Below, one piece after another: positions 1 to 64,000 of a DNA stretch of 64,000 nt. How positions within the stretch are numbered: position 1 is the stretch's first letter; each line of letters opens with the position of its first letter. The notes beneath the pieces were generated by a model that worked only from the letters and a program-made list of their open reading frames with translations, was not told where the DNA came from and did no database searches. The translations under genes and the position numbers were made by a program. Location of the stretch: positions 1-64,000 of the forward strand of contig NZ_LJCP01000014.1 in assembly GCF_001399755.1 (NCBI RefSeq), read 5' to 3'. The DNA comes from Thiohalorhabdus denitrificans (GTDB lineage: Bacteria > Pseudomonadota > Gammaproteobacteria > Thiohalorhabdales > Thiohalorhabdaceae).

Positions 1-2
1 CC

Positions 3-584
3 CGCAACGGCCACATGATCAAGGCCAAATCGGTGAACGTGGACATCGAGAACAACTACCTGCTCGACAACTACGGCACCACCGCCAACCTCATCAACAT
101 CTGGGGCTGCGGCACCAACCGGGTGGTCGGCAACGCCATCGTCTCGGAGAACCGGGACGGCGCGGTACAGGCCATGGACGTGACCGTGCGCAAGCGCTAC
201 GGCGATGTGAAGCCCTGCCCGGTGAATAACGCCGACATCACCATCGCCTACAACAGCTTCCTGAAGAAGGGCGAGACCCTGTGGTCCTCCCTGCTGCTCG
301 ATGTGTACGACATGGACAGCATGACCATCGAGAACAACCTGGTGACGGGGGCCCGCCTGGTGAAGGACGGCACCACCCAGGGCGTCTACTGGTACCCCGG
401 CGACTGGAACGGCAAGAACCAGAGCTACGCGGCGGACCAGTACCTGGATGACCAGCTCCACGTGGAATCGGCCCCCTCGGCCGTGGACTCGGCGCACGAG
501 CCCACGGAGCAGTACCGGCACCCCATGGCCACGGAGCCTCGGGATAACGCCTACAACATGGGCGCCTACAGCATCTCGCAGTGA
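3..584 (+). CDS. Right-handed parallel beta-helix protein, C-terminal part
   Basis: The reading frame is open from the first bases of the window, so the start lies outside; about 193 codons are visible. The residues repeat short beta-strand turns rich in Asn, Val and Ile (for example NVDIENNYLLDN, ADITIAYNSF and SMTIENNLV), the pattern of pectate-lyase-like or polysaccharide-processing right-handed beta helices. An RNGHMIKAK stretch at the left edge is also typical of such families. No catalytic residues can be assigned from this fragment. A strong terminator follows it directly, so it ends its transcription unit and is separate from the lipoprotein gene downstream. Family assignment is moderately sure; substrate is unknown. 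Confidence 0.6.
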   Translation, partial: RNGHMIKAKSVNVDIENNYLLDNYGTTANLINIWGCGTNRVVGNAIVSENRDGAVQAMDVTVRKRYGDVKPCPVNNADITIAYNSFLKKGETLWSSLLLDVYDMDSMTIENNLVTGARLVKDGTTQGVYWYPGDWNGKNQSYAADQYLDDQLHVESAPSAVDSAHEPTEQYRHPMATEPRDNAYNMGAYSISQ

Positions 585-628
585 GCGGATGCCGAGGCCG
601 AGGCCGCATGGCTGAACCGTAGCGACGC

Positions 629-663
629 GAGGGGCCCGGGCTCTAGCCCCGGGCCCCTCTTTT
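629..663 (+). terminator. Rho-independent terminator
   Basis: A 12-bp perfect GC-rich stem (GAGGGGCCCGGG with its complement), a 7-base loop and a T run follow the beta-helix gene stop by about 45 bases. This is a textbook intrinsic terminator on the plus strand. Confidence 0.85.
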
Positions 664-714
664 GTCGAACGCCCCGCCCGGCGCGGGGATAACCGGAAAT
701 CAGGAGAGACGCAC

Positions 715-2184
715 ATGGCTCAAGGAAACGGGGGGAACCGCTTTCTTCCCGCCAGCGCGGCGGTATGCGCCGCCCTGCTGGTGACCGCCTGCGGGGAGGA
801 GCTGGAAAACGTCGACGGCCTCCCCAGCGCGGACGACGGGACCGAGCAGACGGAGGAAACCTCCGACGGCAATGGGAGCGATTCCGGCGAGTCCACCGGG
901 TCGGAAGGGACCGGTGCTGACGAATCCGGCCAGGAGGGATCGGACACCGACCAGGGCACGGGAGGATCCGGGACTTCGGGCGGAGGGGGAACGGATTCCG
1001 GGGATTCCGGCGACGGGAGCCCGGACTCCGGCGAGCAGGACGGCACTGATTCCGGGGACTCCACCGACGGGGGCTCGGACTCCGGGGACCAGACCGGGGA
1101 CGACTCCGGCTCCACCGACCAGGATCCCCCGAAGAGCGACCCCGCCGAGGGTGCGGCGGGAACCTGGATCAAGCAGGACCCCGAGGCGGGTGCCGGCCAA
1201 CCGGACTACCGCCCCTACTCCGGGGTGACCGCGGGCAACGGCTTCGTCTACTACTGGGGAGGCGGCCACAAGACCCACCCCGGCAACGACGTGGACGCCT
1301 ACGACATCGCCAACAACCGCTGGGTCCAGCTCACCGAGGAGGAGAACTGGGAGAACGTCTGGGAATGGGACCACCTCACCCAGGACGAGAAGGAGGCCAT
1401 GGACGCCAGCCGTCGTGGCGGCTGGGAGGTGGACTTGCTCTCGCCGCGGGGCCGTCCGGTGACCAAGCACTCCTACGCCCAGATGACCTGGTGGCCCGGG
1501 CACGGCTACTGCCTGCTCAAGCAGCGCCTGTGGTGCTACGACCCCAAGATGGGCGACGCCGACGGCGCCTGGACCGACCTGGCCAAGGACCCGTTCCCCT
1601 TCAACAACACGGGGCAGATCGCCATCTGGGACCTCTCCTACGACCCCGGGCTGGACACGGTGGTCACGGTCGCCGGGAGCGGCTACTCCGAGCGGGCCTG
1701 GGCCTACAATCCGGAGACCGGGGGCTGGGATACGGTGGTAACCGATGGCTCCACGGGCGGGAACTACACCGAGGTGTACAGCGCCATGAACCCGGAGACC
1801 GGCTGGAGCACCGTCTACGCCCAGCAACGCTGGCAGCAGATGAACTTCCAAACCGGCGAGGTGAAGCAGATGGCCCAGCTGCGCCACAACGGCCAGGCAG
1901 TGGGCGCCTCCCTCTCCATCGAGTGGGCTCCGGAGCTGGGCAAGGCGCTGGTGGCCAAGAAGGTGGACGGGCGCCTGCGCATGTGGACCTACGACCCCAC
2001 CACGGACCGCTGGTCCGACTTCGAGCTGGCGGGGGAGGGGCCGATGAACGCCCACGGCAAGTGGGATACCCTGGCGCGGGACCCCAAGACCGGGACCTAC
2101 GTCTTCCTGGCCAAGGAGGACGAGAACGCCAACGAAGGGCAAACCCCGGAGACCTGGACCTTCCACCTCTCCGAAGAGCCGTAG
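715..2184 (+). CDS. Kelch/beta-propeller-like lipoprotein (paralogue 1)
   Basis: 489 residues. The start is supported by AGGAGAG about 8 bases upstream of the ATG. A signal peptide ends in a lipobox (LLVTAC, Cys near residue 26), so the protein should be lipid-anchored. Residues about 32-140 form an Asp/Ser/Gly/Glu-rich low-complexity linker built of DSGD-like units. The rest is a compact domain with kelch or galactose-oxidase-like signatures: YYWGGGHKTH, DAYDIANNRW, RLWCYDP, WTYDPTTDRW. A conserved Cys pair sits in GYCLLKQRLWCYDP. Two paralogues lie at 25262-26707 and 27070-28329; this copy is closer to the latter. Function is unknown; a surface binding or carbohydrate-related role is only a guess. 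Confidence 0.75.
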   Translation: MAQGNGGNRFLPASAAVCAALLVTACGEELENVDGLPSADDGTEQTEETSDGNGSDSGESTGSEGTGADESGQEGSDTDQGTGGSGTSGGGGTDSGDSGDGSPDSGEQDGTDSGDSTDGGSDSGDQTGDDSGSTDQDPPKSDPAEGAAGTWIKQDPEAGAGQPDYRPYSGVTAGNGFVYYWGGGHKTHPGNDVDAYDIANNRWVQLTEEENWENVWEWDHLTQDEKEAMDASRRGGWEVDLLSPRGRPVTKHSYAQMTWWPGHGYCLLKQRLWCYDPKMGDADGAWTDLAKDPFPFNNTGQIAIWDLSYDPGLDTVVTVAGSGYSERAWAYNPETGGWDTVVTDGSTGGNYTEVYSAMNPETGWSTVYAQQRWQQMNFQTGEVKQMAQLRHNGQAVGASLSIEWAPELGKALVAKKVDGRLRMWTYDPTTDRWSDFELAGEGPMNAHGKWDTLARDPKTGTYVFLAKEDENANEGQTPETWTFHLSEEP

Positions 2185-2238
2185 GCAGCCGCACGGCACC
2201 GGGGCACAGGCCCCGGCCCGACGCGAGGCGATGCAAGG

Positions 2239-2265
2239 GCCCGGGTGCGAGCACCCGGGCTTTTT
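2239..2265 (+). terminator. Rho-independent terminator
   Basis: Stem GCCCGGGT/ACCCGGGC with a short loop is followed by TTTTT, about 55 bases after the lipoprotein stop. It closes the single-gene unit and separates it from parE. Confidence 0.85.
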
Positions 2266-2477
2266 GCTTGGCCACCCCCCCTTGGAAGCCCCCTCCGCGA
2301 GCCCTCCCAGCGCGGGCCAACCTTCGGGGATATTTTCAACCGCGGCTCTTTCCCTTACTTTTCCGCCCGATTCCGTTAGAGTGTCCCGCCGTCCCGGCAA
2401 CGGCGCCCGCCGGACTGCGGGCATCGTCGCCGGGGCGGCCAAACCCTATTCCCGAAAACGCCGCGGAGACACGGTTC

Positions 2478-4460
2478 ATGGGCAAGGAAGGCGGCTACTC
2501 CGCCGAGGATATCACCGTCCTCGAGGGGCTGGATCCGGTGCGTAAGCGCCCGGGCATGTACACGGAGACCTCCGCCCCCAACCACATCATCCAGGAGGTG
2601 GTGGACAACGCCGCCGACGAGGCGCTCGGCGGCCACGCCACCCTGATCCGGGTCACCCTGCACCCTGACGGCTCCGTCTCCGTGGAGGACGACGGGCGCG
2701 GCATCCCGGTGGAGCACCACAAGGCGCAGAACAAGCCCGCGGTGGAGGTGATCCTCACCACCCTCCACGCCGGCGGCAAGTTCCAGAAGGGCGGCGACAG
2801 CGTCTACGGCATCTCCGGCGGCCTGCACGGGGTGGGCGTGGCGGTAACCAACGCCCTCTCCCGCCGCCTGGAGGTTACCGTCCGGCGCGACGGCGCCGAG
2901 CACCGCATGGCCTTCGCCGGCGGCGAGGTGGACGAGCCCCTCGCCCAGACCGGCACCGTGGCCAAGCGCTCCACCGGCACCACCATCCGCGCCTGGCCCG
3001 ACGAGCGCTACTTCGACGACGGACGCATCCTCCTGGACCCCCTCCGCCGCCTGCTGCGCACCAAGGCCATCCTGCTGCCGGGCCTGCGCGTGGAGCTGGT
3101 CCGGCAGCAGGAGGAAGGCGACCCCATGGTGGAGGCCTGGGCCTACGAGAACGGGATGGCCCAGTACCTGGAGGAACTGCTCGACGGCCGCGAGACCGTC
3201 TGCCCCGTCTACGCCGCCGGCCGCTTCTACGACCCGGACACGGGCGCCGGCGACTTCCAGCCCGGCGAGGGCGTGGACTGGGCCATCACCTGGGTGGCCG
3301 AGGGGGCCGGGCTGGGCGAGTCCTTCGTCAACCTCATCCCCACCGCCCAGGGCGGCACCCACGTCAACGGCCTGCGCACCGGCGCCACCGAGGCCATCCG
3401 GGCCTTCGCCGAGCACCACCAGCTCCTGCCCCGGGGCGTGAAGCTCGCTCCCGAGGACATCTGGAGCCGGGCCTGCTTCCTGCTCTCCGCCAAGCTCCTC
3501 GACCCCCAGTTCCAGGGCCAGGTGAAGGAGAAGCTCACCTCCCGCGAGGCGGCCAAGCTGGTGACCACCCTGTTCCGCGACCGCTTCGAGCTGTGGCTCA
3601 ACGAGCATCCGGAAGCCGGCAAGGCCATCACCGAGCTGGCCATCGCCGCGGCCCGGGAGCGCCAGCAGGCCAACAAGAAGTCCGCCAAGAAGCGCGGCGG
3701 AGCCCTGGCCACCCTGCCCGGCAAGCTCACCGACTGCGAGTCCGACGACCCGGCCCGCACCGAGCTGTTCATCGTCGAGGGGGACTCCGCCGGGGGCAGC
3801 GCCAAGCAGGCCCGCGACCGCGACACCCAGGCGGTGCTGCCCCTGCGCGGCAAGGTGCTGAACACCTGGGAGGTGGACAGCGGCGAGCTCTACGGCAACC
3901 GCGAGGTGCACGACATCGCCGTCTCCATCGGCGTGGACCCCCACGGCCTCGACGAGGAGGCCGACCTCTCCGGGCTGCGCTACGGCAAGATCGTCATCCT
4001 CGCCGACGCGGACGTGGACGGCGCCCACATCCAGGCCTTGCTCATCGGCCTGTTCCTGCGCCACTTCCCCAAGCTCATCGAGCGCGGCCACCTGTTCGTC
4101 GCCCATCCGCCGCTGTTCCGCCTCGATGTCCCCGGCCAGGGCAAGGGCAAGCCCGCGCGCAAGATCTACGTGCTCGACGAGCCGGAGAAGGCCGCCACCC
4201 TGGAGAAGCTGGCCGACGAGGGCATCGACCCGGAAAAGGTGAAGGCCTACCGCTTCAAGGGCCTCGGCGAGATGAACGCCGAGCAGCTCTGGGAGACCGT
4301 CCTCTCCCCGGATACGCGGCGGCTTCTGCCGCTGTTCGTCCCCGAGGACGAGGAGGAGGAGACCTGGAACGAGGTGAACCGCTGCCTCGGCAAGCGCGAG
4401 GCGGCGGCACGCCGGGCCTGGATCGAGGCCAACGGCGACCAGGTGGAAGCCGACATTTGA
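2478..4460 (+). CDS. parE: DNA topoisomerase IV subunit B
   Basis: 660 residues, close to the usual 630 of ParE. The N-terminal GHKL ATPase has EVVDNAADEALGG (Asn44) and DDGRGIP (71-77), then SGGLHGVGVAVTNALS. The TOPRIM domain has FIVEGDSAGGSAKQARDRD near residue 433 and ADADVDGAH near 510, supplying the acidic metal ligands. HVNGLR and GVKLAPEDIW follow ParE rather than GyrB, and there is no GyrB-type insertion. The frame is open far upstream, but the ATG at 2478 gives the family N terminus (MGKEGGYSAEDITVLEGLDP). The enzyme decatenates daughter chromosomes with ParC, which lies 207 bases downstream across a repeat cluster. Confidence 0.95.
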   Translation: MGKEGGYSAEDITVLEGLDPVRKRPGMYTETSAPNHIIQEVVDNAADEALGGHATLIRVTLHPDGSVSVEDDGRGIPVEHHKAQNKPAVEVILTTLHAGGKFQKGGDSVYGISGGLHGVGVAVTNALSRRLEVTVRRDGAEHRMAFAGGEVDEPLAQTGTVAKRSTGTTIRAWPDERYFDDGRILLDPLRRLLRTKAILLPGLRVELVRQQEEGDPMVEAWAYENGMAQYLEELLDGRETVCPVYAAGRFYDPDTGAGDFQPGEGVDWAITWVAEGAGLGESFVNLIPTAQGGTHVNGLRTGATEAIRAFAEHHQLLPRGVKLAPEDIWSRACFLLSAKLLDPQFQGQVKEKLTSREAAKLVTTLFRDRFELWLNEHPEAGKAITELAIAAARERQQANKKSAKKRGGALATLPGKLTDCESDDPARTELFIVEGDSAGGSAKQARDRDTQAVLPLRGKVLNTWEVDSGELYGNREVHDIAVSIGVDPHGLDEEADLSGLRYGKIVILADADVDGAHIQALLIGLFLRHFPKLIERGHLFVAHPPLFRLDVPGQGKGKPARKIYVLDEPEKAATLEKLADEGIDPEKVKAYRFKGLGEMNAEQLWETVLSPDTRRLLPLFVPEDEEEETWNEVNRCLGKREAAARRAWIEANGDQVEADI

Positions 4461-4473
4461 ACCGGGGACGGGC

Positions 4474-4615
4474 CGGTAGGAGCGGTGGCGCCCACCGCGA
4501 CCACCTGGGGCTGGAGACTGTTCCCCCAGGCACTGGAAGGCCCGTAGGAGCGGCCTCCCGGCCGCGACCTCCTTCGGTCGCCCCTGCGGGTCGCGGCGAG
4601 GACGCCGCTCCTACA
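4474..4615. repeat. REP-like palindrome cluster (3 units)
   Basis: Three units of the dispersed repeat fill the parE-parC gap: GGTAGGAGCGGTGG...CCACCGCGACC at 4474-4502, CGTAGGAGCGGCC...GGCCGCGACC at 4542-4569, and an inverted copy at 4589-4614. Each unit is itself an imperfect hairpin. The last two lie in opposite orientation and could fold together. Confidence 0.8.
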
Positions 4616-4667
4616 AACGATTGGATTCCTGGCGCATTCCCAGAAAAGGCATCAATGAGGGATTTCC

Positions 4668-6965
4668 ATGGCTGACATGACCACCTTCGCCGGCGCCCGC
4701 GACGGCGAGCGGGGCGAGGACTGGCTGGACCTGCGCGAGCACCTGGGCCGCTCCTACCTGGCCTACTCCCTGTCGGTGGTCAAGGGGCGCGCCATTCCCG
4801 ACGTGCGCGACGGGCTGAAGCCCGTCCAGCGCCGCACCCTCTACGCCATGCACCGGCTGGGCCTGCGCGCCGACACCGACCACAAGAAGTCGGCCCGGGT
4901 GGTGGGCGAGGTGATCGGCAAGTACCACCCCCACGGCGACCAGGCCGCCTACGACGCCATGGTGCGCATGGCCCAGGACTTCACCTTCCGCTACCCGCTG
5001 GTGGACGGCCAGGGCAACTTCGGCTCCCCCGACGGCGACAACGCCGCCGCCATGCGCTACACCGAGGCGCGGCTGACCCCCTTCTCCGACGTGCTGCTCG
5101 GCGAGACCGACCGCGGCACGGTGGACTTCATCGACAACTACGACGGCGCCGAGCAGGAGCCGGAGGTGCTGCCGGCGCGCGTGCCCATGGCCCTGCTCAA
5201 CGCCCAGCCCGGCGTGGCCGTGGGCCTGGCCACCGACGTCCCCTCCCACAACCTGCGGGAGGTGGGGCAAGCGGCCGTTGCCCTCTACCGCAACCCCGAC
5301 GCCACCACGGCCGACCTGCTGGAGCACATCCAGGGCCCCGACTTCCCCGGCGGCGGGCAGGTGTGCGCCTCCCGGGAGGAGCTGGCGGCGCTCTACGAGA
5401 AGGGGCGCGGTTCCCTCACCCTGCGCGCGCGGTGGGAGGTGGAGAAGCTGGCCGGCGGCGACTGGCAGGTGGCGGTCACCGAGCTCCCCCCCGGCAGCTC
5501 GGCCGAGCAGATCCTCGCCGAGATCGACGCGCTGGCCAATCCGCAGCCCAAGAAGGGCAAGAAGGACATCACCAGCGATCAGAAGGCCAAGAAGCAGGCG
5601 GTCCTGGCCCAGGTGGGCGGCATGTCCAACCAGGCCGGCCAGGACACCGGCCCGGTGCGGCTGGTGATCGAGCCCAAGTCCAAGCGCCAGAAGCCCGAGG
5701 AGCTCATGGGCTTCCTCATGGGCCTCACCTCCCTGGAGGTGCGCCAGAAGGTGAGCCTCACCTTCATCGACCTGGACGGCCGCCCCAAGGAGCTGGCCCT
5801 CAAGGAGGTGCTGGCGGGCTGGACCACCTTCCGGCGCGAAGTGGTCACCCGGCGCAGCCGCGCCCGCCTGGAGAAGGTGGACAACCGCATCCACATCCTG
5901 GAGGGCCGCCGCGCGGTCCTGCTCGACATCGACGCGGTGATCGCCATCGTGCGCAACGCCGAGGACTACGCCGAAGCCAAGGCCGGGGTCATGGAGCAGT
6001 TCGCCCTTACCGAGGCCCAGGCCGACGACGTGCTTGCCATCCCCCTGGGCCGGCTTACGCGCATGGACTCCATCAAGGTGGACCAGGAGCTCTCCGACCT
6101 GCGGGGCGAGAAGGAAAACCTGGAGCACCTGCTGGCCGACCACGACGCCATGACGGACAAGATCGTGGAGGAGCTGCAAGCGGACATCGCCACCTACGGC
6201 GACGACCGCCGCACCCTGATCGAGGACTCCGAGCCGGTAGCCATGGAGGCCCCGGTGATGGACGAGCCGGTCACGGTGCTGCTGTCGCGCAAGGGCTGGT
6301 TCCGCGCGCGCCAGGGGCACGGCCTGGACCTCACCTCCGTGCCCCACAAGGACGGCGACGGCCCCCTGGCCGCCGTGGAGACCCGCACCACCAAGTCGGT
6401 GGTGGTCCTCGCCACCAATGGCCGTGCCTACACCGTGTCGGCCAACGAGGCCCCCGGCGGACGCGGCTACGGCACCCCGCTGTCCTCCCTGGTGGACCTG
6501 CAGGGTGCGGGCGTGGCGGGCATGGTCATCGGCGATCCCGGGGACCGCTTCCTACTGGCCACCACCACTGGCTACGGCTTCATCACCACCTTCGGCGACC
6601 TGCTGGGCCGCACCCGGAATGGCAAGGCGGTGCTCAAGTCCCTGAACGGTGCCAACGTACTGCCGCCCCTGCCCCTGGCTGCCCACGGCAACCAGGTGGC
6701 CACGGTCAGCGACAGCGGCCACCTGGCCGTCTTCCCCGCCGGTGAAGTCAAGGAGATGACCTCCGGCAAGGGCGTCAAGCTCATGGAGCTGAAGGAAGGC
6801 GAGGCCCTGGCGCGGGTGGACCGGGTGGACGAGGCGGGGCTGACCCTTCCCGGCAAGGGCGGCAAGACCGTGACTCTCTCCCCGGAGGCCCTTAAAGAGT
6901 ACGTGCGAACCCGCGGCAGCCGGGGCAAACAGGTGCCCAAGGAGGTGGTGAAGAGCCGTCTATAG
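4668..6965 (+). CDS. parC: DNA topoisomerase IV subunit A
   Basis: 765 residues, as expected for ParC (about 750). The N-terminal breakage-reunion domain carries the catalytic tyrosine in [10 protein letters not shown] (Tyr131) and the DNA-gate motif GKYHPHGD. The C terminus has weak beta-pinwheel repeats and lacks the GyrA box, which favours ParC over GyrA. It is unusual that the residue matching E. coli ParC Ser80, the main quinolone contact, is Gln92, while the Glu84 position is Asp96. The stop overlaps the convergent ATP-grasp gene by six bases. It acts with ParE encoded upstream. Confidence 0.95.
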
Positions 6966-7967
6966 GACGGTTCCTACCCACCGGCGCCTTCCGGCCCGGG
7001 GCTTGGCGGGCTTGGGCACGGGTGGCGGTGCGGCGGTCCGGAAATGCTCCCCCAGCCAGTAGTCCCAGTCGCCGGGGTCCAGCTGCATGGCGCCTCCCGC
7101 CGGGGTGAAGGTCATCTCCCCAAAGACCACCCGACCTTCGATGTTGTAGAGGTCCACGCGCACGAACCGGAAGCGGCGGGAGAGGCGCTCTGCAACCCAG
7201 AGCATCTCCGCCAGGTTGGCGGGCTTCTCCAGGGACTCCTCCGGGGCCGGGGCCTTGCCCCGCACCGGGAGCGGGCGGAACTCCGCATCCACCATCAGGA
7301 TCCGGGGGTCCCGCCCCCGCCCCAGCATCACCTCGATGAAGACCGGCTGCCCGCCGAAGCAGAAGATCTTGTAATCCACGGGGGCGGATTGCCCCGCCGG
7401 GGCCGGCAGGAGCTCCTCGATATAGAGCCGCGGTGGAATCCACCGGTAGTGCCACTCCCCCATGATCGTGGAGATGTCCATCTCCAGCCAGCCGCGGGTC
7501 TGTCGCCCCACCTCCGCCCAGTCCACCTCCGCCGGGCTCTCCACCAGGATCACCGTGCCCACCGCGTGGTTGGACTTGATGACGAAGCGCGACGGCAGGT
7601 CCGCCCGCGGGGCCTCCCGGATGTCCTTGCCCTGCCAGTACAGCTCGGGCAGATAGACGCTTCCCGCCTCCCGGGCCACGTAGTCCCGCACCGCGAGCTT
7701 GTCGGCCAGCCGGGTGTAGACCGGCCTGCGGTCGAACAGCTTCCGGGCCTGGATGTGCTCGTTGAAGGTCCGTGGCGCCCAGAGGCGCGGTACCGGGCCG
7801 ATCTTCTCCCGATGGGTGGTCACGGAGGTGTACAGGTCCGAGGGGTAGAGGATGGCGTCGATGAGCAGCCGCTTGGCCCGCGACCCCCAATCGATCCGGC
7901 GTCGGAGCCCCAGCCCCACGCGCCGGCAAGCCTGCGCCAGTCCATCGGGGAGCCATTGGAGATGCAT
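6960..7967 (-). CDS. TupA-like ATP-grasp protein
   Basis: 335 residues from the ATG at 7967, chosen because AGAGGA lies 6 bases upstream; a longer frame to 8009 lacks this signal. [44 protein letters not shown] and [24 protein letters not shown] match the TupA-like ATP-grasp family, known from teichuronopeptide and polysaccharide loci. These enzymes probably join an amino acid or other carboxylate to an amine using ATP. It lies 42 bases downstream of a second ATP-grasp gene on the same strand, so the two are probably co-transcribed and act on the same cell-surface polymer. The substrate is unknown. Confidence 0.8.
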
Positions 7968-8009
7968 GACCGTCCTCTTCCCACAGGGACCAGGGGGACC
8001 GACGCCCAT

Positions 8010-9032
8010 TCAGGCCGCGCCCAGGTTCCGGATCAGGGCCTCGGCCCGACCCTCGGAGAGCACATGATGGTCCCGGAAAAACGCCACGGTTCTCGGACAG
8101 GTAAGCAACGGCCGGTGCGGCTGCAGTAGGTTGTTGGGGTTGGCCACATCCCCGTTCCCCTCGATGACCTTCGGTCCCTCGGGGGATACAAAAATATCCC
8201 AGCCGGCGTACCGCAGACCCGGGACCGCCTCTGTCAATTCCACAGTCAATTCCTTGAGATCCTCCCAGAAGGGCACCCGGACCCCCTCCAGGCGCTTCCC
8301 CGTTACCGGATGGCGGTCGTGAACGTCCCGGGCGTAGAGCCCCGGCTCCGTGACTCCCCGGCCCAGCACGCCGCGCTCCGGGTCCACCCCGCAGGCCACC
8401 CCGCCCCGGGAGAAGTTGTCCACCGGCACCTCCCGCGAGGCGCCGAAACGATGGGCGGCCCCGGCCAGGAAGGCCCCCCGCGCGTCCTTCAGCACCAGCA
8501 CCCGCAGGGTGTTCAGGGCGCCCGGGAAAATGGACGAGGCGTAGGGATGGGGGACCCCTTCCCGCTCCAGCAGCCACAGCCCCTCCCCGGGAAGCTCCCC
8601 GACGTCCTCCACCACCCGGCACCGCCGCCCTCCACCCCCGGAAACCGGCTTCAGGAACAGCCGCCGGCTCCTCTGCAGGGCCTCCCCAAGGTCCGCCGCC
8701 CCCTCGGTGGGGACGAAGGCGCCGTCGGCGAGCAGCCCCACGAGCCCGCAGGAGTGGCCGTCCAGGCCGAAATCCCGCAGAAACAGGTGGAAGGCGAGCT
8801 TGTTGCCCAGAAGCTCCTTCACGAAAGCGGGGTTGATGGCCGGAAAGCGCAGCTCCACCTCCCAGTCGCTCAGGAAGCGGTCGCGGGGGTAGGCGTGGAA
8901 GGGGTACATGCGCCGGCGCTTGGACAGGAACCCCCGGGAGAGCATGTCCACCCGCGGGGCCACTAGGGAGGCCCGTTCCAGGCCCCACAGCCCCGCAAGC
9001 GCCCTTGCCCTCCGGCTCAGACCCTGGATCAC
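8010..9032 (-). CDS. Sugar-transfer-associated ATP-grasp protein
   Basis: 340 residues, probable GTG start at 9032 with GGAGG just upstream. RRLFLKPVSGGGGRRCRVV is the ATP-grasp lysine and glycine-rich loop, FPGALNTLRVLVL and VDNFSRGGVACGVD follow, and GWDIFVSPEGPKVIEGNGDVANPNN carries the metal-binding Glu/Asn end of the fold. This arrangement fits the sugar-transfer-associated ATP-grasp family, near RimK-like ligases, which occurs in exopolysaccharide loci. It precedes the TupA-like gene in what looks like a two-gene operon. A promoter with an overlapping Fur-like palindrome lies 43 bases upstream, so iron control is possible. The acceptor and amino acid are unknown. Confidence 0.75.
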   Translation of the reverse strand: MIQGLSRRARALAGLWGLERASLVAPRVDMLSRGFLSKRRRMYPFHAYPRDRFLSDWEVELRFPAINPAFVKELLGNKLAFHLFLRDFGLDGHSCGLVGLLADGAFVPTEGAADLGEALQRSRRLFLKPVSGGGGRRCRVVEDVGELPGEGLWLLEREGVPHPYASSIFPGALNTLRVLVLKDARGAFLAGAAHRFGASREVPVDNFSRGGVACGVDPERGVLGRGVTEPGLYARDVHDRHPVTGKRLEGVRVPFWEDLKELTVELTEAVPGLRYAGWDIFVSPEGPKVIEGNGDVANPNNLLQPHRPLLTCPRTVAFFRDHHVLSEGRAEALIRNLGAA

Positions 9033-9074
9033 GTGCCTCCACCCGAATCACAGGCCCTCCCCGTCGGGAAGGGC

Positions 9075-9125
9075 GGATAAGGAAACCATTCTTATCCTTA
9101 TGGACGGTGGATCCGCGCTCTGCAA
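9075..9125 (-). promoter_or_regulatory. Candidate sigma-70 promoter with Fur-like operator
   Basis: On the minus strand TTGCAG (9120-9125), a 17-base spacer and CATAAG (9097-9102) form a weak -35/-10 pair. The -10 side runs into the inverted repeat GGATAAG-N9-CTTATCC (9075-9097), which resembles a Fur box (GATAAT hexamers). A similarly built element precedes the DJ-1/PfpI gene near 22492-22539. The assignment to Fur is inference. Confidence 0.4.
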
Positions 9126-9370
9126 TGGGCTGGGGGTTCAGCCGCGGGAGTCTGGGGGCCTTCCGCACCGGCGGGCCCGGTACCGGCCCCGGCGAACCCC
9201 CTGCGGGAAAGGGGCAACCGCCCTGGAGGCGGGACGGTTCCCGGGATTCGGGAGGTCGGGAGAGGCGGGAAATCGGGTTGAGGCAACCCGCCAGCGAGGA
9301 GGCGGGAGAGCGCCCAAGGGCGCTCCGGGAGCAGCGGTTACGGGGTCGCCGCACGGGGTCCGGTCCGGGG
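9126..9370. other. Intergenic stretch without a gene
   Basis: GC-rich sequence between the ATP-grasp promoter and the end of the response regulator gene. Small hairpins occur (CCCGCC...GGCGGG near 9289-9308 and GCGCCC/GGGCGC near 9311-9324), but none has a T run on the minus strand. No supported coding frame was seen. Confidence 0.5.
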
Positions 9371-10804
9371 TCAGGCCCCGCCTTCCGCCCCGCCCTCGAG
9401 CTGGTACTTCTTGATCTTCCGCCAGAGGGTGGACTTGTTGATCCCCAGGATCTCGGCGGTCAGGGCCCGGTCCCCCTCCGTCTCGTGAAGGGTCTTCTTG
9501 ATGAAGTAGGCCTCCACCTCCTCAAGGCTCTGCGGGGGGATGTAGTCCAGCGCCTTGCCGGCCACCTCCCCGGGCTGCTGGAGCTCCGGGGGCAGCACGT
9601 CGGTGTCGATCTTCTCCCCCTCGGCGAGGATCACCATGCGCTGGACCAGGTTCTCCAGCTCGCGCACGTTGCCGGGCCAGTCGTAGCGCATGAGCGCGCC
9701 CAGCACCGGCGTGGTGACGCCCTTCAGGCTCTTGCCGTACTTCCGGGTGTACTTGTGGAGGAAGTATTGCGTCAGCAGGGGAATGTCGTCCCGCCGGTCC
9801 CGGAGCGGGGGCACGTCGATCTCGATGACCTTGAGGCGGTAGAACAGGTCCTCCCGGAAGTGGCCGGCCTCGATCAGCTCCGGGATGCCCCGATTGCTGG
9901 CGGCCAGCACGCGGACGTCGGTGGTCCGGGGCTGGGTGTCGCCCATGGCGTAGTAGGCCCCGTCCTGGAGGACCCGCAGGAGCTTGGCCTGCAGAGACAG
10001 GGAGGCGTTATTGATCTCGTCGAGAAAGATGGTCCCGCCGTTGGCCGCCTCGAACAGGCCCGGCTTGTCGCGATCGGCCCCGGTGAAGGCGCCCCGCCGG
10101 TAGCCGAACAGCTCGCTCTCGATGAGGTCCTCGGGGATGGCGGCGCAGTTCACAGCCACGAAGGCGTAATCGGCCCGCGGACTCTGTTTGTGGATCTGGC
10201 GCGCCACCAGCTCCTTGCCCGAGCCCGACTGCCCGCCGATGAGCACGCTGCAGTCGTAAGCGGCCGCGGCGTCCACCAGCCGCTGCACGGCCACCATCCC
10301 GGCGGACTGGCCGATCAGGGCCGAGCTGCCGAACAGCCGCTGCTCCGCCCGCAGCCGGCGGTTCTCCATGCTCAGGCGGTTGTGCTCCAGGGCCCGCTCC
10401 ACCGTGTGGTAGAGCTCGGCATTGTCGAAAGGCTTGCGGATGTAGTCGTAGGCGCCGCTCTTCAGGGCCTCCACGGCGGACTCCACCGTGCCGTACCCCG
10501 TGATCATCACCACCTGGACCGAGGAATCCTGCTGCTTGGCGAAGCGCAGCACGTCCAGGCCGTCCACCCGGGGCATCTTGAGGTCGGTGACCACCACCTC
10601 CACCCGGCTGCGCTCCAGGTAGTCCAGGGCCTCCTGGGAATCGGTGAGGCCGACCACCTCCGCCTCCAGCGGCTTCAGCACGCTGGCCACCAGCTCGCAC
10701 ATCTTGGGGTCGTCCTCGCACACGAGGACCCGCGGGAGGCGGTCGAGATCCTCCGGAGCCTCCTCGGTGCCCTCCCCGCTTTCCGGATCAATCGCTAGCT
10801 TCAT
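9371..10804 (-). CDS. NtrC-family sigma-54-dependent response regulator
   Basis: 477 residues. The receiver domain (25-140) has the acidic pair D31-D32, phosphoacceptor D74 in VVVTDLKMP and K124. The AAA+ domain has Walker A GGQSGSGK (190-197), the sigma-54 contact loop GAFTGA (238-243) and Walker B IFLDEI (259-264). The Fis-type helix-turn-helix near the end reads ALTAEILGINKSTLWRKIKKYQ, a C-terminal DNA-reading helix. The ATG at 10804 overlaps the end of the kinase gene by 17 bases; frames further upstream are only a shadow of the kinase. With the kinase it should activate sigma-54 promoters, three of which lie in this window. Confidence 0.93.
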   Translation of the reverse strand: MKLAIDPESGEGTEEAPEDLDRLPRVLVCEDDPKMCELVASVLKPLEAEVVGLTDSQEALDYLERSRVEVVVTDLKMPRVDGLDVLRFAKQQDSSVQVVMITGYGTVESAVEALKSGAYDYIRKPFDNAELYHTVERALEHNRLSMENRRLRAEQRLFGSSALIGQSAGMVAVQRLVDAAAAYDCSVLIGGQSGSGKELVARQIHKQSPRADYAFVAVNCAAIPEDLIESELFGYRRGAFTGADRDKPGLFEAANGGTIFLDEINNASLSLQAKLLRVLQDGAYYAMGDTQPRTTDVRVLAASNRGIPELIEAGHFREDLFYRLKVIEIDVPPLRDRRDDIPLLTQYFLHKYTRKYGKSLKGVTTPVLGALMRYDWPGNVRELENLVQRMVILAEGEKIDTDVLPPELQQPGEVAGKALDYIPPQSLEEVEAYFIKKTLHETEGDRALTAEILGINKSTLWRKIKKYQLEGGAEGGA

Positions 10805-12275
10805 GGGCCTTGGCCGAGGGTAGACGGAGGATGAACCGAGCGCCGTCGGCGTAGTCGGCGTCGTACATGATGTAGCCGCCCCGCTTGGAAAGCATGGCCT
10901 GGGATATGGCGAGCCCCAGGCCGCTCCCGGCACCCACATCCTTCGTGGTGAAGAAGGGGTCGAAGACGCGACTGCGGATCTCGGGTGGGATGCCCGGGCC
11001 GTTGTCCTCCACGCTGGCACCCACCATGCCGTTGGGCTCCTCCCAGGTCCGGATCCGCACCTGGGGGTTATCGACCCCCTTCAGGGCCTGGATGGCGTTG
11101 AGGATCAGGTTGGTGAAGACGATGTCGAGCTCGCCGCAGCCGCCCTCCACCTCCGGGATCCCGGGGTCCAGCTCGGTTTCCAGATCCACCTTGAACCGCT
11201 TCAGCCGACAGTTCAGGAAGGTGTCGTTGACCTCCCCGATCAGGGCGTTGAGGCCGCAGGTCTCGCCGACGCACTGGTCCTTGCGGGCGTAGTTGAGCAG
11301 GTCCTGGACGATGCGGGAGCACTGCTTGGCCTCCTCCACCACCACACCGGAGTAGTGGGCGAGGCGCTCCGGGTCGTCCAGGGACTCCTGCATCAGCTGG
11401 GAATAGCCGAGGATGTTGCCCAGGGGCGTGTTCAGCTCATGGGCCACCCCGGCCGCCAGCTGGCCCATGGCCACCAGCTTCTCCCGGGTGTACACGCTTT
11501 CCTGCAGGCGCTTGTACTCGGTGATGTCCTGGAGGGTGACCACCGCCGCCATGTCCGTGTCCTCCCGGGAGAGGAAGGACAGGTTGATGGAGACCGCGCG
11601 CGGCTCCTGACCGATGGTCAGGGCGATCTCCTGGTTGCGCACGGGGCGTTTGTAGAGGAAGGCGTCCCGCAGGATGCAGCGGTCCGCCTCGTTGAGGTCG
11701 AGAAGCTCGAACAGGTTCTGGCCGATCAGGGCCTCCGCCGGGCCCTCCATGATCTCCTCGGCCTGCTTGTTCACCGTGGTGATGACCAGGTTCTCGTCGA
11801 CGCTGATCAGCGCCCCCGGCAGGCTCTGCAGCAGGGCGTCGGTCTTGTTGCGCTCGGCGAGCACCTTGTTTTGGCATTCTTCTACATAGTTGAACGTCGA
11901 CCGCAAGTTCTCGATCATTCGGTTGTAGTCGCTGACCATCCTGGACATTCGAGGGTCGAGGTCCCCGAGGGTGCCCACCTCCACCGGCTGGAGGCAACCC
12001 TCCTTGGCCTCGGCGATTTTATCGTGAAGGGCCCGCAGCGCCTCGTCGCGGGCCTCCCGATGCACCTCGTCACTCCGCGTGCGTGAGGTAACGAGGATGG
12101 CGAGTCCCAGGACGGAAAGCAAGGAGGCCCCGGCGAGGCCATCCGCCCGGACCTCCGTCGCCGCCCATAGCCCTACTCCCAGGAGAAGCAGGACCCCCGC
12201 AGAAATGCGCCTGCGTGAATCGCCCTCCTGCCACCATGCGCGAAGCCCGGCGTACCGGGAGAAAAGCTCCTTCAT
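10788..12275 (-). CDS. Membrane PAS-domain sensor histidine kinase
   Basis: 495 residues. Two hydrophobic segments (about 25-40 and 45-63) anchor the protein with almost no periplasmic loop, so the signal may be sensed in the membrane or cytoplasm. A PAS domain spans about 145-258 (LLQSLPGALISVDENLVITTVN is its start). The dimerisation motif GVAHELNTPLGN carries H279, and the ATPase domain has NLILNAIQAL, DNGPGIP and GSGLGLA. The architecture is that of NtrB/HydH-like kinases that partner NtrC-type regulators. It sits directly between the porin and regulator genes and should be the cognate kinase. The stimulus is unknown. Confidence 0.9.
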   Translation of the reverse strand: MKELFSRYAGLRAWWQEGDSRRRISAGVLLLLGVGLWAATEVRADGLAGASLLSVLGLAILVTSRTRSDEVHREARDEALRALHDKIAEAKEGCLQPVEVGTLGDLDPRMSRMVSDYNRMIENLRSTFNYVEECQNKVLAERNKTDALLQSLPGALISVDENLVITTVNKQAEEIMEGPAEALIGQNLFELLDLNEADRCILRDAFLYKRPVRNQEIALTIGQEPRAVSINLSFLSREDTDMAAVVTLQDITEYKRLQESVYTREKLVAMGQLAAGVAHELNTPLGNILGYSQLMQESLDDPERLAHYSGVVVEEAKQCSRIVQDLLNYARKDQCVGETCGLNALIGEVNDTFLNCRLKRFKVDLETELDPGIPEVEGGCGELDIVFTNLILNAIQALKGVDNPQVRIRTWEEPNGMVGASVEDNGPGIPPEIRSRVFDPFFTTKDVGAGSGLGLAISQAMLSKRGGYIMYDADYADGARFILRLPSAKAHEASD

Positions 12276-12316
12276 GGCGCAATCCTGCCTGTTGTGGGGA
12301 CGTGCTGCCGCGGCCG

Positions 12317-13531
12317 CTAGAAAATCAGCTGCAGCCCGGCCGTGGCCTGGTCGTAGTCCTCCAGGGGCGGCACACCGTCCATGGGCTGATCGAAGTCCAC
12401 CATGGCGTACTCGAACGTGAACTTCAGTCTCTGTCCGTCAATGTAATAGTTGAATCCCGCACTGTTCCAGGTCTGGTCATAGAAGCCGGTGTCGACGTTG
12501 TAGTCGGAGTTCTCGTAGCGGTAGAAGAGCTGCAGCCGGCCGGGCCCCACCTTGCCGGGCACCAGGTAGCCCGCCTTGGCGTAGTAGGCATCCAGCTCGC
12601 TGGTGATGGGTAGCTCGTCGTCCGGGTTCATGTTGATGGCGTCACCCACGCTGTAATCCATGTAGGCACCGGATAGCGTGGGCGTGCCCCAGCTGAACGG
12701 GTACTCGAAGAAGATGTCCGCGGTCCAGGCGTCGTAGTCCTTGCTGTCCGACAGGTTCGGGGCATCGCCGTAGGCCACGTCCGCCTGGTAATCGTAGGAG
12801 GCACCGATGGTCAGGACCCGCTGGGTGCCCAGATAGGTGCCCCGGTACCCGTACTGGTACTCGGGATCGAGCAGGGACCAGTGGATCCGTCCGGTCACCC
12901 GAGGGGAATCCTGCACCACCTCGTCGGCCTCGCGCCCGTCGGCCACCATCACCCGGTACTGCACCTGGGCGTCGAGCAGGTTGCCCCACATGGCCACGCC
13001 CACGTCCCGGCTGCGCCCGAAGGGCGTGTAGGCGATGGTTTCCGCCCGGTCCAGGGTCAGGGGCTCCAGGCAGGCCTCGAGGTTCTCGCGGGTGAAGGTG
13101 TTCTTGAACTTACCGACGATGAAGCGCAACGGGTCGGAGAAGTCCATGGTGAGGTAGGCATCCCGGTAATAGATGGAGCGGCCGGTGCTCATCGTCTCGT
13201 CCCGGCCATCGGAGGTCGCCTCCAGCTGCGCGTAGAAGCCGATGTAATCGGACCACTGCCCCTTGAAGGTCAGCCGGTTGCGGCGCAGGAAGAAGTCCGT
13301 CTGCGAGCCGTTGTCAGTGGCCGAGGTGAAGTCCTGATACTGTGCCCAGAACTGGCCGGCGTAGTTGAAGGTTACGAAACCCTGCTCGCCGAAGTTCGCC
13401 GTCGGCCCCGCCTGGGCCGTTCCCAGGCCGGCCGCGAAGAGGAGTCCCCCCCAGCCGGCCCGTTTCAGGATCCCGCTTCCGCAATGCCCCCGCATGGGAG
13501 CGCCCCGCTCGGTCGTACGCTGTGAATGCAT
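12317..13531 (-). CDS. Outer-membrane porin, Porin_O_P-like
   Basis: 404 residues from the ATG at 13531, which has AAGGGGGA 6 bases upstream; an ATG two codons earlier is possible. A signal peptide ends near GLGTAQA. The mature protein shows alternating aromatic/polar beta strands (FVTFNYAGQFWAQYQDF, FLRRNRLTFKGQWSDYIGFYAQLE, LRFIVGKFKNTFTREN) and ends in an outer-membrane signature with terminal Phe (ATAGLQLIF). FLRRNRLTFKG and the GKFKN segment are like phosphate-selective-type porins. It follows a 3-haem cytochrome gene by 36 bases and precedes the kinase by 41, within one sigma-54-driven unit. It may form the outer-membrane pore of a conduit or oxyanion uptake system. Confidence 0.82.
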   Translation of the reverse strand: MHSQRTTERGAPMRGHCGSGILKRAGWGGLLFAAGLGTAQAGPTANFGEQGFVTFNYAGQFWAQYQDFTSATDNGSQTDFFLRRNRLTFKGQWSDYIGFYAQLEATSDGRDETMSTGRSIYYRDAYLTMDFSDPLRFIVGKFKNTFTRENLEACLEPLTLDRAETIAYTPFGRSRDVGVAMWGNLLDAQVQYRVMVADGREADEVVQDSPRVTGRIHWSLLDPEYQYGYRGTYLGTQRVLTIGASYDYQADVAYGDAPNLSDSKDYDAWTADIFFEYPFSWGTPTLSGAYMDYSVGDAINMNPDDELPITSELDAYYAKAGYLVPGKVGPGRLQLFYRYENSDYNVDTGFYDQTWNSAGFNYYIDGQRLKFTFEYAMVDFDQPMDGVPPLEDYDQATAGLQLIF

Positions 13532-13567
13532 TTGCATTCCCCCTTCCGTTCCTGGCAATTCCGCCCG

Positions 13568-14086
13568 TTAGTCGTCCACCGCCTTATAGGTCTCCAGCAA
13601 GCCGTCCACCTCGCCGCCCTCGTGGCACTCGGCGCAAGCGGTCTCCGGATGCTCACGCGGGTCCGGGAGCATTTCTTTGTGGGCGATGCCCTTGACCATC
13701 AGCCGTTGGTTGCCCTGGTGGCAGCCGTCGCAGGAGTGGTTCACCTCCATGTGATCGGGGTGCCAGGGATCCGACTCGGCATCCATGGCCGGAGCAGGAC
13801 CCCGCCGGCCCTCGTTGTGGCACTTGAAGCAGGAGGTGGCGCCCAGGCCGCAGGCGTTGGCCACGTTGACGGGCGCCTGCTCCAGGACGCCGTGGTGGAT
13901 GGAGGACAGGACCCGATCCCCCCAGCCCTGCTCCGCCCGTTCCGTGGCGGCGAGCTCATCGAGGGCAGCCTCTTCCCGGTTCTGTTCCACGCCCGACAAG
14001 CTCAGCGCCGTGACCGCCGCCACCACGGCCAGCGCACCGCTGGTCACGCCCAGCCGACTCGTTGCAGCACGAAGCAAACGTTTCAT
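13568..14086 (-). CDS. Tri-haem c-type cytochrome, periplasmic
   Basis: 172 residues with an N-terminal signal anchor or signal peptide (about 10-32, AALSLSG-like end). Three CxxCH haem sites are seen: CFKCH (86-90), CDGCH (119-123) and CAECH (151-155). Several other histidines (IHH, HPDH, NH) could serve as distal ligands, and an extra Cys79 precedes the first site. The protein should be an exported electron carrier matured by the cytochrome c system. It lies between the small lipoprotein and porin genes in the sigma-54 unit, so it probably hands electrons to or from the outer-membrane components. Its exact family was not recognised. Confidence 0.85.
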   Translation of the reverse strand: MKRLLRAATSRLGVTSGALAVVAAVTALSLSGVEQNREEAALDELAATERAEQGWGDRVLSSIHHGVLEQAPVNVANACGLGATSCFKCHNEGRRGPAPAMDAESDPWHPDHMEVNHSCDGCHQGNQRLMVKGIAHKEMLPDPREHPETACAECHEGGEVDGLLETYKAVDD

Positions 14087-14127
14087 GGACGACCCCCTTC
14101 CCTTGGGTTTTCCCGTTTCCGTTGGGA

Positions 14128-14322
14128 CTACTCTTCGCCGGACCGCTCGGCTTCCTGGACCTCGGCCTCGCTAAGGCCCGAGTTGCACATGCAGGGCGGC
14201 CCCTGGCCCTTGTAGCGCAGCCCCTCTTCCGCCGAGGCACCTTCCGGCCCCCCGTTGGCCGCGCATCCGGCCAGGAGGGCCAGGGGCAGCATCGTCACAG
14301 CCAAGATCCGCAGCCCCGCCAT
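14128..14322 (-). CDS. Small lipoprotein with CMCNSG motif
   Basis: 64 residues from the ATG at 14322 (AGGCGGAA upstream). A short hydrophobic signal ends in the lipobox LLAGC, then a Gly/Glu-rich stretch and a PPCMCNSGLSEAEV motif. The two close cysteines could bind a metal, form a disulfide or carry a persulfide; this is conjecture. It is the first gene after the sigma-54 promoter at 14366-14381 and precedes the cytochrome and porin genes, suggesting a lipoprotein partner of the outer-membrane complex. I do not recognise a named family. Confidence 0.65.
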   Translation of the reverse strand: MAGLRILAVTMLPLALLAGCAANGGPEGASAEEGLRYKGQGPPCMCNSGLSEAEVQEAERSGEE

Positions 14323-14365
14323 TTCCGCCTCCGCCGTGCAGTCCCGCCTGTTTGTCCCCCTAGAA

Positions 14366-14381
14366 AGCACCTTCCGTGCCA
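14366..14381 (-). promoter_or_regulatory. Sigma-54 promoter of the lipoprotein-cytochrome-porin operon
   Basis: Minus-strand TGGCACGGAAGGTGCT matches the -24/-12 consensus TGGCACG-N4-TTGCW at every position except one T, with the invariant GG and GC correctly spaced. Transcription would start near 14354, about 30 bases before the small lipoprotein ATG. Confidence 0.85.
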
Positions 14382-14432
14382 ATGGCAATTTTTATTTAAA
14401 AACAGAAACATAAAATTGTTCGCGACAAACAG

Positions 14433-14485
14433 GTCCATTGCACAAGGCCACAGCCCCCGGGCCCGGACGTTTTTTGCAATGGGAC
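14433..14485 (-). promoter_or_regulatory. Candidate enhancer pair for the NtrC-type regulator
   Basis: An inverted pair GTCCATTGCA (14433-14442) and TGCAATGGGAC (14475-14485) lies upstream of the sigma-54 promoter. The near site is centred 58 bases from the -24 end and the two centres are 39 bases apart. An A/T-rich stretch (14388-14418), suited to bending, separates the pair from the promoter. Equivalent pairs precede the other two sigma-54 promoters. Confidence 0.6.
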
Positions 14486-14894
14486 AGGACAGGTCGAGCT
14501 GGAAAGGACCAAGGGGAAAGGGGAATGGATGGTAAGGGAGGGGAAAAACCGGCGCCGCCAGGGATCCACCACGAGTCCCCAATGCGGCAGCCCACCGTTG
14601 GAGCCTGCATAGAAGCCCACTTTAGTGGGCGAAACAGGGGGAGCCCATCATGGCCACCGTGCGAAACCGGCCATTCGCCCGGTAAAGCGGGCTTCTACGG
14701 GAGGGTAGCCGTAGCCGTGCAATGAACGACCGCCCCCGTAGTGTCCTGTCACAGCAATTCGTACCCAAAATGGACTCCCCGGGATGCGGGGTAAGCCCGA
14801 AAGGCGACTGAAGGGATGCCCGCAGGGCCGGGCCCCTTGGAGCCTGGAGGGCTTGCCCCGCGTCCCGGGTCCAGCCCAAAGAGCCCGACCAGCT
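14486..14894. other. Gene-poor intergenic region with inverted repeat pair
   Basis: No supported gene lies between the sigma-54 control region and the 5-haem cytochrome stop. It contains two copies of a second repeat class: TAGAAGCCCACTTTAGTGGGCGA near 14610-14632 and an inverted copy TCGCCCGGTAAAGCGGGCTTCTA at 14675-14697. Each is a small hairpin with a GTGGGC or GCGGGC stem. Confidence 0.6.
14610..14697. repeat. Second-class hairpin repeat pair (AAGCCCACTTTAGTGGGC)
   Basis: Two facing units related to TAGAAGCCCGCTTTAGCGGGCGA, 43 bases apart. Similar units occur at 18142-18235. They differ from the GTAGGAGCGGC...CCGCGAC class but share the GTAG(G/A)AGC lead, so they may be another REP subfamily. 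Confidence 0.65.
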
Positions 14895-16133
14895 TCAGCC
14901 CTCCCCGTCCAGCGCCACCCGCTCGCTCAACGCCCGGAAGCGGGTGGCCACCGCCTCCTTCAGGGCCTGCTCCAAGGTACGCACCGTCTCCGCGCTCATC
15001 TTGTCCGCTTGCTGGAACATGTAGCGGAACAGGCGCTCGTAATGCTCCTGGGGCGCCACGTCCAGGTGCAGGGCCACCCGCCAGCCCGCCGCCTGATCCG
15101 GGAGACGGGCCTCCGATTGCAAACGCACGGCCTCGCCCGGGGACAGCCGGGTATCGTAGAGCTCCTCCGTCATCTCCACGTCCGCCCCCCAGCCGATCAC
15201 CGCCCGGTCCAGCTCCTCCCGGACCTTTCCCTGGCCGTCCTCCAGCACCAGGCGGGCGTACACCTTGGGGGTCAGATAGGTGGGGAACTTGTGGCCGGCC
15301 CCTGTGTTGGCCACCTCCCCGGCAACGCGGTACGCCCCTTCCCCCGCAGGCTCGGCGTCCAATTCCACCGTGACGGCCTCCCGTACCATCCCGGGGTCGT
15401 GGATCCCCTTCCACCGATGCTTCTGGCCCGGCATGTGGCAGGACTGGCAGGTCACCCCCTCCTCGGCGTAGCGGCTGGCCCGCCACTCCTCGTAGGTGTT
15501 CTCCCGCAGTTTGCCGTTCAGCTTGGGGCCGTCCTCGGGGAACTGGTGGCACTCGGCGCAGAAGCGGCTGGAGCGGTAGGCCTCGGTGGCCACGAAGCCG
15601 TCGTGCGGGGCGCGCTCGGCGGGCAGGGGATCCTCGGCTGGCGGGCCGAAGCGCTTGTGGCCGCGCACGTGGCAGGCGGCGCACACCAGCCCCTCGCGGT
15701 GCAGATCGGCGGGGACATGCTCCGGCGGCGCCCCGCCGGTGTCCTCCCAGCCCAGGTCCCGCCCCATCAGGGCGAGCTGCTCGGCCATGGGGGCGTGGCA
15801 GCGGGCGCACTCCTTCACCTGCTCGGGGCTCTTGACCCGGAACTGCCACCAGATCCCGGCGCCCATGGCCTGGCTATGCAGGCTGGCGTCCCATTCCGCG
15901 AAGCGGTCTGGATGGCAGGAGCGGCACGCGCCGGGGTCCAGGGAGGCCTCCAAAGGCGTGAAGCCCTCGGGCGGCTGCCCCTGGGCGGGGATGGGATGGG
16001 TCCAGAAGCGGTCCAGGAAGGCAGCGGTAGCTTTCTCCTCCGCCGCGCCCGGCTGCAGGGCCCACCAGGCCAGGGACCCGCCCGCCACGGCCACGACCAA
16101 AATCCCCAGCATCGCGAATCCACGCCCGCCCAT
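14895..16133 (-). CDS. Penta-haem c-type cytochrome, membrane-anchored (c554-like)
   Basis: 412 residues from the ATG at 16133, with AAAGGAG upstream; a longer frame to 16181 lacks support. One N-terminal membrane segment (about 7-26) is followed by five CxxCH sites: CRSCH (70-74), CARCH (109-113), CAACH (151-155), CAECH (192-196) and CQSCH (229-233). The last 170 residues lack haem sites and look beta-rich. Cytochrome c554-like proteins have the same haem-dense N-terminal half. The gene stands alone between a terminator upstream and the lipoprotein operon downstream; no sigma-54 element was found for it. It may relay electrons between membrane and periplasm for the neighbouring porin/cytochrome set. 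Confidence 0.83.
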   Translation of the reverse strand: MGGRGFAMLGILVVAVAGGSLAWWALQPGAAEEKATAAFLDRFWTHPIPAQGQPPEGFTPLEASLDPGACRSCHPDRFAEWDASLHSQAMGAGIWWQFRVKSPEQVKECARCHAPMAEQLALMGRDLGWEDTGGAPPEHVPADLHREGLVCAACHVRGHKRFGPPAEDPLPAERAPHDGFVATEAYRSSRFCAECHQFPEDGPKLNGKLRENTYEEWRASRYAEEGVTCQSCHMPGQKHRWKGIHDPGMVREAVTVELDAEPAGEGAYRVAGEVANTGAGHKFPTYLTPKVYARLVLEDGQGKVREELDRAVIGWGADVEMTEELYDTRLSPGEAVRLQSEARLPDQAAGWRVALHLDVAPQEHYERLFRYMFQQADKMSAETVRTLEQALKEAVATRFRALSERVALDGEG

Positions 16134-16271
16134 GGCGGCTCCTTTCTCTGCCGTTGCCCCCTCATAGCAAAGAGGGCACAACCCGAAAACCTACAATGCG
16201 CCCTGCCCGCCCCACGGCACCCTATCACCCACCAACAAGACCGGAAGTGAGGTCACCCTACCTGAGGAAGC

Positions 16272-16345
16272 CGTGGGAGGGGTCCGCGACCCCGACCCGT
16301 TACCTGGGCCCACAGCCCGTCGCGGTCCCGGACCGCTCCCACAGG
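16272..16345. repeat. REP-like pair
   Basis: Two facing units, CGTGGGAGGGGTCCGCGACCCCGACC (16272-16297) and an inverted GTCGCGGTCCCGGACCGCTCCCACAG-type copy (16318-16345), lie between the cytochrome gene and the rhodanese terminator. Confidence 0.7.
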
Positions 16346-16365
16346 CCTCGTTTCAGCCAACCAGC

Positions 16366-16399
16366 AAAAGAGCCCCGGCCACCGCAGTGGCCGGGGCTC
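16366..16399 (-). terminator. Rho-independent terminator of the rhodanese gene
   Basis: Minus-strand stem AGCCCCGGCCAC with its exact complement, a 4-base loop and a TTTT run, 25 bases after the rhodanese stop. It isolates this gene from the downstream cytochrome gene. Confidence 0.88.
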
Positions 16400-16423
16400 C
16401 GCTTGCCGCGGGAGGAAGAACGC

Positions 16424-17917
16424 TCAGCCGCAGCCCTGCTCGGGGACGGCCACGTCGCCGTCATCGCCGCCCGAGGACCCACCGGAATCATCCGCGTCCG
16501 GATCGTAGTTGATCCAGCGGCTGGCCTCGGGGATGTCCGCCCGCCAGGGGGAGTCCGACGCTAGGTTGTAGGTGCCTTCCTTGTTCTGGTGGTAGGCCAT
16601 TTTGCCCCACTGCATCCAGGCGCCGTCGTAGAAGCGGGTGGGCTTGCCCAGCACCACACCGCTGGCAATGCCGGTGATCATGGCGCGGTAGGTAGTCACA
16701 CAGTAGGTGATCACCGTCTGGCCGTCCTCGTAGCCCAGGCCGTCCAGCTTGGATTGCAGGGCGGGCTTGCTCAGATACCGGTAGCCCTCATCAGCCACCA
16801 GCAGCTCGCCGTAGGGCAGGTTCTCCGCGGTACGCACGTGGCCCTCGAAGGCGTAGCCGCGACCCTGGTTCTCCAGGCCGTAGTACTCCTCGGCGGAGCG
16901 GGCGTCCCAGAGGAGATAGCCGCCGGAAGGCACGCCCTCGCTCTCAGCCACCATCTTCAGCAGTCCCTCGTAGCTGATCATGAGGTCCATGTTGGCTTCG
17001 GGGAGATCCGCAGCTGGGGTTGGTGCAGTAGCCACTGAACCATCAGCAATGGAGGGGTTGTAATGGCCGGTAACCACGGTGGATGGATCCGTATTTTCCT
17101 GAACGCTGGATAGGTCTCCCTGGCTGGCGTGGTATTGAGCCCCACCGTTCAGCATGGCCAGATTCTCGGCCGGTGCCCCCCAGTAGCGCAGCGCATACCA
17201 GACACGACCCATCTGCATATTGGCGAAACCGCCGCCCTTGCCCATGGCCACCACCACCATGTCACTGGTGGGATCGATATTGTACTTGGCCATGAAGTTA
17301 TTGATGCCGGACTCGCTGGGGACCATGGCCACGGAGTCCATGACCCCGTTGTTCCGGTTCTCCCGCACATCCATGTGGCTCACCACATAGGTGCGGACGT
17401 TGTTTCCGTCTCCATTACCGGTGTTCTGCTGGAAGTAGGTCCCGCCGCCGGTCCAATTGCCGTCGTCGTCGTAGTTTCCGCCATCGGCCACCTCCAGGAT
17501 CACCAAATCGCCGCTGAAGCCGGAGGGCTTATTTCCCGCCGGCCAGTCGTTCATCCAGGCTTCCAGGGTCCCCGCCGTGATCAACCCGTTGGTGTTGTTG
17601 CTGTAGTCGGCATCCGACTCCTGAGCGATGTCCGCCGGGGACTGCAGCGACGGCGAGCCGCTCTTCGCCGCAAAGTCCGTGTCCGGGATCACGGAGGCAC
17701 TCTCGGCGTAGGAGTCCACCCCCGTGGGCCGATCCACCGTGGACGGGTCGTTGTAGTTCACCGGGTCCGAGGTCCCGTTCATGTACTCGGTGACGGTCTT
17801 GTTGTCCGCTTCGTCGCCGCAGCCGCTCAGGGCGAGGACGCCCGCCACCGTCAGTGCGCCCGCCCGTGCTCCGGTTCCGAAGAACCGGCGAATGGCCGGA
17901 TTGGTGTGTGAAGCCAT
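16424..17917 (-). CDS. Rhodanese-domain lipoprotein, two-domain
   Basis: 497 residues. The lipobox LALSGC places the lipidated cysteine at residue 33. After a Ser/Asn/Asp-rich region, two rhodanese-like domains follow: the first (about 105-260) has DLVILEVADGG and TSDMVVVAMGKGG but no clear active-site Cys; the second (about 310-480) has YLLWDARSAEEYYG, HVRTAENLPYGEL and the loop TYCVTTYRAM with Cys406 as the likely sulfur-carrying residue. The C terminus is Asp/Ser/Gly-rich. Extracytoplasmic rhodanese lipoproteins occur in polysulfide metabolism and as ExtH of the Geobacter extHIJKL cluster. It has its own sigma-54 promoter and terminator. Substrate undecided. Confidence 0.83.
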   Translation of the reverse strand: MASHTNPAIRRFFGTGARAGALTVAGVLALSGCGDEADNKTVTEYMNGTSDPVNYNDPSTVDRPTGVDSYAESASVIPDTDFAAKSGSPSLQSPADIAQESDADYSNNTNGLITAGTLEAWMNDWPAGNKPSGFSGDLVILEVADGGNYDDDGNWTGGGTYFQQNTGNGDGNNVRTYVVSHMDVRENRNNGVMDSVAMVPSESGINNFMAKYNIDPTSDMVVVAMGKGGGFANMQMGRVWYALRYWGAPAENLAMLNGGAQYHASQGDLSSVQENTDPSTVVTGHYNPSIADGSVATAPTPAADLPEANMDLMISYEGLLKMVAESEGVPSGGYLLWDARSAEEYYGLENQGRGYAFEGHVRTAENLPYGELLVADEGYRYLSKPALQSKLDGLGYEDGQTVITYCVTTYRAMITGIASGVVLGKPTRFYDGAWMQWGKMAYHQNKEGTYNLASDSPWRADIPEASRWINYDPDADDSGGSSGGDDGDVAVPEQGCG

Positions 17918-17983
17918 CGCGTTTCCCCCTCATGGCTTGTCGGTTTCCGGGCCGAGGATTGAAGTTGTGCCCGTCCACCTCTT

Positions 17984-17999
17984 TGCAGGGGGCGTGCCA
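17984..17999 (-). promoter_or_regulatory. Sigma-54 promoter of the rhodanese gene
   Basis: Minus-strand TGGCACGCCCCCTGCA fits TGGCACG-N4-TTGCW except for one base in the -12 lead. The GG and GC are at the required spacing. It lies 67 bases upstream of the ATG. Confidence 0.85.
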
Positions 18000-18054
18000 A
18001 ACACAAAAACCCCAAAAATTCAGAACACTAAAAAGATTCCCCCGTAGGGGCCCG

Positions 18055-18100
18055 GATTGCAGAACCAAGCCGAGGGCAGAGAATCTTGCCAAATGCAATA
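18055..18100 (-). promoter_or_regulatory. Candidate enhancer pair for the NtrC-type regulator
   Basis: Inverted sites GATTGCA (18055-18061) and TGCAATACGGAC (18094-18105), with centres 39 bases apart. The near one is 59 bases from the -24 end of the sigma-54 promoter. An A-rich stretch lies between (18000-18035). Spacing matches the pairs at 14433 and 21262. Confidence 0.55.
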
Positions 18101-18141
18101 CGGACATCCCGGGCTGTCCGATACAGTGTGAACGGTTTCAG

Positions 18142-18235
18142 ATTCGCCCGCTGAAGCAAGCTCCTACAGGTAGCGGCAATGGGTTGTAGGAGCCCACTTC
18201 AGTGGGCGATTGGTCGACCTGCTAAAGCAGGTTTC
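18142..18235. repeat. Second-class hairpin repeats (three units)
   Basis: Units TCGCCCGCTGAAGCAAGCTCC..., TGTAGGAGCCCACTTCAGTGG... and GTCGACCTGCTAAAGCAGGTTTC follow one another with alternating orientation between the rhodanese control region and the end of the YeeE-TusA operon. No gene lies in 17918-18317 apart from these and the regulatory sites. Confidence 0.65.
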
Positions 18236-18254
18236 TTTCGCCGGACCGAACAAC

Positions 18255-18278
18255 AAAAAAGCCGCCCGAAGGCGGCTT
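18255..18278 (-). terminator. Rho-independent terminator of the YeeE-TusA-DsrE-like operon
   Basis: Minus-strand stem AAGCCGCC-TTCG-GGCGGCTT with a stable UUCG-type loop runs into TTTTTT. It lies about 40 bases after the last small gene. Confidence 0.9.
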
Positions 18279-18317
18279 GGCTTCCCGAAGGGCATGGCTG
18301 CCCTGCTTCACAGCTCC

Positions 18318-18506
18318 CTACCAGCAGAACACCCGGTCCGCCTCGGTCAGGGCACTGAACAGCTCGGCGTCGAACTCCTCGGGGCCGGCCTCGCGCTCGG
18401 CGAGGCAGACCGTGCGACAGGAGTGGGCGTCGTCCAGGGCGTCGAGGACGCTGTTCACTCCCTCGCTGAGGTCCTCCCGTCTGCGGACCACGTGCAGTAT
18501 CTCCAT
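18318..18506 (-). CDS. Small DsrE/TusB-like protein
   Basis: 62 residues; ATG at 18506 with GGAG 8 bases upstream. It begins MEILHVVRRRED and ends with ADRVFCW. The hydrophobic start, the short length and a C-terminal Trp recall TusB/DsrH subunits, which act in the DsrEFH/TusBCD sulfur relay, but the similarity is weak and no family was confirmed. Three cysteines (HSCRTVC and FCW) could carry sulfur. It is the last gene of the operon, 27 bases after the next DsrE-like gene. Confidence 0.5.
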   Translation of the reverse strand: MEILHVVRRREDLSEGVNSVLDALDDAHSCRTVCLAEREAGPEEFDAELFSALTEADRVFCW

Positions 18507-18533
18507 GGTCGGGCTCCTCCCGGTTCTCGGAAT

Positions 18534-18812
18534 CTACAGGGCCAGCACCGCGTCGTAGCCGGGCAGGCGCTCGGCCAGGGCGGCGGGGGCCACGCTTCCG
18601 CCCGGGGCCTCGTGGCCGGGCACGGCGGACACCGGCTCCACGTCGGCGAACTCCAGCACCTCCATCTGCTCCTCCACGGCCGGCGTGTCGGCCAGCGGCT
18701 CGTCGAGGACATAGACGTCCACCGCGTGGTCCGTCAGCGTCATGCCCCCGGCCACCCGGAGGGCCTCCGCCTGGTTGTGGCGGACCAAAACCGCAACCTG
18801 CTTCTCCGTCAT
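18534..18812 (-). CDS. DsrE-like small protein
   Basis: 92 residues from the ATG at 18812, which has a perfect AAGGAGGA 6 bases upstream; the open frame to 18896 is not needed. It opens with KQVAVLVRHNQAEALRVAGG and ends YDAVLAL, the alpha/beta pattern of small DsrE-family subunits. No cysteine is present, so it would be a structural rather than a sulfur-carrying subunit if it forms a complex with its neighbours. It lies between two other small DsrE-like genes on the same strand. Confidence 0.55.
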   Translation of the reverse strand: MTEKQVAVLVRHNQAEALRVAGGMTLTDHAVDVYVLDEPLADTPAVEEQMEVLEFADVEPVSAVPGHEAPGGSVAPAALAERLPGYDAVLAL

Positions 18813-18892
18813 GGGCTCCTCCTTGCGCAGGCCCGACGGCTCGGGCCGGCTCCCTCGTTCTCGTGCCCGCCCCGGGCGGGGCGGGGTCTCGA

Positions 18893-19192
18893 TCAAAGCA
18901 CCAGGACCTTCTCGGCCCAGCCCATCATCAGGGCGTTCTGGTACTGGCTGGCGTACTGGTAGCCCGGCAGCGGCTCCCCGAGCTTGAAGCGCTCCCAGCT
19001 GTGCTCGCAGACGGTGACCCCGGCGCCGGCCTCCTCGGCGGCGGCGCGGAACTCGGGGTCCTGCAGCACCTTAACGCCGGCGTCGGTGAGGAAGCAGGCC
19101 GCCTCCGCCCCGTTGGCCGCCGCCTGCCGCAGAAGGCCGGTGGCGCAGCCGGGGAATTCGTCCGTGGCCACCAGGACTCCGATCTTGCTCAA
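18893..19192 (-). CDS. DsrE/F-family sulfur relay-like protein
   Basis: 99 residues with a TTG start at 19192, preceded by GGGGAGG. The fold signature is IGVLVATDEFPGCATGLLRQAAANG, then ACFLTDAGVKVLQD, then GAGVTVCEHSWERF where Cys could be the sulfur acceptor, and a final WAEKVLVL. DsrE-family proteins pass persulfide sulfur to or from TusA. It follows the 28-residue membrane peptide and tusA in the operon, consistent with such a relay. Confidence 0.62.
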   Translation of the reverse strand: MSKIGVLVATDEFPGCATGLLRQAAANGAEAACFLTDAGVKVLQDPEFRAAAEEAGAGVTVCEHSWERFKLGEPLPGYQYASQYQNALMMGWAEKVLVL

Positions 19193-19242
19193 TGCCTTTT
19201 CCTCCCCTTTGCCGCGCGGATCCCGGCCGCGCGGTCCGCTGG

Positions 19243-19329
19243 CTAAAAGTTGGCTACCCAGATGGAATAGCCGATGAATACAAGACAGACTGCCCAGATC
19301 GCCGCCAATGGCCGGTTCATGGCTTGCAT
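19243..19329 (-). CDS. 28-residue single-span membrane peptide
   Basis: A short frame encodes MQAMNRPLAAIWAVCLVFIG followed by YSIWVANF and a TAG stop. GGAGAGGGGGA lies just upstream of the ATG. A single hydrophobic span (about residues 8-27) makes it a likely inner-membrane microprotein. It sits exactly between tusA and the DsrE-like gene, 10 bases after the tusA stop, so it is translated from the same message. It could assist the YeeE-type transporter; this is inference from position only. Confidence 0.6.
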   Translation of the reverse strand: MQAMNRPLAAIWAVCLVFIGYSIWVANF

Positions 19330-19339
19330 TCCCCCTCTC

Positions 19340-19591
19340 CTACAGTTTCCGGATCTTCCAGCAGAAGCTGCCGCCGCTGTCCTGCTTCTCCAGCAGCTCG
19401 TTGCCCTCGGATTCGCACATGGACTCGATGGACTCCCCCGAGGAGGGGTTGTCGAAGATCAGCGCCAGGATCTCCCCGGAACCCATCTTGCCCAGGGCCT
19501 TCTTGGTATACATCTGCGGGTGGGGGCAGACGTAGCCCGTGACGTCCAGCTGGTACTCGCCTTCGCCGGTCTTCTCGAACTTCACCGCCAT
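19340..19591 (-). CDS. tusA: TusA-family sulfur carrier protein
   Basis: 83 residues from the ATG at 19591 with GGAG 7 bases upstream. The core is LDVTGYVCPHPQMYTKKAL, giving the CPxP motif (Cys22, Pro23, Pro25) whose cysteine carries persulfide sulfur. Length and the beta-alpha-beta-alpha order match TusA. The usual hydrophobic residue between the prolines is His here, and extra cysteines (MCESEG, SFCWKIRKL) are present. It lies 55 bases after the YeeE-type transporter gene; YeeE-TusA pairing is a known arrangement for thiosulfate or sulfur import. Confidence 0.88.
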   Translation of the reverse strand: MAVKFEKTGEGEYQLDVTGYVCPHPQMYTKKALGKMGSGEILALIFDNPSSGESIESMCESEGNELLEKQDSGGSFCWKIRKL

Positions 19592-19646
19592 GATCGTTCT
19601 CCTATCGATACGCGGGGCCGGCCCGGGGCCGGCCCACTCCCGTCGT

Positions 19647-21119
19647 TTACAGGTCGAAGTCCATCTCTTTCGCGGCCTTGCGGTCCACCCACCAGTTAAA
19701 GACCTGCACAGCGGCGTAGGCGCCGATCGCCATGCCGGCCAGGAAGATCCAGCCGCTGAGGTCGCCGTTGGTGACGGCGGCGAAGAAGGCACCGATGTTG
19801 CAGCCCATGGCCAGGCGGGCGCCGATGCCCATGAGCGTGCCGCCCACCAGGGCGAAGATGGCGGTCTCCAGGTTGGGCTTCTTCCATTTGAACTCCCGGT
19901 TGACCAGGGCAATCATCATGGCGCCCAGGATGATGCCGATGGACATGAGCAGCGGGGCGTTCAGGAACGGGTTGGGCAGCCCGTTCTCCAGGCCGAAGTA
20001 GATGTTGTCCATGTAATTGAAGCCCATCCGCTCCATCACCCAGCCGCCCAGCTGGGCCTCCTGGGTGGTGATGTACCAGTAGCCCGGATCGAACACCGTG
20101 TTCTGGATGGAGAGGCCGGTGTCATGGCCCATGCGGCCCATGAGCTCGCCGAAGTTGAAGATGTCGTACTTCTCCCGGAGCCCGCCGATCACCCACATCT
20201 GCAGGCCGGCGAACACGCCCAGCCCCAGGCCGGCCAGGGCCGTCTTCTTGGAGGAGGTGAGCAGGGCCCAGATGCCGCGCAGCTCGTTGCGCAAACCCAC
20301 GGGGCCCTCGGTGAGGCCCTCGCGGCGCAGATAGCCCTTGCGGAAATAGAAAGCGTAGAGCACCAGCACGATGGCCAGGGCGGGCAGGATGGCGCCCAGC
20401 AGGGCGTTGCCCAGGAAGGCCCCCGCCACGGTGCCCTCCATGCCGAGCAGGCCGGCCACGGTGCCGCCGGAAAGCTCCCAGATGTAGCCGGCCATGAACT
20501 GGTCGAACCAGCCCTCGGTCACGGACAGGCTTTCCGGCATCCCGGTGGCCGCGGCGTTCTCCGACCAGGACTCGGGCACCAGGCCGTCCGTCCAGGTGCC
20601 GGTGGCCACGAACCAGGCCTGGGAGAAGGAGATGGCCACCAGCACCAGCATGGAGCCGCCGTTGCCCTCCCCGGCCTTGTACAGAGAGCCGGAGGCGCAG
20701 CCGCCGGTGAAGACGATGCCGAACCCGAAGATGGCCGCCCCGATCAGGATGTGCCAGCCCAGGGGATGCGGGTGGAACGGGCTGATCCCCGCGGCGGTGA
20801 CCGCCGCGGCCGTCAGGGAGTACAGCACCACCGCGATCATCACCCCCACCGCCATGCGCGGGACGTTCATGCTGAACAGGTCCCGCACCGCGGAGGCCAT
20901 GCAGAACCGGCCGTACTGCAGCAGGATGCCGTACACCAGGCCGAACCAGAGGTAGGAGATCAGGTAGATCCAGCGCTGGTCCACGGACAGCGCCCACATG
21001 GAGGCCACGGTCGCCGCCCCGAGCACCCCCAGGGCGTAGAGGGGGCCCCGGTTCTCCTGCGCCTTCGCGACCTGGGCGCCCGCCTCCGCCGACGCGCCCG
21101 CGTTCGTTCCGTTCGCCAT
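19647..21119 (-). CDS. YeeE/YedE family sulfur (or selenium) transporter
   Basis: 490 residues, ATG at 21119 with GGGGAGAGG upstream. About ten or more membrane spans carry the three signature cysteine motifs of the family: QYGRFCMASAVRD (Cys73), FTGGCASGSLYKAG and LAMGCNIGAFFAA, where the cysteines relay a sulfur ion through the membrane. It is about 100 residues longer than E. coli YeeE, with an extra central hydrophilic loop. It is the first gene of the unit ahead of tusA and has a sigma-54 promoter 72 bases upstream. Thiosulfate is the known substrate of YeeE; selenium has been proposed for YedE. The choice cannot be made here. Confidence 0.88.
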   Translation of the reverse strand: MANGTNAGASAEAGAQVAKAQENRGPLYALGVLGAATVASMWALSVDQRWIYLISYLWFGLVYGILLQYGRFCMASAVRDLFSMNVPRMAVGVMIAVVLYSLTAAAVTAAGISPFHPHPLGWHILIGAAIFGFGIVFTGGCASGSLYKAGEGNGGSMLVLVAISFSQAWFVATGTWTDGLVPESWSENAAATGMPESLSVTEGWFDQFMAGYIWELSGGTVAGLLGMEGTVAGAFLGNALLGAILPALAIVLVLYAFYFRKGYLRREGLTEGPVGLRNELRGIWALLTSSKKTALAGLGLGVFAGLQMWVIGGLREKYDIFNFGELMGRMGHDTGLSIQNTVFDPGYWYITTQEAQLGGWVMERMGFNYMDNIYFGLENGLPNPFLNAPLLMSIGIILGAMMIALVNREFKWKKPNLETAIFALVGGTLMGIGARLAMGCNIGAFFAAVTNGDLSGWIFLAGMAIGAYAAVQVFNWWVDRKAAKEMDFDL

Positions 21120-21190
21120 TTCCTCTCCCCTTGTTAACCGGCAGAACCGCGTGCCGAGGACATCGTGACCGGATTTTCCGCCCTCTATTA

Positions 21191-21206
21191 AGCAGGCTCC
21201 GTGCCA
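21191..21206 (-). promoter_or_regulatory. Sigma-54 promoter of the YeeE-TusA operon
   Basis: Minus-strand TGGCACGGAGCCTGCT matches TGGCACG-N4-TTGCW except for one base, with correct GG-GC spacing, 72 bases upstream of the YeeE start. Confidence 0.86.
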
Positions 21207-21261
21207 ACCTTACATATCTTTGTTTTTTAATGTTTTTTCTTCATTGAACCCCTTCCCGCGC

Positions 21262-21318
21262 CATCGCAAATTTCACTCGCCCCCGCTTACGCCGGGGAGC
21301 CGGCTGAAATTTGCAATG
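21262..21318 (-). promoter_or_regulatory. Candidate enhancer pair, long inverted repeat
   Basis: CATCGCAAATTTCA (21262-21275) and TGAAATTTGCAATG (21305-21318) form an inverted repeat matching at 13 of 14 bases. The near TGCGATG-type core is centred 59 bases from the -24 end and the two cores are 50 bases apart, one helical turn more than the 39 of the other two promoters. A T-rich block (21216-21240) lies between promoter and sites. Confidence 0.6.
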
Positions 21319-21344
21319 CGGGTAGGGAGAGGCCATTCCGGGGC

Positions 21345-21402
21345 GGGGCGCGGACGTGGTGGTCACCAACCACGATCGGGTGCCGGCGGACCCGGCCCTT
21401 GG
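21345..21402 (+). pseudogene. dinG-like helicase fragment
   Basis: The first 29 bases (21345-21373) are identical to 23309-23337 within dinG. The following 29 stay similar in the same frame: ADVVVTNHDRVPADPALG here against ADVVVTNHNLVLADLALG there. Nothing else of the gene is present. This looks like a relic of a local duplication or a second dinG-like gene; it is not expressed as a protein. Confidence 0.6.
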
Positions 21403-21477
21403 CGAGAGGGCTGGGGGTGTGGGGCGGTGGGGTGTCGGTATGGCAAAGGGTGGAGGGGACCGCGGTGGGGCGGCTCA

Positions 21478-21748
21478 CTGGTCGCGGCGGGGGCCGCCGC
21501 TCCTACAAAAGATCGGAGAGGCCCATTGGCCGGTGTAGGAACGGCCTCCAGGTCGCGACAATTGCGCCCCGGACGGCGGGTCGCGAGCTGGAGCTCGCTC
21601 CTACACCGGCTTACAAGCCTCTGGTAGGCGCGCCTCTCCGGCAGGATTCGCCGAAAAGGGCATAACAAGAATTGAAGCGGTCGCGGCGCGGCCGCCGCTC
21701 CTACAACGGCAAAGGGGCCGGTAGGAGCGGCGGCCCCCGCCGCGACCA
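21478..21748. repeat. REP-like palindrome cluster (five units)
   Basis: Units at about 21482-21507 (inverted), 21535-21561, 21578-21606 (inverted), 21676-21706 (inverted) and 21721-21748 share GTAGGAGCGGC or GTAGGAACGGC ends and CGCGAC ends around a variable centre. They fill most of the 690-base gene-free interval between the YeeE start and the DJ-1 gene. Confidence 0.8.
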
Positions 21749-21810
21749 GCCAGCCAGGGTGCCGCGACAGGTGGGCCGCTCCAGGGGGAGCCGGCCGGAG
21801 GGGCGAACGT

Positions 21811-22473
21811 TCAGGAGGCCAGCGCCTCCATCACCGTCTGGGCGGCGTGGCGGCTGGACTGCGGGTTCTGACCCGTGATCAGGTTTCCGTCCACCTCCAC
21901 GTGGTCCTCCCAGTCGTCGGCGGCCACCACCTTGCCGCCGGCCTCCCGCAGGCGGCTCTCGAGGAGAAACGGCATCAGGGCTTTTAGCTGGACGGCCTCC
22001 TCCTCGCCGTTGGTGAAAACGGTCAAGGTGTGGCCTTCCACGATGGGACGGCCGTCGGGGCCGTTGGCGTGCACCAGGGCGGCGGGGCCGTGACAGACCC
22101 CGGAGATAACCTTGTCGTCGGCGTTCATGCGCTCGATGACCCGGATCAGCTCGGCGTTATCCGGGAAGTCGAACATGGTGCCGTGGCCGCCGGGCAGGAA
22201 GATCGCGTCGAAGTCCTCCTGCGCCACCTCCTCCAGGGGCCTGGTGGCCTGGATAACGGGCCAGGCCTCGTCCCCGCTGGTGTCCTCCGGGGCGCTGCGC
22301 GGATCGATGGGGGCCGGGCCGCCCCTGGGGCTGGCCACCACCACCTCCGCGCCCTGGTCGCGGAAGAGCCGGTACGGGACGGCGAACTCCTCGTACCAGA
22401 GGCCGGTGGCGTGCTCCTCGTCGATGCGGTCATGGCTGGTTACCACCATCAGGATCCTGGGTGGGTTGTTCAT
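21811..22473 (-). CDS. DJ-1/PfpI family protein (class I glutamine amidotransferase fold)
   Basis: 220 residues from the ATG at 22473, with GGAGG 7 bases upstream; the open frame to 22539 is not needed. ILMVVTSHDRI, TGLWYEEFAVPY, FLPGGHGTMFDF and SGVCHGPAALV (nucleophile Cys127 in the elbow) are typical of Hsp31/DJ-1-like glyoxalase or chaperone proteins. It ends GNLITGQNPQSSRHAAQTVME, also family-typical. It is a single-gene unit with a Fur-like palindrome overlapping a weak promoter upstream, suggesting stress or iron-linked expression. The activity is probably methylglyoxal or protein-damage related. Confidence 0.85.
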   Translation of the reverse strand: MNNPPRILMVVTSHDRIDEEHATGLWYEEFAVPYRLFRDQGAEVVVASPRGGPAPIDPRSAPEDTSGDEAWPVIQATRPLEEVAQEDFDAIFLPGGHGTMFDFPDNAELIRVIERMNADDKVISGVCHGPAALVHANGPDGRPIVEGHTLTVFTNGEEEAVQLKALMPFLLESRLREAGGKVVAADDWEDHVEVDGNLITGQNPQSSRHAAQTVMEALAS

Positions 22474-22491
22474 GGCAGAACCTCCCTGCAG

Positions 22492-22539
22492 AAGAATAAC
22501 TATTCTTATCGTTATCACCCCCGCGCACCGGCTCTGCAA
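22492..22539 (-). promoter_or_regulatory. Candidate sigma-70 promoter with Fur-like operator
   Basis: Minus-strand TTGCAG (22534-22539), a 17-base spacer and GATAAC (22511-22516) form the -35/-10 pair. The palindrome AAGAATAACTATTCTT (22492-22507), with adjoining GATAAC GATAAG hexamers, resembles a Fur box. The layout and flanking bases parallel the element at 9075-9125. Confidence 0.42.
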
Positions 22540-22662
22540 CGATCTGCGGGTTCAGCCCGCGCCCGGAGGGGATTCATCCGGATGCGCGTCGCCTTAAACC
22601 TTGGTGCTCGACAGCCGGGTTAGAATGAGGCGCTCAAACGCAACCCGGAAGCCTCGGCCCCC

Positions 22663-24774
22663 ATGCCTACCGAAGAAGCCAAGACCCGCATACGCGCCGC
22701 CTTCGAGCGCATCAAGCAGACCCTGCCGGAGTTCCGGGACCGCAAGGTGCAGCGGTGGATGATCGCGGAGGTGGGCCGGACCCTCTCGGCGGAGGACGAC
22801 GGCCCGGGCATCCTCGCCCTGGAGGCGGGCACGGGGACGGGCAAGTCCCTGGGCTACCTGCTGCCGGGCATCGTGGTGGCCCAGGAGGAGCAGCGGACCC
22901 TGGTGGTCTCCACCGGCACGGTGGCGCTGCAGGAGCAGCTGCTGCACAAGGACCTGCCGCTGGTGGCGCAATACGGGGGGCTGGAGTTCCGCTCCCAGCT
23001 GGCCAAGGGCCGCGGGCGTTACGCCTGCATCCGGGACCTGGAGCGGGCGGCGGTGGACGACGAGGGCGACCAGATGGCCCTGGACGGCGCCCTCTGGGCG
23101 CAGCGGCCCTCCCGGGACGACGCCGAGACGGTGGCCGCCATGCACCGCGCCTGGAGCGCCGACGACTGGGACGGCGACCTGGACGCCTGGCCCGACGCCC
23201 TGTCCGGGGCCGTGCGCTCCCTGGTAACCACCAACCGCCACGGCTGCACGGGCGGCGCCTGCGCCCACCGCGAGCATTGCCCCTACTACCGCGACCGCGA
23301 CCGGGTGTGGGGCGCGGACGTGGTGGTCACCAACCACAACCTGGTGCTGGCGGACCTGGCCCTGGGTGGCGGCGTGGTGCTGCCGCCGCCGGAAAAGTGC
23401 CTGTACGTCTTCGACGAGGGCCACCACCTGCCCGGACGGGCGGTGGACCAGTTCCACGCCGCCGCGGGCTGCGAGGCGGCCCGCTCCTGGGTGGCGGAGC
23501 TGCCCAAGGCCGTGACCGAGGCGGTGGCCGCCCTGGGGGACGACAGCGGGCTCACGGAGCTGGCCGGCAGCGTCCAGGAGCGCAGCGAAGGCCTGGACGC
23601 CCTGCTCCAGGAGGCCCGCCAGACCCTCGCCGCCAATTGGCCGGCCGGAGAGGCGGAGCAGGAATGGCGCTTCCCCCGCGGCGAGGTGCCCGAGGACCTC
23701 CGCGCCCTGGCGGCCCGGGTGGCCGGCCCGGCGCGCGAGCTGGCGGCGCGTTTCCGCGAGCTGGGCAACAAGGCGGACAAGGCCCTGGAGGAGGCCCGTT
23801 CCCGCCAGGACGAAACCGAACAGGACGCCCTGAACAAGGTCCTTCCCCGGCTGGGCCTGGTCCGCGAGCGCTGCGAGAACCTGGAGGCGGCCTGGTCCGG
23901 CATGGCCGAGCCGGACCCAGAGGGCCGCCCGCCCCTGGCCCGCTGGATCGAGGCGGTCCCGGACCAGCAGGGCGACGGCGGGGACTACCGCGTCTCCGTC
24001 TCCCCCATCTCCGCCGCCGACGAGCTGCGCGAGAGCCTCTGGGACCGCTGCGCCGGGGCGCTGATCACCAGCGCCACCCTCACCTCCCTCGGCCGTTTCG
24101 ACCGCCTGCTGGGAAAGCTCGGCCTCGCCGAGGAGGGCCGGGCCAAGTGCCACCGCCTGCCCTCCCCCTTCGACTACGGCCAGGCCGCCCTCCACGTGCC
24201 CCGGGAACGCCTGCCCGACCCCCGCGACACCGAGGCCCACACGCAAGCCATCGCCGAGCTGCTCCCCGAGCGCCTGGACCCGGACCAGGGCAGCCTGGTG
24301 CTGTTCACCAGCCGCCGCCAGATGGAGGCGGTGCACGAGCGCCTGCCGGAGGACTGGCGAAAGCGCACCCGGTGCCAGGGCGCGGTGAGCCGGGAGCGGC
24401 TGCTCGCCGACCACGAGGCGGAGATCGAGGCCGGCCGGGGCAGCGTCCTGTTCGGACTGGCCTCCTTCGCCGAGGGCGTGGACCTGCCGGGCGCCCTGTG
24501 CCGGCACGTGGTCATCGCCCGCATCCCCTTCTCCGTGCCTACCACCCCGGTGGAGGCCACCACCCACGAGTGGGTGGAATCCCGTGGCGGCAAGCCCTTC
24601 TTCGAGATCAGCCTGCCCGACGCCAGCCTGCGCCTGATCCAGGCCGTCGGGCGGCTGATCCGCAGCGAGGACGACTGGGGCACCGTCACCATCCTCGACC
24701 CCCGCGTCGTCACCAAACCCTACGGCCGGGATCTGCTCGACAGCCTGCCGCCCATCCCCCGCCACACCACCTGA
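22663..24774 (+). CDS. dinG: ATP-dependent DNA helicase DinG
   Basis: 703 residues, close to the 716 of E. coli DinG. The XPD-like superfamily 2 features are Walker A EAGTGTGKS (Lys61), the iron-sulfur cysteines Cys122, Cys195, Cys200 and Cys206 (GRGRYACIRD and HGCTGGACAHREHC), the DEGHH box near 251-255, ITSATL and, near the end, LIQAVGRLIRS. The protein unwinds DNA 5' to 3' and clears R-loops and other structures. No clear LexA box was seen upstream, so SOS control is not shown. A 58-base fragment resembling part of this gene lies at 21345-21402. Confidence 0.92.
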   Translation: MPTEEAKTRIRAAFERIKQTLPEFRDRKVQRWMIAEVGRTLSAEDDGPGILALEAGTGTGKSLGYLLPGIVVAQEEQRTLVVSTGTVALQEQLLHKDLPLVAQYGGLEFRSQLAKGRGRYACIRDLERAAVDDEGDQMALDGALWAQRPSRDDAETVAAMHRAWSADDWDGDLDAWPDALSGAVRSLVTTNRHGCTGGACAHREHCPYYRDRDRVWGADVVVTNHNLVLADLALGGGVVLPPPEKCLYVFDEGHHLPGRAVDQFHAAAGCEAARSWVAELPKAVTEAVAALGDDSGLTELAGSVQERSEGLDALLQEARQTLAANWPAGEAEQEWRFPRGEVPEDLRALAARVAGPARELAARFRELGNKADKALEEARSRQDETEQDALNKVLPRLGLVRERCENLEAAWSGMAEPDPEGRPPLARWIEAVPDQQGDGGDYRVSVSPISAADELRESLWDRCAGALITSATLTSLGRFDRLLGKLGLAEEGRAKCHRLPSPFDYGQAALHVPRERLPDPRDTEAHTQAIAELLPERLDPDQGSLVLFTSRRQMEAVHERLPEDWRKRTRCQGAVSRERLLADHEAEIEAGRGSVLFGLASFAEGVDLPGALCRHVVIARIPFSVPTTPVEATTHEWVESRGGKPFFEISLPDASLRLIQAVGRLIRSEDDWGTVTILDPRVVTKPYGRDLLDSLPPIPRHTT

Positions 24775-25261
24775 CCCCGGCACCGCCGGCCTCCTCAATC
24801 GATCCCTCTCCCTCCGCCTCCTCGGACGGCGGTTCCCCCGCCGTCCGCCCTCTGAACGCCCCCACCTCCTCAGGAAGTGTCCCGCCGGGCCGTAGGCCCA
24901 TCCCCTTGACTGTCCCCGCCCGCCGTCCCCGCCCCGCATCTGCAACCGCGGACGGAAGACCTTTCTGTCCCGGGTAAGGTGTCTCCCGGAGTAGCCACAA
25001 GCAAAACTTTAATGTGTCGTAGGGAGAAAAACGTGCACAAAAAATTACAGCAAAAAATTTGAACAATATTTATGCATAAGGGAGACCACTAACACCCCTA
25101 AAACATCAAGTTCCACATAAAAGCTGTCAAGCAAACTTTACAGAAAGTCTATTCAAGCAGGAAGGCTTGCCAAGGACAACGGACGGGGGGACGCCGCACT
25201 AATTCCATACTGCGCGGAAACACCACAAAAAACCAAGAATGGATCGCAAGGAGACAGCTGC
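24775..25261 (+). other. AT-rich upstream region of the second kelch-like gene
   Basis: 487 bases without a gene. From about 25000 the sequence becomes strikingly A/T-rich (for example CAAAAAATTACAGCAAAAAATTTG near 25036) in an otherwise GC-rich neighbourhood, and carries the inverted pair CAAGCAGGAAGGCTTGCC (25153-25170). It probably holds the promoter of the lipoprotein gene, but no convincing -35/-10 or sigma-54 element was found. Confidence 0.5.
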
Positions 25262-26707
25262 ATGATACGGCACAAACTCAGGCCAACCCTTTACCTGCTC
25301 GGGCCGCTCCTGGCCACGGCGCTGATAGCCTCCTGCGGGGGCGATGGTAGCAGCGGCGGTAGCAACGATGGCACTGACGACGGAAGCAACGGGGACAACA
25401 CCTCCGGCGTGGATATCATCGCCGGTACCTGGGTCCAGCAGGATCCCCAGGCGGACTCTGGCGAGCCGGAATACCGCCCCTACTCGGGGGTAACGGCCGG
25501 CGACGGGCGCGTCTTCTACTGGGGAGGAGGCCACAAGTCCCATGACGGCAACGACATCGATGCCTACGAGATCGTCGACACCCGCTGGGAACAGCTGACC
25601 GAGGAGGAGAATACCAACGACGTCGTCAGCTGGTACGAGCCGGACATGAGCACCGAGGTGAGCCACGCCGAATCCCAGATCGGCTCCACCTGGGCCCGCG
25701 ACTGGCTGGCCTCGGACCGGGACCAGAACGACGAGGAGTTCTTCTTCGGCCACGAGCTGAGTCAGGAGGAACGGGACGTCATCAACGAGATCGCGCAGAT
25801 CAAGTACTCCCAGGGCGGTGGGCACGAGGTGGACATCCTCACCCCGCGCGACCGGCCGCTCTCCAAGCACTCCTACGGCCAGACGGCCTGGTGGCCGGGG
25901 CACGGGTTCTGCCTCCTCAAGCAACGCCTGTGGTGCTACGACCCCGAGAAGGGCGATGAGGACGATGCCTGGCAGGAGCTGGCCCAAAATCCCTATACCG
26001 ACGATTTCAACAACGCGGGGAGCATCCACGTCTGGAACCTGGCCTACGATCCGGAACTGGACACGCTGGTGACCTTCTACGGCGCCGGCTTCGGACGCTC
26101 GGGGGCCTACATCTACGATCCCGACGCCGCCTCCGGAAACGGGCCCTGGGTCTCCAAGCCCCGGCGGTACATGCGCACGGACGGCTCCTGGAGCCAGGTC
26201 TATTCCGCCTACAACCCCAACGCCGACGAGCACATCGTCTACGCCGGGCAGCAGTGGCAGCGGGTGGACCTCGACACCGGGGAAGCCCGCGAGATGGCCC
26301 AGCTCCGGAACCACCCGGACATGGAGGGCAAGCTGGAGCAAGGCCCCTACGGCCCGGTGATCCGCTCCTTCTCCATGGAATGGTCTCCCGAGCTGGACAA
26401 GGCCTTGGTGGCCATCAGCATTGAAGGCCAGCTCCAGCTCTGGGCCTACGACCCTGAGGCGGACGCCTGGGAGCGCTACCAGCTGGAGAACGAGGGTCCC
26501 GTCAACGCCCACGCCAAGTGGGACACGCTGGCCCGGGATCCCCTGACCGGCGTCTACGTCTTCCTTGCCAAGGCGGACGAGAACGCCCACCAGACCCCCA
26601 CCACCTGGACCTTCCGGATCGAGGCCCAAGAGGAAGCCCAGGAAGGGGAGGACGGAAGCCAGTCCGGGGAACAGGGCACGGAAGAGGAGACCTCGCAGGA
26701 GCAATAG
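25262..26707 (+). CDS. Kelch/beta-propeller-like lipoprotein (paralogue 2)
   Basis: 481 residues; ATG preceded by AAGGAG. A signal peptide ends in lipobox LIASC (Cys25), then a short Gly/Ser/Asp linker (far shorter than in paralogue 1), then the shared domain: YRPYSGVTAGDGRVFYWGGG, DAYEIVDTRWEQL, GFCLLKQRLWCYDP, WAYDPEADAWERY. It has an extra segment of about 55 residues (around residues 125-185, acidic, VSWYEPDMSTEVSHAESQ onwards) and an acidic Glu/Gln-rich tail not found in the other two. It is the most diverged of the three paralogues and stands in tandem with paralogue 3. Function unknown. Confidence 0.75.
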   Translation: MIRHKLRPTLYLLGPLLATALIASCGGDGSSGGSNDGTDDGSNGDNTSGVDIIAGTWVQQDPQADSGEPEYRPYSGVTAGDGRVFYWGGGHKSHDGNDIDAYEIVDTRWEQLTEEENTNDVVSWYEPDMSTEVSHAESQIGSTWARDWLASDRDQNDEEFFFGHELSQEERDVINEIAQIKYSQGGGHEVDILTPRDRPLSKHSYGQTAWWPGHGFCLLKQRLWCYDPEKGDEDDAWQELAQNPYTDDFNNAGSIHVWNLAYDPELDTLVTFYGAGFGRSGAYIYDPDAASGNGPWVSKPRRYMRTDGSWSQVYSAYNPNADEHIVYAGQQWQRVDLDTGEAREMAQLRNHPDMEGKLEQGPYGPVIRSFSMEWSPELDKALVAISIEGQLQLWAYDPEADAWERYQLENEGPVNAHAKWDTLARDPLTGVYVFLAKADENAHQTPTTWTFRIEAQEEAQEGEDGSQSGEQGTEEETSQEQ

Positions 26708-26741
26708 CCCTTCCCCATAGCCCGTACGGGAAGGAAGCCAC

Positions 26742-26774
26742 GGGGCCACCGGCGGACGCCGGTGGCCCCTTTTC
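26742..26774 (+). terminator. Rho-independent terminator
   Basis: Perfect 12-bp stem GGGGCCACCGGC with its complement, a 4-base loop and TTTTCTT, 35 bases after the paralogue 2 stop. The tandem lipoprotein gene must therefore have its own promoter. Confidence 0.9.
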
Positions 26775-27069
26775 TTATCCAGCCCCCTGTAATTTCAATC
26801 TCTTACCCGCGCAACCGGGCCTTCCGCTAAAGGGAATGCACCGTTTTCTAGTCACCCCTCCCTAGGTACCCGCATATAGAAAAAGCCGCGATCACCCCGG
26901 GTAGCAAGGCCCCCGGATATAGGGCTTCATTGGCAAAGGGATGCAGAAAACGGCGGAATGCCTTTTGTATAAAGGTTTTACAAAAGCCCTCCGCCACCAG
27001 AACGCCTTTCAAACTACTTCGCTTCCTGGCAAATACATTCGAACGGGGAAAACCGTGCAACACAGCCAT
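26775..27069 (+). other. Upstream region of the third kelch-like gene
   Basis: No gene is supported here. The open frame continues from 26941, but its first 43 codons lack a signal-peptide character and a ribosome site. An AT-rich stretch with TTTTGTATAAAGGTTTTACA near 26960 could hold a promoter. Confidence 0.4.
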
Positions 27070-28329
27070 ATGCGCGAGGGAACGAGCCAACACCCCCGCA
27101 ACCGGGCCAGCGTGCCCCTCCCGCTGGGAGCAGCCTTGCTCCCCGTGCTGTTCCTGGCCGCCTGCGGGGAAAACTCGGGAAACGACGACTCCGGCGCCTC
27201 TGGAGACCGGAACGGCGCGGGGAATCCCGGGCAGGAAGAGCAAGAGGAGGCCGAGCCGCGCGCCTACACCCCGGAATGGCCCGCCGACACCTGGGTCCGG
27301 CAGGATCCGGCGGTGGGTGAGCGGTTCAACGAGGACGACGCCGGTGGGGAGCCGGAGTACCGGCCCTACGCCGGTGTGACCGCCGGCGACGGCCGCGTCT
27401 ACTACTGGGGGGGCGGCCACAAGACCCACGACGGCAACGACATCGACGCCTACGACATCCGCGACAACGAGTGGGTCCAGCTCACCGAGGAGGAGGACTG
27501 GACCGACGTGGACGACTGGGACCACCTGACCGCGCAGGAAAAGCAGGACATCAAGGATTCGAACAACGCCGGCTGGGAGGTGGACCTCCTCTCGCCGCGC
27601 GGCCGGCCTGTGACCAAGCACTCCTACGCCCAGATGGCCTGGTGGCCCGGGCACGGCTACTGCCTGCTCAAGCAGCGCCTTTGGTGCTACGACCCCGCCA
27701 TGGGCGATAGCGACGGGGCTTGGCAGGACCTGGCCGAGGACCCGTTCCCCTTCGACAATACGGGCCAGATCGCCATCTGGAACCTCACCTACGATCCGGG
27801 GCTGGACACGGTGGTGACGGTGGCCGGAAGCGGCCACAACGAGCGGGCCTGGGCCTTCGACGCCCAGACCGGAACCTGGCGGACGGTCGTCACCGCCGGC
27901 TCCACCGGAGACGCCTACACGGAGGTGCACAGCGCCTACAACCCGGAATCCGGCTGGCACATCGTCTTCGCCCAGAACCGCTGGCAGCGGATGAACTTCG
28001 GCACCGGGGAGGTGAAGGAGATGGCCCAGCTCCGGCACAACGGCGAGCGCGTGGGGGCCTCCTTCTCCATCGAGTGGGCCCCGGAGCTGGGCAAGGCCCT
28101 GGTGGCCAAACGCCTCGACGGGCAGCTGCGCATGTGGACCTACGACCCCCGGGCCAACGCCTGGTCCGAGTTCGAGCTGGCGGGGGACGGCCCCATGAAC
28201 GCCCACGCCAAATGGGACACCCTGGCGCGGGACCCCGAGACCGGCGTGTACGTGTTCCTGGCCAAGGAGGACGAGAACGCCGAGGAGGGCGAGACCCCGG
28301 AGACCTGGACCTTCTGGTTGTCGAAGTAG
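27070..28329 (+). CDS. Kelch/beta-propeller-like lipoprotein (paralogue 3)
   Basis: 419 residues from the ATG at 27070, the start that places the signal peptide correctly (PLGAALLPVLFLAAC, lipobox LAAC). A short acidic linker follows, then the shared domain with YRPYAGVTAGDGRVYYWGGG, HKTHDGNDIDAYDI, SPRGRPVTKHSYAQM, GYCLLKQRLWCYDP and WTYDPRANAWSEF. It is closest to paralogue 1 (715-2184): long identical stretches include the AELGKALVAK region and the C-terminal ETPETWTF. It lacks the long DSGD linker. A REP cluster follows the stop. Role unknown; the three genes probably encode interchangeable or divergent surface proteins. Confidence 0.75.
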   Translation: MREGTSQHPRNRASVPLPLGAALLPVLFLAACGENSGNDDSGASGDRNGAGNPGQEEQEEAEPRAYTPEWPADTWVRQDPAVGERFNEDDAGGEPEYRPYAGVTAGDGRVYYWGGGHKTHDGNDIDAYDIRDNEWVQLTEEEDWTDVDDWDHLTAQEKQDIKDSNNAGWEVDLLSPRGRPVTKHSYAQMAWWPGHGYCLLKQRLWCYDPAMGDSDGAWQDLAEDPFPFDNTGQIAIWNLTYDPGLDTVVTVAGSGHNERAWAFDAQTGTWRTVVTAGSTGDAYTEVHSAYNPESGWHIVFAQNRWQRMNFGTGEVKEMAQLRHNGERVGASFSIEWAPELGKALVAKRLDGQLRMWTYDPRANAWSEFELAGDGPMNAHAKWDTLARDPETGVYVFLAKEDENAEEGETPETWTFWLSK

Positions 28330-28351
28330 GCAAAGCGTTCGATAGGAGGGT

Positions 28352-28491
28352 CTGTGGGAGCGGACTCCTGCTTGTCGCGGCCACTGGCCGCTCCTACAGG
28401 GGTCTGTTCCTGCGGCGCAATTGTGGGAGCGGCTATCAGCCGCGACAAACCGGGGCTTGAAGGGGGGCGCGGCCAATGGCCGCCCCCACAA
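28352..28491. repeat. REP-like palindrome cluster (four units)
   Basis: Units TGTGGGAGCGG... at 28352, inverted GTCGCGGCCACTGGCCGCTCC at 28374-28398, TGTGGGAGCGGCTATCAGCC... at 28421-28447 and inverted GCGCGGCCAATGGCCGCCCC at 28466-28491. They occupy the whole gap between two converging genes. Confidence 0.8.
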
Positions 28492-28514
28492 ACGGCCTGG
28501 CCTCACAGGAGGCC

Positions 28515-29210
28515 CTACTCCGCCACCTCCTCCAGGAGCTCCGGCCCGTCGTTCCGGGGGTTGTTCACCCCCCGGGACACGGGATGGGCCTCCATCTCCT
28601 CCGCCGGATACGGCCGCAGGAGTCCTCGCAGCGCTTCCGGATCGCCCACCCCCGGGTCCAGCCACAGGTCGCGGTCCCCGGACCCCAGCACCACCGGCAT
28701 GCGGTTGTGGATCCGGCCCAGCAGCTCGTTGGGCTCGCCCATGATGATGGTGTAGCTCTCCAGAACCCGCGGCTGCCCCTCCACCTCCCCTTCCCAGCGC
28801 TCCCAGAGCCCGGCGAAGGTCATGGGCTCGCCGCTCTTCAGCCGGATCCAGTAGGGCTGCTTCGGCCCGCCCTCCACCGCGTGCCATTCGTAGAAGCCAT
28901 CGGCGGGAACCAGGCAGCGCCGCCGCCGGAAGGCGGCCCGGAAGGCCGGCTTCTCCGCCACCGACTCGGCCCGCGCGTTGATCAGGCTGTATTTGGAACG
29001 GGTCTCCCCGGGGTCCTTGGCCCAGAAGGGGATCAGCCCCCACTCCAGCCCGACCAGCTCGCGCTCCCCCGGCTCGGCCTCCCGGCATACCAGCCCCTTC
29101 TGGGTGGGGGCCAGATTGTAGGACCCCTCCCAGGCGCGATCCCGGATCCGGGCGCGGAGGAGCTCGGCGAGGTCCTCCTGGGGGGTGAACAGACCGTATC
29201 GGCCGCACAT
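28515..29210 (-). CDS. SRAP/HMCES domain protein (YedK-like abasic-site shield)
   Basis: 231 residues. The start MCGRYGLF supplies Cys2, which after Met removal forms the thiazolidine crosslink to abasic sites in single-stranded DNA. YNLAPTQ (Asn32), WGLIPFWAKD, NARAES, CLVPADGFYEWH (Glu108) and GRIHNRMPVVL (active-site His) are all present. The length matches E. coli YedK (222). It protects abasic sites at replication forks. Single gene; no clear SOS box was found. It converges on the kelch-like gene across the REP cluster. Confidence 0.92.
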   Translation of the reverse strand: MCGRYGLFTPQEDLAELLRARIRDRAWEGSYNLAPTQKGLVCREAEPGERELVGLEWGLIPFWAKDPGETRSKYSLINARAESVAEKPAFRAAFRRRRCLVPADGFYEWHAVEGGPKQPYWIRLKSGEPMTFAGLWERWEGEVEGQPRVLESYTIIMGEPNELLGRIHNRMPVVLGSGDRDLWLDPGVGDPEALRGLLRPYPAEEMEAHPVSRGVNNPRNDGPELLEEVAE

Positions 29211-29530
29211 GGCAGCACCTCCGGGCGTGCATCGGGGAGCTTCCGGACCCTTCCTTCCAGCCCTTATCCCTTTGGAATCGAGGGCGGATCGGGAAGTTCG
29301 GCCCCGGGGTCCAGACGGGCGGGGAAAGCCGACTAAGGGTCCCCCCTAATTGTCTTAATGGGTACACCCCTATATCAATATGAGATTTCCGAATAAGACC
29401 GCCACGGCGGCGCGGCGCCTACCTCTCGGAGCCTCCCGGCTGACCAACCCTTCCTTCGGTGGGCGAAAATGGCGCCACTTCCAAGTAACGGTCGGCGGTA
29501 CGGCCCCGGCGCAACCGTTGAGGGCGAGCC
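29211..29530. other. Divergent intergenic region
   Basis: 320 bases between the divergently transcribed SRAP and histidine kinase genes. A more A/T-rich stretch (29346-29400) probably holds a promoter, but no clear elements or binding sites were recognised. Confidence 0.4.
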
Positions 29531-31123
29531 ATGGAAGCCCTCCAGGATTCCTTCTGGTGGACAGCGACGATCTCCGCCTTCGGCGGCCTGCTGCTCGGCG
29601 GGCTGGCGGCGTCCGTCTGCCAGCGGATCACCGGCCGCGCTCGGGAGGCCTCCGTAGCCCGCGAGCGGGACTTCATCCACATGATGGTGGAGAACATGCC
29701 CGGCCTGTTCGGGGTGATCACGCCCGAGGGCCGGCTGGTGCGCTGGAACCGCAATCTGGAGAGGCTCACCGGACGCCGTCCCGAGGAGCTGGAAGGGGCC
29801 CGCACCATCGACCTGTTCCCGAAGGACCAGCACCCCGGCCTCCAGACCGCCCTCCGCCAGACCCTGCAGAAGGGCCACGGCACCCTGGATCTGGAGCTGG
29901 CCGACCCGGAGGGCCGACGCATTCCCTACGGCTTCGCCTGCCACCTGGTCACCATCGCCGGCAGCCAGTACCTGGTGGGATTCGGCTACGACCTCTCCGC
30001 GCGCAAGGCCCTGGAAACCGAGCGCGAGCAGCTCTCCGAGATCATCGAGGCCGCCCCGGACTTCGTCGGCATCGCCGACCCCGAGGGCCGGATCCTGTAC
30101 CACAACCCGGCGGCCAAGCAGCTGCTCGGAAACCCCAAGGGGCAGGAGCGGTGGGCCTGGGACAGCCATCCGGAGGAGGAGGCGCGACGGCTGGCCCGGG
30201 AGGCCCTGCTCCAAGCGGCCGAGCACGGCTCCTGGGAGGGAGAGATGCGGTTCCTGCGCCAGGACGGCACCGAGGTGCCCATGGCCCAGACCATCCTCGC
30301 CCACCACGACGAATCGGGGCGGGTGGCCTGGTTCTCCACCATCGCCCGCGACCTCACCAAGCACAAGGAGGCCGAGGGGCTCGCCCGGCGGCACCTCAAC
30401 GAGCTCGCCCACGCCTCGCGGCTGAGCACCGCCGGGGAGATGGCCACCCAGCTCGCCCACGAGCTCAACCAGCCCCTGGCCGCCATCAGCGCCAACAGCC
30501 AGGCCTGCCTCAACTACTTCGAGCGCCCGGAGCCGGACCTGGACAAGATCCGGGCCATCCTCCAGGACCTCCAGGCCCAATCGCAGCGGGCGGGCCGGAT
30601 CATCCGGCAGCTGCGCTCCTTCGTTGGGCGGGGCCAGTCCCGCTGGCAGGAGATGGACCTCAACGTGGTCCTGGAGAACGTGCTGAGCCTCGCCCGGCTG
30701 GAGACGGAAGGCCGGGGCATCCAGCTCCACAACGTGCCCGCCCCCGACCTGCCGCGCTTCCACGGCGATCCATCCCTGGTGGAGCAGGTGGCCATGAACC
30801 TGGTCCGCAACGCCGCCGAGGCCGTGAGCGAGCAGGCGGGCCGGGGGGAGAAGGCCCTGATCCTGGTGACCATCGAGGCGCAGGAGGAGGGCGAGGCCCT
30901 GATCTCGGTACACGACAACGGGCCGGGCCTATCCGGGACCGAGCTGGACCAGGTCTTCGAGCCCTTCTTCACCTCCAAGCCGCACGGCATGGGGCTGGGC
31001 CTGCGCATCAGCCAGTCCATCGTCGAGACCCATGGCGGCAAGCTCTGGGCGGAGGCGAACAGCTGGGGCGGCGCCACCTTCCGCTTCACCCTCCCCCGGG
31101 ACACGCCCTCACCCCTCGCCTGA
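29531..31123 (+). CDS. PAS-domain sensor histidine kinase (FixL/DctB-like), orphan
   Basis: 530 residues. One N-terminal membrane span (about 8-30) is followed by two PAS domains (about 48-165 and 168-290) and a transmitter domain with ATQLAHELNQPLAAIS (His310), NLVRNAAEAV, DNGPGL and GMGLGLRISQSIVE. HELNQPLAAI and the MGLGL arrangement are typical of FixL and DctB-type kinases. No response regulator gene is adjacent, so its partner must lie elsewhere. It is followed by a GlcG/HbpS-like gene 99 bases downstream, which might be functionally linked because HbpS-type proteins modulate sensor kinases in some bacteria. That link is inference. Confidence 0.85.
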   Translation: MEALQDSFWWTATISAFGGLLLGGLAASVCQRITGRAREASVARERDFIHMMVENMPGLFGVITPEGRLVRWNRNLERLTGRRPEELEGARTIDLFPKDQHPGLQTALRQTLQKGHGTLDLELADPEGRRIPYGFACHLVTIAGSQYLVGFGYDLSARKALETEREQLSEIIEAAPDFVGIADPEGRILYHNPAAKQLLGNPKGQERWAWDSHPEEEARRLAREALLQAAEHGSWEGEMRFLRQDGTEVPMAQTILAHHDESGRVAWFSTIARDLTKHKEAEGLARRHLNELAHASRLSTAGEMATQLAHELNQPLAAISANSQACLNYFERPEPDLDKIRAILQDLQAQSQRAGRIIRQLRSFVGRGQSRWQEMDLNVVLENVLSLARLETEGRGIQLHNVPAPDLPRFHGDPSLVEQVAMNLVRNAAEAVSEQAGRGEKALILVTIEAQEEGEALISVHDNGPGLSGTELDQVFEPFFTSKPHGMGLGLRISQSIVETHGGKLWAEANSWGGATFRFTLPRDTPSPLA

Positions 31124-31222
31124 CACTCCCGGTCCCGGTGGACAGCCCCCCGCCCATGCAGTACAAAATCCGGGGCAATCGCCTTTCAACGCAACACCCT
31201 ACAAACGGAAAGGGCTGCGCTT

Positions 31223-31759
31223 ATGTCCATCCAACCGCGGAGCATCGCCAAGGCGGCCGCCGGCCTCCTGGCCGGCTCCCTCGTCAGCTTGCCCGCCACC
31301 GCGCAGGACGACGCGGGCGGCGGCGACTTCATGGAGGTGACCCGCATGTCCATGGAAATCTCCCGGGACATCGCCGAAGGCGCCGTGGAGGCCTGCCGGG
31401 AGAAGGGCTACCAGGTCACCGCGGCGGTGGTGGACCGCGAGGGCAACCCGCAGGTGGTCATGCGCGACGTCTACGCCCCCGAGGTGAGCTACCGCATCGC
31501 CAAGGAGAAGGCCTTCACCGCCGTTTCCTTCTCCGTGGACACCCACCAGCTGATCCAGAACCGGGAAGGCGTCGGCGCCACCCTCAACCACATGGACGAC
31601 CTGCTGTTCGCCGACGGCGGCCTCATCGTCGAGACCGGCGGCGGCCAGATCGTCGGGGCCGTGGGCGTCAGCGGCGCCCCCGGCGGGGACATCGACCGCA
31701 GCTGCGCCCAGGCGGGCATCGACGCGGTCAGCGACCGCCTGCAGTTCGGCGGCATGTAA
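31223..31759 (+). CDS. GlcG/HbpS family haem-binding-like protein, exported
   Basis: 178 residues. A signal peptide (MSIQPRSIAKAAAGLLAGSL...) ends near LPATAQ. The domain has SRDIAEGAVEACREKGYQVT, AAVVDREGNPQVVMR, AKEKAFTAVSFS and VGAVGVSGAPGGDIDRSCAQAGIDAV, the signatures of the GlcG/HbpS (formerly DUF336) family. Exported members bind haem or corrinoids or act as redox sensors. It stands downstream of an orphan sensor kinase. The REP cluster right after it may stabilise the message. Confidence 0.85.
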   Translation: MSIQPRSIAKAAAGLLAGSLVSLPATAQDDAGGGDFMEVTRMSMEISRDIAEGAVEACREKGYQVTAAVVDREGNPQVVMRDVYAPEVSYRIAKEKAFTAVSFSVDTHQLIQNREGVGATLNHMDDLLFADGGLIVETGGGQIVGAVGVSGAPGGDIDRSCAQAGIDAVSDRLQFGGM

Positions 31760-31787
31760 GGGGAAGGGGCCTGTAGGAACAGGCCCC

Positions 31788-32022
31788 CTGTAGGAGCGGC
31801 CAGTGGCCGCGACCCCCTTCCCGCCCTTGTCTGTCGCGGCCAATGGCCGCTCCCACAAGGAGCTATTCCCGATAGCGGGCCAAGGCTCCTGTGGGAGCGG
31901 TCCATAGACCGCGACCGCCGTTCACGCCCCGGCCTGTCGCGGCTGATAGCCGCTCCCACAAGAGGCTATTTCCCATAGCGGGCGACAAGGCCCCTGTAGG
32001 AGCGGTCCGTGACCGCGACCGC
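31788..32022. repeat. REP-like array, five units in alternating orientation
   Basis: Units at 31790-31815 (+), 31832-31857 (-), 31890-31916 (+), 31935-31961 (-) and 31995-32022 (+), each with TGTAGGAGCGGYC or TGTGGGAGCGG at one end and CCGCGACC at the other. The spacers contain the repeated string TCCCGATAGCGGGC or TTCCCATAGCGGGC. The strict alternation is the layout of BIME elements. Confidence 0.85.
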
Positions 32023-32025
32023 CGT

Positions 32026-32688
32026 TCACTCCCGAGCGGTGAGCCGATACACGTGCTCCCGCAGCTCCGTCACCCCCGCCTCCCGGAACCCCGGGCTCTC
32101 CTCCAGCACATCCCAGAGCCGCAGGGTCTCCAGCTCGTAGGTCGAACCGTACAGGGTCTCCAGCTCCGGCTCGTGCACCGCGAAGGGCGGGCCGGACATC
32201 TGCTCCTGCGGGTACTCCAGGGTCCAGAACAGGATGGGCGGCCGGCTAGGGAGCAGATCGTGCATAGCCCGGCCATAGCGCTCGCGCATCTCCGGCGGCA
32301 GGGCAATGAAGGAGGCCCGGTCGAACACCCCGTCCACCGGCCCCAGGCGGTCCGCGTCCAGGTCGAAGAAGTCCCCGCACAGGATGGTCACCCCGCCGGC
32401 GTGGAAGCGCAGGAAGGGCCCGTCCTCCGTCACCTCCGGCTCCATCCCGTTCTCGGCGTAGAAATCCCGGCAGGCCTGCTCGGAGAGCTCCACCCCCACC
32501 ACGGTGTGGCCGCGCTCGGCGGCCAGCCAGTGCATGTCCACCGTCTTCCCGCACAGGGGCACGAAGACCCGGCCTCCCGCCGGCACCGGCATCTCCGGCC
32601 AGAAATCCAGGAGATGCGGGTTCACCTTCTCCAGGTGCCAGTTGATCCGGTTATTCTTCCACCTATCCAGCCAGAATTCGCGGTCCAT
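32026..32688 (-). CDS. tpm: Thiopurine S-methyltransferase (TPMT family)
   Basis: 220 residues, the usual bacterial length. It opens MDREFWLDRWKNNRINWHLE and has GGRVFVPLCGKTVDMHWLA (SAM site), GHTVVGVELSEQACRDFY, CGDFFDLD and DRASFIALPPEMRERY, all characteristic. Bacterial members methylate thiopurines and in several species selenium and tellurium oxyanion products, giving volatile species. A REP array abuts the stop. It may detoxify chalcogen compounds in this organism; substrate not shown by sequence. Confidence 0.9.
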   Translation of the reverse strand: MDREFWLDRWKNNRINWHLEKVNPHLLDFWPEMPVPAGGRVFVPLCGKTVDMHWLAAERGHTVVGVELSEQACRDFYAENGMEPEVTEDGPFLRFHAGGVTILCGDFFDLDADRLGPVDGVFDRASFIALPPEMRERYGRAMHDLLPSRPPILFWTLEYPQEQMSGPPFAVHEPELETLYGSTYELETLRLWDVLEESPGFREAGVTELREHVYRLTARE

Positions 32689-32835
32689 CCATGCCTCTCC
32701 GGGATACCGAATGTGTGTTCTAGGAGCAGCGCATTGTACGGGATACCCAACCGGCGCGCATGGCCCCGCGGAAGCCCGATGGAACCGGAGCGCGCCTTAG
32801 TACGTGGGACCCAGAAAGGGCCCTGTGCCGGCCCC

Positions 32836-32861
32836 TTGTGGGAGCGGTCCGAGACCGCGAC
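32836..32861 (+). repeat. REP-like single unit
   Basis: TTGTGGGAGCGGTCCGAGACCGCGAC is a lone unit in the 275-base gap between tpm and the antitoxin gene; no gene is seen in that gap. Confidence 0.75.
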
Positions 32862-32963
32862 TCCTCGGGGTGGAAAACCCGGGACGGCCGGAACCCCGGA
32901 AGAGTTGCCCGGATCTCCCTACTGCGCCATGATGTCGTCATCTGATATCACCTGGAGGCACCC

Positions 32964-33185
32964 ATGCGCACGGTCGTCGACCTTCCCGAGGAACAGCTCA
33001 AGGCTATCAAGGCGCTGGCCAAACGGGAGAACATCTCCCAGGCGGAGGCCATCCGCCGGGCCGTCCACGCCTACCTGACCACCCGCCCGGCACCGGACCG
33101 GAAATCCCCCGCGTTCGGCATGTGGCAGGACCGCGATGAAGGCTTGCGCTATCAGCGCGCACTCCGCGACGAGTGGGCCGAATGA
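32964..33185 (+). CDS. Ribbon-helix-helix antitoxin of a VapBC-like pair
   Basis: 73 residues. MRTVVDLPEEQLKAIKALAK with ISQAEAIRRAVHAYL is a ribbon-helix-helix DNA-binding unit of the CopG/Arc type. The C terminus (about 45-73) would thread into the toxin. Its stop overlaps the toxin start by ATGA, the usual coupling of type II modules. It should repress its own promoter and neutralise the PIN toxin. Confidence 0.85.
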   Translation: MRTVVDLPEEQLKAIKALAKRENISQAEAIRRAVHAYLTTRPAPDRKSPAFGMWQDRDEGLRYQRALRDEWAE

Positions 33186-33547
33186 AGGCGGTATTCGACA
33201 CCAACATCCTCGTGGACTACCTAAACGGCGTGGACCAATCCGCCGAGGAGCTCCAACGCTACACCAGTCGCCAGATCAGCCAGATCACCTGGATGGAGGT
33301 ACTGGTGGGATGCCGCGACGAAAAGGAGGAGCAAACCGTCCGGGAATTCCTGGAGACCTTCGACGTGATCCCTCTCGACGGGAAAGTCGCCGAGGCCGCC
33401 GTGGTTCTTCGGCGGGCCAACGGCCTCAAGCTCCCCGACGCCATCATCCTGGGAACGGCGGAATGCGAGCAGGCCCTCCTGGTAACCCGGGACACCAAGG
33501 CGTTTGCCCCGGAATCCCCCGGCATCCGGGTTCCCTACCAGGTGTAA
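33182..33547 (+). CDS. PIN-domain toxin (VapC-like ribonuclease)
   Basis: 121 residues from the ATG overlapping the antitoxin stop. MKAVFDTNILVDYLNG supplies the first catalytic Asp (residue 6), TWMEVLVG the Glu, KLPDAIILGTAE the central acidic residue and LLVTRDTKAF the last. This is the usual four-acidic-residue PIN active site. VapC toxins cut tRNA or rRNA. The pair is intact. Confidence 0.88.
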   Translation: MKAVFDTNILVDYLNGVDQSAEELQRYTSRQISQITWMEVLVGCRDEKEEQTVREFLETFDVIPLDGKVAEAAVVLRRANGLKLPDAIILGTAECEQALLVTRDTKAFAPESPGIRVPYQV

Positions 33548-33669
33548 CCAATACCAGGGAAGCACACGCTGGTGGCCGGTCAACTTCCGGGCGCCCGGTC
33601 CTGGACGCGCCACCCGGGGTCTGTAAGGGATGGAGGGAGGTCCCCTTACGACGTTACCCGGGAGCGGTT

Positions 33670-34308
33670 ATGCCCTTCCCCTTCCATCTCGGCGGGGCAA
33701 GCTTCACCCTGGGCGCCGGGCTCTTCTGGGCGCTGGCGGTGATGGACTCCCCCGCCAGCCACGGCAACGGCGGCACCGCCATCAGCCCCGAACTGCGAAA
33801 GCCGGACGCCCGCTCCTTCGCGCCGGAGCCCATACCCCTGCCGTCCGGCGCCACCCGCCGGCCCTCCGGGCTTTCCTGGGAGGCCCGCGTGCGGCCCCTG
33901 TCCCGGGCGGAGCGGGAGTGCCTGGCGCGCAACGCCTTCTTCGAGGCGCGCGGGGAGTCCGTGGCCGGACAGGTAGCCGTGACCATGGTGGTCCTGAACC
34001 GCCTGCGCGCGTCCCGGTTCCCGGACGAGGCCTGCCGGGTCATCCGAGACAGCGCCCAGTTCTCCTGGGTGGACGACGGCCGCCCCAACGACCCGGCCGC
34101 CTATCCGGCCCCCGCCGACCAGCGAGCCTGGAAGCAGGCCCGGCGGGTGGTGGCGCAGGTCCTGGAAGGCGCCGTCCAGGACCCCACCTTCGGCAGCGAC
34201 CACTACCACGCCCAGGGCGTGGAGCCCCCGTGGGCCCGGGCGCTGACCCTGCGCACCAAGCTGGGCGGGCACCGCTTCTACGCCGCCGGCGAGCCGCCCG
34301 CCCCTTGA
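33670..34308 (+). CDS. SleB-like cell wall hydrolase
   Basis: 212 residues from the ATG at 33670 (GGGAGCGG upstream). An N-terminal hydrophobic stretch (about 7-24) acts as signal or anchor. The catalytic region has LSRAERECLARNAFFEARGES with the family glutamate, VAVTMVVLNRL, and CRVIRDSAQFSWVDDG, then DHYHAQGVEPPWA, all typical of Hydrolase_2 lytic enzymes that cut peptidoglycan. It starts about 120 bases after the PIN toxin and probably has its own promoter. In non-sporulating bacteria these enzymes take part in wall remodelling. Confidence 0.82.
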   Translation: MPFPFHLGGASFTLGAGLFWALAVMDSPASHGNGGTAISPELRKPDARSFAPEPIPLPSGATRRPSGLSWEARVRPLSRAERECLARNAFFEARGESVAGQVAVTMVVLNRLRASRFPDEACRVIRDSAQFSWVDDGRPNDPAAYPAPADQRAWKQARRVVAQVLEGAVQDPTFGSDHYHAQGVEPPWARALTLRTKLGGHRFYAAGEPPAP

Positions 34309-34477
34309 GGAAGCCGCACCCGGTGATCGTCGGGACACCACCCTGTACTCGGGTCCGGGGGCGGAAATTGCGACGCCTATATCGCCATTTTTTGTAGGCC
34401 GGACAGTACACTGGATGGAAACAAAGACGCTTTCCAAGTAGACTGTCGCCGATTACCAACATCCGAAGGCAGCACCC

Positions 34478-36373
34478 ATGGCCCAAGGCCCCGGCATCCT
34501 ATCCCGGCGTCAGCTTGTCGTGACCCACGACCTCCTGATGGTCGGGATGGCCTGGCTGTTGAGCTTCCTGGTCCGGACGGACTTCCACATCACGGGGTTC
34601 CCCACGGACCCGGCCTTCAAGGCCTTGCCTCTGGTGATGGGCATCCAGGGTCTGCTGCTCTGGCGGACGGGGCTGTACCGCGGCGTCTGGCGCTTCGCGA
34701 GCGTCCCGGACGCCTGGAACATCGTCCGCGCCGCCCTGCTCGGCGCCCTGGCCGTGGCCACGGCCCTGTTCCTGATCAACCGCCTGGAGGGCGTCCCCCG
34801 CACCACCCTGGTCCTCTACCCTCTGTTCCTCATCCTCCTGCTGAGCGGCCCCCGGCTGTTCTTCCGCCTCATGCGGGACAACTGGCCGAACCTCACCCAC
34901 GGCTCCCGGGGCGACCGCGTCCTTATCCTCGGCGCCGGCGCCTCGGGGGAGATGCTGGCCCGGGATCTGAAGACGGAGGGACCCTACGACGTCGTGGGCT
35001 TCCTGGACGACAAGCCCTCTCTGCAGGGCGCCAAGATCCGCGGCCACCCCGTGCTGGGCCGGGTAGAGGACCTACTCCAGGTGGTGGCCCGCCAGGGCGT
35101 GGACCTCATCATCATCGCCATGCCCTCCGCCTCCAACCAGGAGATGCAGCGGGCCGTGGAGCTATGCGAGCGCAGCGGCGTCCGCTTCCGCACCCTCCCC
35201 CGCATGCAGGACCTGATCACCGGCAAGGCCCGCTTCACCGACCTCCAGGAGGTGGCCATCGAGGACCTCCTGGGCCGCGATCCGGTGCAGCTTGACCAGC
35301 AAGCCATCGGCGCGGGCCTCACCGGCAAGACCGTCTTCATCAGCGGCGGCGGCGGTTCCATCGGCGGCGAGCTGTGCCGGCAGATCGCCGCCTACGGCCC
35401 CCGCCGGCTGGTGCTGCTGGAGGCGTGCGAGTTCAACCTCTACGGCATCGAGCGCGAGCTGAGCTGCGCCTACCCCGGGCTGGAGCTGGTGCCCACGCTC
35501 ACCGACGTCCGCGACGAGGCGGCCGTGGAAGCGCTGTTCACCGCATATCGGCCGGATACCGTCTTCCACGCCGCCGCGTACAAGCACGTCCCCCTGCTGG
35601 AGGCCCAGTCCCGGGAGGCCATCCGCAACAACGTCTTCGGCACCCGCAACATGGCCTGCGCGGCGGCCGACTTCGGCGCGGACAAGTTCGTCCTCATCTC
35701 CACCGACAAGGCGGTGAACCCCACCAACATCATGGGCGCCAGCAAGCGGGTGGCGGAGATCTTCTGCCAGAACCTCGACGCCCGCTCGGACACCCGCTTC
35801 GTCACCGTCCGCTTCGGCAACGTGCTGGACTCCGCCGGCAGCGTGGTCCCCGTGTTCCGGGAGCAGATCGCCCGGGGCGGGCCGGTGACCGTCACCCACC
35901 CGGACATCACCCGCTACTTCATGACCATCCCCGAGGCCTGCCAGCTCATCCTGCAGGCGGAGTCCATGGGCGAGGGCGGGGAGATCTTCGTGCTGGAGAT
36001 GGGCGAGCCGGTGCCCATCCGCTACCTGGCCGAGCAGATGATCCGGCTCTCCGGGAAGGAGCCGGGGCGGGACATCGAGATCACCTTCACCGGGCTGCGC
36101 CCGGGGGAGAAGCTCTACGAGGAACTCTTCCACGACGCGGAGTCGCTGCAGCCCACCGCCCACCACAAGGTCCTGCGGGCCCAGTACCGCGAGGTGGACT
36201 GGGAGCGCCTGCAGGAGACCCTGGCCACCATGGCCGAGGCCTGCGACCGGGAAGGCGCCGACCTCCGAGAGCTGGTGCGCCAGCTCGCCCCCGAATACCA
36301 GCCGCAGCAACCAGAGCAGGAAGCCCAGGCCGCGGAAGGCAAGGTGGTTTCTCTGCGCACGGCCGAAGGCTGA
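34478..36373 (+). CDS. Membrane-bound nucleotide-sugar dehydratase (WbpM/CapD-like)
   Basis: 631 residues. Four membrane spans fill about the first 130 residues. A CoA-binding-like Rossmann domain (VLILGAGASGEMLARDL near 150) is followed by the SDR domain (VFISGGGGSIGGELCRQI near 288). The active site is STDKAVNPTNIMGASKR, in which Met replaces the usual SDR Tyr, as in WbpM. It should make UDP-4-keto-6-deoxy-GlcNAc for surface polysaccharide. A WbpL-like transferase and a WbpV-like reductase lie 1-3 kb away on the other strand, the same trio that makes and transfers UDP-QuiNAc or FucNAc in Pseudomonas. Confidence 0.9.
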   Translation: MAQGPGILSRRQLVVTHDLLMVGMAWLLSFLVRTDFHITGFPTDPAFKALPLVMGIQGLLLWRTGLYRGVWRFASVPDAWNIVRAALLGALAVATALFLINRLEGVPRTTLVLYPLFLILLLSGPRLFFRLMRDNWPNLTHGSRGDRVLILGAGASGEMLARDLKTEGPYDVVGFLDDKPSLQGAKIRGHPVLGRVEDLLQVVARQGVDLIIIAMPSASNQEMQRAVELCERSGVRFRTLPRMQDLITGKARFTDLQEVAIEDLLGRDPVQLDQQAIGAGLTGKTVFISGGGGSIGGELCRQIAAYGPRRLVLLEACEFNLYGIERELSCAYPGLELVPTLTDVRDEAAVEALFTAYRPDTVFHAAAYKHVPLLEAQSREAIRNNVFGTRNMACAAADFGADKFVLISTDKAVNPTNIMGASKRVAEIFCQNLDARSDTRFVTVRFGNVLDSAGSVVPVFREQIARGGPVTVTHPDITRYFMTIPEACQLILQAESMGEGGEIFVLEMGEPVPIRYLAEQMIRLSGKEPGRDIEITFTGLRPGEKLYEELFHDAESLQPTAHHKVLRAQYREVDWERLQETLATMAEACDREGADLRELVRQLAPEYQPQQPEQEAQAAEGKVVSLRTAEG

Positions 36374-36380
36374 TCAAGCC

Positions 36381-36408
36381 CCTGTAGGAGCGGCTACCAG
36401 CCGCGACC
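36381..36408 (+). repeat. REP-like single unit
   Basis: CTGTAGGAGCGGCTACCAGC followed by CGCGACCC right after the WbpM-like gene stop, in a 68-base convergent gap. Confidence 0.75.
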
Positions 36409-36441
36409 CCTCCGGCGTACGGCTAGTCGGGCCACATTCCC

Positions 36442-36831
36442 TCAGACCCTTCGGATAGGCCCGGGATACTTGGCAACCACATCGTCCGCGGTGAGGAGGA
36501 GCGCCCCTTCCGTCTCCGCCTGGGCGACGAGGATCCGGTCGAAGGGGTCCTTGTGGATAGGGGGAAGATAGCCAACCGCCATCGCATGGGTGCTGGTAAT
36601 GGGCACCTCGTCGTGGCCGTTTTCCACCAGCCCGCGCCGAAGGATCTCCGGCTCCACCTGGAAATCGGGACGCTGAAGGCCCCGCTTGATGGTGATTTCC
36701 CACAAGCTGGCCGCACTGAATAGCGGCTGGTTCTCCGGATCCTCGATAAGGGACTTGGCTTGGTCGGAGAGCCTTTCCGGAGCTCCGGCCGCCCAGAGCA
36801 GCACATGGGTATCAAGGAGAAGGTGCATCAT
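36442..36831 (-). CDS. PIN-domain toxin (VapC-like, second module)
   Basis: 129 residues from the ATG at 36831. MMHLLLDTHVLLWAAG gives the first Asp, SAASLWEITIK the Glu, KDPFDRILVAQAE and LLLTADDVV the later acidic residues. The start overlaps the antitoxin end by 20 bases, supporting it over the longer open frame to 36906. It belongs to the PIN subgroup usually paired with Phd/YefM antitoxins. Confidence 0.88.
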   Translation of the reverse strand: MMHLLLDTHVLLWAAGAPERLSDQAKSLIEDPENQPLFSAASLWEITIKRGLQRPDFQVEPEILRRGLVENGHDEVPITSTHAMAVGYLPPIHKDPFDRILVAQAETEGALLLTADDVVAKYPGPIRRV

Positions 36832-37069
36832 CCTCGCCGAACATGGACAGGATTTCCGCTTCCCCCATCCGGTCGAAGTCCTCCGGCACCTTGATCTGGC
36901 CAGCAAGGAACCCTATCCGCCGCGTCTTCCCTGGTTCCGGGGCCTCCACACTGGTCACCCGCGCAATGGGCTTACCGGACTTGGCTATAATAAAGGGCTT
37001 GCCTTCCTGAACCTCCTCCAGAAGCCGGGACAACCGGGTCTTGGCGTCGTGTATGTTCACCACCTCCAT
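36812..37069 (-). CDS. Phd/YefM-type antitoxin
   Basis: 85 residues from the ATG at 37069 (GGGGCAG upstream); a TTG six codons earlier is possible. MEVVNIHDAKTRLSRLLEEV and KPFIIAKSGKPIARVTSVE form the Phd fold that binds the operator, and the acidic C-terminal part (PEDFDRMGEAEILSMFGED) would mask the toxin. The module sits between the WbpM-like gene and an aminotransferase remnant, inside the polysaccharide region. Confidence 0.87.
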   Translation of the reverse strand: MEVVNIHDAKTRLSRLLEEVQEGKPFIIAKSGKPIARVTSVEAPEPGKTRRIGFLAGQIKVPEDFDRMGEAEILSMFGEDDAPSP

Positions 37070-37127
37070 CAGCTGCCCCCCAGCCAAAACCTAGTTCATC
37101 AAGCTTAGTCCGTATGGCCGGGCGCGG

Positions 37128-37290
37128 TCAATTTCCCCAATCCCCGGCACACGCCTCCCCCATCACCGCCCGGATCCCCTCACAGAACCCCGCCACCTCC
37201 TCGTCCGTCAGCGTCGGATGCACCGGAAGCATAATGCTGGTCTCCCCCAGCTCCCGGGCCACGGGCAGGCGCTCGGCGGGAACCTACCTT
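37128..37290 (-). pseudogene. DegT/DnrJ/EryC1 aminotransferase, C-terminal remnant
   Basis: About 54 codons in one minus-strand frame read AERLPVARELGETSIMLPVH followed by PTLTDEEVAGFCEGIRAVMG and a TGA stop. This is the conserved end of sugar aminotransferases (LPVA...LPxHPTLTDEEV). The rest of the gene is missing; the frame breaks near 37290 and the next gene begins at 37336. A deletion has removed about 85 per cent of a sugar aminotransferase of the polysaccharide pathway. Confidence 0.7.
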
Positions 37291-37335
37291 CCAAGTCCAC
37301 CGAAATCCTTCCGGTCATTCCTCCGGACTTCCACC

Positions 37336-38346
37336 TCATTCCCGCAATCCGGCCCGGAAATACAAGCAGATTATCAGGATCGGGGCCCAGGCCGTCAGCA
37401 TGACCACCAAGCCCCACTCCGGCCAGGCTGCCGCCGCCCAAGCCAGGGGAGCAAGCCACAACAGATTGATAACCCCAACCGCCACCGTAACGGGTTGATG
37501 GCTACCGAATTGTCGGGCGGCATGCTGGTAGGCGTGGGAACGGTGGGCCTCGTAGAACCGCTCCCCCCGCAGCATCCGACGGGCCAGGGTAAGGCTAGCA
37601 TCCACGATGAACGCCCCAAGGAGGATCAGCCAGGCCCAGAAGGTCAAACCGGCCTCGGCCCAGGTAAGCACCGCCAGGGCCGCCAGGGCAAAGCCGAGGA
37701 AACCGCTCCCCGCGTCCCCCATGAAAATCTTTGCCGGCGGCCAGTTCCAAAGCAGAAAGCCCAAGCTGGCGGCGGCGATCAGGCCCGACACTGATGCCCA
37801 GCCCGGGGCCCCAAGCCACCCCAGGAGGACCGCCGCCGTCCCGGCCACGGTTAGCGCCTCCACCCCGGCGATGCCGTCGATGCCGTCCATGAAGTTGTAG
37901 AGGTTCAGTACCCACCCGATGAACAGGACCAAAACGACGGAACCCAGCACGCCCCAATCCCACTCCAGGCCGGGCAAAGGCAAGGCCGGCGCCCCCCCGG
38001 CCCAGGCCACCACCCAGGCCCCGGCCAAGAGATGCACAAGAAGCCGCCACCTGGCGGGGAGGTCCTGGCGATCGTCTAGCCATCCGATGGCCGCTACGGC
38101 AGCCCCGCCAATCCACAATGCCGCCAAGCTGGAAAAAGAAAAGGGGACCAAAAGGGTTGAAGCCGGGAGCCCCACTAGCGTCACCGCTACCACCGCAAGC
38201 CCACCGCCTCGGGGGGTAGGCACGTCATGGGAGCTCCGGGCATTGGGAATATCCATCAGCTCGGCGGCAAGTGCATAGCGGCGCATTCCGCCGGTCAGAA
38301 AAAGAGCGGCCAAAAAGGCCGCTCCAAAAAACAAAAAAACCACCAT
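37336..38346 (-). CDS. WecA/WbpL-like polyprenyl-phosphate sugar-1-phosphate transferase
   Basis: 336 residues, about ten membrane spans. The family motifs are DIPNARSSHDVPTPRGGGLA (cytoplasmic loop 1), GWLDDRQDLPARWR (the DD metal site), NLYNFMDGIDGIAG and KIFMGDAGSGFLG, and an RRMLRGERFYEAHRSHAYQH histidine loop. It starts O-antigen-like repeat synthesis by attaching a sugar phosphate to undecaprenyl phosphate. With the WbpM-like dehydratase and the WbpV-like reductase it likely primes with QuiNAc or FucNAc. It is the last intact gene of the minus-strand polysaccharide run. Confidence 0.9.
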   Translation of the reverse strand: MVVFLFFGAAFLAALFLTGGMRRYALAAELMDIPNARSSHDVPTPRGGGLAVVAVTLVGLPASTLLVPFSFSSLAALWIGGAAVAAIGWLDDRQDLPARWRLLVHLLAGAWVVAWAGGAPALPLPGLEWDWGVLGSVVLVLFIGWVLNLYNFMDGIDGIAGVEALTVAGTAAVLLGWLGAPGWASVSGLIAAASLGFLLWNWPPAKIFMGDAGSGFLGFALAALAVLTWAEAGLTFWAWLILLGAFIVDASLTLARRMLRGERFYEAHRSHAYQHAARQFGSHQPVTVAVGVINLLWLAPLAWAAAAWPEWGLVVMLTAWAPILIICLYFRAGLRE

Positions 38347-38449
38347 TGCGTTCCCTAAGCATTAAACACGTGCTAGCAGAAGCACAACTGTTCTAGGAGC
38401 GAGCCTTGTAGGAACTTAAAAAGCCCTTGAAGCCTCGTTCATCTAGGAA

Positions 38450-39400
38450 TTAAGAACGAAGTCCCCGCCCGACATCCCTGAGAGCCTCTCCAAGCGGTTC
38501 AACGACATCCCAACCCAACTGTTGGCGGGCTTTAGTAGCATCCACCCGGAGATCGCCGAAAATCTTGTCATATAAATCGGATTTCCCTACCGCCTTTGCC
38601 CCGAGCCGCAGAAAAGGACCCGGAAGAGGAACGGAGCGCACCGGCCGCCCAAGCCCTTCCCCAATAAGACTCATAACCTCGAGAGTACTCGGACATGTCT
38701 GTTCCGCAGCCAGGAAGGTCTCTCCAGAAGCGGCTGGAGCCTCAAGGGTGCGCAGAACGAGCCCATTCAAATTGTTAAGGGACACGAAAGACCGCGCATT
38801 ATCCTGGAGGGGTACAGGGACGGGTACCCCCCGGTTAATGAGCTTCCCGAGCCGGGCCAGATTTCCAGGCGCCCCATAGCCGGCAACCAAGGCGGGACGG
38901 AGGACAACCACGTCCATTCCGCTGGATCCTGAAACCTCCCATAGGGCCTCTTCCGCCTCCAACTTCGAAATCCCGTAAGGCTCCATTGGAACGGCAGAAG
39001 AAGCCTCGGTAACCGTTTCGCCATTAGCCAAAGAGGAGCCATGCACCCCAATAGAGCTTACAAAAACGAATCGTTTCACTCCCGCTTGCGCAGAGGCTTC
39101 GGCAAACTTTCGGGTCGCTTCAACGTTTGCCCGCCGAAAGGCGGCCAACGGGTCCTTTCCCTGCTCCCTTAGAACATGGGCACGACCAGCCAAATGGACG
39201 ACCACGTCAACGCCAACGAGCTGATCAGCCCTTAGGGAGGATTGCTCCAGGTCGCAATGCACCCATTCAATGTGGTCCGACCGGTTGACTCCCTCTCCGC
39301 TGGCTCGCGTAACCGCAACAACTTCATGACCACGGCCAGTAAGGGCCGGCAGTAATGCAGACCCTACGAACCCATTAGAACCGGTGACACAGATTTTCAT
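38450..39400 (-). CDS. NAD-dependent sugar epimerase/reductase (WbpV-like)
   Basis: 316 residues from the ATG at 39400. MKICVTGSNGFVGSALLPAL is the Rossmann start; the catalytic set is VFVSSIGVHG and PYGISKLEAE (Tyr-x3-Lys). HLAGRAHVL and VDATKARQQLGWDV near the end are typical of the WbpV/QuiD-type 4-keto reductases that act after WbpM. It is 104 bases from the WbpL-like gene and 6 bases downstream of the GT2 gene end, so it is part of the same run. Confidence 0.85.
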   Translation of the reverse strand: MKICVTGSNGFVGSALLPALTGRGHEVVAVTRASGEGVNRSDHIEWVHCDLEQSSLRADQLVGVDVVVHLAGRAHVLREQGKDPLAAFRRANVEATRKFAEASAQAGVKRFVFVSSIGVHGSSLANGETVTEASSAVPMEPYGISKLEAEEALWEVSGSSGMDVVVLRPALVAGYGAPGNLARLGKLINRGVPVPVPLQDNARSFVSLNNLNGLVLRTLEAPAASGETFLAAEQTCPSTLEVMSLIGEGLGRPVRSVPLPGPFLRLGAKAVGKSDLYDKIFGDLRVDATKARQQLGWDVVEPLGEALRDVGRGLRS

Positions 39401-39405
39401 TGTTC

Positions 39406-40158
39406 TTATTTTATAAAACGTAGGCTTCCATAAAACACATGCCATCCAAAAAGAAAAATACTAGAAAAAGGACCCTCACATGCATAATGCCTATAAAATA
39501 TCCACTGGTCCTTGATCAGCTTAAACCTTTTCCTGATGCCTTTTTTAAAATCAGGGACCCGGTAAAGGGCTAAACATTCGGGAACCGCGTGGGCTGTATA
39601 CCCCTCCCTCGTGATAGCCAACCATAAAATCCAGTCCTCCCGCTTAACTTCTGGAAAAAATCTTTTCCCAAGCTGGGAAGAATCCATAACAACCGTGGAG
39701 CAACCCATAAAATTGGTTTTCCGGAAGTGGTTATAGGTAAGAGTAGCAGGAGCTTTTACGAGACCCCGCTTTTGTCCATTCATCTCAATCTTCCTATACC
39801 ACGTATAGGTTAATGGGAGCCCGAATTTATTCATAAATTCAATCTGTTTCTCTAATTTTGTTGGATCCCACAAGTCATCCCCGTCCAGGAAGGCAATAAA
39901 CCTGCCTCTTGCCTCTTCAATCCCTAAATTTCTAGCTCTTGCGGCACCCAACCCCTCATTAAAACAGATAACCCTAATTCTCGAGTCTTTAAAGGAAATT
40001 TCTTTCGCAACCTCGCAGGTATTATCTGTTGATCCATTCTCAACAACAATTACCTCAAAATCAGTAAACGATTGGGAAACGACGGAGCCAAGAGAATCTG
40101 CAAGAAATTTGCTGTCATTATGACAAGGCACAATTACGGAAACTGCTGGAGAACCCAA
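39406..40158 (-). CDS. Glycosyltransferase family 2
   Basis: 250 residues with a TTG start at 40158 (AGAGG 8 bases upstream); there is an in-frame stop shortly before, so no longer start is possible. The GT-A features are VSVIVPCHNDSKFLADSLGS, VIVVENGSTDNT and GRFIAFLDGDDLWDPTKLE with the metal-binding DGD, then EDWILWLAITREG. It should add one sugar to the lipid-linked repeat. The base composition here is clearly lower in G+C than in flanking genes, pointing to transfer. Confidence 0.85.
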   Translation of the reverse strand: MGSPAVSVIVPCHNDSKFLADSLGSVVSQSFTDFEVIVVENGSTDNTCEVAKEISFKDSRIRVICFNEGLGAARARNLGIEEARGRFIAFLDGDDLWDPTKLEKQIEFMNKFGLPLTYTWYRKIEMNGQKRGLVKAPATLTYNHFRKTNFMGCSTVVMDSSQLGKRFFPEVKREDWILWLAITREGYTAHAVPECLALYRVPDFKKGIRKRFKLIKDQWIFYRHYACEGPFSSIFLFGWHVFYGSLRFIK

Positions 40159-40286
40159 TTGCCGAACCTCTTTAAGGGATTGTAATATTTAAGATAGCCG
40201 ACAAATAAGGAGGGTTTATTCCTTGGATAGCTGAACAACCCCATACATACACAAAAAGACTTTCCAGAAACCGTACTGAAAACACC

Positions 40287-40930
40287 CTACCTATAGGAAC
40301 GGAACAAGTAAGGGCCACCCAAACCGACCTCTCCTTTTACCCCAGATCTCCTTCCGAACCGCCTTGGCCTGACGGCTTCCTCCGCCAGGATACCTAGCTG
40401 GGCCCTCCAGCTCACGGAGGGGGATCTCGAAAGTCCATCAAAGCCCCCGGTCCTTCCTCCTAGCGAAGTTCGGGAGTCACGCAACCCACTTGAGAATCCG
40501 CGAAGGGCTTAACACCCGCCTGAGGAAGCCGTCCCCAAAAGCGAGTGTTCAGGCGGTAAAAATGACCACCCCCTCCGGGGTAAGGAGCCGAGCGGTTCTG
40601 GGCGACGGATTTGCCTACCCGGTCAAAGGGCAGCAGAGTCACTGGCGCCCCCTGCCTGGCGATTTCTTCCAGCTAGGCAACGGTTCCGTCGTCCGAATTA
40701 TCGGGAGCGACCGAGATTTCCCGTTGCTCGCGGGGTACTCTTAGTCCAATAGGTTTTCGATTCGGCCAGAAGCTTTTCCGGCTTCGTTGTGAACGGTCAG
40801 CAAAACCGTCACTGGAAGTTTGGAAGGGGCCACTAGGTCGTCCCTCCCGGGGGGCTTGGCCAAGCCAACCGCTTCAAACCCCTGTAGGTGTCAAAGGTAC
40901 CCACCCCAGAGGTAAACTACCCTGTCCCGC
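40287..40930 (-). pseudogene. Degenerate glycosyltransferase family 2
   Basis: Pieces of one GT2 protein appear in order in different minus-strand frames: VVYLWGGYL near 40905, PVTVLLTVHNEA near 40780-40815, a nonsense codon after IENLLD, REISVAPDNSDDGTVA near 40680-40715 followed by TAG, then LEEIARQGAPVTLLPFDRVG, and in another frame VKPFADSQVGCVTPEL near 40464-40511, then WTFEIPLRELE. At least two stop codons and several frameshifts rule out a product. This explains the 800-base gap that otherwise has no gene. Confidence 0.78.
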
Positions 40931-40982
40931 CCACCGAATGCCGTAGCCAAACCCCATAGTCCATGCACCGGCCCTTGTTGGC

Positions 40983-42143
40983 TTAGTTCCAGCGGGACAC
41001 GCAAGGAATTTTGGTCTTATCGCACCGATGGGCGAACTCGTGCGCGATATCCCGGACCTCCTCCATCAAACCACTTTCCAGGGTGATTGGGCTCAGACCC
41101 AGATCGATGAAGGTGTCATTGGAGACGTGAAGCTCGTTTTCAGGGGCCTCATTGCGCGGGTTGTCCAGGTAGCTTATTTCGGACCCGGTTAGCCCGGCCG
41201 CCATCTCCGCTAGATCCCGCACCTTGTGGGTCTCGGTCATCTGATTGAGGATCTTGACCCGTTCACCCTCAGCCGGTGGGTTCTCAATGGCCAGCTGGAT
41301 GCACTTGACCGTGTCTTGGATATGGATAAAAGCCCTGGTCTGGCCCCCAGTTCCGTGGACCGTAAGGGGATAACCGATCGCCCCCTGCATCAGGAACCGA
41401 TTCAGAACCGTTCCATAATCACCGTCATAGTCGAAACGATTGATAAGATCCGGGTGCTGTTTGGTGTCCTCGGTCTGCGTACCCCATACAATGCCCTGGT
41501 GCAGATCGGTTACCCGGACCCGGTCGTTCTGGTTGTAGAATGCGAACAGCAGCTGGTCCTGCGTCTTGGTCATGTGGTAGATGGACCCCGGACTCGGCGG
41601 GTAGAGAATCTCCTGATGGATCTCCTCACCTTCCTCAGTCTCCACCTTCACCTGCAGGTACCCTTCGGGGATCTTCATCCCTGCGGTCCCGTAGCCGTAA
41701 ACCCCCATGGTTCCAAGGTGAACCACGTGGGTTTCGAGTCCGGCCTCCACGATGGCGGCAAGGAGATTGTTACTGGCGCTAAGGTTGTTCTCGACGGTGT
41801 AGCGCTTGTGCCAGGAGGATTTCATGGAATACGGGGCCGCCCGCTGCTCGGCGAAATGAACCACCGCGTCGGGCTCCTCTTCCTGAAGCAGGGTCAGAAG
41901 GCGGTGATAGTGCTCGGCGACATCGAAATAGAGATGCCGAATAGTGTTCCCGGTGACCTCCTGCCAGGCATCCAATCGCCTGGACAGGGGCTGGATGGGC
42001 GTCAGGGAATCCACCTCCAGCTCCACGTCCGTTTTGCGCCGAACGAGATTGTCAACAATCAGAACCTCGTGCCCCAATTTGGATAGATGGAGAGCAGTCG
42101 GCCAACCGCAAAAACCATCCCCGCCAAGCACTACAATTTTCAT
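40983..42143 (-). CDS. SQD1-like UDP-sugar epimerase/sulfoquinovose synthase family (copy 1)
   Basis: 386 residues from the ATG at 42143. MKIVVLGGDGFCGWPTALHL and VDNLVRR are the SQD1-type NAD-binding start; HFAEQRAAPYSM, HLGTMGVYGYGT and IYHMTKTQDQLL give the conserved Thr, Tyr and Lys, and PLTVHGTGGQTRAFIHIQDT and FNQMTET-like blocks follow. SQD1 makes UDP-sulfoquinovose from UDP-glucose and sulfite; related proteins in surface-polymer loci may do other C4 chemistry. A second, closer SQD1 homologue is at 52547-53695, and the two flank the acquired part of the locus. Confidence 0.75.
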   Translation of the reverse strand: MKIVVLGGDGFCGWPTALHLSKLGHEVLIVDNLVRRKTDVELEVDSLTPIQPLSRRLDAWQEVTGNTIRHLYFDVAEHYHRLLTLLQEEEPDAVVHFAEQRAAPYSMKSSWHKRYTVENNLSASNNLLAAIVEAGLETHVVHLGTMGVYGYGTAGMKIPEGYLQVKVETEEGEEIHQEILYPPSPGSIYHMTKTQDQLLFAFYNQNDRVRVTDLHQGIVWGTQTEDTKQHPDLINRFDYDGDYGTVLNRFLMQGAIGYPLTVHGTGGQTRAFIHIQDTVKCIQLAIENPPAEGERVKILNQMTETHKVRDLAEMAAGLTGSEISYLDNPRNEAPENELHVSNDTFIDLGLSPITLESGLMEEVRDIAHEFAHRCDKTKIPCVSRWN

Positions 42144-42176
42144 AAGAAAACCCTTTTTCAAAACCCGATTAAAGAA

Positions 42177-43373
42177 TCACGTTCCCTGGCTTACGCCAGA
42201 AAAAGCACGTAGACGTTCGGCGATATCTTGAACGTAGGTATCGATCAGATAATCCTCTACCCGCTGCCAGCCCTTTTCTATCATCGCCTTGAGCTCCTCC
42301 GGATGGTCCATGCACCAAGCCATCTTGACGGATAGATCCTTGGGCTCGAGTCCCTCCGTCAGGACCACGGAGTTAGGGAACATGAACGGAATACTGCCCA
42401 CAGGGGTGGCCAGAACCGGCACGCTCCGAGCAAAAGCCTCGACCACCACCCGGGGAGTGCCCTCTGTCCGAGAAGGGAGGCACAGGACATCGTGGGCCTC
42501 GATCACCTCCATCAAGGGCTGACCGTGAGGAACGAACCCTTGTAATCGAACCACCCCGGTTAGCCCCCACCGCTCCACCGCATCCCGGATCGCCCCTTCC
42601 TGCGGGCCATACCCTACCAGGGTCAGCTCCGCGTCATACCCCTGTTCACGTACTTCTACTAGGGCTTCAAGCAGCCGGAGGATCCCTTTCTCAGCAGAGA
42701 ACCTGCCAATAAACAGGAAGCGCCGGGGGCCATCTTCCTTGAATCGGGGCGGTCGGTACGGTGCCAGCACATCCCGATCGATTAGGGGAGCAATAGGATA
42801 AACGGCCTCACCCCAAGGCCGGTACCGTTCCGCCAATTTGGATCCGTAAGGAAATACCCAGGCCCGCCCCTGCTGAAGCAGCTTCTGGATGCGGCGCTGG
42901 AACCGCCCGGCCAGCCAGGGAGCGAACCAGCCGCCCAACCGCCGCCCAGCATAAATCTGGCGCAGCGTCTCGACGGTATCCCCCCTTATAAAGAAGGCAA
43001 ACCGGACCGTTCGCGGAGCAAGCAGCGAAAGCAAGAACAGCATGGAGTTGGGCCCGGGCCCTCCTACCACAACCCGCTCCTGCCGCTTCCGGGAGACCCT
43101 GATGGCCGCCAACAGGCGAGGTAGATTGCGGAAGGAGGCCCGGATGGCCCCCCAGTGCCCATCATAGGCCTTGACTTCCAACAACCGAGAAGGGATAGGG
43201 ACCTCGATCAGCCCGGCCACCTCCTCCTCAGCCCGCTCCCAGCAGGGAACCGCCAGTAGAAATTCGGGCGAAAAGGCCGCCAGCCGGGCAAGAAAATCCA
43301 CGAAATTCTGATTCTGGGTAAAATAGCGCCCCTGGAATTTCTCCAGAGGCTGATTGGCATACAGAAGGATCAT
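42177..43373 (-). CDS. Glycosyltransferase family 4
   Basis: 398 residues. The GT-B C-terminal domain shows RRFLFIGRFSAEKGILRLLE, AELTLVGYGPQEGAIRDAVE, VRLQGFVPHGQPLMEVIEAH and LPSRTEGTPRVVVEAFARSV (the E-x7-E nucleotide-sugar site). The start overlaps the Wzy stop by four bases (ATGA). It adds a sugar during repeat-unit assembly on the cytoplasmic face. Confidence 0.88.
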   Translation of the reverse strand: MILLYANQPLEKFQGRYFTQNQNFVDFLARLAAFSPEFLLAVPCWERAEEEVAGLIEVPIPSRLLEVKAYDGHWGAIRASFRNLPRLLAAIRVSRKRQERVVVGGPGPNSMLFLLSLLAPRTVRFAFFIRGDTVETLRQIYAGRRLGGWFAPWLAGRFQRRIQKLLQQGRAWVFPYGSKLAERYRPWGEAVYPIAPLIDRDVLAPYRPPRFKEDGPRRFLFIGRFSAEKGILRLLEALVEVREQGYDAELTLVGYGPQEGAIRDAVERWGLTGVVRLQGFVPHGQPLMEVIEAHDVLCLPSRTEGTPRVVVEAFARSVPVLATPVGSIPFMFPNSVVLTEGLEPKDLSVKMAWCMDHPEELKAMIEKGWQRVEDYLIDTYVQDIAERLRAFSGVSQGT

Positions 43374-44623
43374 GCAATCGCCCGTTCATCCGGAAGGGTA
43401 CCCCCAACCTGGTAAGAAGATCTGGGATGATTACGTCTATTCTGGTCAAACAGGAGGAGCAAACCCAGGACTGCCCAAAACAACGTATGGGCATAGATGT
43501 CGGCCCCAATCTGAGAAACCAGGGCCCCCAGGAGGAACATGCGGCCGACGCTACCGAGCCCCCGGAAGAGCCGGTACAGGGCCACCAAGAACAAGCTCAG
43601 CCCCACGAAGCCATTGGAGGTTAGGATATTCAGGAAGGCACCATGGACGGCGATGGTTTTCCCGCCTTTTTGTGCCCCCGCTTGTCCCAGCCACTCTTTG
43701 GCCGACGGCCCGGCGCCGAACAGTGGTTTCTGCTGCAAAAGCAGCAGGGAGGCTGCCCAGGTTTTGGCACGGGCGGGGGCATGCTCATAAACCAAATGGT
43801 TGCCTTCAGCCTGCTGCAGGAGTTGGTAGGTTCCCCCTACTAACACCGCCGCCCGTTCGAACTTCTCCTGTAGCGGGGAGACAGCAAAGGCCAACCCGGC
43901 CACGAGAAGGATGAGGGCCCCATACTGAAGCAGGCGCCCGACGGAAACCCCGCCTCGACCGACCAAAACCCAATACAGAAACATAACCACAAGAGCCAGA
44001 ATATTCGCCCGAGACATAGCGACCACGGCGATGGTCAGAATCCCGCCGACCAAGAGCAACCACCAGGCCTTGGTCCTCAAGACGCCCTGAAGTCGGGCCA
44101 GTAACAACAGTGGAAGGACAATAACTATTGTCCGTGCGACCACGTTGGGGTTGGATAAGGGGGTAGCAAGATAGAAGCTGAATGGAAAATTCTCCCCACG
44201 GAGAAAAAATAAATTTCCGGTAAGCACCGCACCAAGGAGGACGAATACGAGCAAAACACCAAGGAATAGGACGCCCGCTTTGGCCACTATCTGCAGGCTG
44301 GGTGCGGCAGACAATATAATTATTACGAGCAGGACCTGAAACACCAACCCGGCATTAAGGTAACCATGTGTTAGGAGCGGTAATGCAGCCAGGCCGAGGA
44401 GCGGGAACATGCCCGGGAACATACGAAATTTTCCCTGTTGCAGCACGTTGACCACACCCAATGAGGCTAGGAGCAGCCCGGTCAGTTTGGTCAGATTGAA
44501 ATCCGCTACCAGAGGGGCGCTATGCAGCCAATCAGCCAAAAATAAAAGCGCAAGACCCAGAGAAATTAGGGGAATCCCAATTGGGGCCTTGGACCAGGGA
44601 TGTGCGGGATGGCCTTCAGTCAT
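43370..44623 (-). CDS. O-antigen polymerase/ligase-like membrane protein (Wzy)
   Basis: 417 residues with about 10-12 membrane spans and a central periplasmic loop (about 245-310) rich in conserved polar residues, including ERAAVLVGGTYQLL and GNHLVYEHAPARAKTWAAS, GAGPSAKEWLG and VHGAFLNILTSNGFVGL. The pattern LYEHAPAR...FGAGPS...HGAFLNIL is that of the O-antigen ligase/Wzy fold. In a locus with Wzx and Wzz, polymerase is the more likely role. Overlaps both neighbours by 4 and 8 bases. Confidence 0.8.
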   Translation of the reverse strand: MTEGHPAHPWSKAPIGIPLISLGLALLFLADWLHSAPLVADFNLTKLTGLLLASLGVVNVLQQGKFRMFPGMFPLLGLAALPLLTHGYLNAGLVFQVLLVIIILSAAPSLQIVAKAGVLFLGVLLVFVLLGAVLTGNLFFLRGENFPFSFYLATPLSNPNVVARTIVIVLPLLLLARLQGVLRTKAWWLLLVGGILTIAVVAMSRANILALVVMFLYWVLVGRGGVSVGRLLQYGALILLVAGLAFAVSPLQEKFERAAVLVGGTYQLLQQAEGNHLVYEHAPARAKTWAASLLLLQQKPLFGAGPSAKEWLGQAGAQKGGKTIAVHGAFLNILTSNGFVGLSLFLVALYRLFRGLGSVGRMFLLGALVSQIGADIYAHTLFWAVLGLLLLFDQNRRNHPRSSYQVGGTLPDERAIA

Positions 44624-45752
44624 TCAGCAATGCGGCGTAGATCGGAAACAGATAGGCCTTCGCCAGGCCCGACCACGCATAATCTCGCACTGTGGACGCC
44701 CGCTCGTGGGGCTGCGCTGCCATTGCCCCGGCACCCCGGGCGGCTTGGATTAGCCCTTCACAGATCACTTGAGGATCATCCTCCACGAAAATCCCTCCTA
44801 CCCCTTCCTGGACGACTTGGCGATTACCCCGAGTACGGGTTGCCAGGACAGGAAGCCCGCTGGCGAGCATCTCCACAGTTTTAAGGGGGAGATTAGGGTC
44901 GAAGACGGGCTGCTGGGGAACGTAGGCCAAACCCAAGTGGTGCTCACGCAGGGTGGCCGCGAGGGCCTGCTGGCCGGAGAAAGGATGGAAGCGGATCCGG
45001 TCTGCGTAGGCAGGGGGAACCAGGGATACCAAACGCTGCTTGTCATCTCCCTCCCCCACCAGGTTCGCTTCCAGGTCCACACCAGCCTGCAGGGCCCGGA
45101 CTAGGCCTTGCAGGAGGGTCTCCAGGCCCCGCACCCCGTTCATGGAACCATAGTAGATACACCGAAGCCGGCACCCTGGCTCGTATTGCACATTGTCCAT
45201 ACCGGGCCGGAAAAGCCCGTCATCAAACCCTAAAGGCAAAAGTGAGGTTTCCACCCCCGAGCCAATGTAAGCGTCCAAAATGGGTTGATTAAGGGCGAAA
45301 ACATGGTCATACCCTTTTCCATTCACGGACCGCAACGCCCGAGCCAGCCGGTGCTTGTGGGTATTGGGGGCCATGGTCCGGATGTCAAGGATCATCTTGG
45401 TTCTGGGAGACAACAAGCGGCGCAGCCCGGGGAGCAGGCCTCCGCCCAAATGGCTGCGGACGTGGACGAGATCTGGCTGGAAATCGCGAACGGCGGCATG
45501 AAAGGCACGCAACCGGGTGACGAGGCTCCACGGAGAACTCGGCCGAAAGGAGGGAAAGCTCCCCAAGGCGGTCAACCGATCCGCTTCGGGGTGGTCGGGA
45601 ACCGGACCTAATATGCCCACCCCCATCCCAGCGAATTGCGCAGCACGAGCGTAATGGTCCATGGCAAACAGCTGCCGCGAATTGCCATTGCCGGGGCGTA
45701 TGAAAAGAACCCGGGTACCGGGAGCCGGAGAAGGGCTAGATAAGGGTTCCAT
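44616..45752 (-). CDS. Glycosyltransferase family 4
   Basis: 378 residues from the ATG at 45752; the longer open frame runs into the deacetylase gene. GT-B features are VHVRSHLGGGLLPGLRRLL in the N-terminal domain, then CIYYGSMNGVRGLETLLQGL, ANLVGEGDDKQRL, and FDPNLPLKTVEMLASGLPVL with the sugar-nucleotide site and RGNRQVVQEG. It lies 4 bases after the deacetylase stop, so translation is probably coupled. Confidence 0.87.
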   Translation of the reverse strand: MEPLSSPSPAPGTRVLFIRPGNGNSRQLFAMDHYARAAQFAGMGVGILGPVPDHPEADRLTALGSFPSFRPSSPWSLVTRLRAFHAAVRDFQPDLVHVRSHLGGGLLPGLRRLLSPRTKMILDIRTMAPNTHKHRLARALRSVNGKGYDHVFALNQPILDAYIGSGVETSLLPLGFDDGLFRPGMDNVQYEPGCRLRCIYYGSMNGVRGLETLLQGLVRALQAGVDLEANLVGEGDDKQRLVSLVPPAYADRIRFHPFSGQQALAATLREHHLGLAYVPQQPVFDPNLPLKTVEMLASGLPVLATRTRGNRQVVQEGVGGIFVEDDPQVICEGLIQAARGAGAMAAQPHERASTVRDYAWSGLAKAYLFPIYAALLND

Positions 45753-45756
45753 GCAA

Positions 45757-46446
45757 TCAACACCCCAGGTCACAAAGCAAGCGGAAGGGGGTTCCCGTTT
45801 TAAGGCCAAAACGCCGGCCTTCATCGGCAGCGCTAATATTGATGCGTCGCAGCCGCCAGCGGTCTTCCTTCAGGGGATTCCTATAACGGGTAGCGCAAGC
45901 GTACTCGGAATACTCCTTGGCCAACAGGTGACTCGAGGGGTCCATTGCCCCATAAGGGTAGGCGTAGCCGACCGAAGCCACTCCTAGGGTCTCGCGCAAG
46001 GTTTGAATGCTTCCCGCGATCTCCTGCTCCTGTTCTGCCACAGACAGCTCGGTCAAACGTCTATGGGAGTGGCCATGGGCAGCCACCTCGAACCCTGCAT
46101 CATGTAGGGTTCGCCATCCTCGACGGCCCATCAGAGGAACATGGCGCGGCTGATGGTGGGAGAGGGTTTCCCCCTCCCCGCCCGTAAGAACGAAAAAGGT
46201 GGCTCCGGCTTGGAAATCCGCCAACACAGGAAGGATATCGAGGTTATTGGCATAACCATCATCAAAGGTGAGCGCCAAGTCACACCCTGGCTCTCCCGCC
46301 AACAAGGCTCGTACCGAGCAACACCTCTTCCCCCGCCTTTGCAGAAACCGAAGATGCTCGGAGAGGAGGTCGGGGGTGACATTGACCGGCAGCCCCGGGT
46401 CCGCTGCGGTGGAATGGTACATGAGTATGGGCAAGGTAATAAGCAC
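45757..46446 (-). CDS. Polysaccharide deacetylase (carbohydrate esterase 4)
   Basis: 229 residues if translation starts at the GTG at 46446 (GAGCGG upstream), which abuts the stop of the frameshifted sulfotransferase; the frame stays open to 46530. LALTFDDGYANN carries the metal-binding Asp-Asp of NodB-type deacetylases, HGHSHRRLTE the two His ligands, and GYAYPYGA the RxxxPY-like motif. It probably removes N-acetyl groups from the growing polymer or a lipid-linked sugar. No signal peptide is clear. Confidence 0.82.
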   Translation of the reverse strand: MLITLPILMYHSTAADPGLPVNVTPDLLSEHLRFLQRRGKRCCSVRALLAGEPGCDLALTFDDGYANNLDILPVLADFQAGATFFVLTGGEGETLSHHQPRHVPLMGRRGWRTLHDAGFEVAAHGHSHRRLTELSVAEQEQEIAGSIQTLRETLGVASVGYAYPYGAMDPSSHLLAKEYSEYACATRYRNPLKEDRWRLRRINISAADEGRRFGLKTGTPFRLLCDLGC

Positions 46447-46447
46447 G

Positions 46448-47321
46448 CTAATACCGCTCCGGAACAATCCGACGAAAAGCCAGGTACCCTTTGAGTTTGT
46501 AATACCAAAGGGGGCGTAAGCGCGGGGCAAAGGATCGACAACCCACCTGGTCCGGCGAGACGAAAAAGAGGTCGCGTTCGCGAAGGGCCTGGAGGATGGT
46601 CCGCAGGCGGGAGCTGGAATAGATTCGGCGCTCTAGGGCCTGGGCAACTTCCTCGAATTCCGAAGGGTAGGCCCAACTCCCGCCCACCCCCCCAGAAAGA
46701 AGCCTGGATCTTTAAGGCGCTTTTTTACAATGCCACTGCCGAAGAGGAAATGGGCCTCACCATTAAGTTCTTCCATGCCCTCTCTATAGGGCACTCCGGT
46801 AATGGCGCACAGGCGCTTTAGGTAATCCTGGGGCGCTTGGCCGCAGGCCCCGATCTCTAGGCTCACGAAGGGCACTCCCAAACCCAACAGGCGCCCATAA
46901 TGGCTTTCAAAGACTTGGAGGGCGCGCTCTACTGGCCGACCTCTCTTCCACTGGGAATAAGCCAGGTCCAGGGGCTCCTTCCAGGTAAAAATATTCAGGA
47001 CCTCGTAACCCCGTCTGCGGCCCCAGAGTGATGGTCGAGCAACCAAGGAAGATCCCCTGAGGAGTCAATTATGTAATCCACACCCAAGCTTTCGGCCGCC
47101 TCTTGCACGAAACCGGACGCTTTTCCACCACCCAGCTTCTCCCAAACGGGACAAGGATGCTCCAGGCAACTACACTCCGGATTCCAATGATGCGGTCGAA
47201 AAGGGCGATAGTAGGCATGCACTTCACCTCCATAGAAGGCCTCGGGCGCTTGGCCGAGGGCCAATCCCACGGAGGTGGTGCCAGTGCGGGCAGCCCCGCA
47301 AACATGGATTAATCGGGTCAT
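46448..47321 (-). pseudogene. Sulfotransferase, broken by two frameshifts
   Basis: Three overlapping minus-strand frames form one protein of about 290 residues. The first piece (47321 to about 47020) begins MTRLIHVCGAARTGTTSVGL with the PAPS-binding P-loop and ends at HHSGAADG. The second (about 47015-46690) has YEVLNIFTWKEPLDLAYSQW and LGVPFVSLEIG. The third (46687-46448) runs GGSWAYPSEFEEVAQALERR to the stop. The second break is in a run of seven Gs (near 46687-46693) and the first needs one missing base near 47010. It is inactive as read; sequencing error at the homopolymer or phase variation is possible. Confidence 0.75.
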
Positions 47322-48235
47322 TCTTCCCTCTTGCCCGTCGGAATCGGACGACCATAGCCGTAACGGGCCAACTCCTCCCCCGCAGCGGCTTCAATGGCCT
47401 CGAGATCCCCCTGACAAAGGCGGGCTAGCCTACGGGGGTTCTGGTTATTAAGGGGCGCAGTTACCCCATGCACCTTTAATTCCGAAATATTAGAGGTCCA
47501 TTCGTTATCCAATTCTAAAAAAGCCGCAATCCGCGCTAGCTGGGCCAGGGGATCCTCTGCCAAGTCTTCATAATAGACTGTAAGGGCTCGGGGATACTCG
47601 ACCAGGGATTCCCGGACTATTCTGTTCGCTTCCGCCCACTGGTACGCACAATCCGCAATGGAATATTGTCCCCCAGGCGCTTGACCATTCGTTCGGCGTT
47701 GGATGCCTTCGGCCACCGCATAGCCATTGCGTACCATGTGAATAAAGTAGGCTGGCTGGAAATGCTGGATAAGCCAGGGGATGCGGACTGCATTCACGAT
47801 GGATTTTTCGACGAAGACTAGCTTGGAGCGATCGAAGCACATGCCCCACTCCCGCAGAGACCGTTGGGCCACTTGCGCTCCCTCTCCCGGGCGGGGACCC
47901 AGGTGTTCAATGCATTTGTGCCACATTCGGGGCCAGCCATAGTCTTCGGGGCGGTCCAACTTGCTCGCCAAGGCAACCCCTTCGTAAGGGAGGGTGCTGA
48001 TTGAGGGATGCTGACCGAGAAGGGTATTCAAGAGAGTGGTTCCGGAGTTGTAAGCTCCCACCAAAAAAACCCATTTGCGCCCTTGGGGCGCAGGAACTAG
48101 GGGTGAAAGGTACTGGTGGAACCCCCACTGGCGGCAGCCCTTCAGCCAGATGCGCCGGGGAAGCCCCAACAGGCTAATATTTCCCATGAAACTAGTCCCC
48201 CTTACTCCATTCTGGGAAAGGGTGTCGGGGCTCAT
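47318..48235 (-). CDS. Sulfotransferase family protein
   Basis: 305 residues; ATG at 48235 overlaps the stop of the glycosyltransferase (TAATG), supporting coupled translation. The P-loop is KWVFLVGAYNSGTTLLNTLL, the 3'-phosphate site lies around FIHMVRNGYAVAEGIQRRT, and YYEDLAEDPLAQLARIAAFL is the third conserved block. It should move sulfate from PAPS to a sugar hydroxyl. Its stop overlaps the start of the broken sulfotransferase by four bases. Confidence 0.85.
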   Translation of the reverse strand: MSPDTLSQNGVRGTSFMGNISLLGLPRRIWLKGCRQWGFHQYLSPLVPAPQGRKWVFLVGAYNSGTTLLNTLLGQHPSISTLPYEGVALASKLDRPEDYGWPRMWHKCIEHLGPRPGEGAQVAQRSLREWGMCFDRSKLVFVEKSIVNAVRIPWLIQHFQPAYFIHMVRNGYAVAEGIQRRTNGQAPGGQYSIADCAYQWAEANRIVRESLVEYPRALTVYYEDLAEDPLAQLARIAAFLELDNEWTSNISELKVHGVTAPLNNQNPRRLARLCQGDLEAIEAAAGEELARYGYGRPIPTGKREE

Positions 48236-49245
48236 TAGCTGCCGCCCGGCCGAGTTAGGAGCAGGGACCGACTTTTACGAGCTATCCAGGAGGGAAGGGT
48301 TTTTCCGAAGCAGACAACCATCCCCCTTTTCGGAAGCAGACCAGGAAACGACAAGGCAATCTTGGCCCAAGCCTTGATACAGCGTGGAAAATCATTGGCC
48401 TGTTGATACAGCATCCCTTCCACACGCCGGTAACGAGCATGCATATAACGGCTTAGCCCAGCATCCCGATAACGCTGCTCATGGGCGCGCATCAATCCAG
48501 CCAGGCGGCCTAGTCGTCCCTCCACGTTCTGGCTGCGGCTCTTTCCCACAACCCGACCCAGGTGCACTAAAGGTTCGGAAACAAAAGAAACAGGGGAAAC
48601 GGCCCCTACCCTTATCCAGAGGTCCCAATCTTCAATTAAGACCCGGCTTTCCGAAAACCCCCCCACCGATTGCAGCAATGACTTGCTCGCCATTACCGTC
48701 GACACAGATCCCACGATTACTTGATTTTTTAAAATGTCCGTGGAAACATCTCCTGAGACAGTGGGAAGGACGGTACGAGAGCGGTTTTGTCCTTCATGCC
48801 GGGTTATCCCGCAATAAACCCATTCCATTTGGCTGCCTTCTAACAGGGCCACTTGCTTTTCCACCTTTTCGAATTCCCACCAATCATCGTGGTCTAGAAA
48901 AGCCACGTACTCCCCTTCAGCAGCTTCCAGCCCCACATTACGGGCCGCCCCTACCCCGTGATTAGTAATTAGCCCGATCCATCGAATGTGCTCTTCGGAA
49001 AAATTTCCTTCCACCCCGCCAAAAGGAAGTGAGCTTCCGTCATCCACAACCAGGACCTCCAGGGCTCGATAGGACTGGTCGAGGACACTTTGAATAGCCC
49101 TAGCAAGGGTTTCGGGAGAAGAGTTGAAGGAGGTGATAACCACCGACACCAACGTTTGTTCGGGATAGATATTCATGATTTCTAGGTTTGCCCTAACCGT
49201 GCCCCGAATCCATTGAGTTCCATCTCCCTCAGGAGAAAATGCCAC
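48235..49245 (-). CDS. Glycosyltransferase family 2
   Basis: 336 residues with a GTG start at 49245 overlapping the previous stop (TAGTG); an internal ATG at 49176 would also include the whole domain. LVSVVITSFNSSPETLARAI, EVLVVDDGSS, GVGAARNVGLEAAEGEYVAF and LDHDDWWEFEKVEKQ with the metal-binding DHD define the GT-A fold, then LIEDWDLWIRVG. The C-terminal 120 residues are helical and basic. Confidence 0.87.
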   Translation of the reverse strand: MAFSPEGDGTQWIRGTVRANLEIMNIYPEQTLVSVVITSFNSSPETLARAIQSVLDQSYRALEVLVVDDGSSLPFGGVEGNFSEEHIRWIGLITNHGVGAARNVGLEAAEGEYVAFLDHDDWWEFEKVEKQVALLEGSQMEWVYCGITRHEGQNRSRTVLPTVSGDVSTDILKNQVIVGSVSTVMASKSLLQSVGGFSESRVLIEDWDLWIRVGAVSPVSFVSEPLVHLGRVVGKSRSQNVEGRLGRLAGLMRAHEQRYRDAGLSRYMHARYRRVEGMLYQQANDFPRCIKAWAKIALSFPGLLPKRGMVVCFGKTLPSWIARKSRSLLLTRPGGS

Positions 49246-50060
49246 TAATTGGGGAGCTGTAATCGCTTTATAGTTTCGGGCCGACTTTCATGAACCGCAA
49301 CGTAGTTTGGACCCTTGAAATCTTCATCGGAAGGTGTATATTTTTTGAAAGCAACCCCATAGGGGTACAATTTTCCAACCGAATACCCCTTGGCGGACAG
49401 AAGCCCGTAGAAATCTTTCAGCAAGAACCGGCTATAGATATTTAAAGGGGTATATTCGAACTGAATTACTGAGATCCTTCCTTCATCAAGCATGTCAGAA
49501 AATCCATCCAAAACAAGATTCTCAGCACCCTCCACATCAACCTTCAGCAAATCTATAAACTCAATCCCGTTTTCGGCACAATATTCCTCCCCTCTTTTGG
49601 TCTGTACTTCCTCTAAATGAAAATATTCCCGGCCAAGCTCATTGGTAATCATGGTGGAATGCGTATCTTTTTCTGCATCCATAAAAATGCGGGAATTGCC
49701 CGTTTTCGCGCTTAGGCCAAAATTATTCAGGTATACCCCCTGCTGATCTTTTAGATTTTCATTCAATCGAGCAAAGGTACCGGAAACCACCTCGAAGGCA
49801 TGCACTTCCGCGATAGGAAGGAACTCCTTGGCCATCCGGGTCCACTCCCCGCGGTTGGCCCCGACATCGAAAACGGTCTGCGGGGAGAACTCTTTTAAAA
49901 TCTTGATTAGGTATTTTTCTCCATTCACTCTATAATCATAATTAACATTCTCATAGGCTTTAATATATGAAAGGCAAACCTTATAAATAGACTGGTTTAT
50001 AAGATTCTTATTCCGGGTGAACCGGAAGAACAATTTGTCCAACATTTTACGGGCGCCCAT
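49245..50060 (-). CDS. FkbM family methyltransferase
   Basis: 271 residues. FDVGANRGEWTRMAKEFLP is the SAM-binding start, HAFEVVSGTFARLNENLK, NFGLSAKTGN, GIEFIDLLKVDVEGAENLVL with the conserved DVEG and a final Tyr-rich part follow. FkbM-type enzymes O-methylate sugars in many polysaccharide loci. Codon use and base composition are AT-rich compared with the flanks. A 130-base AT-rich gap separates it from the upstream sulfotransferase. Confidence 0.88.
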   Translation of the reverse strand: MGARKMLDKLFFRFTRNKNLINQSIYKVCLSYIKAYENVNYDYRVNGEKYLIKILKEFSPQTVFDVGANRGEWTRMAKEFLPIAEVHAFEVVSGTFARLNENLKDQQGVYLNNFGLSAKTGNSRIFMDAEKDTHSTMITNELGREYFHLEEVQTKRGEEYCAENGIEFIDLLKVDVEGAENLVLDGFSDMLDEGRISVIQFEYTPLNIYSRFLLKDFYGLLSAKGYSVGKLYPYGVAFKKYTPSDEDFKGPNYVAVHESRPETIKRLQLPN

Positions 50061-50190
50061 TCCTTCTCCATTTTTCCTAAAATGAACCGTTTTTTAGGGT
50101 AACAACTTTCGTAAAGGGACATATTTTTTGGGGACTTAATATTCCGCCTTTCCCAATAGGGGCGCACCCAGCCCCCCCCCTTATAAAAGT

Positions 50191-51111
50191 TCAAATACCT
50201 CTTCGAAGAAGCGGAATAGGCCGATCTAGCATTTTTTCGAGTTTTTCAACTTCACCTGCAAACTCAGCATCTAACCGTTTTCTAAACTGCGGGGAAATAG
50301 GCCCTCTTCCTCCTTCCTTCAGATTGAATCGCTTTAAGCGTTTTCGAAGTGGGAACAGATATTTCTCTCTAAAATGGCTGGAGAAAACCTTATGGACTAT
50401 TTTTCTAAAAACGGGAGGTGGGCTTCTTAAAAAATTTTGAACAGCTGGAATTCGAACGGATTTATTTTTATTCTTTACATAAAAATCCGGAGAAAAACCG
50501 GGATCCACCTCCAAAAATCTCAATAAAGAGGAGAACTCCGTTTCCGGGCTTTCCTTAAACTCCTCTAGAACCATTACATATACTTGCTCTCTACCGAACA
50601 ATTCGTAGTATCTATAGATCTGCTCTGACATTTTAGCTACTTCCCTATAAAAAAGAACCTTAAAAAATTCCCCCTCTTTAGGAATATCCCAGCCTTTCCT
50701 GCGCCTATCTTCTAAATTTATTGCGCTCTCAAAAGAAGAAACATCCTCATTGCCAGTCAGCAACAATTGACCATGCAAGGAATACATCATATCAACTGGA
50801 TTTCTTATTATAATCACAATTTTTGAATCAGGGTTAAAATCATAAATTTCCTTCGCAGCCGAATGTGAAAACATATAGTACACGGAGGCCTCCCCAACAC
50901 GAAGAAACCCTTCAGCCCCCTTAAATAGTTTTTTGTAACTTTCCCAATCCCTAACAAAATAAGGAGATTCTGGCTTCAAATCTTTCCCGAAATAAGTTGG
51001 CTCTTTATGGGGAGACATGAAAATTTGAGGGTGCTCAGAAAGATAGGAATACAAAGAGGTTGTGCCACATTTTGGCGCACCTACTATAAAAAAATCAGGA
51101 AGTTTTATCAT
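50191..51111 (-). CDS. Sulfotransferase (PAPS-dependent)
   Basis: 306 residues. DFFIVGAPKCGTTSLYSYLS is the PAPS 5'-phosphosulfate loop, PHKEPTYFGKDLKPES the family KEPxFF-like motif, and KIVIIIRNPVDMMYSLHGQL the 3'-phosphate site. This is a well-preserved carbohydrate sulfotransferase of the heparan/chondroitin-type fold. AT-rich composition (about 40 per cent G+C) marks it as foreign relative to the chromosome. Confidence 0.92.
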   Translation of the reverse strand: MIKLPDFFIVGAPKCGTTSLYSYLSEHPQIFMSPHKEPTYFGKDLKPESPYFVRDWESYKKLFKGAEGFLRVGEASVYYMFSHSAAKEIYDFNPDSKIVIIIRNPVDMMYSLHGQLLLTGNEDVSSFESAINLEDRRRKGWDIPKEGEFFKVLFYREVAKMSEQIYRYYELFGREQVYVMVLEEFKESPETEFSSLLRFLEVDPGFSPDFYVKNKNKSVRIPAVQNFLRSPPPVFRKIVHKVFSSHFREKYLFPLRKRLKRFNLKEGGRGPISPQFRKRLDAEFAGEVEKLEKMLDRPIPLLRRGI

Positions 51112-51164
51112 GGTTTCGCCTCAAAATTTACAACAAATAAAATTAATAAGCCCTTCTTTGCTAA

Positions 51165-52520
51165 TTATGCTCTCACTCCATAAGTTTTTACCCCTAAACG
51201 CTCCCTAACCACTCTACTTAACAAAACATTCCACAAAATAAAACTCACTGCCGTCCCTACCGCTGCACCAACAATTCCCCACAAGGGAATGAGGATTAAA
51301 TTCAGACCTACATTTAATAACGCAGCTACTCCGAGCCACTTTGCCGTATCCTTTTCATTCCCAGTCATATTCAAAAGAGAGCCCACTGGCCCGAAAGCCG
51401 CATTTATTAGCTGCCCAAAACTTAGAATAAGGAGGGGGGAGTAAGCCTCCGTATATGGAGACCCGAAAACAAAACCCAAAATCTCCCTCCCCAAAAACGC
51501 GAAGATGAGCAAAAACGGGAAAGCAAATGCTAGTGATGCTCGTATGCTCCATGTGACTAATTGTTGGATTTTCTGATAGTCCCCCCGATGGAATAAATGG
51601 GTGAAATGGGGTGCTATGATCATATTAATTGCTTCAAGTGCAAATACAAGTAATAAGCTACCCTGAACCGCCACCCTGTAATAACCAACCTCTTCGATAG
51701 TTCCCAGGGCCCCTATCAATAAAATATCCGTATTTTTCATGATCAACTGAGTTCCGCTCAATAAAGCGAAAGGCCCAACTGCACCTAGCCAACCCTTTAT
51801 CCGGTATTCAGGGACGGGCTTCTTCAATAGCTCCCGGGGCTTATTATGGTTCAGTAATAAGGCCCCAACCAAGAAGGTCAGGGCCACTGCAACCACGTTC
51901 AACATCATGGCCTCTGAAGCCCCCAGGGCTCCTTGGGGCAAGAAGATGTTAGCGCCTCCGAGAAAAGCTATAAAAAGGATTGGGCGCAGCACCCTTTCCG
52001 GTATTTGGCCCCATACCCCATAGCGAAGGCCTCTAAGGGCCGCGCCGCGTAACTTCCCCAAAGCTATGAGAGGTATTAAGGCCAGCCCTCCGTAAAAGGT
52101 AGCGAGCTGGATATTGGAATAGTGCCCGAAGAAAAACCAAGCGAGTAAAAGACCGATTCCCGCAACTGCCAGGGAAAAGAGGATGGCCGTTAAGGAGGCC
52201 CAGCGCCAGAGGCCACGCATTACTCCCCATTGTTCTTTTACTTGGGCTTGGGCTGTCTCCCTAACCACAAGGGTGGGCAACCCAAACTGAGCTGGGATAG
52301 CCATCAAAGTTACCAGGGAGGTTACATAGGCATAGATGCCATATCCCTGCGGCCCGAGCATCCGAGCAAGCATTACGGCTGTAACAAATCCGACCCCTGT
52401 TCCTACCACCTTTACCGTTAGGCTTCCGATACCGCCTCGGGCGAGCTGTCCTCCGAGGCCACTGCTACCTAGTAATTGCCCGATTGCGGCAAGTGGCCTG
52501 CGCTCCTGCAAGACGGGCAT
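51165..52520 (-). CDS. Polysaccharide flippase (Wzx-like, MATE/MVF superfamily)
   Basis: 451 residues with about 12-14 membrane spans. The start GGIGSLTVKVVGTGVGFVTA and MLGPQGYGIYAYVTSLVTL are typical of O-antigen flippases, and the C-terminal repeat has GNEKDTAKWLGVAALLNVGL then NLILIPLWGIVGAAVGTAVS. It should turn the lipid-linked repeat unit across the inner membrane for Wzy to polymerise. Its start lies 26 bases downstream of the SQD1-like gene end. Confidence 0.88.
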   Translation of the reverse strand: MPVLQERRPLAAIGQLLGSSGLGGQLARGGIGSLTVKVVGTGVGFVTAVMLARMLGPQGYGIYAYVTSLVTLMAIPAQFGLPTLVVRETAQAQVKEQWGVMRGLWRWASLTAILFSLAVAGIGLLLAWFFFGHYSNIQLATFYGGLALIPLIALGKLRGAALRGLRYGVWGQIPERVLRPILFIAFLGGANIFLPQGALGASEAMMLNVVAVALTFLVGALLLNHNKPRELLKKPVPEYRIKGWLGAVGPFALLSGTQLIMKNTDILLIGALGTIEEVGYYRVAVQGSLLLVFALEAINMIIAPHFTHLFHRGDYQKIQQLVTWSIRASLAFAFPFLLIFAFLGREILGFVFGSPYTEAYSPLLILSFGQLINAAFGPVGSLLNMTGNEKDTAKWLGVAALLNVGLNLILIPLWGIVGAAVGTAVSFILWNVLLSRVVRERLGVKTYGVRA

Positions 52521-52546
52521 GGATTAACTCGCCCCGATCAGGTTCA

Positions 52547-53695
52547 TCAGACCCAACGTGTTCCTCGGAAAATTCGGTTCTGGACAATTCCCTCCCTGTG
52601 CCTTAATGCATATACCAGCATTTCCTCCAGGACCTCATCAGTAAGGTAGTGAGGCCGAAGCCCTAGATCCAGGAGGCCGGTATGTTTAGGATTGTAAAAA
52701 TGTTCCTCGGCTTCCTTACGGGGATTTTCCAGGTTCTGCACCTCTACCGTTAAGCCCTGGTTGCTCCCAACCCGTTGGACTTGGTCGGCCAGTTCATTGA
52801 CGTTAAAGGTTTCCGTGAACTGGTTGAAAATCCGGAGGTCACTTATGTCTGGGGGATTTTCAAGAGCGAGATTCACGCAGTTGAGGGTATCTTTGATATT
52901 GAGGTACCCCCGGGTCTGACCTCCCTTGCCATAAACGGTCAAGGGGTACCCCACCACCGCTTGAACAATGAATCGGTTCAGGACCGTGCCGAACAGCTCG
53001 TCGTAGCTGAAGTGTGGCACTAGGCGCTCGTCACCCTCGTTCTCGTCGGTGTAGACCCCGTACACTGGGCCCTGCATGAGGTCGGTGACCGCCAGGTCCC
53101 ACATGCGCACGTAGTACCACAGCAGATCGGTGTCCATGATCTTGGTGGTGTGATACAGGCTACCGGCCTGACGGGGATAGAGAAAGGTATCGGTGCGACC
53201 CTTGTGCTCGACCTCCAGCCATCCCTCCTCGATGTCGATGTTGGGGGTGCCGTACTCGCCCATGGTGCCCAGCTTGATGAGGTGGGCATCAGGGGCGTAT
53301 TCGCGCAAGGCGTAGATGACGTTGAAGGTCACCCCCAGGTTGTTGTGCAGGGTGAGGTCCCCGGCCCGGCGGGAAAGCATGGAGTACGGCGCCGAGGGCT
53401 GCTCCGCGTAGTGGATAACCGCCTCGGGCTGGAACTCTTCGAAGATCCGGGCGATGAACTCCCAGTCGTTGAGGTCGCCGATGCGGGGGGTTATCTCGTA
53501 GCCTGAGTGGGCCTCCCACAGGCGGGTGCGCTCGTGGAGGTTGGGCACCGGGTGCAGGGGCTCGACGTCCTCCTCGCGGGCGATGCGCCGCCGGAGGTAG
53601 TTGTCCACCACCATCACCTCGTGGCCGCGGGCGGACAGGTGCATGGCGGTGGGCCAACCGAGGTAGCCGTCGCCGCCCAGGATCAGCACGCGCAT
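52547..53695 (-). CDS. SQD1-like UDP-sulfoquinovose synthase family (copy 2)
   Basis: 382 residues from the ATG at 53695, which overlaps the stop of the upstream dehydratase gene. MRVLILGGDGYLGWPTAMHL, HYAEQPSAPYSM, KLGTMGEYGTPNIDIEEG with Thr, LYHTTKIMDTDLL with Tyr and Lys, PLTVYGKGGQTRGYLNIKDT and NPRKEAEEHFYNPKHTGLLD correspond block for block to plant SQD1. It is a better match than copy 1 and should make UDP-sulfoquinovose or a related sugar, for a sulfonated polysaccharide. Sulfite source and transferase are not identified here. Confidence 0.8.
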   Translation of the reverse strand: MRVLILGGDGYLGWPTAMHLSARGHEVMVVDNYLRRRIAREEDVEPLHPVPNLHERTRLWEAHSGYEITPRIGDLNDWEFIARIFEEFQPEAVIHYAEQPSAPYSMLSRRAGDLTLHNNLGVTFNVIYALREYAPDAHLIKLGTMGEYGTPNIDIEEGWLEVEHKGRTDTFLYPRQAGSLYHTTKIMDTDLLWYYVRMWDLAVTDLMQGPVYGVYTDENEGDERLVPHFSYDELFGTVLNRFIVQAVVGYPLTVYGKGGQTRGYLNIKDTLNCVNLALENPPDISDLRIFNQFTETFNVNELADQVQRVGSNQGLTVEVQNLENPRKEAEEHFYNPKHTGLLDLGLRPHYLTDEVLEEMLVYALRHREGIVQNRIFRGTRWV

Positions 53696-54789
53696 CAGTT
53701 CCGCTCCTCCTTGTCGCCGGGCCAATAGCGCCGGGCGGTTTCTTCTTCGGGCTCGCCGAGCAGGCCGTTCCGCTCCAGGAAGCCCTGGATCCAGTCCGGA
53801 GATTCCGCCGGTTCCCGAGCGGAAACGTAGGGGTTGGTCACCTCCTCGGTGACCACCTCGGGGTAATCGTAGGGAATGTCGTGGTAGATGCCCCGGAAGG
53901 CGGGCAGCACCGCGAAGTAACGCGGCAGCTCCACCGAGCGCCGGGTCTCCTCGTCGCTCATGAGCTCCTCGTAGAGCTTCTCCCCGGGCTTAGTACCGAT
54001 TACTTGGGTCTCAATGGCATCCGGACCAAAGCCGTAGCGCGGGGCAAGGGACCGGATCATAGCCGTGGCAAGGTCAGCGATGCGCACCACCGGCATCTTG
54101 GTGATGAACACCTCGCCGCCCTGGGCCAGGGCGGCGGAGTCAAGCACCAAGCGCACAGAGTCCTCGATGCTCATAACGAACCGGGTCATGTCCGGGTCGG
54201 TCAGGGTTACCGGACCGCCGGCCGCGATTTGGTTATGGAAGATGGGGATCACCGAGCCCCGCGAGCCCAGGACATTGCCGAAGCGGGTGGAGGCGAAGAT
54301 GGGGCCATCAAAGCGCTTGCTGCTGTTGGCGGCGGTCATGAGCCGCTCGCCCATGAGCTTGGAGGTGCCCATGACGTTGGTGGGGTTCACCGCCTTATCC
54401 GAGCTGGTAAAGATCACCCGCCCCACGCCGTTCTCGGTGGCGGCGGCGATGACATTCTGCACGCCGGTGATGTTGGTCTGAACCGCCTGGTCCGGGGAGC
54501 GCTCGGAGAGGATGACGTGCTTCAGGGCGGCAGCGTGGAACACCAGGTCCACCCCGCTCATGCGGCGGGACAGCTCGTCGCGGTCGCGGACGTCGGCGAC
54601 GAAGAAGCGGGCCCTGGGCTCGTTCAGGTAGGCCTGGTCCAGAAAAAAGAGGTCGGACTCGTTGTTGTCGATGCCGATGACCTCTTCGGGGGCGTAGCCA
54701 GGATCGGTGAGCAGCTGATGGACCAGCTCAGTGCCCACCGTGCCGCATGCCCCGGTCACCAGAATGCGCTTTCCTTCGAACTGGGGCAT
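53695..54789 (-). CDS. Nucleotide-sugar dehydratase/epimerase, CapD/PseB-like
   Basis: 364 residues; soluble, no membrane part. KRILVTGACGTVGTELVHQL is the Rossmann start; FTSSDKAVNPTNVMGTSKLM shows the Met-x3-Lys catalytic set of the WbpM/PseB group; RFGNVLGSRGSVIPIFHNQI and GTKPGEKLYEELMSDEE are also typical. The reaction is probably 4,6-dehydration (with or without 5-epimerisation) of a UDP-HexNAc. It begins 2 bases after the upstream epimerase gene and ends in the start of the SQD1-like gene, so all three are tightly coupled. Confidence 0.87.
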   Translation of the reverse strand: MPQFEGKRILVTGACGTVGTELVHQLLTDPGYAPEEVIGIDNNESDLFFLDQAYLNEPRARFFVADVRDRDELSRRMSGVDLVFHAAALKHVILSERSPDQAVQTNITGVQNVIAAATENGVGRVIFTSSDKAVNPTNVMGTSKLMGERLMTAANSSKRFDGPIFASTRFGNVLGSRGSVIPIFHNQIAAGGPVTLTDPDMTRFVMSIEDSVRLVLDSAALAQGGEVFITKMPVVRIADLATAMIRSLAPRYGFGPDAIETQVIGTKPGEKLYEELMSDEETRRSVELPRYFAVLPAFRGIYHDIPYDYPEVVTEEVTNPYVSAREPAESPDWIQGFLERNGLLGEPEEETARRYWPGDKEERN

Positions 54790-54791
54790 GG

Positions 54792-55784
54792 TCAGAGGGC
54801 CTCCGCAAAGGTCGCTTCCAGGAAGTAGGAAACCGTTCGGGCCAAGCCCTGATCAAGGGTGTAGCCCGGAGTCCAGCCAAGGCGCTCGGCGGCCTTGCGG
54901 GTATCCGAGTAGTTGCGCTTGACGTCGCCAACACGGGGCTCCCCATGAATCACGGGGATGTCGCTCACGCCATTCTTCGCCAGCTCCGCCAGTATGCGCT
55001 CTGCCAACTCGCCAACGGTCGTCTCGGTGTTGGCGGCGATCTGAAAGGTCTCGCCGCCGATGCCCGGAACTTTAGCGGCCAGCTGAACCGCCCGGATCAG
55101 GTCATCGACATAGATGAAGTCTCGCGTCTGGGTCCCGTCCCCGTAGATCTCCAAGCCTTCTCCGTACAAAGCATCCTTGAGGAACTTGGCCACCACGCTG
55201 CCCTTATGCGTAGAGCCTGGCCCGTAAACATTGCCGAAGCGCAATGCCACGGTTTCAATACCGAAGGTGCCCCAATAGGCCGAGCAGTACCCCTCCCCGG
55301 CAAGCTTGCTGGCGCCGTAGGGGGAGACAGGGTGCGGAGCCAGCTCCTCGTGGATGGGGGGCTCCACTTCCCCGGCGGGCGCCCCGCTGGAAGCGAACAC
55401 GAAGCGGGGGACGCCCTGGGCCCGGGCTGCCTCCAGGTAGTTGAAGGTGCCCAGGACGTTCTTCTCGCAATCCAGGCGGGGGTCCTCAACGGAAGGGCCG
55501 ACGCCGGTGTTGGCGGCGAAATGGACGATCACATCCATCCCCGCCGCGGCCCGTTCCGCCAGGCCGGTGTCCCCGATATCCCCCACCGCCAGCTCCACCG
55601 GGGCTGCTGGCCCCTGGGGACCGGGATCACTCACCTCTTGGAAATCGGCCGCCCGGCCCAGGTCCTCGCGGGTACCCACGGAGAGGTTGTCGACCACGCG
55701 GATGGCATGTCCGCCCTCCTCCACCAGAGACCGGATAAGATTCGTCCCCAGAAACCCACAGCCGCCGGTAATCAGCCAGTTCAT
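54792..55784 (-). CDS. NAD-dependent UDP-sugar epimerase (GalE/WbpP-like)
   Basis: 330 residues from the ATG at 55784. NWLITGGCGFLGTNLIRSLV is the NAD site, VHFAANTGVGPSVEDP, FVFASSGAPAGEVEPP with Ser, SPYGASKLAGEGYC with Tyr-x3-Lys, and RFGNVYGPGSTHKGSVVAKF follow. It is an extended SDR that epimerises UDP-glucose, UDP-GlcNAc or a similar sugar. It is the first gene of the long minus-strand polysaccharide run; the palindromes at 55916-55954 lie in its upstream region. Confidence 0.87.
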   Translation of the reverse strand: MNWLITGGCGFLGTNLIRSLVEEGGHAIRVVDNLSVGTREDLGRAADFQEVSDPGPQGPAAPVELAVGDIGDTGLAERAAAGMDVIVHFAANTGVGPSVEDPRLDCEKNVLGTFNYLEAARAQGVPRFVFASSGAPAGEVEPPIHEELAPHPVSPYGASKLAGEGYCSAYWGTFGIETVALRFGNVYGPGSTHKGSVVAKFLKDALYGEGLEIYGDGTQTRDFIYVDDLIRAVQLAAKVPGIGGETFQIAANTETTVGELAERILAELAKNGVSDIPVIHGEPRVGDVKRNYSDTRKAAERLGWTPGYTLDQGLARTVSYFLEATFAEAL

Positions 55785-55915
55785 TCCGCTTCCGTTCTTT
55801 TCCGCACCACAATATTCATCCCAGCGCACAGGGCCGGAATAAGCGAAGGGTACCCTCCTACCCCCTAACCGGGGAGGATTGATACCAAGCTTTGGCCCTT
55901 TTTATCAGCCCGTTC

Positions 55916-55954
55916 GGGACAGCTACTGTCCCGATGTCCGTTCAATCATTGAAC
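55916..55954 (-). promoter_or_regulatory. Two tandem perfect palindromes upstream of the polysaccharide operon
   Basis: GGGACAG-CTA-CTGTCCC (55916-55932) and GTTCAAT-C-ATTGAAC (55940-55954) lie 8 bases apart in the gap before the long operon. Both are perfect and of operator size. A looser copy of the second (GTTCATCCGTTGAAT, 57827-57841) overlaps the start of the EPS-associated regulator gene. Binding by that regulator is a guess. Confidence 0.45.
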
Positions 55955-55967
55955 AGTCATTCTTCCA

Positions 55968-56966
55968 TCATTGCCCCCACCCGACAAGCCGGTATTCCTC
56001 CGGCAGCACCTCCGGCCGGTAGCCGGTGGCTTCGCGGCGGGCGGCAACGCTGCCGTGCACCAGGGCTCCCTCGGAAATCTCCCGCGGCTGCTCGCCTAGG
56101 TAGGCGATCTTGAGGGCCCAGCCTGTCCAGGTATTCCAGGGCTCGTGGAGGGTGCCGGCGGGGTCCGGCGGCTGGGGCGGCTCCACGTCCTCGCGCAGGC
56201 GCAGGCCGGCGGCGCGGGCGCGCTCGGTGAGCCATTGCAGGCTGATCTCGGCCAGGCCGCGCTCCTTGTACCCGCCGCCCACGTCGGCGTGCGCCCCGGG
56301 GAACCAGACCTGCTCCACGGTCTGGTGGGGCTCGACGCGCGCCTCGTCCCAGGGCAGGTGCCCGAACTTGGGCCGGCGCTCGTCGATGGCGAGGGCGTGG
56401 TAGCCGTGGGTGACCTCGCGGCTCAGCTTGGCGTTGAAGAAGCGGCGGTTGCGGTAGAGGTAGCCCAGGGAGGCGACGGTGTCCCAGACGCCGATGAGGT
56501 GAACGGGACAGGGGCGCCCGTAGGTGCGGGCGAAGCCGCTCGCCTCCTCGTCGTTGCCCTTGCGGTTGTAGAGGCGGGTGGCGTAGCGGACGAGGTTGTC
56601 CTGTTCCGCATACAGGAGGCCCACTTTGGCGAGCATCCCGGACAGGGCCCGCACGGCGTAGGCGCCGCGGCTGAAGCCGAACAGGAAGACGCGGTCGCCC
56701 TCGTGGTAGTGCCGCATGAGGAAGCGGTAGCCGTTCTCGATGTTCTCGGTGAGGCCGTGGCCGAAGAGCTTGCCCAGGGCCATGCCCACCTTGCCGCCGT
56801 CCATGATCCCCAGCGGCGAGAAGGTGCCCACGCCGGGCTCGTAGCAGCTGATCTGCGCACCGGGGTCGTCCGCCAGGCGCTGGTAGAGGTGGACGACGTT
56901 GGTGTTCACCGTGCCGTCTTCGTTGGCGGTGCCGTCGCAGCAGAAGACGAGGTTGCGGGGGGTCAC
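55968..56966 (-). CDS. DUF2235 alpha/beta hydrolase
   Basis: 332 residues. LVFCCDGTANEDG at the start, VFLFGFSRGAYAVRALSGML with the GFSRG nucleophile elbow, LIGVWDTVASLGYLY and VEQVWFPGAHADVGGGYKER with Asp and His are the DUF2235 pattern, shared with Tle1-type phospholipase effectors. No signal peptide and no adjacent immunity or secretion gene were seen, so an effector role is not shown. It may be a cytoplasmic esterase. It lies between the nucleotidyltransferase gene and the polysaccharide operon on the same strand. Confidence 0.83.
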   Translation of the reverse strand: MTPRNLVFCCDGTANEDGTVNTNVVHLYQRLADDPGAQISCYEPGVGTFSPLGIMDGGKVGMALGKLFGHGLTENIENGYRFLMRHYHEGDRVFLFGFSRGAYAVRALSGMLAKVGLLYAEQDNLVRYATRLYNRKGNDEEASGFARTYGRPCPVHLIGVWDTVASLGYLYRNRRFFNAKLSREVTHGYHALAIDERRPKFGHLPWDEARVEPHQTVEQVWFPGAHADVGGGYKERGLAEISLQWLTERARAAGLRLREDVEPPQPPDPAGTLHEPWNTWTGWALKIAYLGEQPREISEGALVHGSVAARREATGYRPEVLPEEYRLVGWGQ

Positions 56967-56972
56967 TCTACG

Positions 56973-57086
56973 TCACCGGTTCAACAAGCGATGCCTGGCG
57001 TAATGCGCAATGGCCTGAAAGGCGGTGTGCATACGGTCCGTGAACCGACAGGCGGCCTCCAGGGCCGGAGCGAGCTCCCGGCTCAC
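56973..57086 (-). pseudogene. Short frame after the MNT gene, possible HEPN remnant
   Basis: A 37-codon frame begins with GTG overlapping the stop of the nucleotidyltransferase gene (GTGA) and reads SRELAPALEAACRFTDRMHT, then AFQAIAHYARHRLLNR and stop. The helical character and the coupled start are where a HEPN partner gene would normally begin, but normal partners are 110-140 residues. It is therefore read as a truncated partner, with low certainty. Confidence 0.35.
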
Positions 57087-57382
57087 AGGGCCACTCCGCT
57101 CTCCCGTGCATGCCGGTCAATGGGACGGAGGGGCCGACCCTGCCCATGCACAACGATATCGATCCGCCGCTCGCCCAGACGCCGTTGCAACCTTGCGTAC
57201 AGCTTGAGCTCTTGGCCCAGGAGCTCTTCGGGGGTGCTATCGGCCTCGATGTACAGATCGATGTCCCCGCCCCGCCGCTCGTCATCCAGGCGCGATCCAA
57301 ACAGGCGAACGGAGGCGTTCGGGCCGAAGGTGTTGGCCACCTCTTCCCGGATTGTCTGGCGTTGTTGCTCGGTCAGGCGCAT
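57083..57382 (-). CDS. MNT-type nucleotidyltransferase domain protein
   Basis: 99 residues. VRLFGSRLDDERRGGDIDLY gives the GSR...(D/E)xD motif of minimal nucleotidyltransferases, with the two metal-binding Asp residues in GDIDLY; RRIDIVVHG supplies the third acidic residue. Such proteins are the antitoxin half of HEPN/MNT modules, AMPylating the HEPN toxin. Here no full HEPN gene follows, only a 37-codon frame, so the module looks broken or the protein acts alone. Confidence 0.82.
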   Translation of the reverse strand: MRLTEQQRQTIREEVANTFGPNASVRLFGSRLDDERRGGDIDLYIEADSTPEELLGQELKLYARLQRRLGERRIDIVVHGQGRPLRPIDRHARESGVAL

Positions 57383-57408
57383 TGGATCGCCTCGATATTC
57401 AGGACGGT

Positions 57409-57434
57409 GTCGCGGCCACTGGCCGCTCCCACAG
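57409..57434 (-). repeat. REP-like single unit
   Basis: Inverted unit GTCGCGGCCACTGGCCGCTC ending CCACAG, just upstream of the nucleotidyltransferase start. Confidence 0.75.
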
Positions 57435-57476
57435 GGGGCTTCCGGTCAGGCGAGTGATGAAGGGCTTTACGTCTGA

Positions 57477-57854
57477 TCACTGCTCCCTGCCCTCCGCCCC
57501 CCGGTCTTTCAGCTCCGCCTCCAGGACCTCGATTTCATCCTGAATCCGCTCGTATTCCTCCCGGCGTCGGGCCAAATAGCGGCGGGTGATGCGGACCTTC
57601 TCGGCCACGCCGGCGGGGGTGAGCTGGTAGAGGTAGGCGCGCTTGTTGTCGGAGCGGCGGAAGTTGTGGGCCTTCACCAGGCCCTTGTCGATGAGGCCCC
57701 GCAGGACGTAGTGCATCTTGCCCACGGAAACGCCCATGGCCTCGGCCAGCTCGCGCTGGGTGGCCTCGGGGTTGGCTTCCAGGATCCGCAGGAGATGGTA
57801 GTGGGTGTCTTCGCTGGCCACGGCTTGTTCATCCGTTGAATGCATGCTTGGCAT
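57477..57854 (-). CDS. MarR family EPS-associated transcriptional regulator
   Basis: 125 residues from the ATG at 57854 (another ATG at 57845). A winged helix-turn-helix spans about 15-90: YHLLRILEANPEATQRELAE, GVSVGKMHYVLRGLIDKGLV, KAHNFRRSDNKRAYLYQLTP. A C-terminal coiled coil (EEYERIQDEIEVLEAELKD) is typical of the EPS-associated MarR subgroup found beside exopolysaccharide loci. It probably controls the neighbouring polysaccharide operon. No clear ribosome site. Confidence 0.85.
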   Translation of the reverse strand: MPSMHSTDEQAVASEDTHYHLLRILEANPEATQRELAEAMGVSVGKMHYVLRGLIDKGLVKAHNFRRSDNKRAYLYQLTPAGVAEKVRITRRYLARRREEYERIQDEIEVLEAELKDRGAEGREQ

Positions 57855-57885
57855 TGCACCACGGGGAGCGCAGGGGGGCAAACGG

Positions 57886-58329
57886 CTATTCGGCGTTTTC
57901 CCAGCCACGCTCCCGGGCCCGGCGGCGGGCCTCGGCCTTCTCTTCGGGGCTCAGGCGGTCGCGGAAGGCCTCCAGGGCGTTCTCGGCGCGTACACAGCCG
58001 CCCTCCGCGGAGATCAGGAACCACATGTAGGCGGTAGCGAGGTCTTCGGGGACGCCGGTGCCGTTGGCGTAGAGGAAGGCGAGGTTGTTCTGGGCCTCGG
58101 CGTGGCCCTGTTCGGCGGCCCGGCGGTACCAGCGGGCGGCCCGCTCACGGTCCCGGGGCACACCCTCGCCGTAGTCGTAGCTCTGGCCGAGGACGAACTG
58201 GGCCTCGGCGCTGCCCTCCTCGGCCAGCTCCCGGAACAGTCCGGCGTCATCGGTGGATTGGGCGGCAACCGGCCCGGCCAGGACCAGGCCGAGACCGATC
58301 AGGGCCGCCGCAGGCCAGCGGGCTCCCAT
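57886..58329 (-). CDS. Sel1-repeat periplasmic protein
   Basis: 147 residues with a signal peptide ending GPVAAQ. Three helical repeats follow: LAEEGSAEAQFVLGQSYDYG, AAEQGHAEAQNNLAFLYANG and ATAYMWFLISAEGG. These are Sel1/TPR-like, so the protein should be a small scaffold in the periplasm. It ends 32 bases upstream of the MarR-like gene and lies 91 bases downstream of wzz. Role in polysaccharide export is only suggested by position. Confidence 0.8.
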   Translation of the reverse strand: MGARWPAAALIGLGLVLAGPVAAQSTDDAGLFRELAEEGSAEAQFVLGQSYDYGEGVPRDRERAARWYRRAAEQGHAEAQNNLAFLYANGTGVPEDLATAYMWFLISAEGGCVRAENALEAFRDRLSPEEKAEARRRARERGWENAE

Positions 58330-58420
58330 GGCCTTTCCCTCGCATTGCCTGGTTCTTGGACCGTAGGGTGCCGGTTTCTGTCCTGTGGGCGAACGCCGGA
58401 AGGGCCTACGGCCGGCCCGT

Positions 58421-59284
58421 TTAGCTTTCCTCGCCCTGGACGATCCGCTGGCGGTTGTTGCGCCAGAACTCCCGAAGGAAGGCCAGGAACACGGAAAGGA
58501 ACAGCCCCAGCACTAGGCCGAGGGCGAGGTTCAGGCGGGTGTTGGGCGAGACTGGGTTCTCGGAGAAGCGCGGGGGGAGCAGCATCTTGGTGGGCTGGAG
58601 GTTGCTCAGCTCCGCTTGCAGCTCGGAGAGCCGGGACTCCCGTTCCGAAATCTGGGTGCCCACGTCCGCGTAGAGGTCGCGCAGCGCCATGAGCTGCTGG
58701 TCGCCGCCCGGGCCGGTGCCGTCCCCCTGGAGCCGCTGGTCCATGCGGTCCGCCAGCTCGGAACGGCGCTCCCGCAGGTTTTCCAGGGTGGCCTCGACGC
58801 GCGCCGCTTCCTCCTCGACCCAGGAACGCCGACCCTCCAGGCGCTGGTTGTGCTCCTCGATGACCTGCTGATTCACCGCCTCGAGGAACTCGGTGTAGAC
58901 GTCGGCGCGGGCAACCTCCGGGATGCGCGCGCGGACCACGCCGCCGCCCTGGGCCGTTACGGACCAGCCGTTGTCGTAGTCGATCTCCCGGTCGTTCGGT
59001 TGGAAGACGTCCTCCCCCACGACCCGACCCAGGGATTTCATCTGCGCGGCCACGGCCTTCGGTTCCACCAGATAGTCCTCCCCGACCGTCCCCACGCGGA
59101 GGTAGGACTCCACCTGGTACTTGGCGGGCTGGAGCAGGGAGAACGCCAGGGCCAGCAGGAACACCGCCGCCGTCCCCCCCAGGATTAGCCAGCGCTGCCG
59201 GTAGAGCACCCCGACGAGATCGGCAAGGTCGATCTCATCGTCGGCGCGGTATTGCGGGTCCTCCCGTCTGTCCTCTTCGGCCAT
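58421..59284 (-). CDS. Chain length determinant protein (Wzz-like)
   Basis: 287 residues from the ATG at 59284. Two membrane spans flank a long periplasmic part: RWLILGGTAAVFLLALAFSL (about 29-50) and LNLALGLVLGLFLSVFLAFL (about 252-272) just after the NPVSPN proline motif. A coiled coil (about 145-230) lies between. This is the Wzz/PCP-1 architecture that sets polymer length for Wzy. DDEIDLADLVGVLYRQRW is the typical start. Confidence 0.9.
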   Translation of the reverse strand: MAEEDRREDPQYRADDEIDLADLVGVLYRQRWLILGGTAAVFLLALAFSLLQPAKYQVESYLRVGTVGEDYLVEPKAVAAQMKSLGRVVGEDVFQPNDREIDYDNGWSVTAQGGGVVRARIPEVARADVYTEFLEAVNQQVIEEHNQRLEGRRSWVEEEAARVEATLENLRERRSELADRMDQRLQGDGTGPGGDQQLMALRDLYADVGTQISERESRLSELQAELSNLQPTKMLLPPRFSENPVSPNTRLNLALGLVLGLFLSVFLAFLREFWRNNRQRIVQGEES

Positions 59285-59488
59285 GCCTACCCCTTTTGAA
59301 AACTGGACCGGTTCCCCATCGGGGAAGGGCGGCGCCCTTCCCACAAGCACAGGAAGCTAGCATACGGCGGGCCTCTTGGAAATCAACGGTCTCCCGGGGC
59401 GCCTTCCGCCAGAGCCCTGGCACCCCCTACGCCCGGCGCGCCCTCCTTGTGTACACTGGCCCGGAAACGTCCACCCCTGGAGAAAACC

Positions 59489-60400
59489 TTGCGCATCGCC
59501 GCCTGCCTGGTCCTGCTGCTCTTCCTCCTGCCACTTCCCGCCTCTGCCGGCGAGCTCCAGATCGAGCACGACGGCACGACCCTGAACGCCAATCTGGCCG
59601 GAGCGGAGGCCGGAGCGGAGGCCGTATCCGACACCGACCGGCTGCTCCTGATGGTGCACGGCACCCGCGGCCATTTCGGCATGGACCTGCTCCGCAACAT
59701 CCAGGAGGGCCTGGCGAAGCGCGGCATCGCCTCCCTGGCCATCAACCTCAGCCTCGGGGTGGACGACCGCCACGGCATCCGCAAGTGCGAGCCGGCCCAC
59801 GACTACACCAACGCCGAGGCCCTGGCGGAGATGGGCGCCTGGATCGGCTGGGCCAAAGAGCAGGGCGTGGAGCGGCTTGCCCTGCTGGGCCATTCCCGGG
59901 GCGGCAACCAGGTGGCCCGCTACCTCGCCGAGGAGCCCGCCGAGGCGGTGCGCGGGGCGGTGCTTCTGGCCCCCGCCACCTGGGACGAGGAGTCGGTCGC
60001 CGCGGCCTTCGAGCAACGCTTCGACACCCCCCTGGAGAAGCCCCTTTCCCGGGCACAAGCCATGGCCGAGGAGGGCTACCAAGACGCCTGGATGAACCAT
60101 GTGCCCTTCCTCTACTGCCCGGATGCCCGGGTCAAGGTCGCCAGCTTCCTGAGCTACTACGGCGGGGACGAGGCCCTGGACACCCCCTCCATCCTTCCCG
60201 ACGCCAAGCGCCCGGTGAAGCTGATGGTGGGCACCGAGGACGAGAACGTCCCGGACCTCGCGGAACGCACCGAGACCCTGCCCGGCAACGCCGACGTCAC
60301 GCGGCGGGTCCTGGAGGGGGCCGGGCACTTCTTCGAGGGCGAGTACACCGAGCAGGTGGTGGTGCAGACCGGGGAATTCCTCTACCGCATCGGCTGGTAG
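59489..60400 (+). CDS. Secreted alpha/beta hydrolase
   Basis: 303 residues with a TTG start at 59489 (GGAG 6 bases upstream); this places the signal peptide LRIAACLVLLLFLLPLPASA at the N terminus. The hydrolase fold shows LLLMVHGTRGHFGMD (oxyanion HG), LALLGHSRGGNQVARYL (nucleophile Ser), and a late GTEDENVPD (Asp) and GAGHFFEGEYTE (His), a full catalytic triad. DUF3530-like or carboxyl-esterase roles are possible. It is transcribed away from wzz and is 79 bases upstream of tonB. Confidence 0.8.
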   Translation: MRIAACLVLLLFLLPLPASAGELQIEHDGTTLNANLAGAEAGAEAVSDTDRLLLMVHGTRGHFGMDLLRNIQEGLAKRGIASLAINLSLGVDDRHGIRKCEPAHDYTNAEALAEMGAWIGWAKEQGVERLALLGHSRGGNQVARYLAEEPAEAVRGAVLLAPATWDEESVAAAFEQRFDTPLEKPLSRAQAMAEEGYQDAWMNHVPFLYCPDARVKVASFLSYYGGDEALDTPSILPDAKRPVKLMVGTEDENVPDLAERTETLPGNADVTRRVLEGAGHFFEGEYTEQVVVQTGEFLYRIGW

Positions 60401-60479
60401 CCGGCCGGGGCGGGGCCTCTGGTAGAATAGCTCTCCTTCGAACCTCCGGAAGCCTCCAGCGCGAGGCCGGGCCCGTTCC

Positions 60480-61376
60480 ATGAGCCGCGCACTTCCCGAC
60501 CCCATTCCCCACCGCGCCGGGCGGCGCTACCTTCCCCTGGTAGCGGCCTTCGCCGGCGCCGTGGCCCTGCACGTGGCCCTGGCGGCCGGGATGGTGGGCG
60601 TCTCCGGGGAGGCCCCGCGGCCGCGCTCCGGTCCGGATGGGTTCCAGGTGGTCAGTGTGCCCGGGGAGGAGTCCGCACCGGAGCGGACCGAGGCCCCCGA
60701 GCCAGAGCCGGAGGAGGCCCCGACCGAGTCCACCCCCGAGCCCCCCGAACCGGATCCCGAGCCCGCCGAGCAGCCGGAAGCGTCCCGGCCGGACCCCGAA
60801 GCGCGGGCGGAGCCCGCCGACTCCCCTTCCGACCCCGTCCCGGGGACCAAGTCCCCGGACGGGCTCGTCAAGCGCCGGACCGCCCCCGAAGAGCCGCGCC
60901 GAACGGAGGAACCGGACCGGGAAAGGGTCGCCCGGGCCCCCGAGGCGGAGCCCGAACCGGAGGCGGAACAGCCAGAGCCTGCCCGGCCGGAGGACGCCGC
61001 CGGCGAGGCCGGCGAGCGCGCCGCGGAGCCCGCCGAGCAGGAGCCCGAGCCGGAGGAGGAGACCGAGACCTCCAGCGGCGCGGGCCGCTACCAGCCCCCC
61101 AGCACCCATTCCGGCTACAAGAGCAACCCGCCCCCGAGCTATCCCCTGCGCGCCCGCCGCCGGGGCCTGGAGGGGACCGTGTTACTGCAGGTCCGCGTGA
61201 GCCCGGAGGGGGAGCCCGTGGCGGTCCGCGTGGACGAGAGCTCGGGCCACGGCATCCTCGACCGCACCGCCCGGGAGACGGTGCGGGACTGGGCGTTCGA
61301 GCCGGCCCGCCGCGGCGGAAGGGCGGTGGAGGGCACCGTGCGGGTACCCGTGCGGTTCCGGCTGTCGGAAGGATAG
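60480..61376 (+). CDS. tonB: TonB energy transducer
   Basis: 298 residues. One N-terminal span (about 18-40), a long Pro/Glu/Arg-rich region (about 60-205) and a C-terminal TonB fold: PPSYPLRARRRGLEGTVLLQ, VRVDESSGHGILDRTARETV and WAFEPARRGG. It passes proton-motive energy from ExbB/ExbD to outer-membrane receptors. The order tonB-exbB-exbD-receptor suggests a dedicated system for the copper-type receptor that follows. Confidence 0.9.
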   Translation: MSRALPDPIPHRAGRRYLPLVAAFAGAVALHVALAAGMVGVSGEAPRPRSGPDGFQVVSVPGEESAPERTEAPEPEPEEAPTESTPEPPEPDPEPAEQPEASRPDPEARAEPADSPSDPVPGTKSPDGLVKRRTAPEEPRRTEEPDRERVARAPEAEPEPEAEQPEPARPEDAAGEAGERAAEPAEQEPEPEEETETSSGAGRYQPPSTHSGYKSNPPPSYPLRARRRGLEGTVLLQVRVSPEGEPVAVRVDESSGHGILDRTARETVRDWAFEPARRGGRAVEGTVRVPVRFRLSEG

Positions 61377-61392
61377 GCCCGCCCACAACGGC

Positions 61393-61418
61393 GTGGGAGC
61401 GGTCCGTGACCGCGACCG
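61393..61418 (+). repeat. REP-like single unit
   Basis: CGTGGGAGCGGTCCGTGACCGCGAC lies between tonB and exbB inside the apparent operon. Confidence 0.75.
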
Positions 61419-61446
61419 AACAACCTACGAGAAAGAGGAAAGCACC

Positions 61447-62085
61447 TTGGCGGAAGGCATTTGGACGGGCTGGTGGCTGGAGGCCGACTGGGTGGTCCGG
61501 GCGGTCTTCCTGCTGCTGGTGACGCTGTCGGTGCTGAGCTGGACGGTGATCCTGGCCAAGCTGGCCCGCTTCGCCGGCATCCTACGCGCGGAGCGGGCGG
61601 CCACGTCCCTGCTGGACAGCAATCGGGACAACGGGGACCTCCTGGGGGAGCTGCGCCCGCACCTGCCCACCCGGGCCCTGCTGAAGGCCGGCCTGCACAT
61701 CACTGAGCGGCCCACCGCCCCGGTAGCCGACCGCGCCACCCTCGCCGCCCACCTGGAGCGCTGGCTGGGCGAGCAGCGGCTGGTGCTGGGCAACAACCTC
61801 ACGCTGCTGGCCACCATCGGCAACTCCGCCCCCTTCATCGGCCTGTTCGGCACGGTGTGGGGCATCATGCACGCCCTCCAGGCCCTGGGCTCCGCCGAGG
61901 CCCTGAGCATCGACGCGGTGGCCGGGCCGGTGGGCGAGGCCCTGGTGGCCACCGCCGCCGGCCTGTTCACCGCCATCCCGGCGGTGATCGGCTACAACCT
62001 CCTGGTGCGCTGGCAGAACCGCATCATGGCCAGGGTGGCCGCCAACGCCGAGCGGGTCCTGGACCGGGTGCTGGGGGGCAGCTAA
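61447..62085 (+). CDS. exbB: ExbB-type proton channel protein
   Basis: 212 residues with a TTG start at 61447 (AAGAGGA upstream). Three membrane spans with the MotA/TolQ/ExbB signature NNLTLLATIGNSAPFIGLFG, TVWGIMHALQALG and GEALVATAAGLFTAIPAVIG. The Thr of TAIPAV lies in the proton path. The partner exbD follows after a REP pair. Confidence 0.92.
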   Translation: MAEGIWTGWWLEADWVVRAVFLLLVTLSVLSWTVILAKLARFAGILRAERAATSLLDSNRDNGDLLGELRPHLPTRALLKAGLHITERPTAPVADRATLAAHLERWLGEQRLVLGNNLTLLATIGNSAPFIGLFGTVWGIMHALQALGSAEALSIDAVAGPVGEALVATAAGLFTAIPAVIGYNLLVRWQNRIMARVAANAERVLDRVLGGS

Positions 62086-62100
62086 CGGTTTCCCGGAACT

Positions 62101-62171
62101 TGTAGGAGCGGCGTCCCCGCCGCGACCGCCGTTTTGCCTTGGCTGAATCGCGGCGAGGACGCCGCTCCTAC
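62101..62171. repeat. REP-like pair within the exbB-exbD gap
   Basis: Two facing units, TGTAGGAGCGGCGTCCCCGC (62101-62126) and an inverted GCGGCGAGGACGCCGCTCCT copy (62147-62171). They could form a large hairpin in the message between exbB and exbD. Confidence 0.8.
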
Positions 62172-62213
62172 GGGGCGAAACGGCCCCCGCTGATAGACCC
62201 AAGGAGCCGAACC

Positions 62214-62627
62214 ATGGCCTTCGGACAGCACGCCGGCGACGCCGACGAGCCCATCTCGGACATCAACGTCACCCCCCTGGTGGACGTGATGCTGGTCCTG
62301 CTGGTGATCTTCATCATCCTGGCGCCCATGTTCGCCCAGGCCCTGCGGGTGGACCTGCCCGAGGCGGAGGCGCCGCCCTCCGCCGAGCCGGTGGTGGCCG
62401 ACCTGAGCGTGGCGGCCGACGGCACCCTGGCGCTGGACAACCGGACCGTCTCCGCGGCGGAGCTGACCGACCGCCTCAAGGCACGCCTGGAGGAGGATCC
62501 CGACCTGGTGGTGCGCCTGAGCGCCGACCGCTCCGTGCCCTACGGCAAGATGGCGCAATTGCTCTCCCGGGTGCGCGGCGCCGGCGTGGAGCGCATCGCC
62601 TTTCGGACCGAGGCGCCGGAGCCCTGA
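62214..62627 (+). CDS. exbD: ExbD/TolR-type protein
   Basis: 137 residues from the ATG at 62214; the longer frame would read through the repeat pair. ISDINVTPLVDVMLVLLVIF is the single span with the essential Asp. The periplasmic domain (TVSAAELTDRLKARLEEDPD, VRLSADRSVPYGKMAQLLSR) matches ExbD. Works with ExbB and TonB. Confidence 0.92.
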   Translation: MAFGQHAGDADEPISDINVTPLVDVMLVLLVIFIILAPMFAQALRVDLPEAEAPPSAEPVVADLSVAADGTLALDNRTVSAAELTDRLKARLEEDPDLVVRLSADRSVPYGKMAQLLSRVRGAGVERIAFRTEAPEP

Positions 62628-62651
62628 CCGGGTATTCCCCTCCCCTTCCCA

Positions 62652-62860
62652 GTCGCGGCCACTGGCCGCTCCCACAAGGGCATTGCAGCCCATGCGGGCC
62701 CCTGTAGGAGCGGCTACTAGCCGCGACCGCCGCTGCCTCCTCCGGGCCTCCTTGAATGTCGCGGCCACTGGCCGCTCCTACAATCGCCCCAGGATTCCTC
62801 CCCGAAGGACCCCCGGCTCCAGCCGATAGCCTCTGTAGGAGCGGCTATCAGCCGCGACCT
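62652..62860. repeat. REP-like array, four units in alternating orientation
   Basis: Units at 62652-62677 (-), 62702-62728 (+), 62758-62783 (-) and 62833-62860 (+) fill most of the 388-base gap between exbD and the receptor gene. The rest of that gap (62861-63015) probably holds the receptor promoter; no clear elements were seen. Confidence 0.85.
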
Positions 62861-63015
62861 GCGGTAAGGGATTTCCCGCACCCCTGTGGCATTTGCCACA
62901 CCCCCGCCCCGCCCCTATTAGCACTAACCCGCTGTTTTTACGGGAAACCCCTCATAGGCACGGGTCTTGCCTCCCGGTGGGCGTCCTCGCACCCACACCC
63001 AGGAGGGGAGTCACC

Positions 63016-64000
63016 TTGTCGAAACGGGGCCTTGCAACCGCCGTATTGAGCACCCTGGCCGTCCAGCCCGCCCTGGCGCAGGACGTGATCCTGCCCGAGA
63101 CGGTGGTGGAGGCCACGCGCATCACCCCGCCCTCCCTGGAGAGCGCCGCGCCGGAGGAGCTCTCCGAAGCGCCGGCCGCGGACGGCGGGGAGCTGCTGCG
63201 CAGCGTGCCCGGGGTCTGGGGCAGCCGCTTCGGGGGCGCGGGCACGGACCCCACGATCCGTGGCCAGGACGAGACCCAGCTCAATGTCCTCACCGACGGC
63301 GGCTACACCCACGGCGGCTGCCCCAACCGCATGGACCCGCCCACCGCCTACGCGGTGCCGGAGACCTTTGACCGAGTGGAGGTGATCAAGGGCAGCCAGA
63401 CCGTCCTCTACGGGGGCGGGGGCAGCGGTGGCACCGTGCGGTTCGAGCGCGACACGCCGCCCTTCCGGGAGGGCGAGGGTCTGCGCGCCGAGGTGGGCGG
63501 CGGCTACCGCTCCAACGCCGACGCCAAGGAAGGCTATGCGGACGTGGCCGCCGGCACGCCCACGGGGTACGCCCGCCTCATCGGCAGCTACAGCGACGCC
63601 GACAGCTACGAGGACGGCGACGGCAACGAGGTGCGCAGCGCCTACACCCACCGCGACGGCAACCTGCTGCTCGGCTACACCCCCGACGACCACACCACCC
63701 TCGAGCTGGGCGCCGAGGCCTTCCGCGCCGAGGACACCCTCTACGCGGGCATGATGGATTCGCCGGAGTCGGAGAAGGACGGCGCCCGGCTCAGCTTCGA
63801 GCGCGAGGCCCCGGTGGGCGGCCTGGACGGTCTGACGGTGGAGGCCTACTACAACGACGTCTACCACCTCATGGACAACTACTCCCTGCGCGACGACCCC
63901 ATGATGTTCATGCGCACGCCGTCGGACTCCACCACCTACGGCGGCCGGGTGCTCGGCGAGGTGTTCGCCGGGGCGAGCTCCCACTGGACGGTGGGCGTGG
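63016..64000 (+). CDS. TonB-dependent copper receptor (OprC/NosA-like), N-terminal part
   Basis: 328 residues are visible and the frame runs off the window. Likely TTG start at 63016, with AGGAGGGGAG upstream; no suitable ATG exists. A signal peptide ends near PALAQ. The plug domain has LLRSVPGVWGSRFGG, DPTIRGQDETQLNVLTDGGY, the CPNRMDPPTAYA motif characteristic of the OprC/NosA copper receptors, and IKGSQTVLYGGGGSGGTVRF. Barrel strands follow. It should import copper, possibly with a copper-binding partner. TonB and ExbB/ExbD are encoded just upstream. Confidence 0.85.
   Translation, partial: MSKRGLATAVLSTLAVQPALAQDVILPETVVEATRITPPSLESAAPEELSEAPAADGGELLRSVPGVWGSRFGGAGTDPTIRGQDETQLNVLTDGGYTHGGCPNRMDPPTAYAVPETFDRVEVIKGSQTVLYGGGGSGGTVRFERDTPPFREGEGLRAEVGGGYRSNADAKEGYADVAAGTPTGYARLIGSYSDADSYEDGDGNEVRSAYTHRDGNLLLGYTPDDHTTLELGAEAFRAEDTLYAGMMDSPESEKDGARLSFEREAPVGGLDGLTVEAYYNDVYHLMDNYSLRDDPMMFMRTPSDSTTYGGRVLGEVFAGASSHWTVGV

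Follow-up and report, generated by a model that had tools for sequence, protein, structure and literature searches.

The route by which zero-valent sulfur outside the cytoplasm enters the cytoplasm of sulfur oxidizers is an open question. The YeeE-like protein SoxT1A is required for sulfur import and is the sole importer shown experimentally in dissimilatory oxidizers, and its authors note that it does not solve the problem in general (PMC11582611). The DsrEFH type II proteins of the 'YTD' cluster were described in 2026; their DsrE is persulfidated by TusA at Cys67, and their co-occurrence with DsrAB, at 79%, is typical, not strict (PMC13293266).

The locus analysed here lies in a 64,000-nt window of Thiohalorhabdus denitrificans DNA (the whole stretch that was analysed) and links a YeeE-type importer with a conduit in the outer membrane that until now was known from selenite and tellurite reduction in Geobacter. 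In the reading that we favour, with a probability of roughly 0.58, the YeeE operon forms the inner half of a sulfur import line that spans the envelope, with ExtH, the cytochromes and ExtI outside and a relay from YeeE to TusA to DsrE. The basis for this is gene content, synteny, DsrE- and DsrF-like folds, invariant cysteines, motifs, and the cytoplasmic pathways found genome by genome.

Genes and proteins of the two operons

All six reading frames of the operon claimed in the preliminary description, on the minus strand from 21119 to 18318, were found there (Table 1): a YeeE/YedE transporter, TusA, a 28-residue one-helix peptide and three small proteins (D1, D2 and D3), with intergenic gaps of 10-80 bp. 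The three YeeE cysteines listed in Table 1 are invariant in 83/83 homologues, as is Cys22 of TusA in all 81 of its own. No Rfam or tRNA matches were found in the window. In the neighbouring conduit operon, ExtH reaches 77.1 bits against an NCBIfam cut-off of 200 and ExtKL 55.4 against 250 so that both are relatives, not equivalogs. Cys406 of ExtH is invariant (72/72), and five CXXCH motifs are present in 58 of 62 ExtKL-like cytochromes.

Table 1. Coordinates of the features of the YeeE and Ext operons in the window.
Feature	Position	Strand	Basis or remark
YeeE/YedE-like membrane transporter, 490 aa	19647..21119	-	PF04143 1.5e-46; Cys73, Cys141, Cys440
TusA sulfur carrier, 83 aa, Cys22 in CPHP	19340..19591	-	PF01206 7.3e-20
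28-aa ORF, one hydrophobic helix	19243..19329	-	not conserved in most relatives
D1, DsrE of type II, 99 aa, TTG start, Cys62	18893..19192	-	model pLDDT 96.5
D2, DsrF-like, 92 aa	18534..18812	-	model pLDDT 85
D3, probable DsrH-like, 62 aa	18318..18506	-	position, size, terminal motif; same-place protein in relatives
Terminator-like hairpin and T run after D3	18259..18278	-	such matches not rare by chance
Sigma-54 type -24/-12 site TGGCACGGAGCCTGCT before yeeE	21191..21206	-
Inverted repeat GCAAATTTCA/TGAAATTTGC with ATTGCA half-site, probable enhancer	21266..21317	.	sequence; motif enrichment
Sigma-54 type site TGGCACGCCCCCTGCA before extH	17984..17999	-
Two ATTGCA half-sites upstream of extH, probable enhancer	18056..18099	.	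motif enrichment
ExtH-like lipoprotein rhodanese, 497 aa, Cys406	16424..17917	-	NF040901 1.3e-21, below cut-off; PF00581
ExtKL-like five-haem cytochrome, start uncertain	14895..16181	-	NF040886 3.7e-15, below cut-off
Three-haem cytochrome	13568..14086	-
ExtI porin, start uncertain	12317..13558	-	NF040900 354.8 bits, cut-off 150
Sensor histidine kinase	10788..12275	-	sequence; same place in relatives
NtrC-type sigma-54 response regulator, start uncertain	9371..11020	-	PF00158, PF00072, PF02954

D1, D2 and D3 had no match of note in Pfam or NCBIfam, and a comparison of the D1 and D2 profiles found nothing. Structure was needed to place D1 and D2, because their sequence profiles gave only weak matches against the PDB (for D1, 3mc3 at E 0.057 and 3pnx at E 0.24, both of the DsrE family). 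The D1 model matches DsrE (2hy5_A) with a Z of 13.8, and all 70 homologues retain the cysteine at position 62. The D2 model gives a Z of 9.9 against 3mc3 and 8.2 against DsrF (2hy5_B), moderate values, close to what Rossmann-like folds commonly give. D3 is probably DsrH-like, given its position, length and end motif. Of the three, D1 has the fold of DsrE and D2 resembles DsrF, while D3 is a DsrH candidate by position only. Together, D1-D3 match the DsrEFH type II of the 'YTD' cluster, an identity that the preliminary description had missed.

The 28-residue frame has a good ribosome-binding site and a single hydrophobic stretch; it is missing at the loci of most relatives and does not hold up as a regular part of the operon. 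Homology with the one-helix proteins that follow tusA in classic YTD loci was rejected, as an HMM did no better than shuffles (253/1935 were as good). What the two have in common is position and a single hydrophobic helix.

Probable common regulation, and recurrence of the block

The proposal that the YeeE and porin/cytochrome operons have the same kind of promoter is borne out by the sigma-54 sites before both; ATTGCA half-sites, probable enhancer elements, likewise precede both. Across ext-linked loci, the ATTGCA motif was found 117 times upstream of the YeeE unit against 14 expected, and 45 times upstream of ExtH against 9 expected; no palindrome with a constant spacing emerged as an enhancer, the half-sites alone being enriched. 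The YeeE genes and the neighbouring conduit genes are probably switched on together. The hairpin after D3 makes it probable that the YeeE unit and the operon that follows have separate transcripts.

The proposed tie to the rhodanese, cytochrome and porin set outside the cytoplasm is supported well beyond this genome. In 60 gamma- and betaproteobacterial loci YeeE adjoins the ExtH rhodanese, the five-haem and three-haem cytochromes and the ExtI porin, usually together with the kinase and the sigma-54 regulator, and the YeeE proteins of nearly all 60 form one clade (support 100/99). Moreover, when 185 genomes of the class were surveyed, only the three with this YeeE had an ExtI that passed the NCBIfam cut-off. 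The flanks of the block differ between loci, and the recurrence of the block is more than chance. At five loci (L037, L047, L058, L084 and L092) the flanking genes are unrelated, so that a clue to the substrate is absent there. The module is found in many genomes of Thiobacillus, Thiohalobacter, Thiogranum, Hydrogenophilus and Gallionella.

The two operons could nevertheless be neighbours with separate functions, Ext conducting electrons between the cell and minerals or electrodes and the YeeE operon serving sulfur traffic, with only the regulator and the neighbourhood in common. Each operon does have its own promoter, with the terminator-like hairpin between them, classic YTD clusters lack the conduit, and the Geobacter ext clusters were described without YeeE (PMC5877670). 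This account is nonetheless improbable, as the enhancer motif is common to both operons and, in Solimonas, Cellvibrio and Hydrocarboniphaga, yeeE-tusA is placed between extI and extKL. Furthermore, ExtH is itself a rhodanese, and another secreted rhodanese is found near yeeE in 13/17 classic loci. A YeeE operon that probably brings single sulfur atoms into the cell and that lies beside, and is probably co-expressed with, a cytochrome and porin conduit suggests one machine for the use of extracellular sulfur.

Cargo and cytoplasmic end of the proposed import line

In the proposed import line, the lipoprotein rhodanese ExtH would hold sulfane sulfur on Cys406 in the envelope, and the five-haem and three-haem cytochromes and the ExtI porin may provide access to, or electron exchange with, sulfur outside the cell. 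ExtH would then hand sulfur over to YeeE, which it could cross by way of the three cysteines; both transport by YeeE and its inward direction are presumed, the former from homologues, and entry as a reduced atom, put forward in the preliminary description, is likewise a presumption. TusA would take the sulfur on Cys22 as a persulfide and pass it to Cys62 of the DsrE of DsrEFH type II. This relay, predicted in the preliminary description, is supported by the invariant cysteines, the DsrE fold of D1 and the published transfer between homologues (PMC13293266). The sensor kinase and sigma-54 activator encoded with the conduit would turn on both operons. A more specific version is put forward tentatively. 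In it, a single machine would bring zero-valent or mineral-bound sulfur from beyond the outer membrane into the cytoplasm: the porin/cytochrome/rhodanese conduit would activate the sulfur, which would then pass as persulfide via YeeE to TusA and on to DsrEFH type II, and from there to reverse Dsr or sHdr. If true, Thiobacillus-like sulfur oxidizers would have a general route of import.

Some observations weigh against the import line. The known phenotype of ExtI is selenite and tellurite reduction (PMC5877670), and the Solimonas, Cellvibrio and Hydrocarboniphaga blocks keep ExtH-ExtI-ExtKL-YeeE-TusA without D1-D3, dsrA or SoxB, so that sulfur oxidation is no explanation for them. A role in selenium or tellurium handling, with the Ext set reducing selenite or tellurite and YeeE/YedE with TusA/YedF importing selenium, would agree with the NCBIfam names of ExtH, ExtI and ExtKL, with the match of YeeE to YedE/FdhT (1.1e-43) and with a selD match within a 785-aa frame of the same genome. 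However, the YedE/FdhT score is 149.9 against a cut-off of 350, the YedF scores are 43.7 against 79 and 29 against 110, and D1-D3 go with dsrA across carriers. Selenium as the cargo, which had been considered earlier, is further disfavoured by the lack of selD above cut-off in 17/31 carriers tested. A selenium role for the operon is unlikely, and this explanation as a whole is very improbable.

The operon could also be a thiosulfate importer: YeeE would take up thiosulfate as in TsuA-TsuB, TusA would split it and DsrEFH type II would carry the sulfane sulfur, while the Ext set supplied or removed electrons or made thiosulfate outside. The nearest solved structures to YeeE are those of Spirochaeta thermophila YeeE, which takes up thiosulfate (PMC11073785), and the genome has SoxB. 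Set against this, YeeE scores 107.2 and 93.8 bits where the TsuA cut-offs are 400 and 645, TusA scores 31.3 against 147.5 for TsuB, and the TusA and DsrEFH type II of cable bacteria are not persulfidated by thiosulfate (PMC13293266), which leaves thiosulfate an unlikely cargo.

For the proposed sulfur import line, the next acceptor in most carriers would be DsrC and reverse DsrAB, as ext-linked carrier genomes contain dsrA in 41/53 cases and DsrC in 46/53. The import line also agrees with SoxB in 22/31 carriers. A search of the Thiohalorhabdus denitrificans genome found no dsrA above cut-off and no DsrC. The same genome has a complete sHdr cluster (HdrC1-B1-A-hyp-C2-B2 with lipoate-binding proteins, LipS1 and a lipoate ligase), and genome G028 has nearly the same cluster; these are the two complete genomes without DsrC. 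The preliminary description had noted neither the absence of DsrC and DsrAB nor the sHdr cluster. The presence of a complete sHdr-lipoate pathway and the absence of DsrAB and DsrC make the cytoplasmic end here unlike the published model, and the sHdr-LbpA pathway may be the next acceptor. A TusA and a DsrE are also encoded within the sHdr cluster itself, however, and D1-D3 might therefore supply a different acceptor.

Comparison with described systems

The locus resembles the yeeE-tusA-dsrEFH type II genes of YTD clusters (PMC13293266, PMC13047784) in the synteny of YeeE, TusA and three small proteins, in the DsrE fold and in one invariant cysteine. Classic YTD clusters, however, have another gene order, no Ext conduit and mostly DsrAB, whereas here ExtH-ExtKL-ExtI and a sigma-54 system are found without DsrAB or DsrC. 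Similarly, the rhodanese, an ExtI above cut-off and a five-haem ExtKL-like cytochrome recall Geobacter extHIJKLMNOPQS (PMC5877670, PMC6148476), but only four ext-type genes are present here, ExtH and ExtKL are below the cut-offs, and there is an extra three-haem cytochrome and the link to YeeE-TusA.

SoxT1A with sHdr-LbpA (PMC11582611) offers a YeeE-family importer in an sHdr sulfur-oxidizing genome, with a small one-helix protein near SoxT1A; that importer is associated with DsbA and with proteins of the Sox system, in contrast to the rhodanese/porin/cytochrome set and DsrEFH type II found here. TsuA-TsuB (YeeE-YeeD; PMC11073785) likewise combines a YeeE-family transporter with a TusA-like partner, yet it is assimilatory, has no DsrEFH, and its models score the present proteins far too low. 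With canonical DsrEFH and TusBCD (2hy5, 2d1p), D1 shares the DsrE/TusD fold and the active cysteine; the differences are the lack of a sequence family match, a much shorter D3 and a genome without the DsrC/TusE partner.

No description of the pairing of a YeeE operon with an Ext conduit was found in the open-licence literature searched. The new element is the partner, an Ext conduit beside a YeeE/DsrEFH type II operon, and DsrEFH type II genes are seen to occur in genomes that lack DsrC and have sHdr instead. The YeeE-Ext module is a concrete and testable gene set.

The yeeE operon and its small proteins

The operon proposed in the preliminary description, in which a YeeE/YedE transporter and TusA are followed by a 28-residue open reading frame and three small proteins, was found as claimed. 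YeeE and TusA are named by Pfam (PF04143 and PF01206, respectively); D1, D2 and D3, the 99-, 92- and 62-residue proteins, have no family match in Pfam or NCBIfam.

Features of the yeeE and ext operons in the window, and the sHdr cluster of the same genome
Feature	Position	Strand	Remark
YeeE/YedE transporter, TusA, 28-residue ORF, three small proteins	21119-18318	minus	one operon
Sigma-54 site before yeeE	21191-21206		72-87 bp from yeeE
Terminator-like hairpin	18278-18259		after last gene of yeeE operon
Second sigma-54 site	17984-17999		ahead of ext operon
ExtH-like rhodanese lipoprotein, five-haem ExtKL-like cytochrome, three-haem cytochrome, ExtI porin	17917-12317		ext operon
Kinase and NtrC-type regulator			downstream of ext operon
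Complete sHdr cluster, including LipT-like reductase	L175 = G000:C7:214001-234000		

A structure model of D1, built from 44 homologues (mean pLDDT 96.5), matches DsrE of DsrEFH (2hy5_A; Z 13.8, rmsd 1.6, 98 residues) and chain A of TusBCD (Z 13.5) with scores well above the Z of 7 reached by unrelated folds, and its Cys62 is invariant in 70 of 70 homologues. The D2 model gives moderate support for a DsrE/DsrF-like protein (Z 9.9 to 3mc3 and 8.2 to 2hy5_B), and D3, judged only by its place in the operon, its length and a shared motif at the terminus, would be DsrH. YeeE, TusA and D1-D3 are a YTD cluster (yeeE-tusA-dsrEFH type II), a kind described in recent literature, whose three small members were recognised as DsrEFH type II in 2026 (PMC13293266; also PMC13047784). 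There, persulfidated TusA loads Cys67 of DsrE type II and DsrEFH hands the sulfur to DsrC (PMC13293266). The 28-residue peptide, earlier counted as part of the unit, is not conserved, and TusA and D1 adjoin directly in most relatives.

Pairing with the Ext conduit

Scanning one genome per species across about 85,000 species yielded 80 loci with this YeeE. HMM annotation gave 60 loci, the window and two loci from whole genomes included, that combine YeeE and TusA with ExtKL and/or ExtI; ExtH and the three-haem cytochrome are nearly always present, and D1 in 53. The prevailing order, on one strand, is (second TusA)-YeeE-TusA-D1-D2-D3-ExtH-ExtKL-cytochrome-ExtI-kinase-regulator. This extra TusA-like protein, with the motif CPRPQLL and its Cys kept in 56/56, lies just 5' of yeeE in most ext-linked loci (L027, L028, L033-L088) and is absent there in the window. 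Seven loci from Solimonas, Cellvibrio, Hydrocarboniphaga and one MAG (L078, L082, L084, L089, L092, L095, L100) read ExtH-cytochrome-ExtI-YeeE-TusA-ExtKL without D1-D3. Since the flanking genes vary from genome to genome on both sides, the ext-linked block is a discrete module. The presumed sulfur-carrying cysteines are kept throughout (three in YeeE, 83/83; TusA Cys22, 81/81; ExtH Cys406, 72/72), as are, nearly always, the CXXCH motifs of the ExtKL-like protein (five in 58/62) and the small cytochrome (three in 58/59).

A further census, covering 185 genomes of the class, found ExtI over its cut-off in exactly three, those with this YeeE; with the window's genome excluded, we calculate a probability of about 9 in 10,000 that the remaining two would both be among the six YeeE carriers of 184 by chance. 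The main ext-linked YeeE type forms one clade (64 rows, support 100/99), in which the window's YeeE splits off deepest and has a long branch; six rows inside it labelled as classic, that is, YTD without the conduit, are loci cut by contig ends. The YeeE of ext-linked L090 and L091 falls on the other side of the tree. In these two MAGs the ext operon is divergent from YeeE-TusA-one-helix protein-D1-D2-D3-kinase-regulator, possibly a second, independent YeeE-Ext pairing.

A sigma-54 consensus match that outscores shuffles (p<0.05) is found ahead of 42 of the 81 YeeE units and 21 of the 63 extH genes. At ext-linked loci, with both orientations counted, there are 117 copies of ATTGCA upstream of YeeE units where shuffles predict 14, and 45 upstream of extH where they predict 9; we infer that the co-encoded regulator binds this word. 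The coupling of YTD with the Ext-type outer-membrane conduit is fixed and co-regulation probable, a combination not found in the open-licence literature searched.

Secreted rhodaneses and one-helix proteins at classic loci

In 13 of 17 classic loci (L094, L096, L098, L099, L101-L104, L107, L108, L110-L112), yeeE has, at a distance of 0.5-8 kb, a gene for a rhodanese whose start resembles a signal peptide and whose active site reads CQTGTRS. The general partner of this YeeE may therefore be a rhodanese outside the cytoplasm, with the Ext set as an elaborated form.

Classic loci (L093, L094, L096-L099, L101-L106, L108, L110-L112) encode, directly after tusA, one or two short proteins with a single helix (MKxxLWVVILVVxGFxGFLMGYSxPP...), a family apparently unnamed in the literature searched. 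They occupy the same place as the window's 28-residue peptide but are longer, and sequence comparison gives no support for kinship.

Cargo and fate of the sulfur

Selenium, the alternative cargo first suggested, is unlikely: selD fails to reach its cut-off in 17 of the 31 carriers examined, and on this YeeE the models for selenium YedE and thiosulfate TsuA both stay far short of theirs. Among 53 ext-linked genomes tested, dsrA occurs in 41 and DsrC in 46. All six tested genomes without D1-D3, which form one clade, lack dsrA, and SoxB is likewise missing in the tested Solimonas/Cellvibrio/Hydrocarboniphaga-type carriers without D1-D3.

Two genomes with D1-D3, that of the window (99.9% complete) and G028 (100% complete), have no dsrA over cut-off and no DsrC, so the published model ending at DsrC cannot hold here. 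Both encode SoxB and an sHdr (sHdr-lipoate) cluster with two lipoate-binding proteins, LipS1, lipoate ligase and DsrE, the contig in G028 beginning inside HdrB1. sHdr is the likely end point of the sulfur here, although the cluster carries its own TusA and DsrE. D1-D3 beside sHdr without DsrC was not found in the open-licence papers searched.

On balance, we slightly favour (at roughly 0.6) a reading of the yeeE operon and Ext set as an envelope-spanning line for sulfane-sulfur import, in which ExtH would hand its putative substrate, sulfane sulfur, to YeeE, the direction being presumed. As YTD, the kind of operon is already known; set against the open-licence literature searched, its fixed pairing with Ext, the probable co-regulation and its occurrence with sHdr in a genome lacking DsrC appear new.
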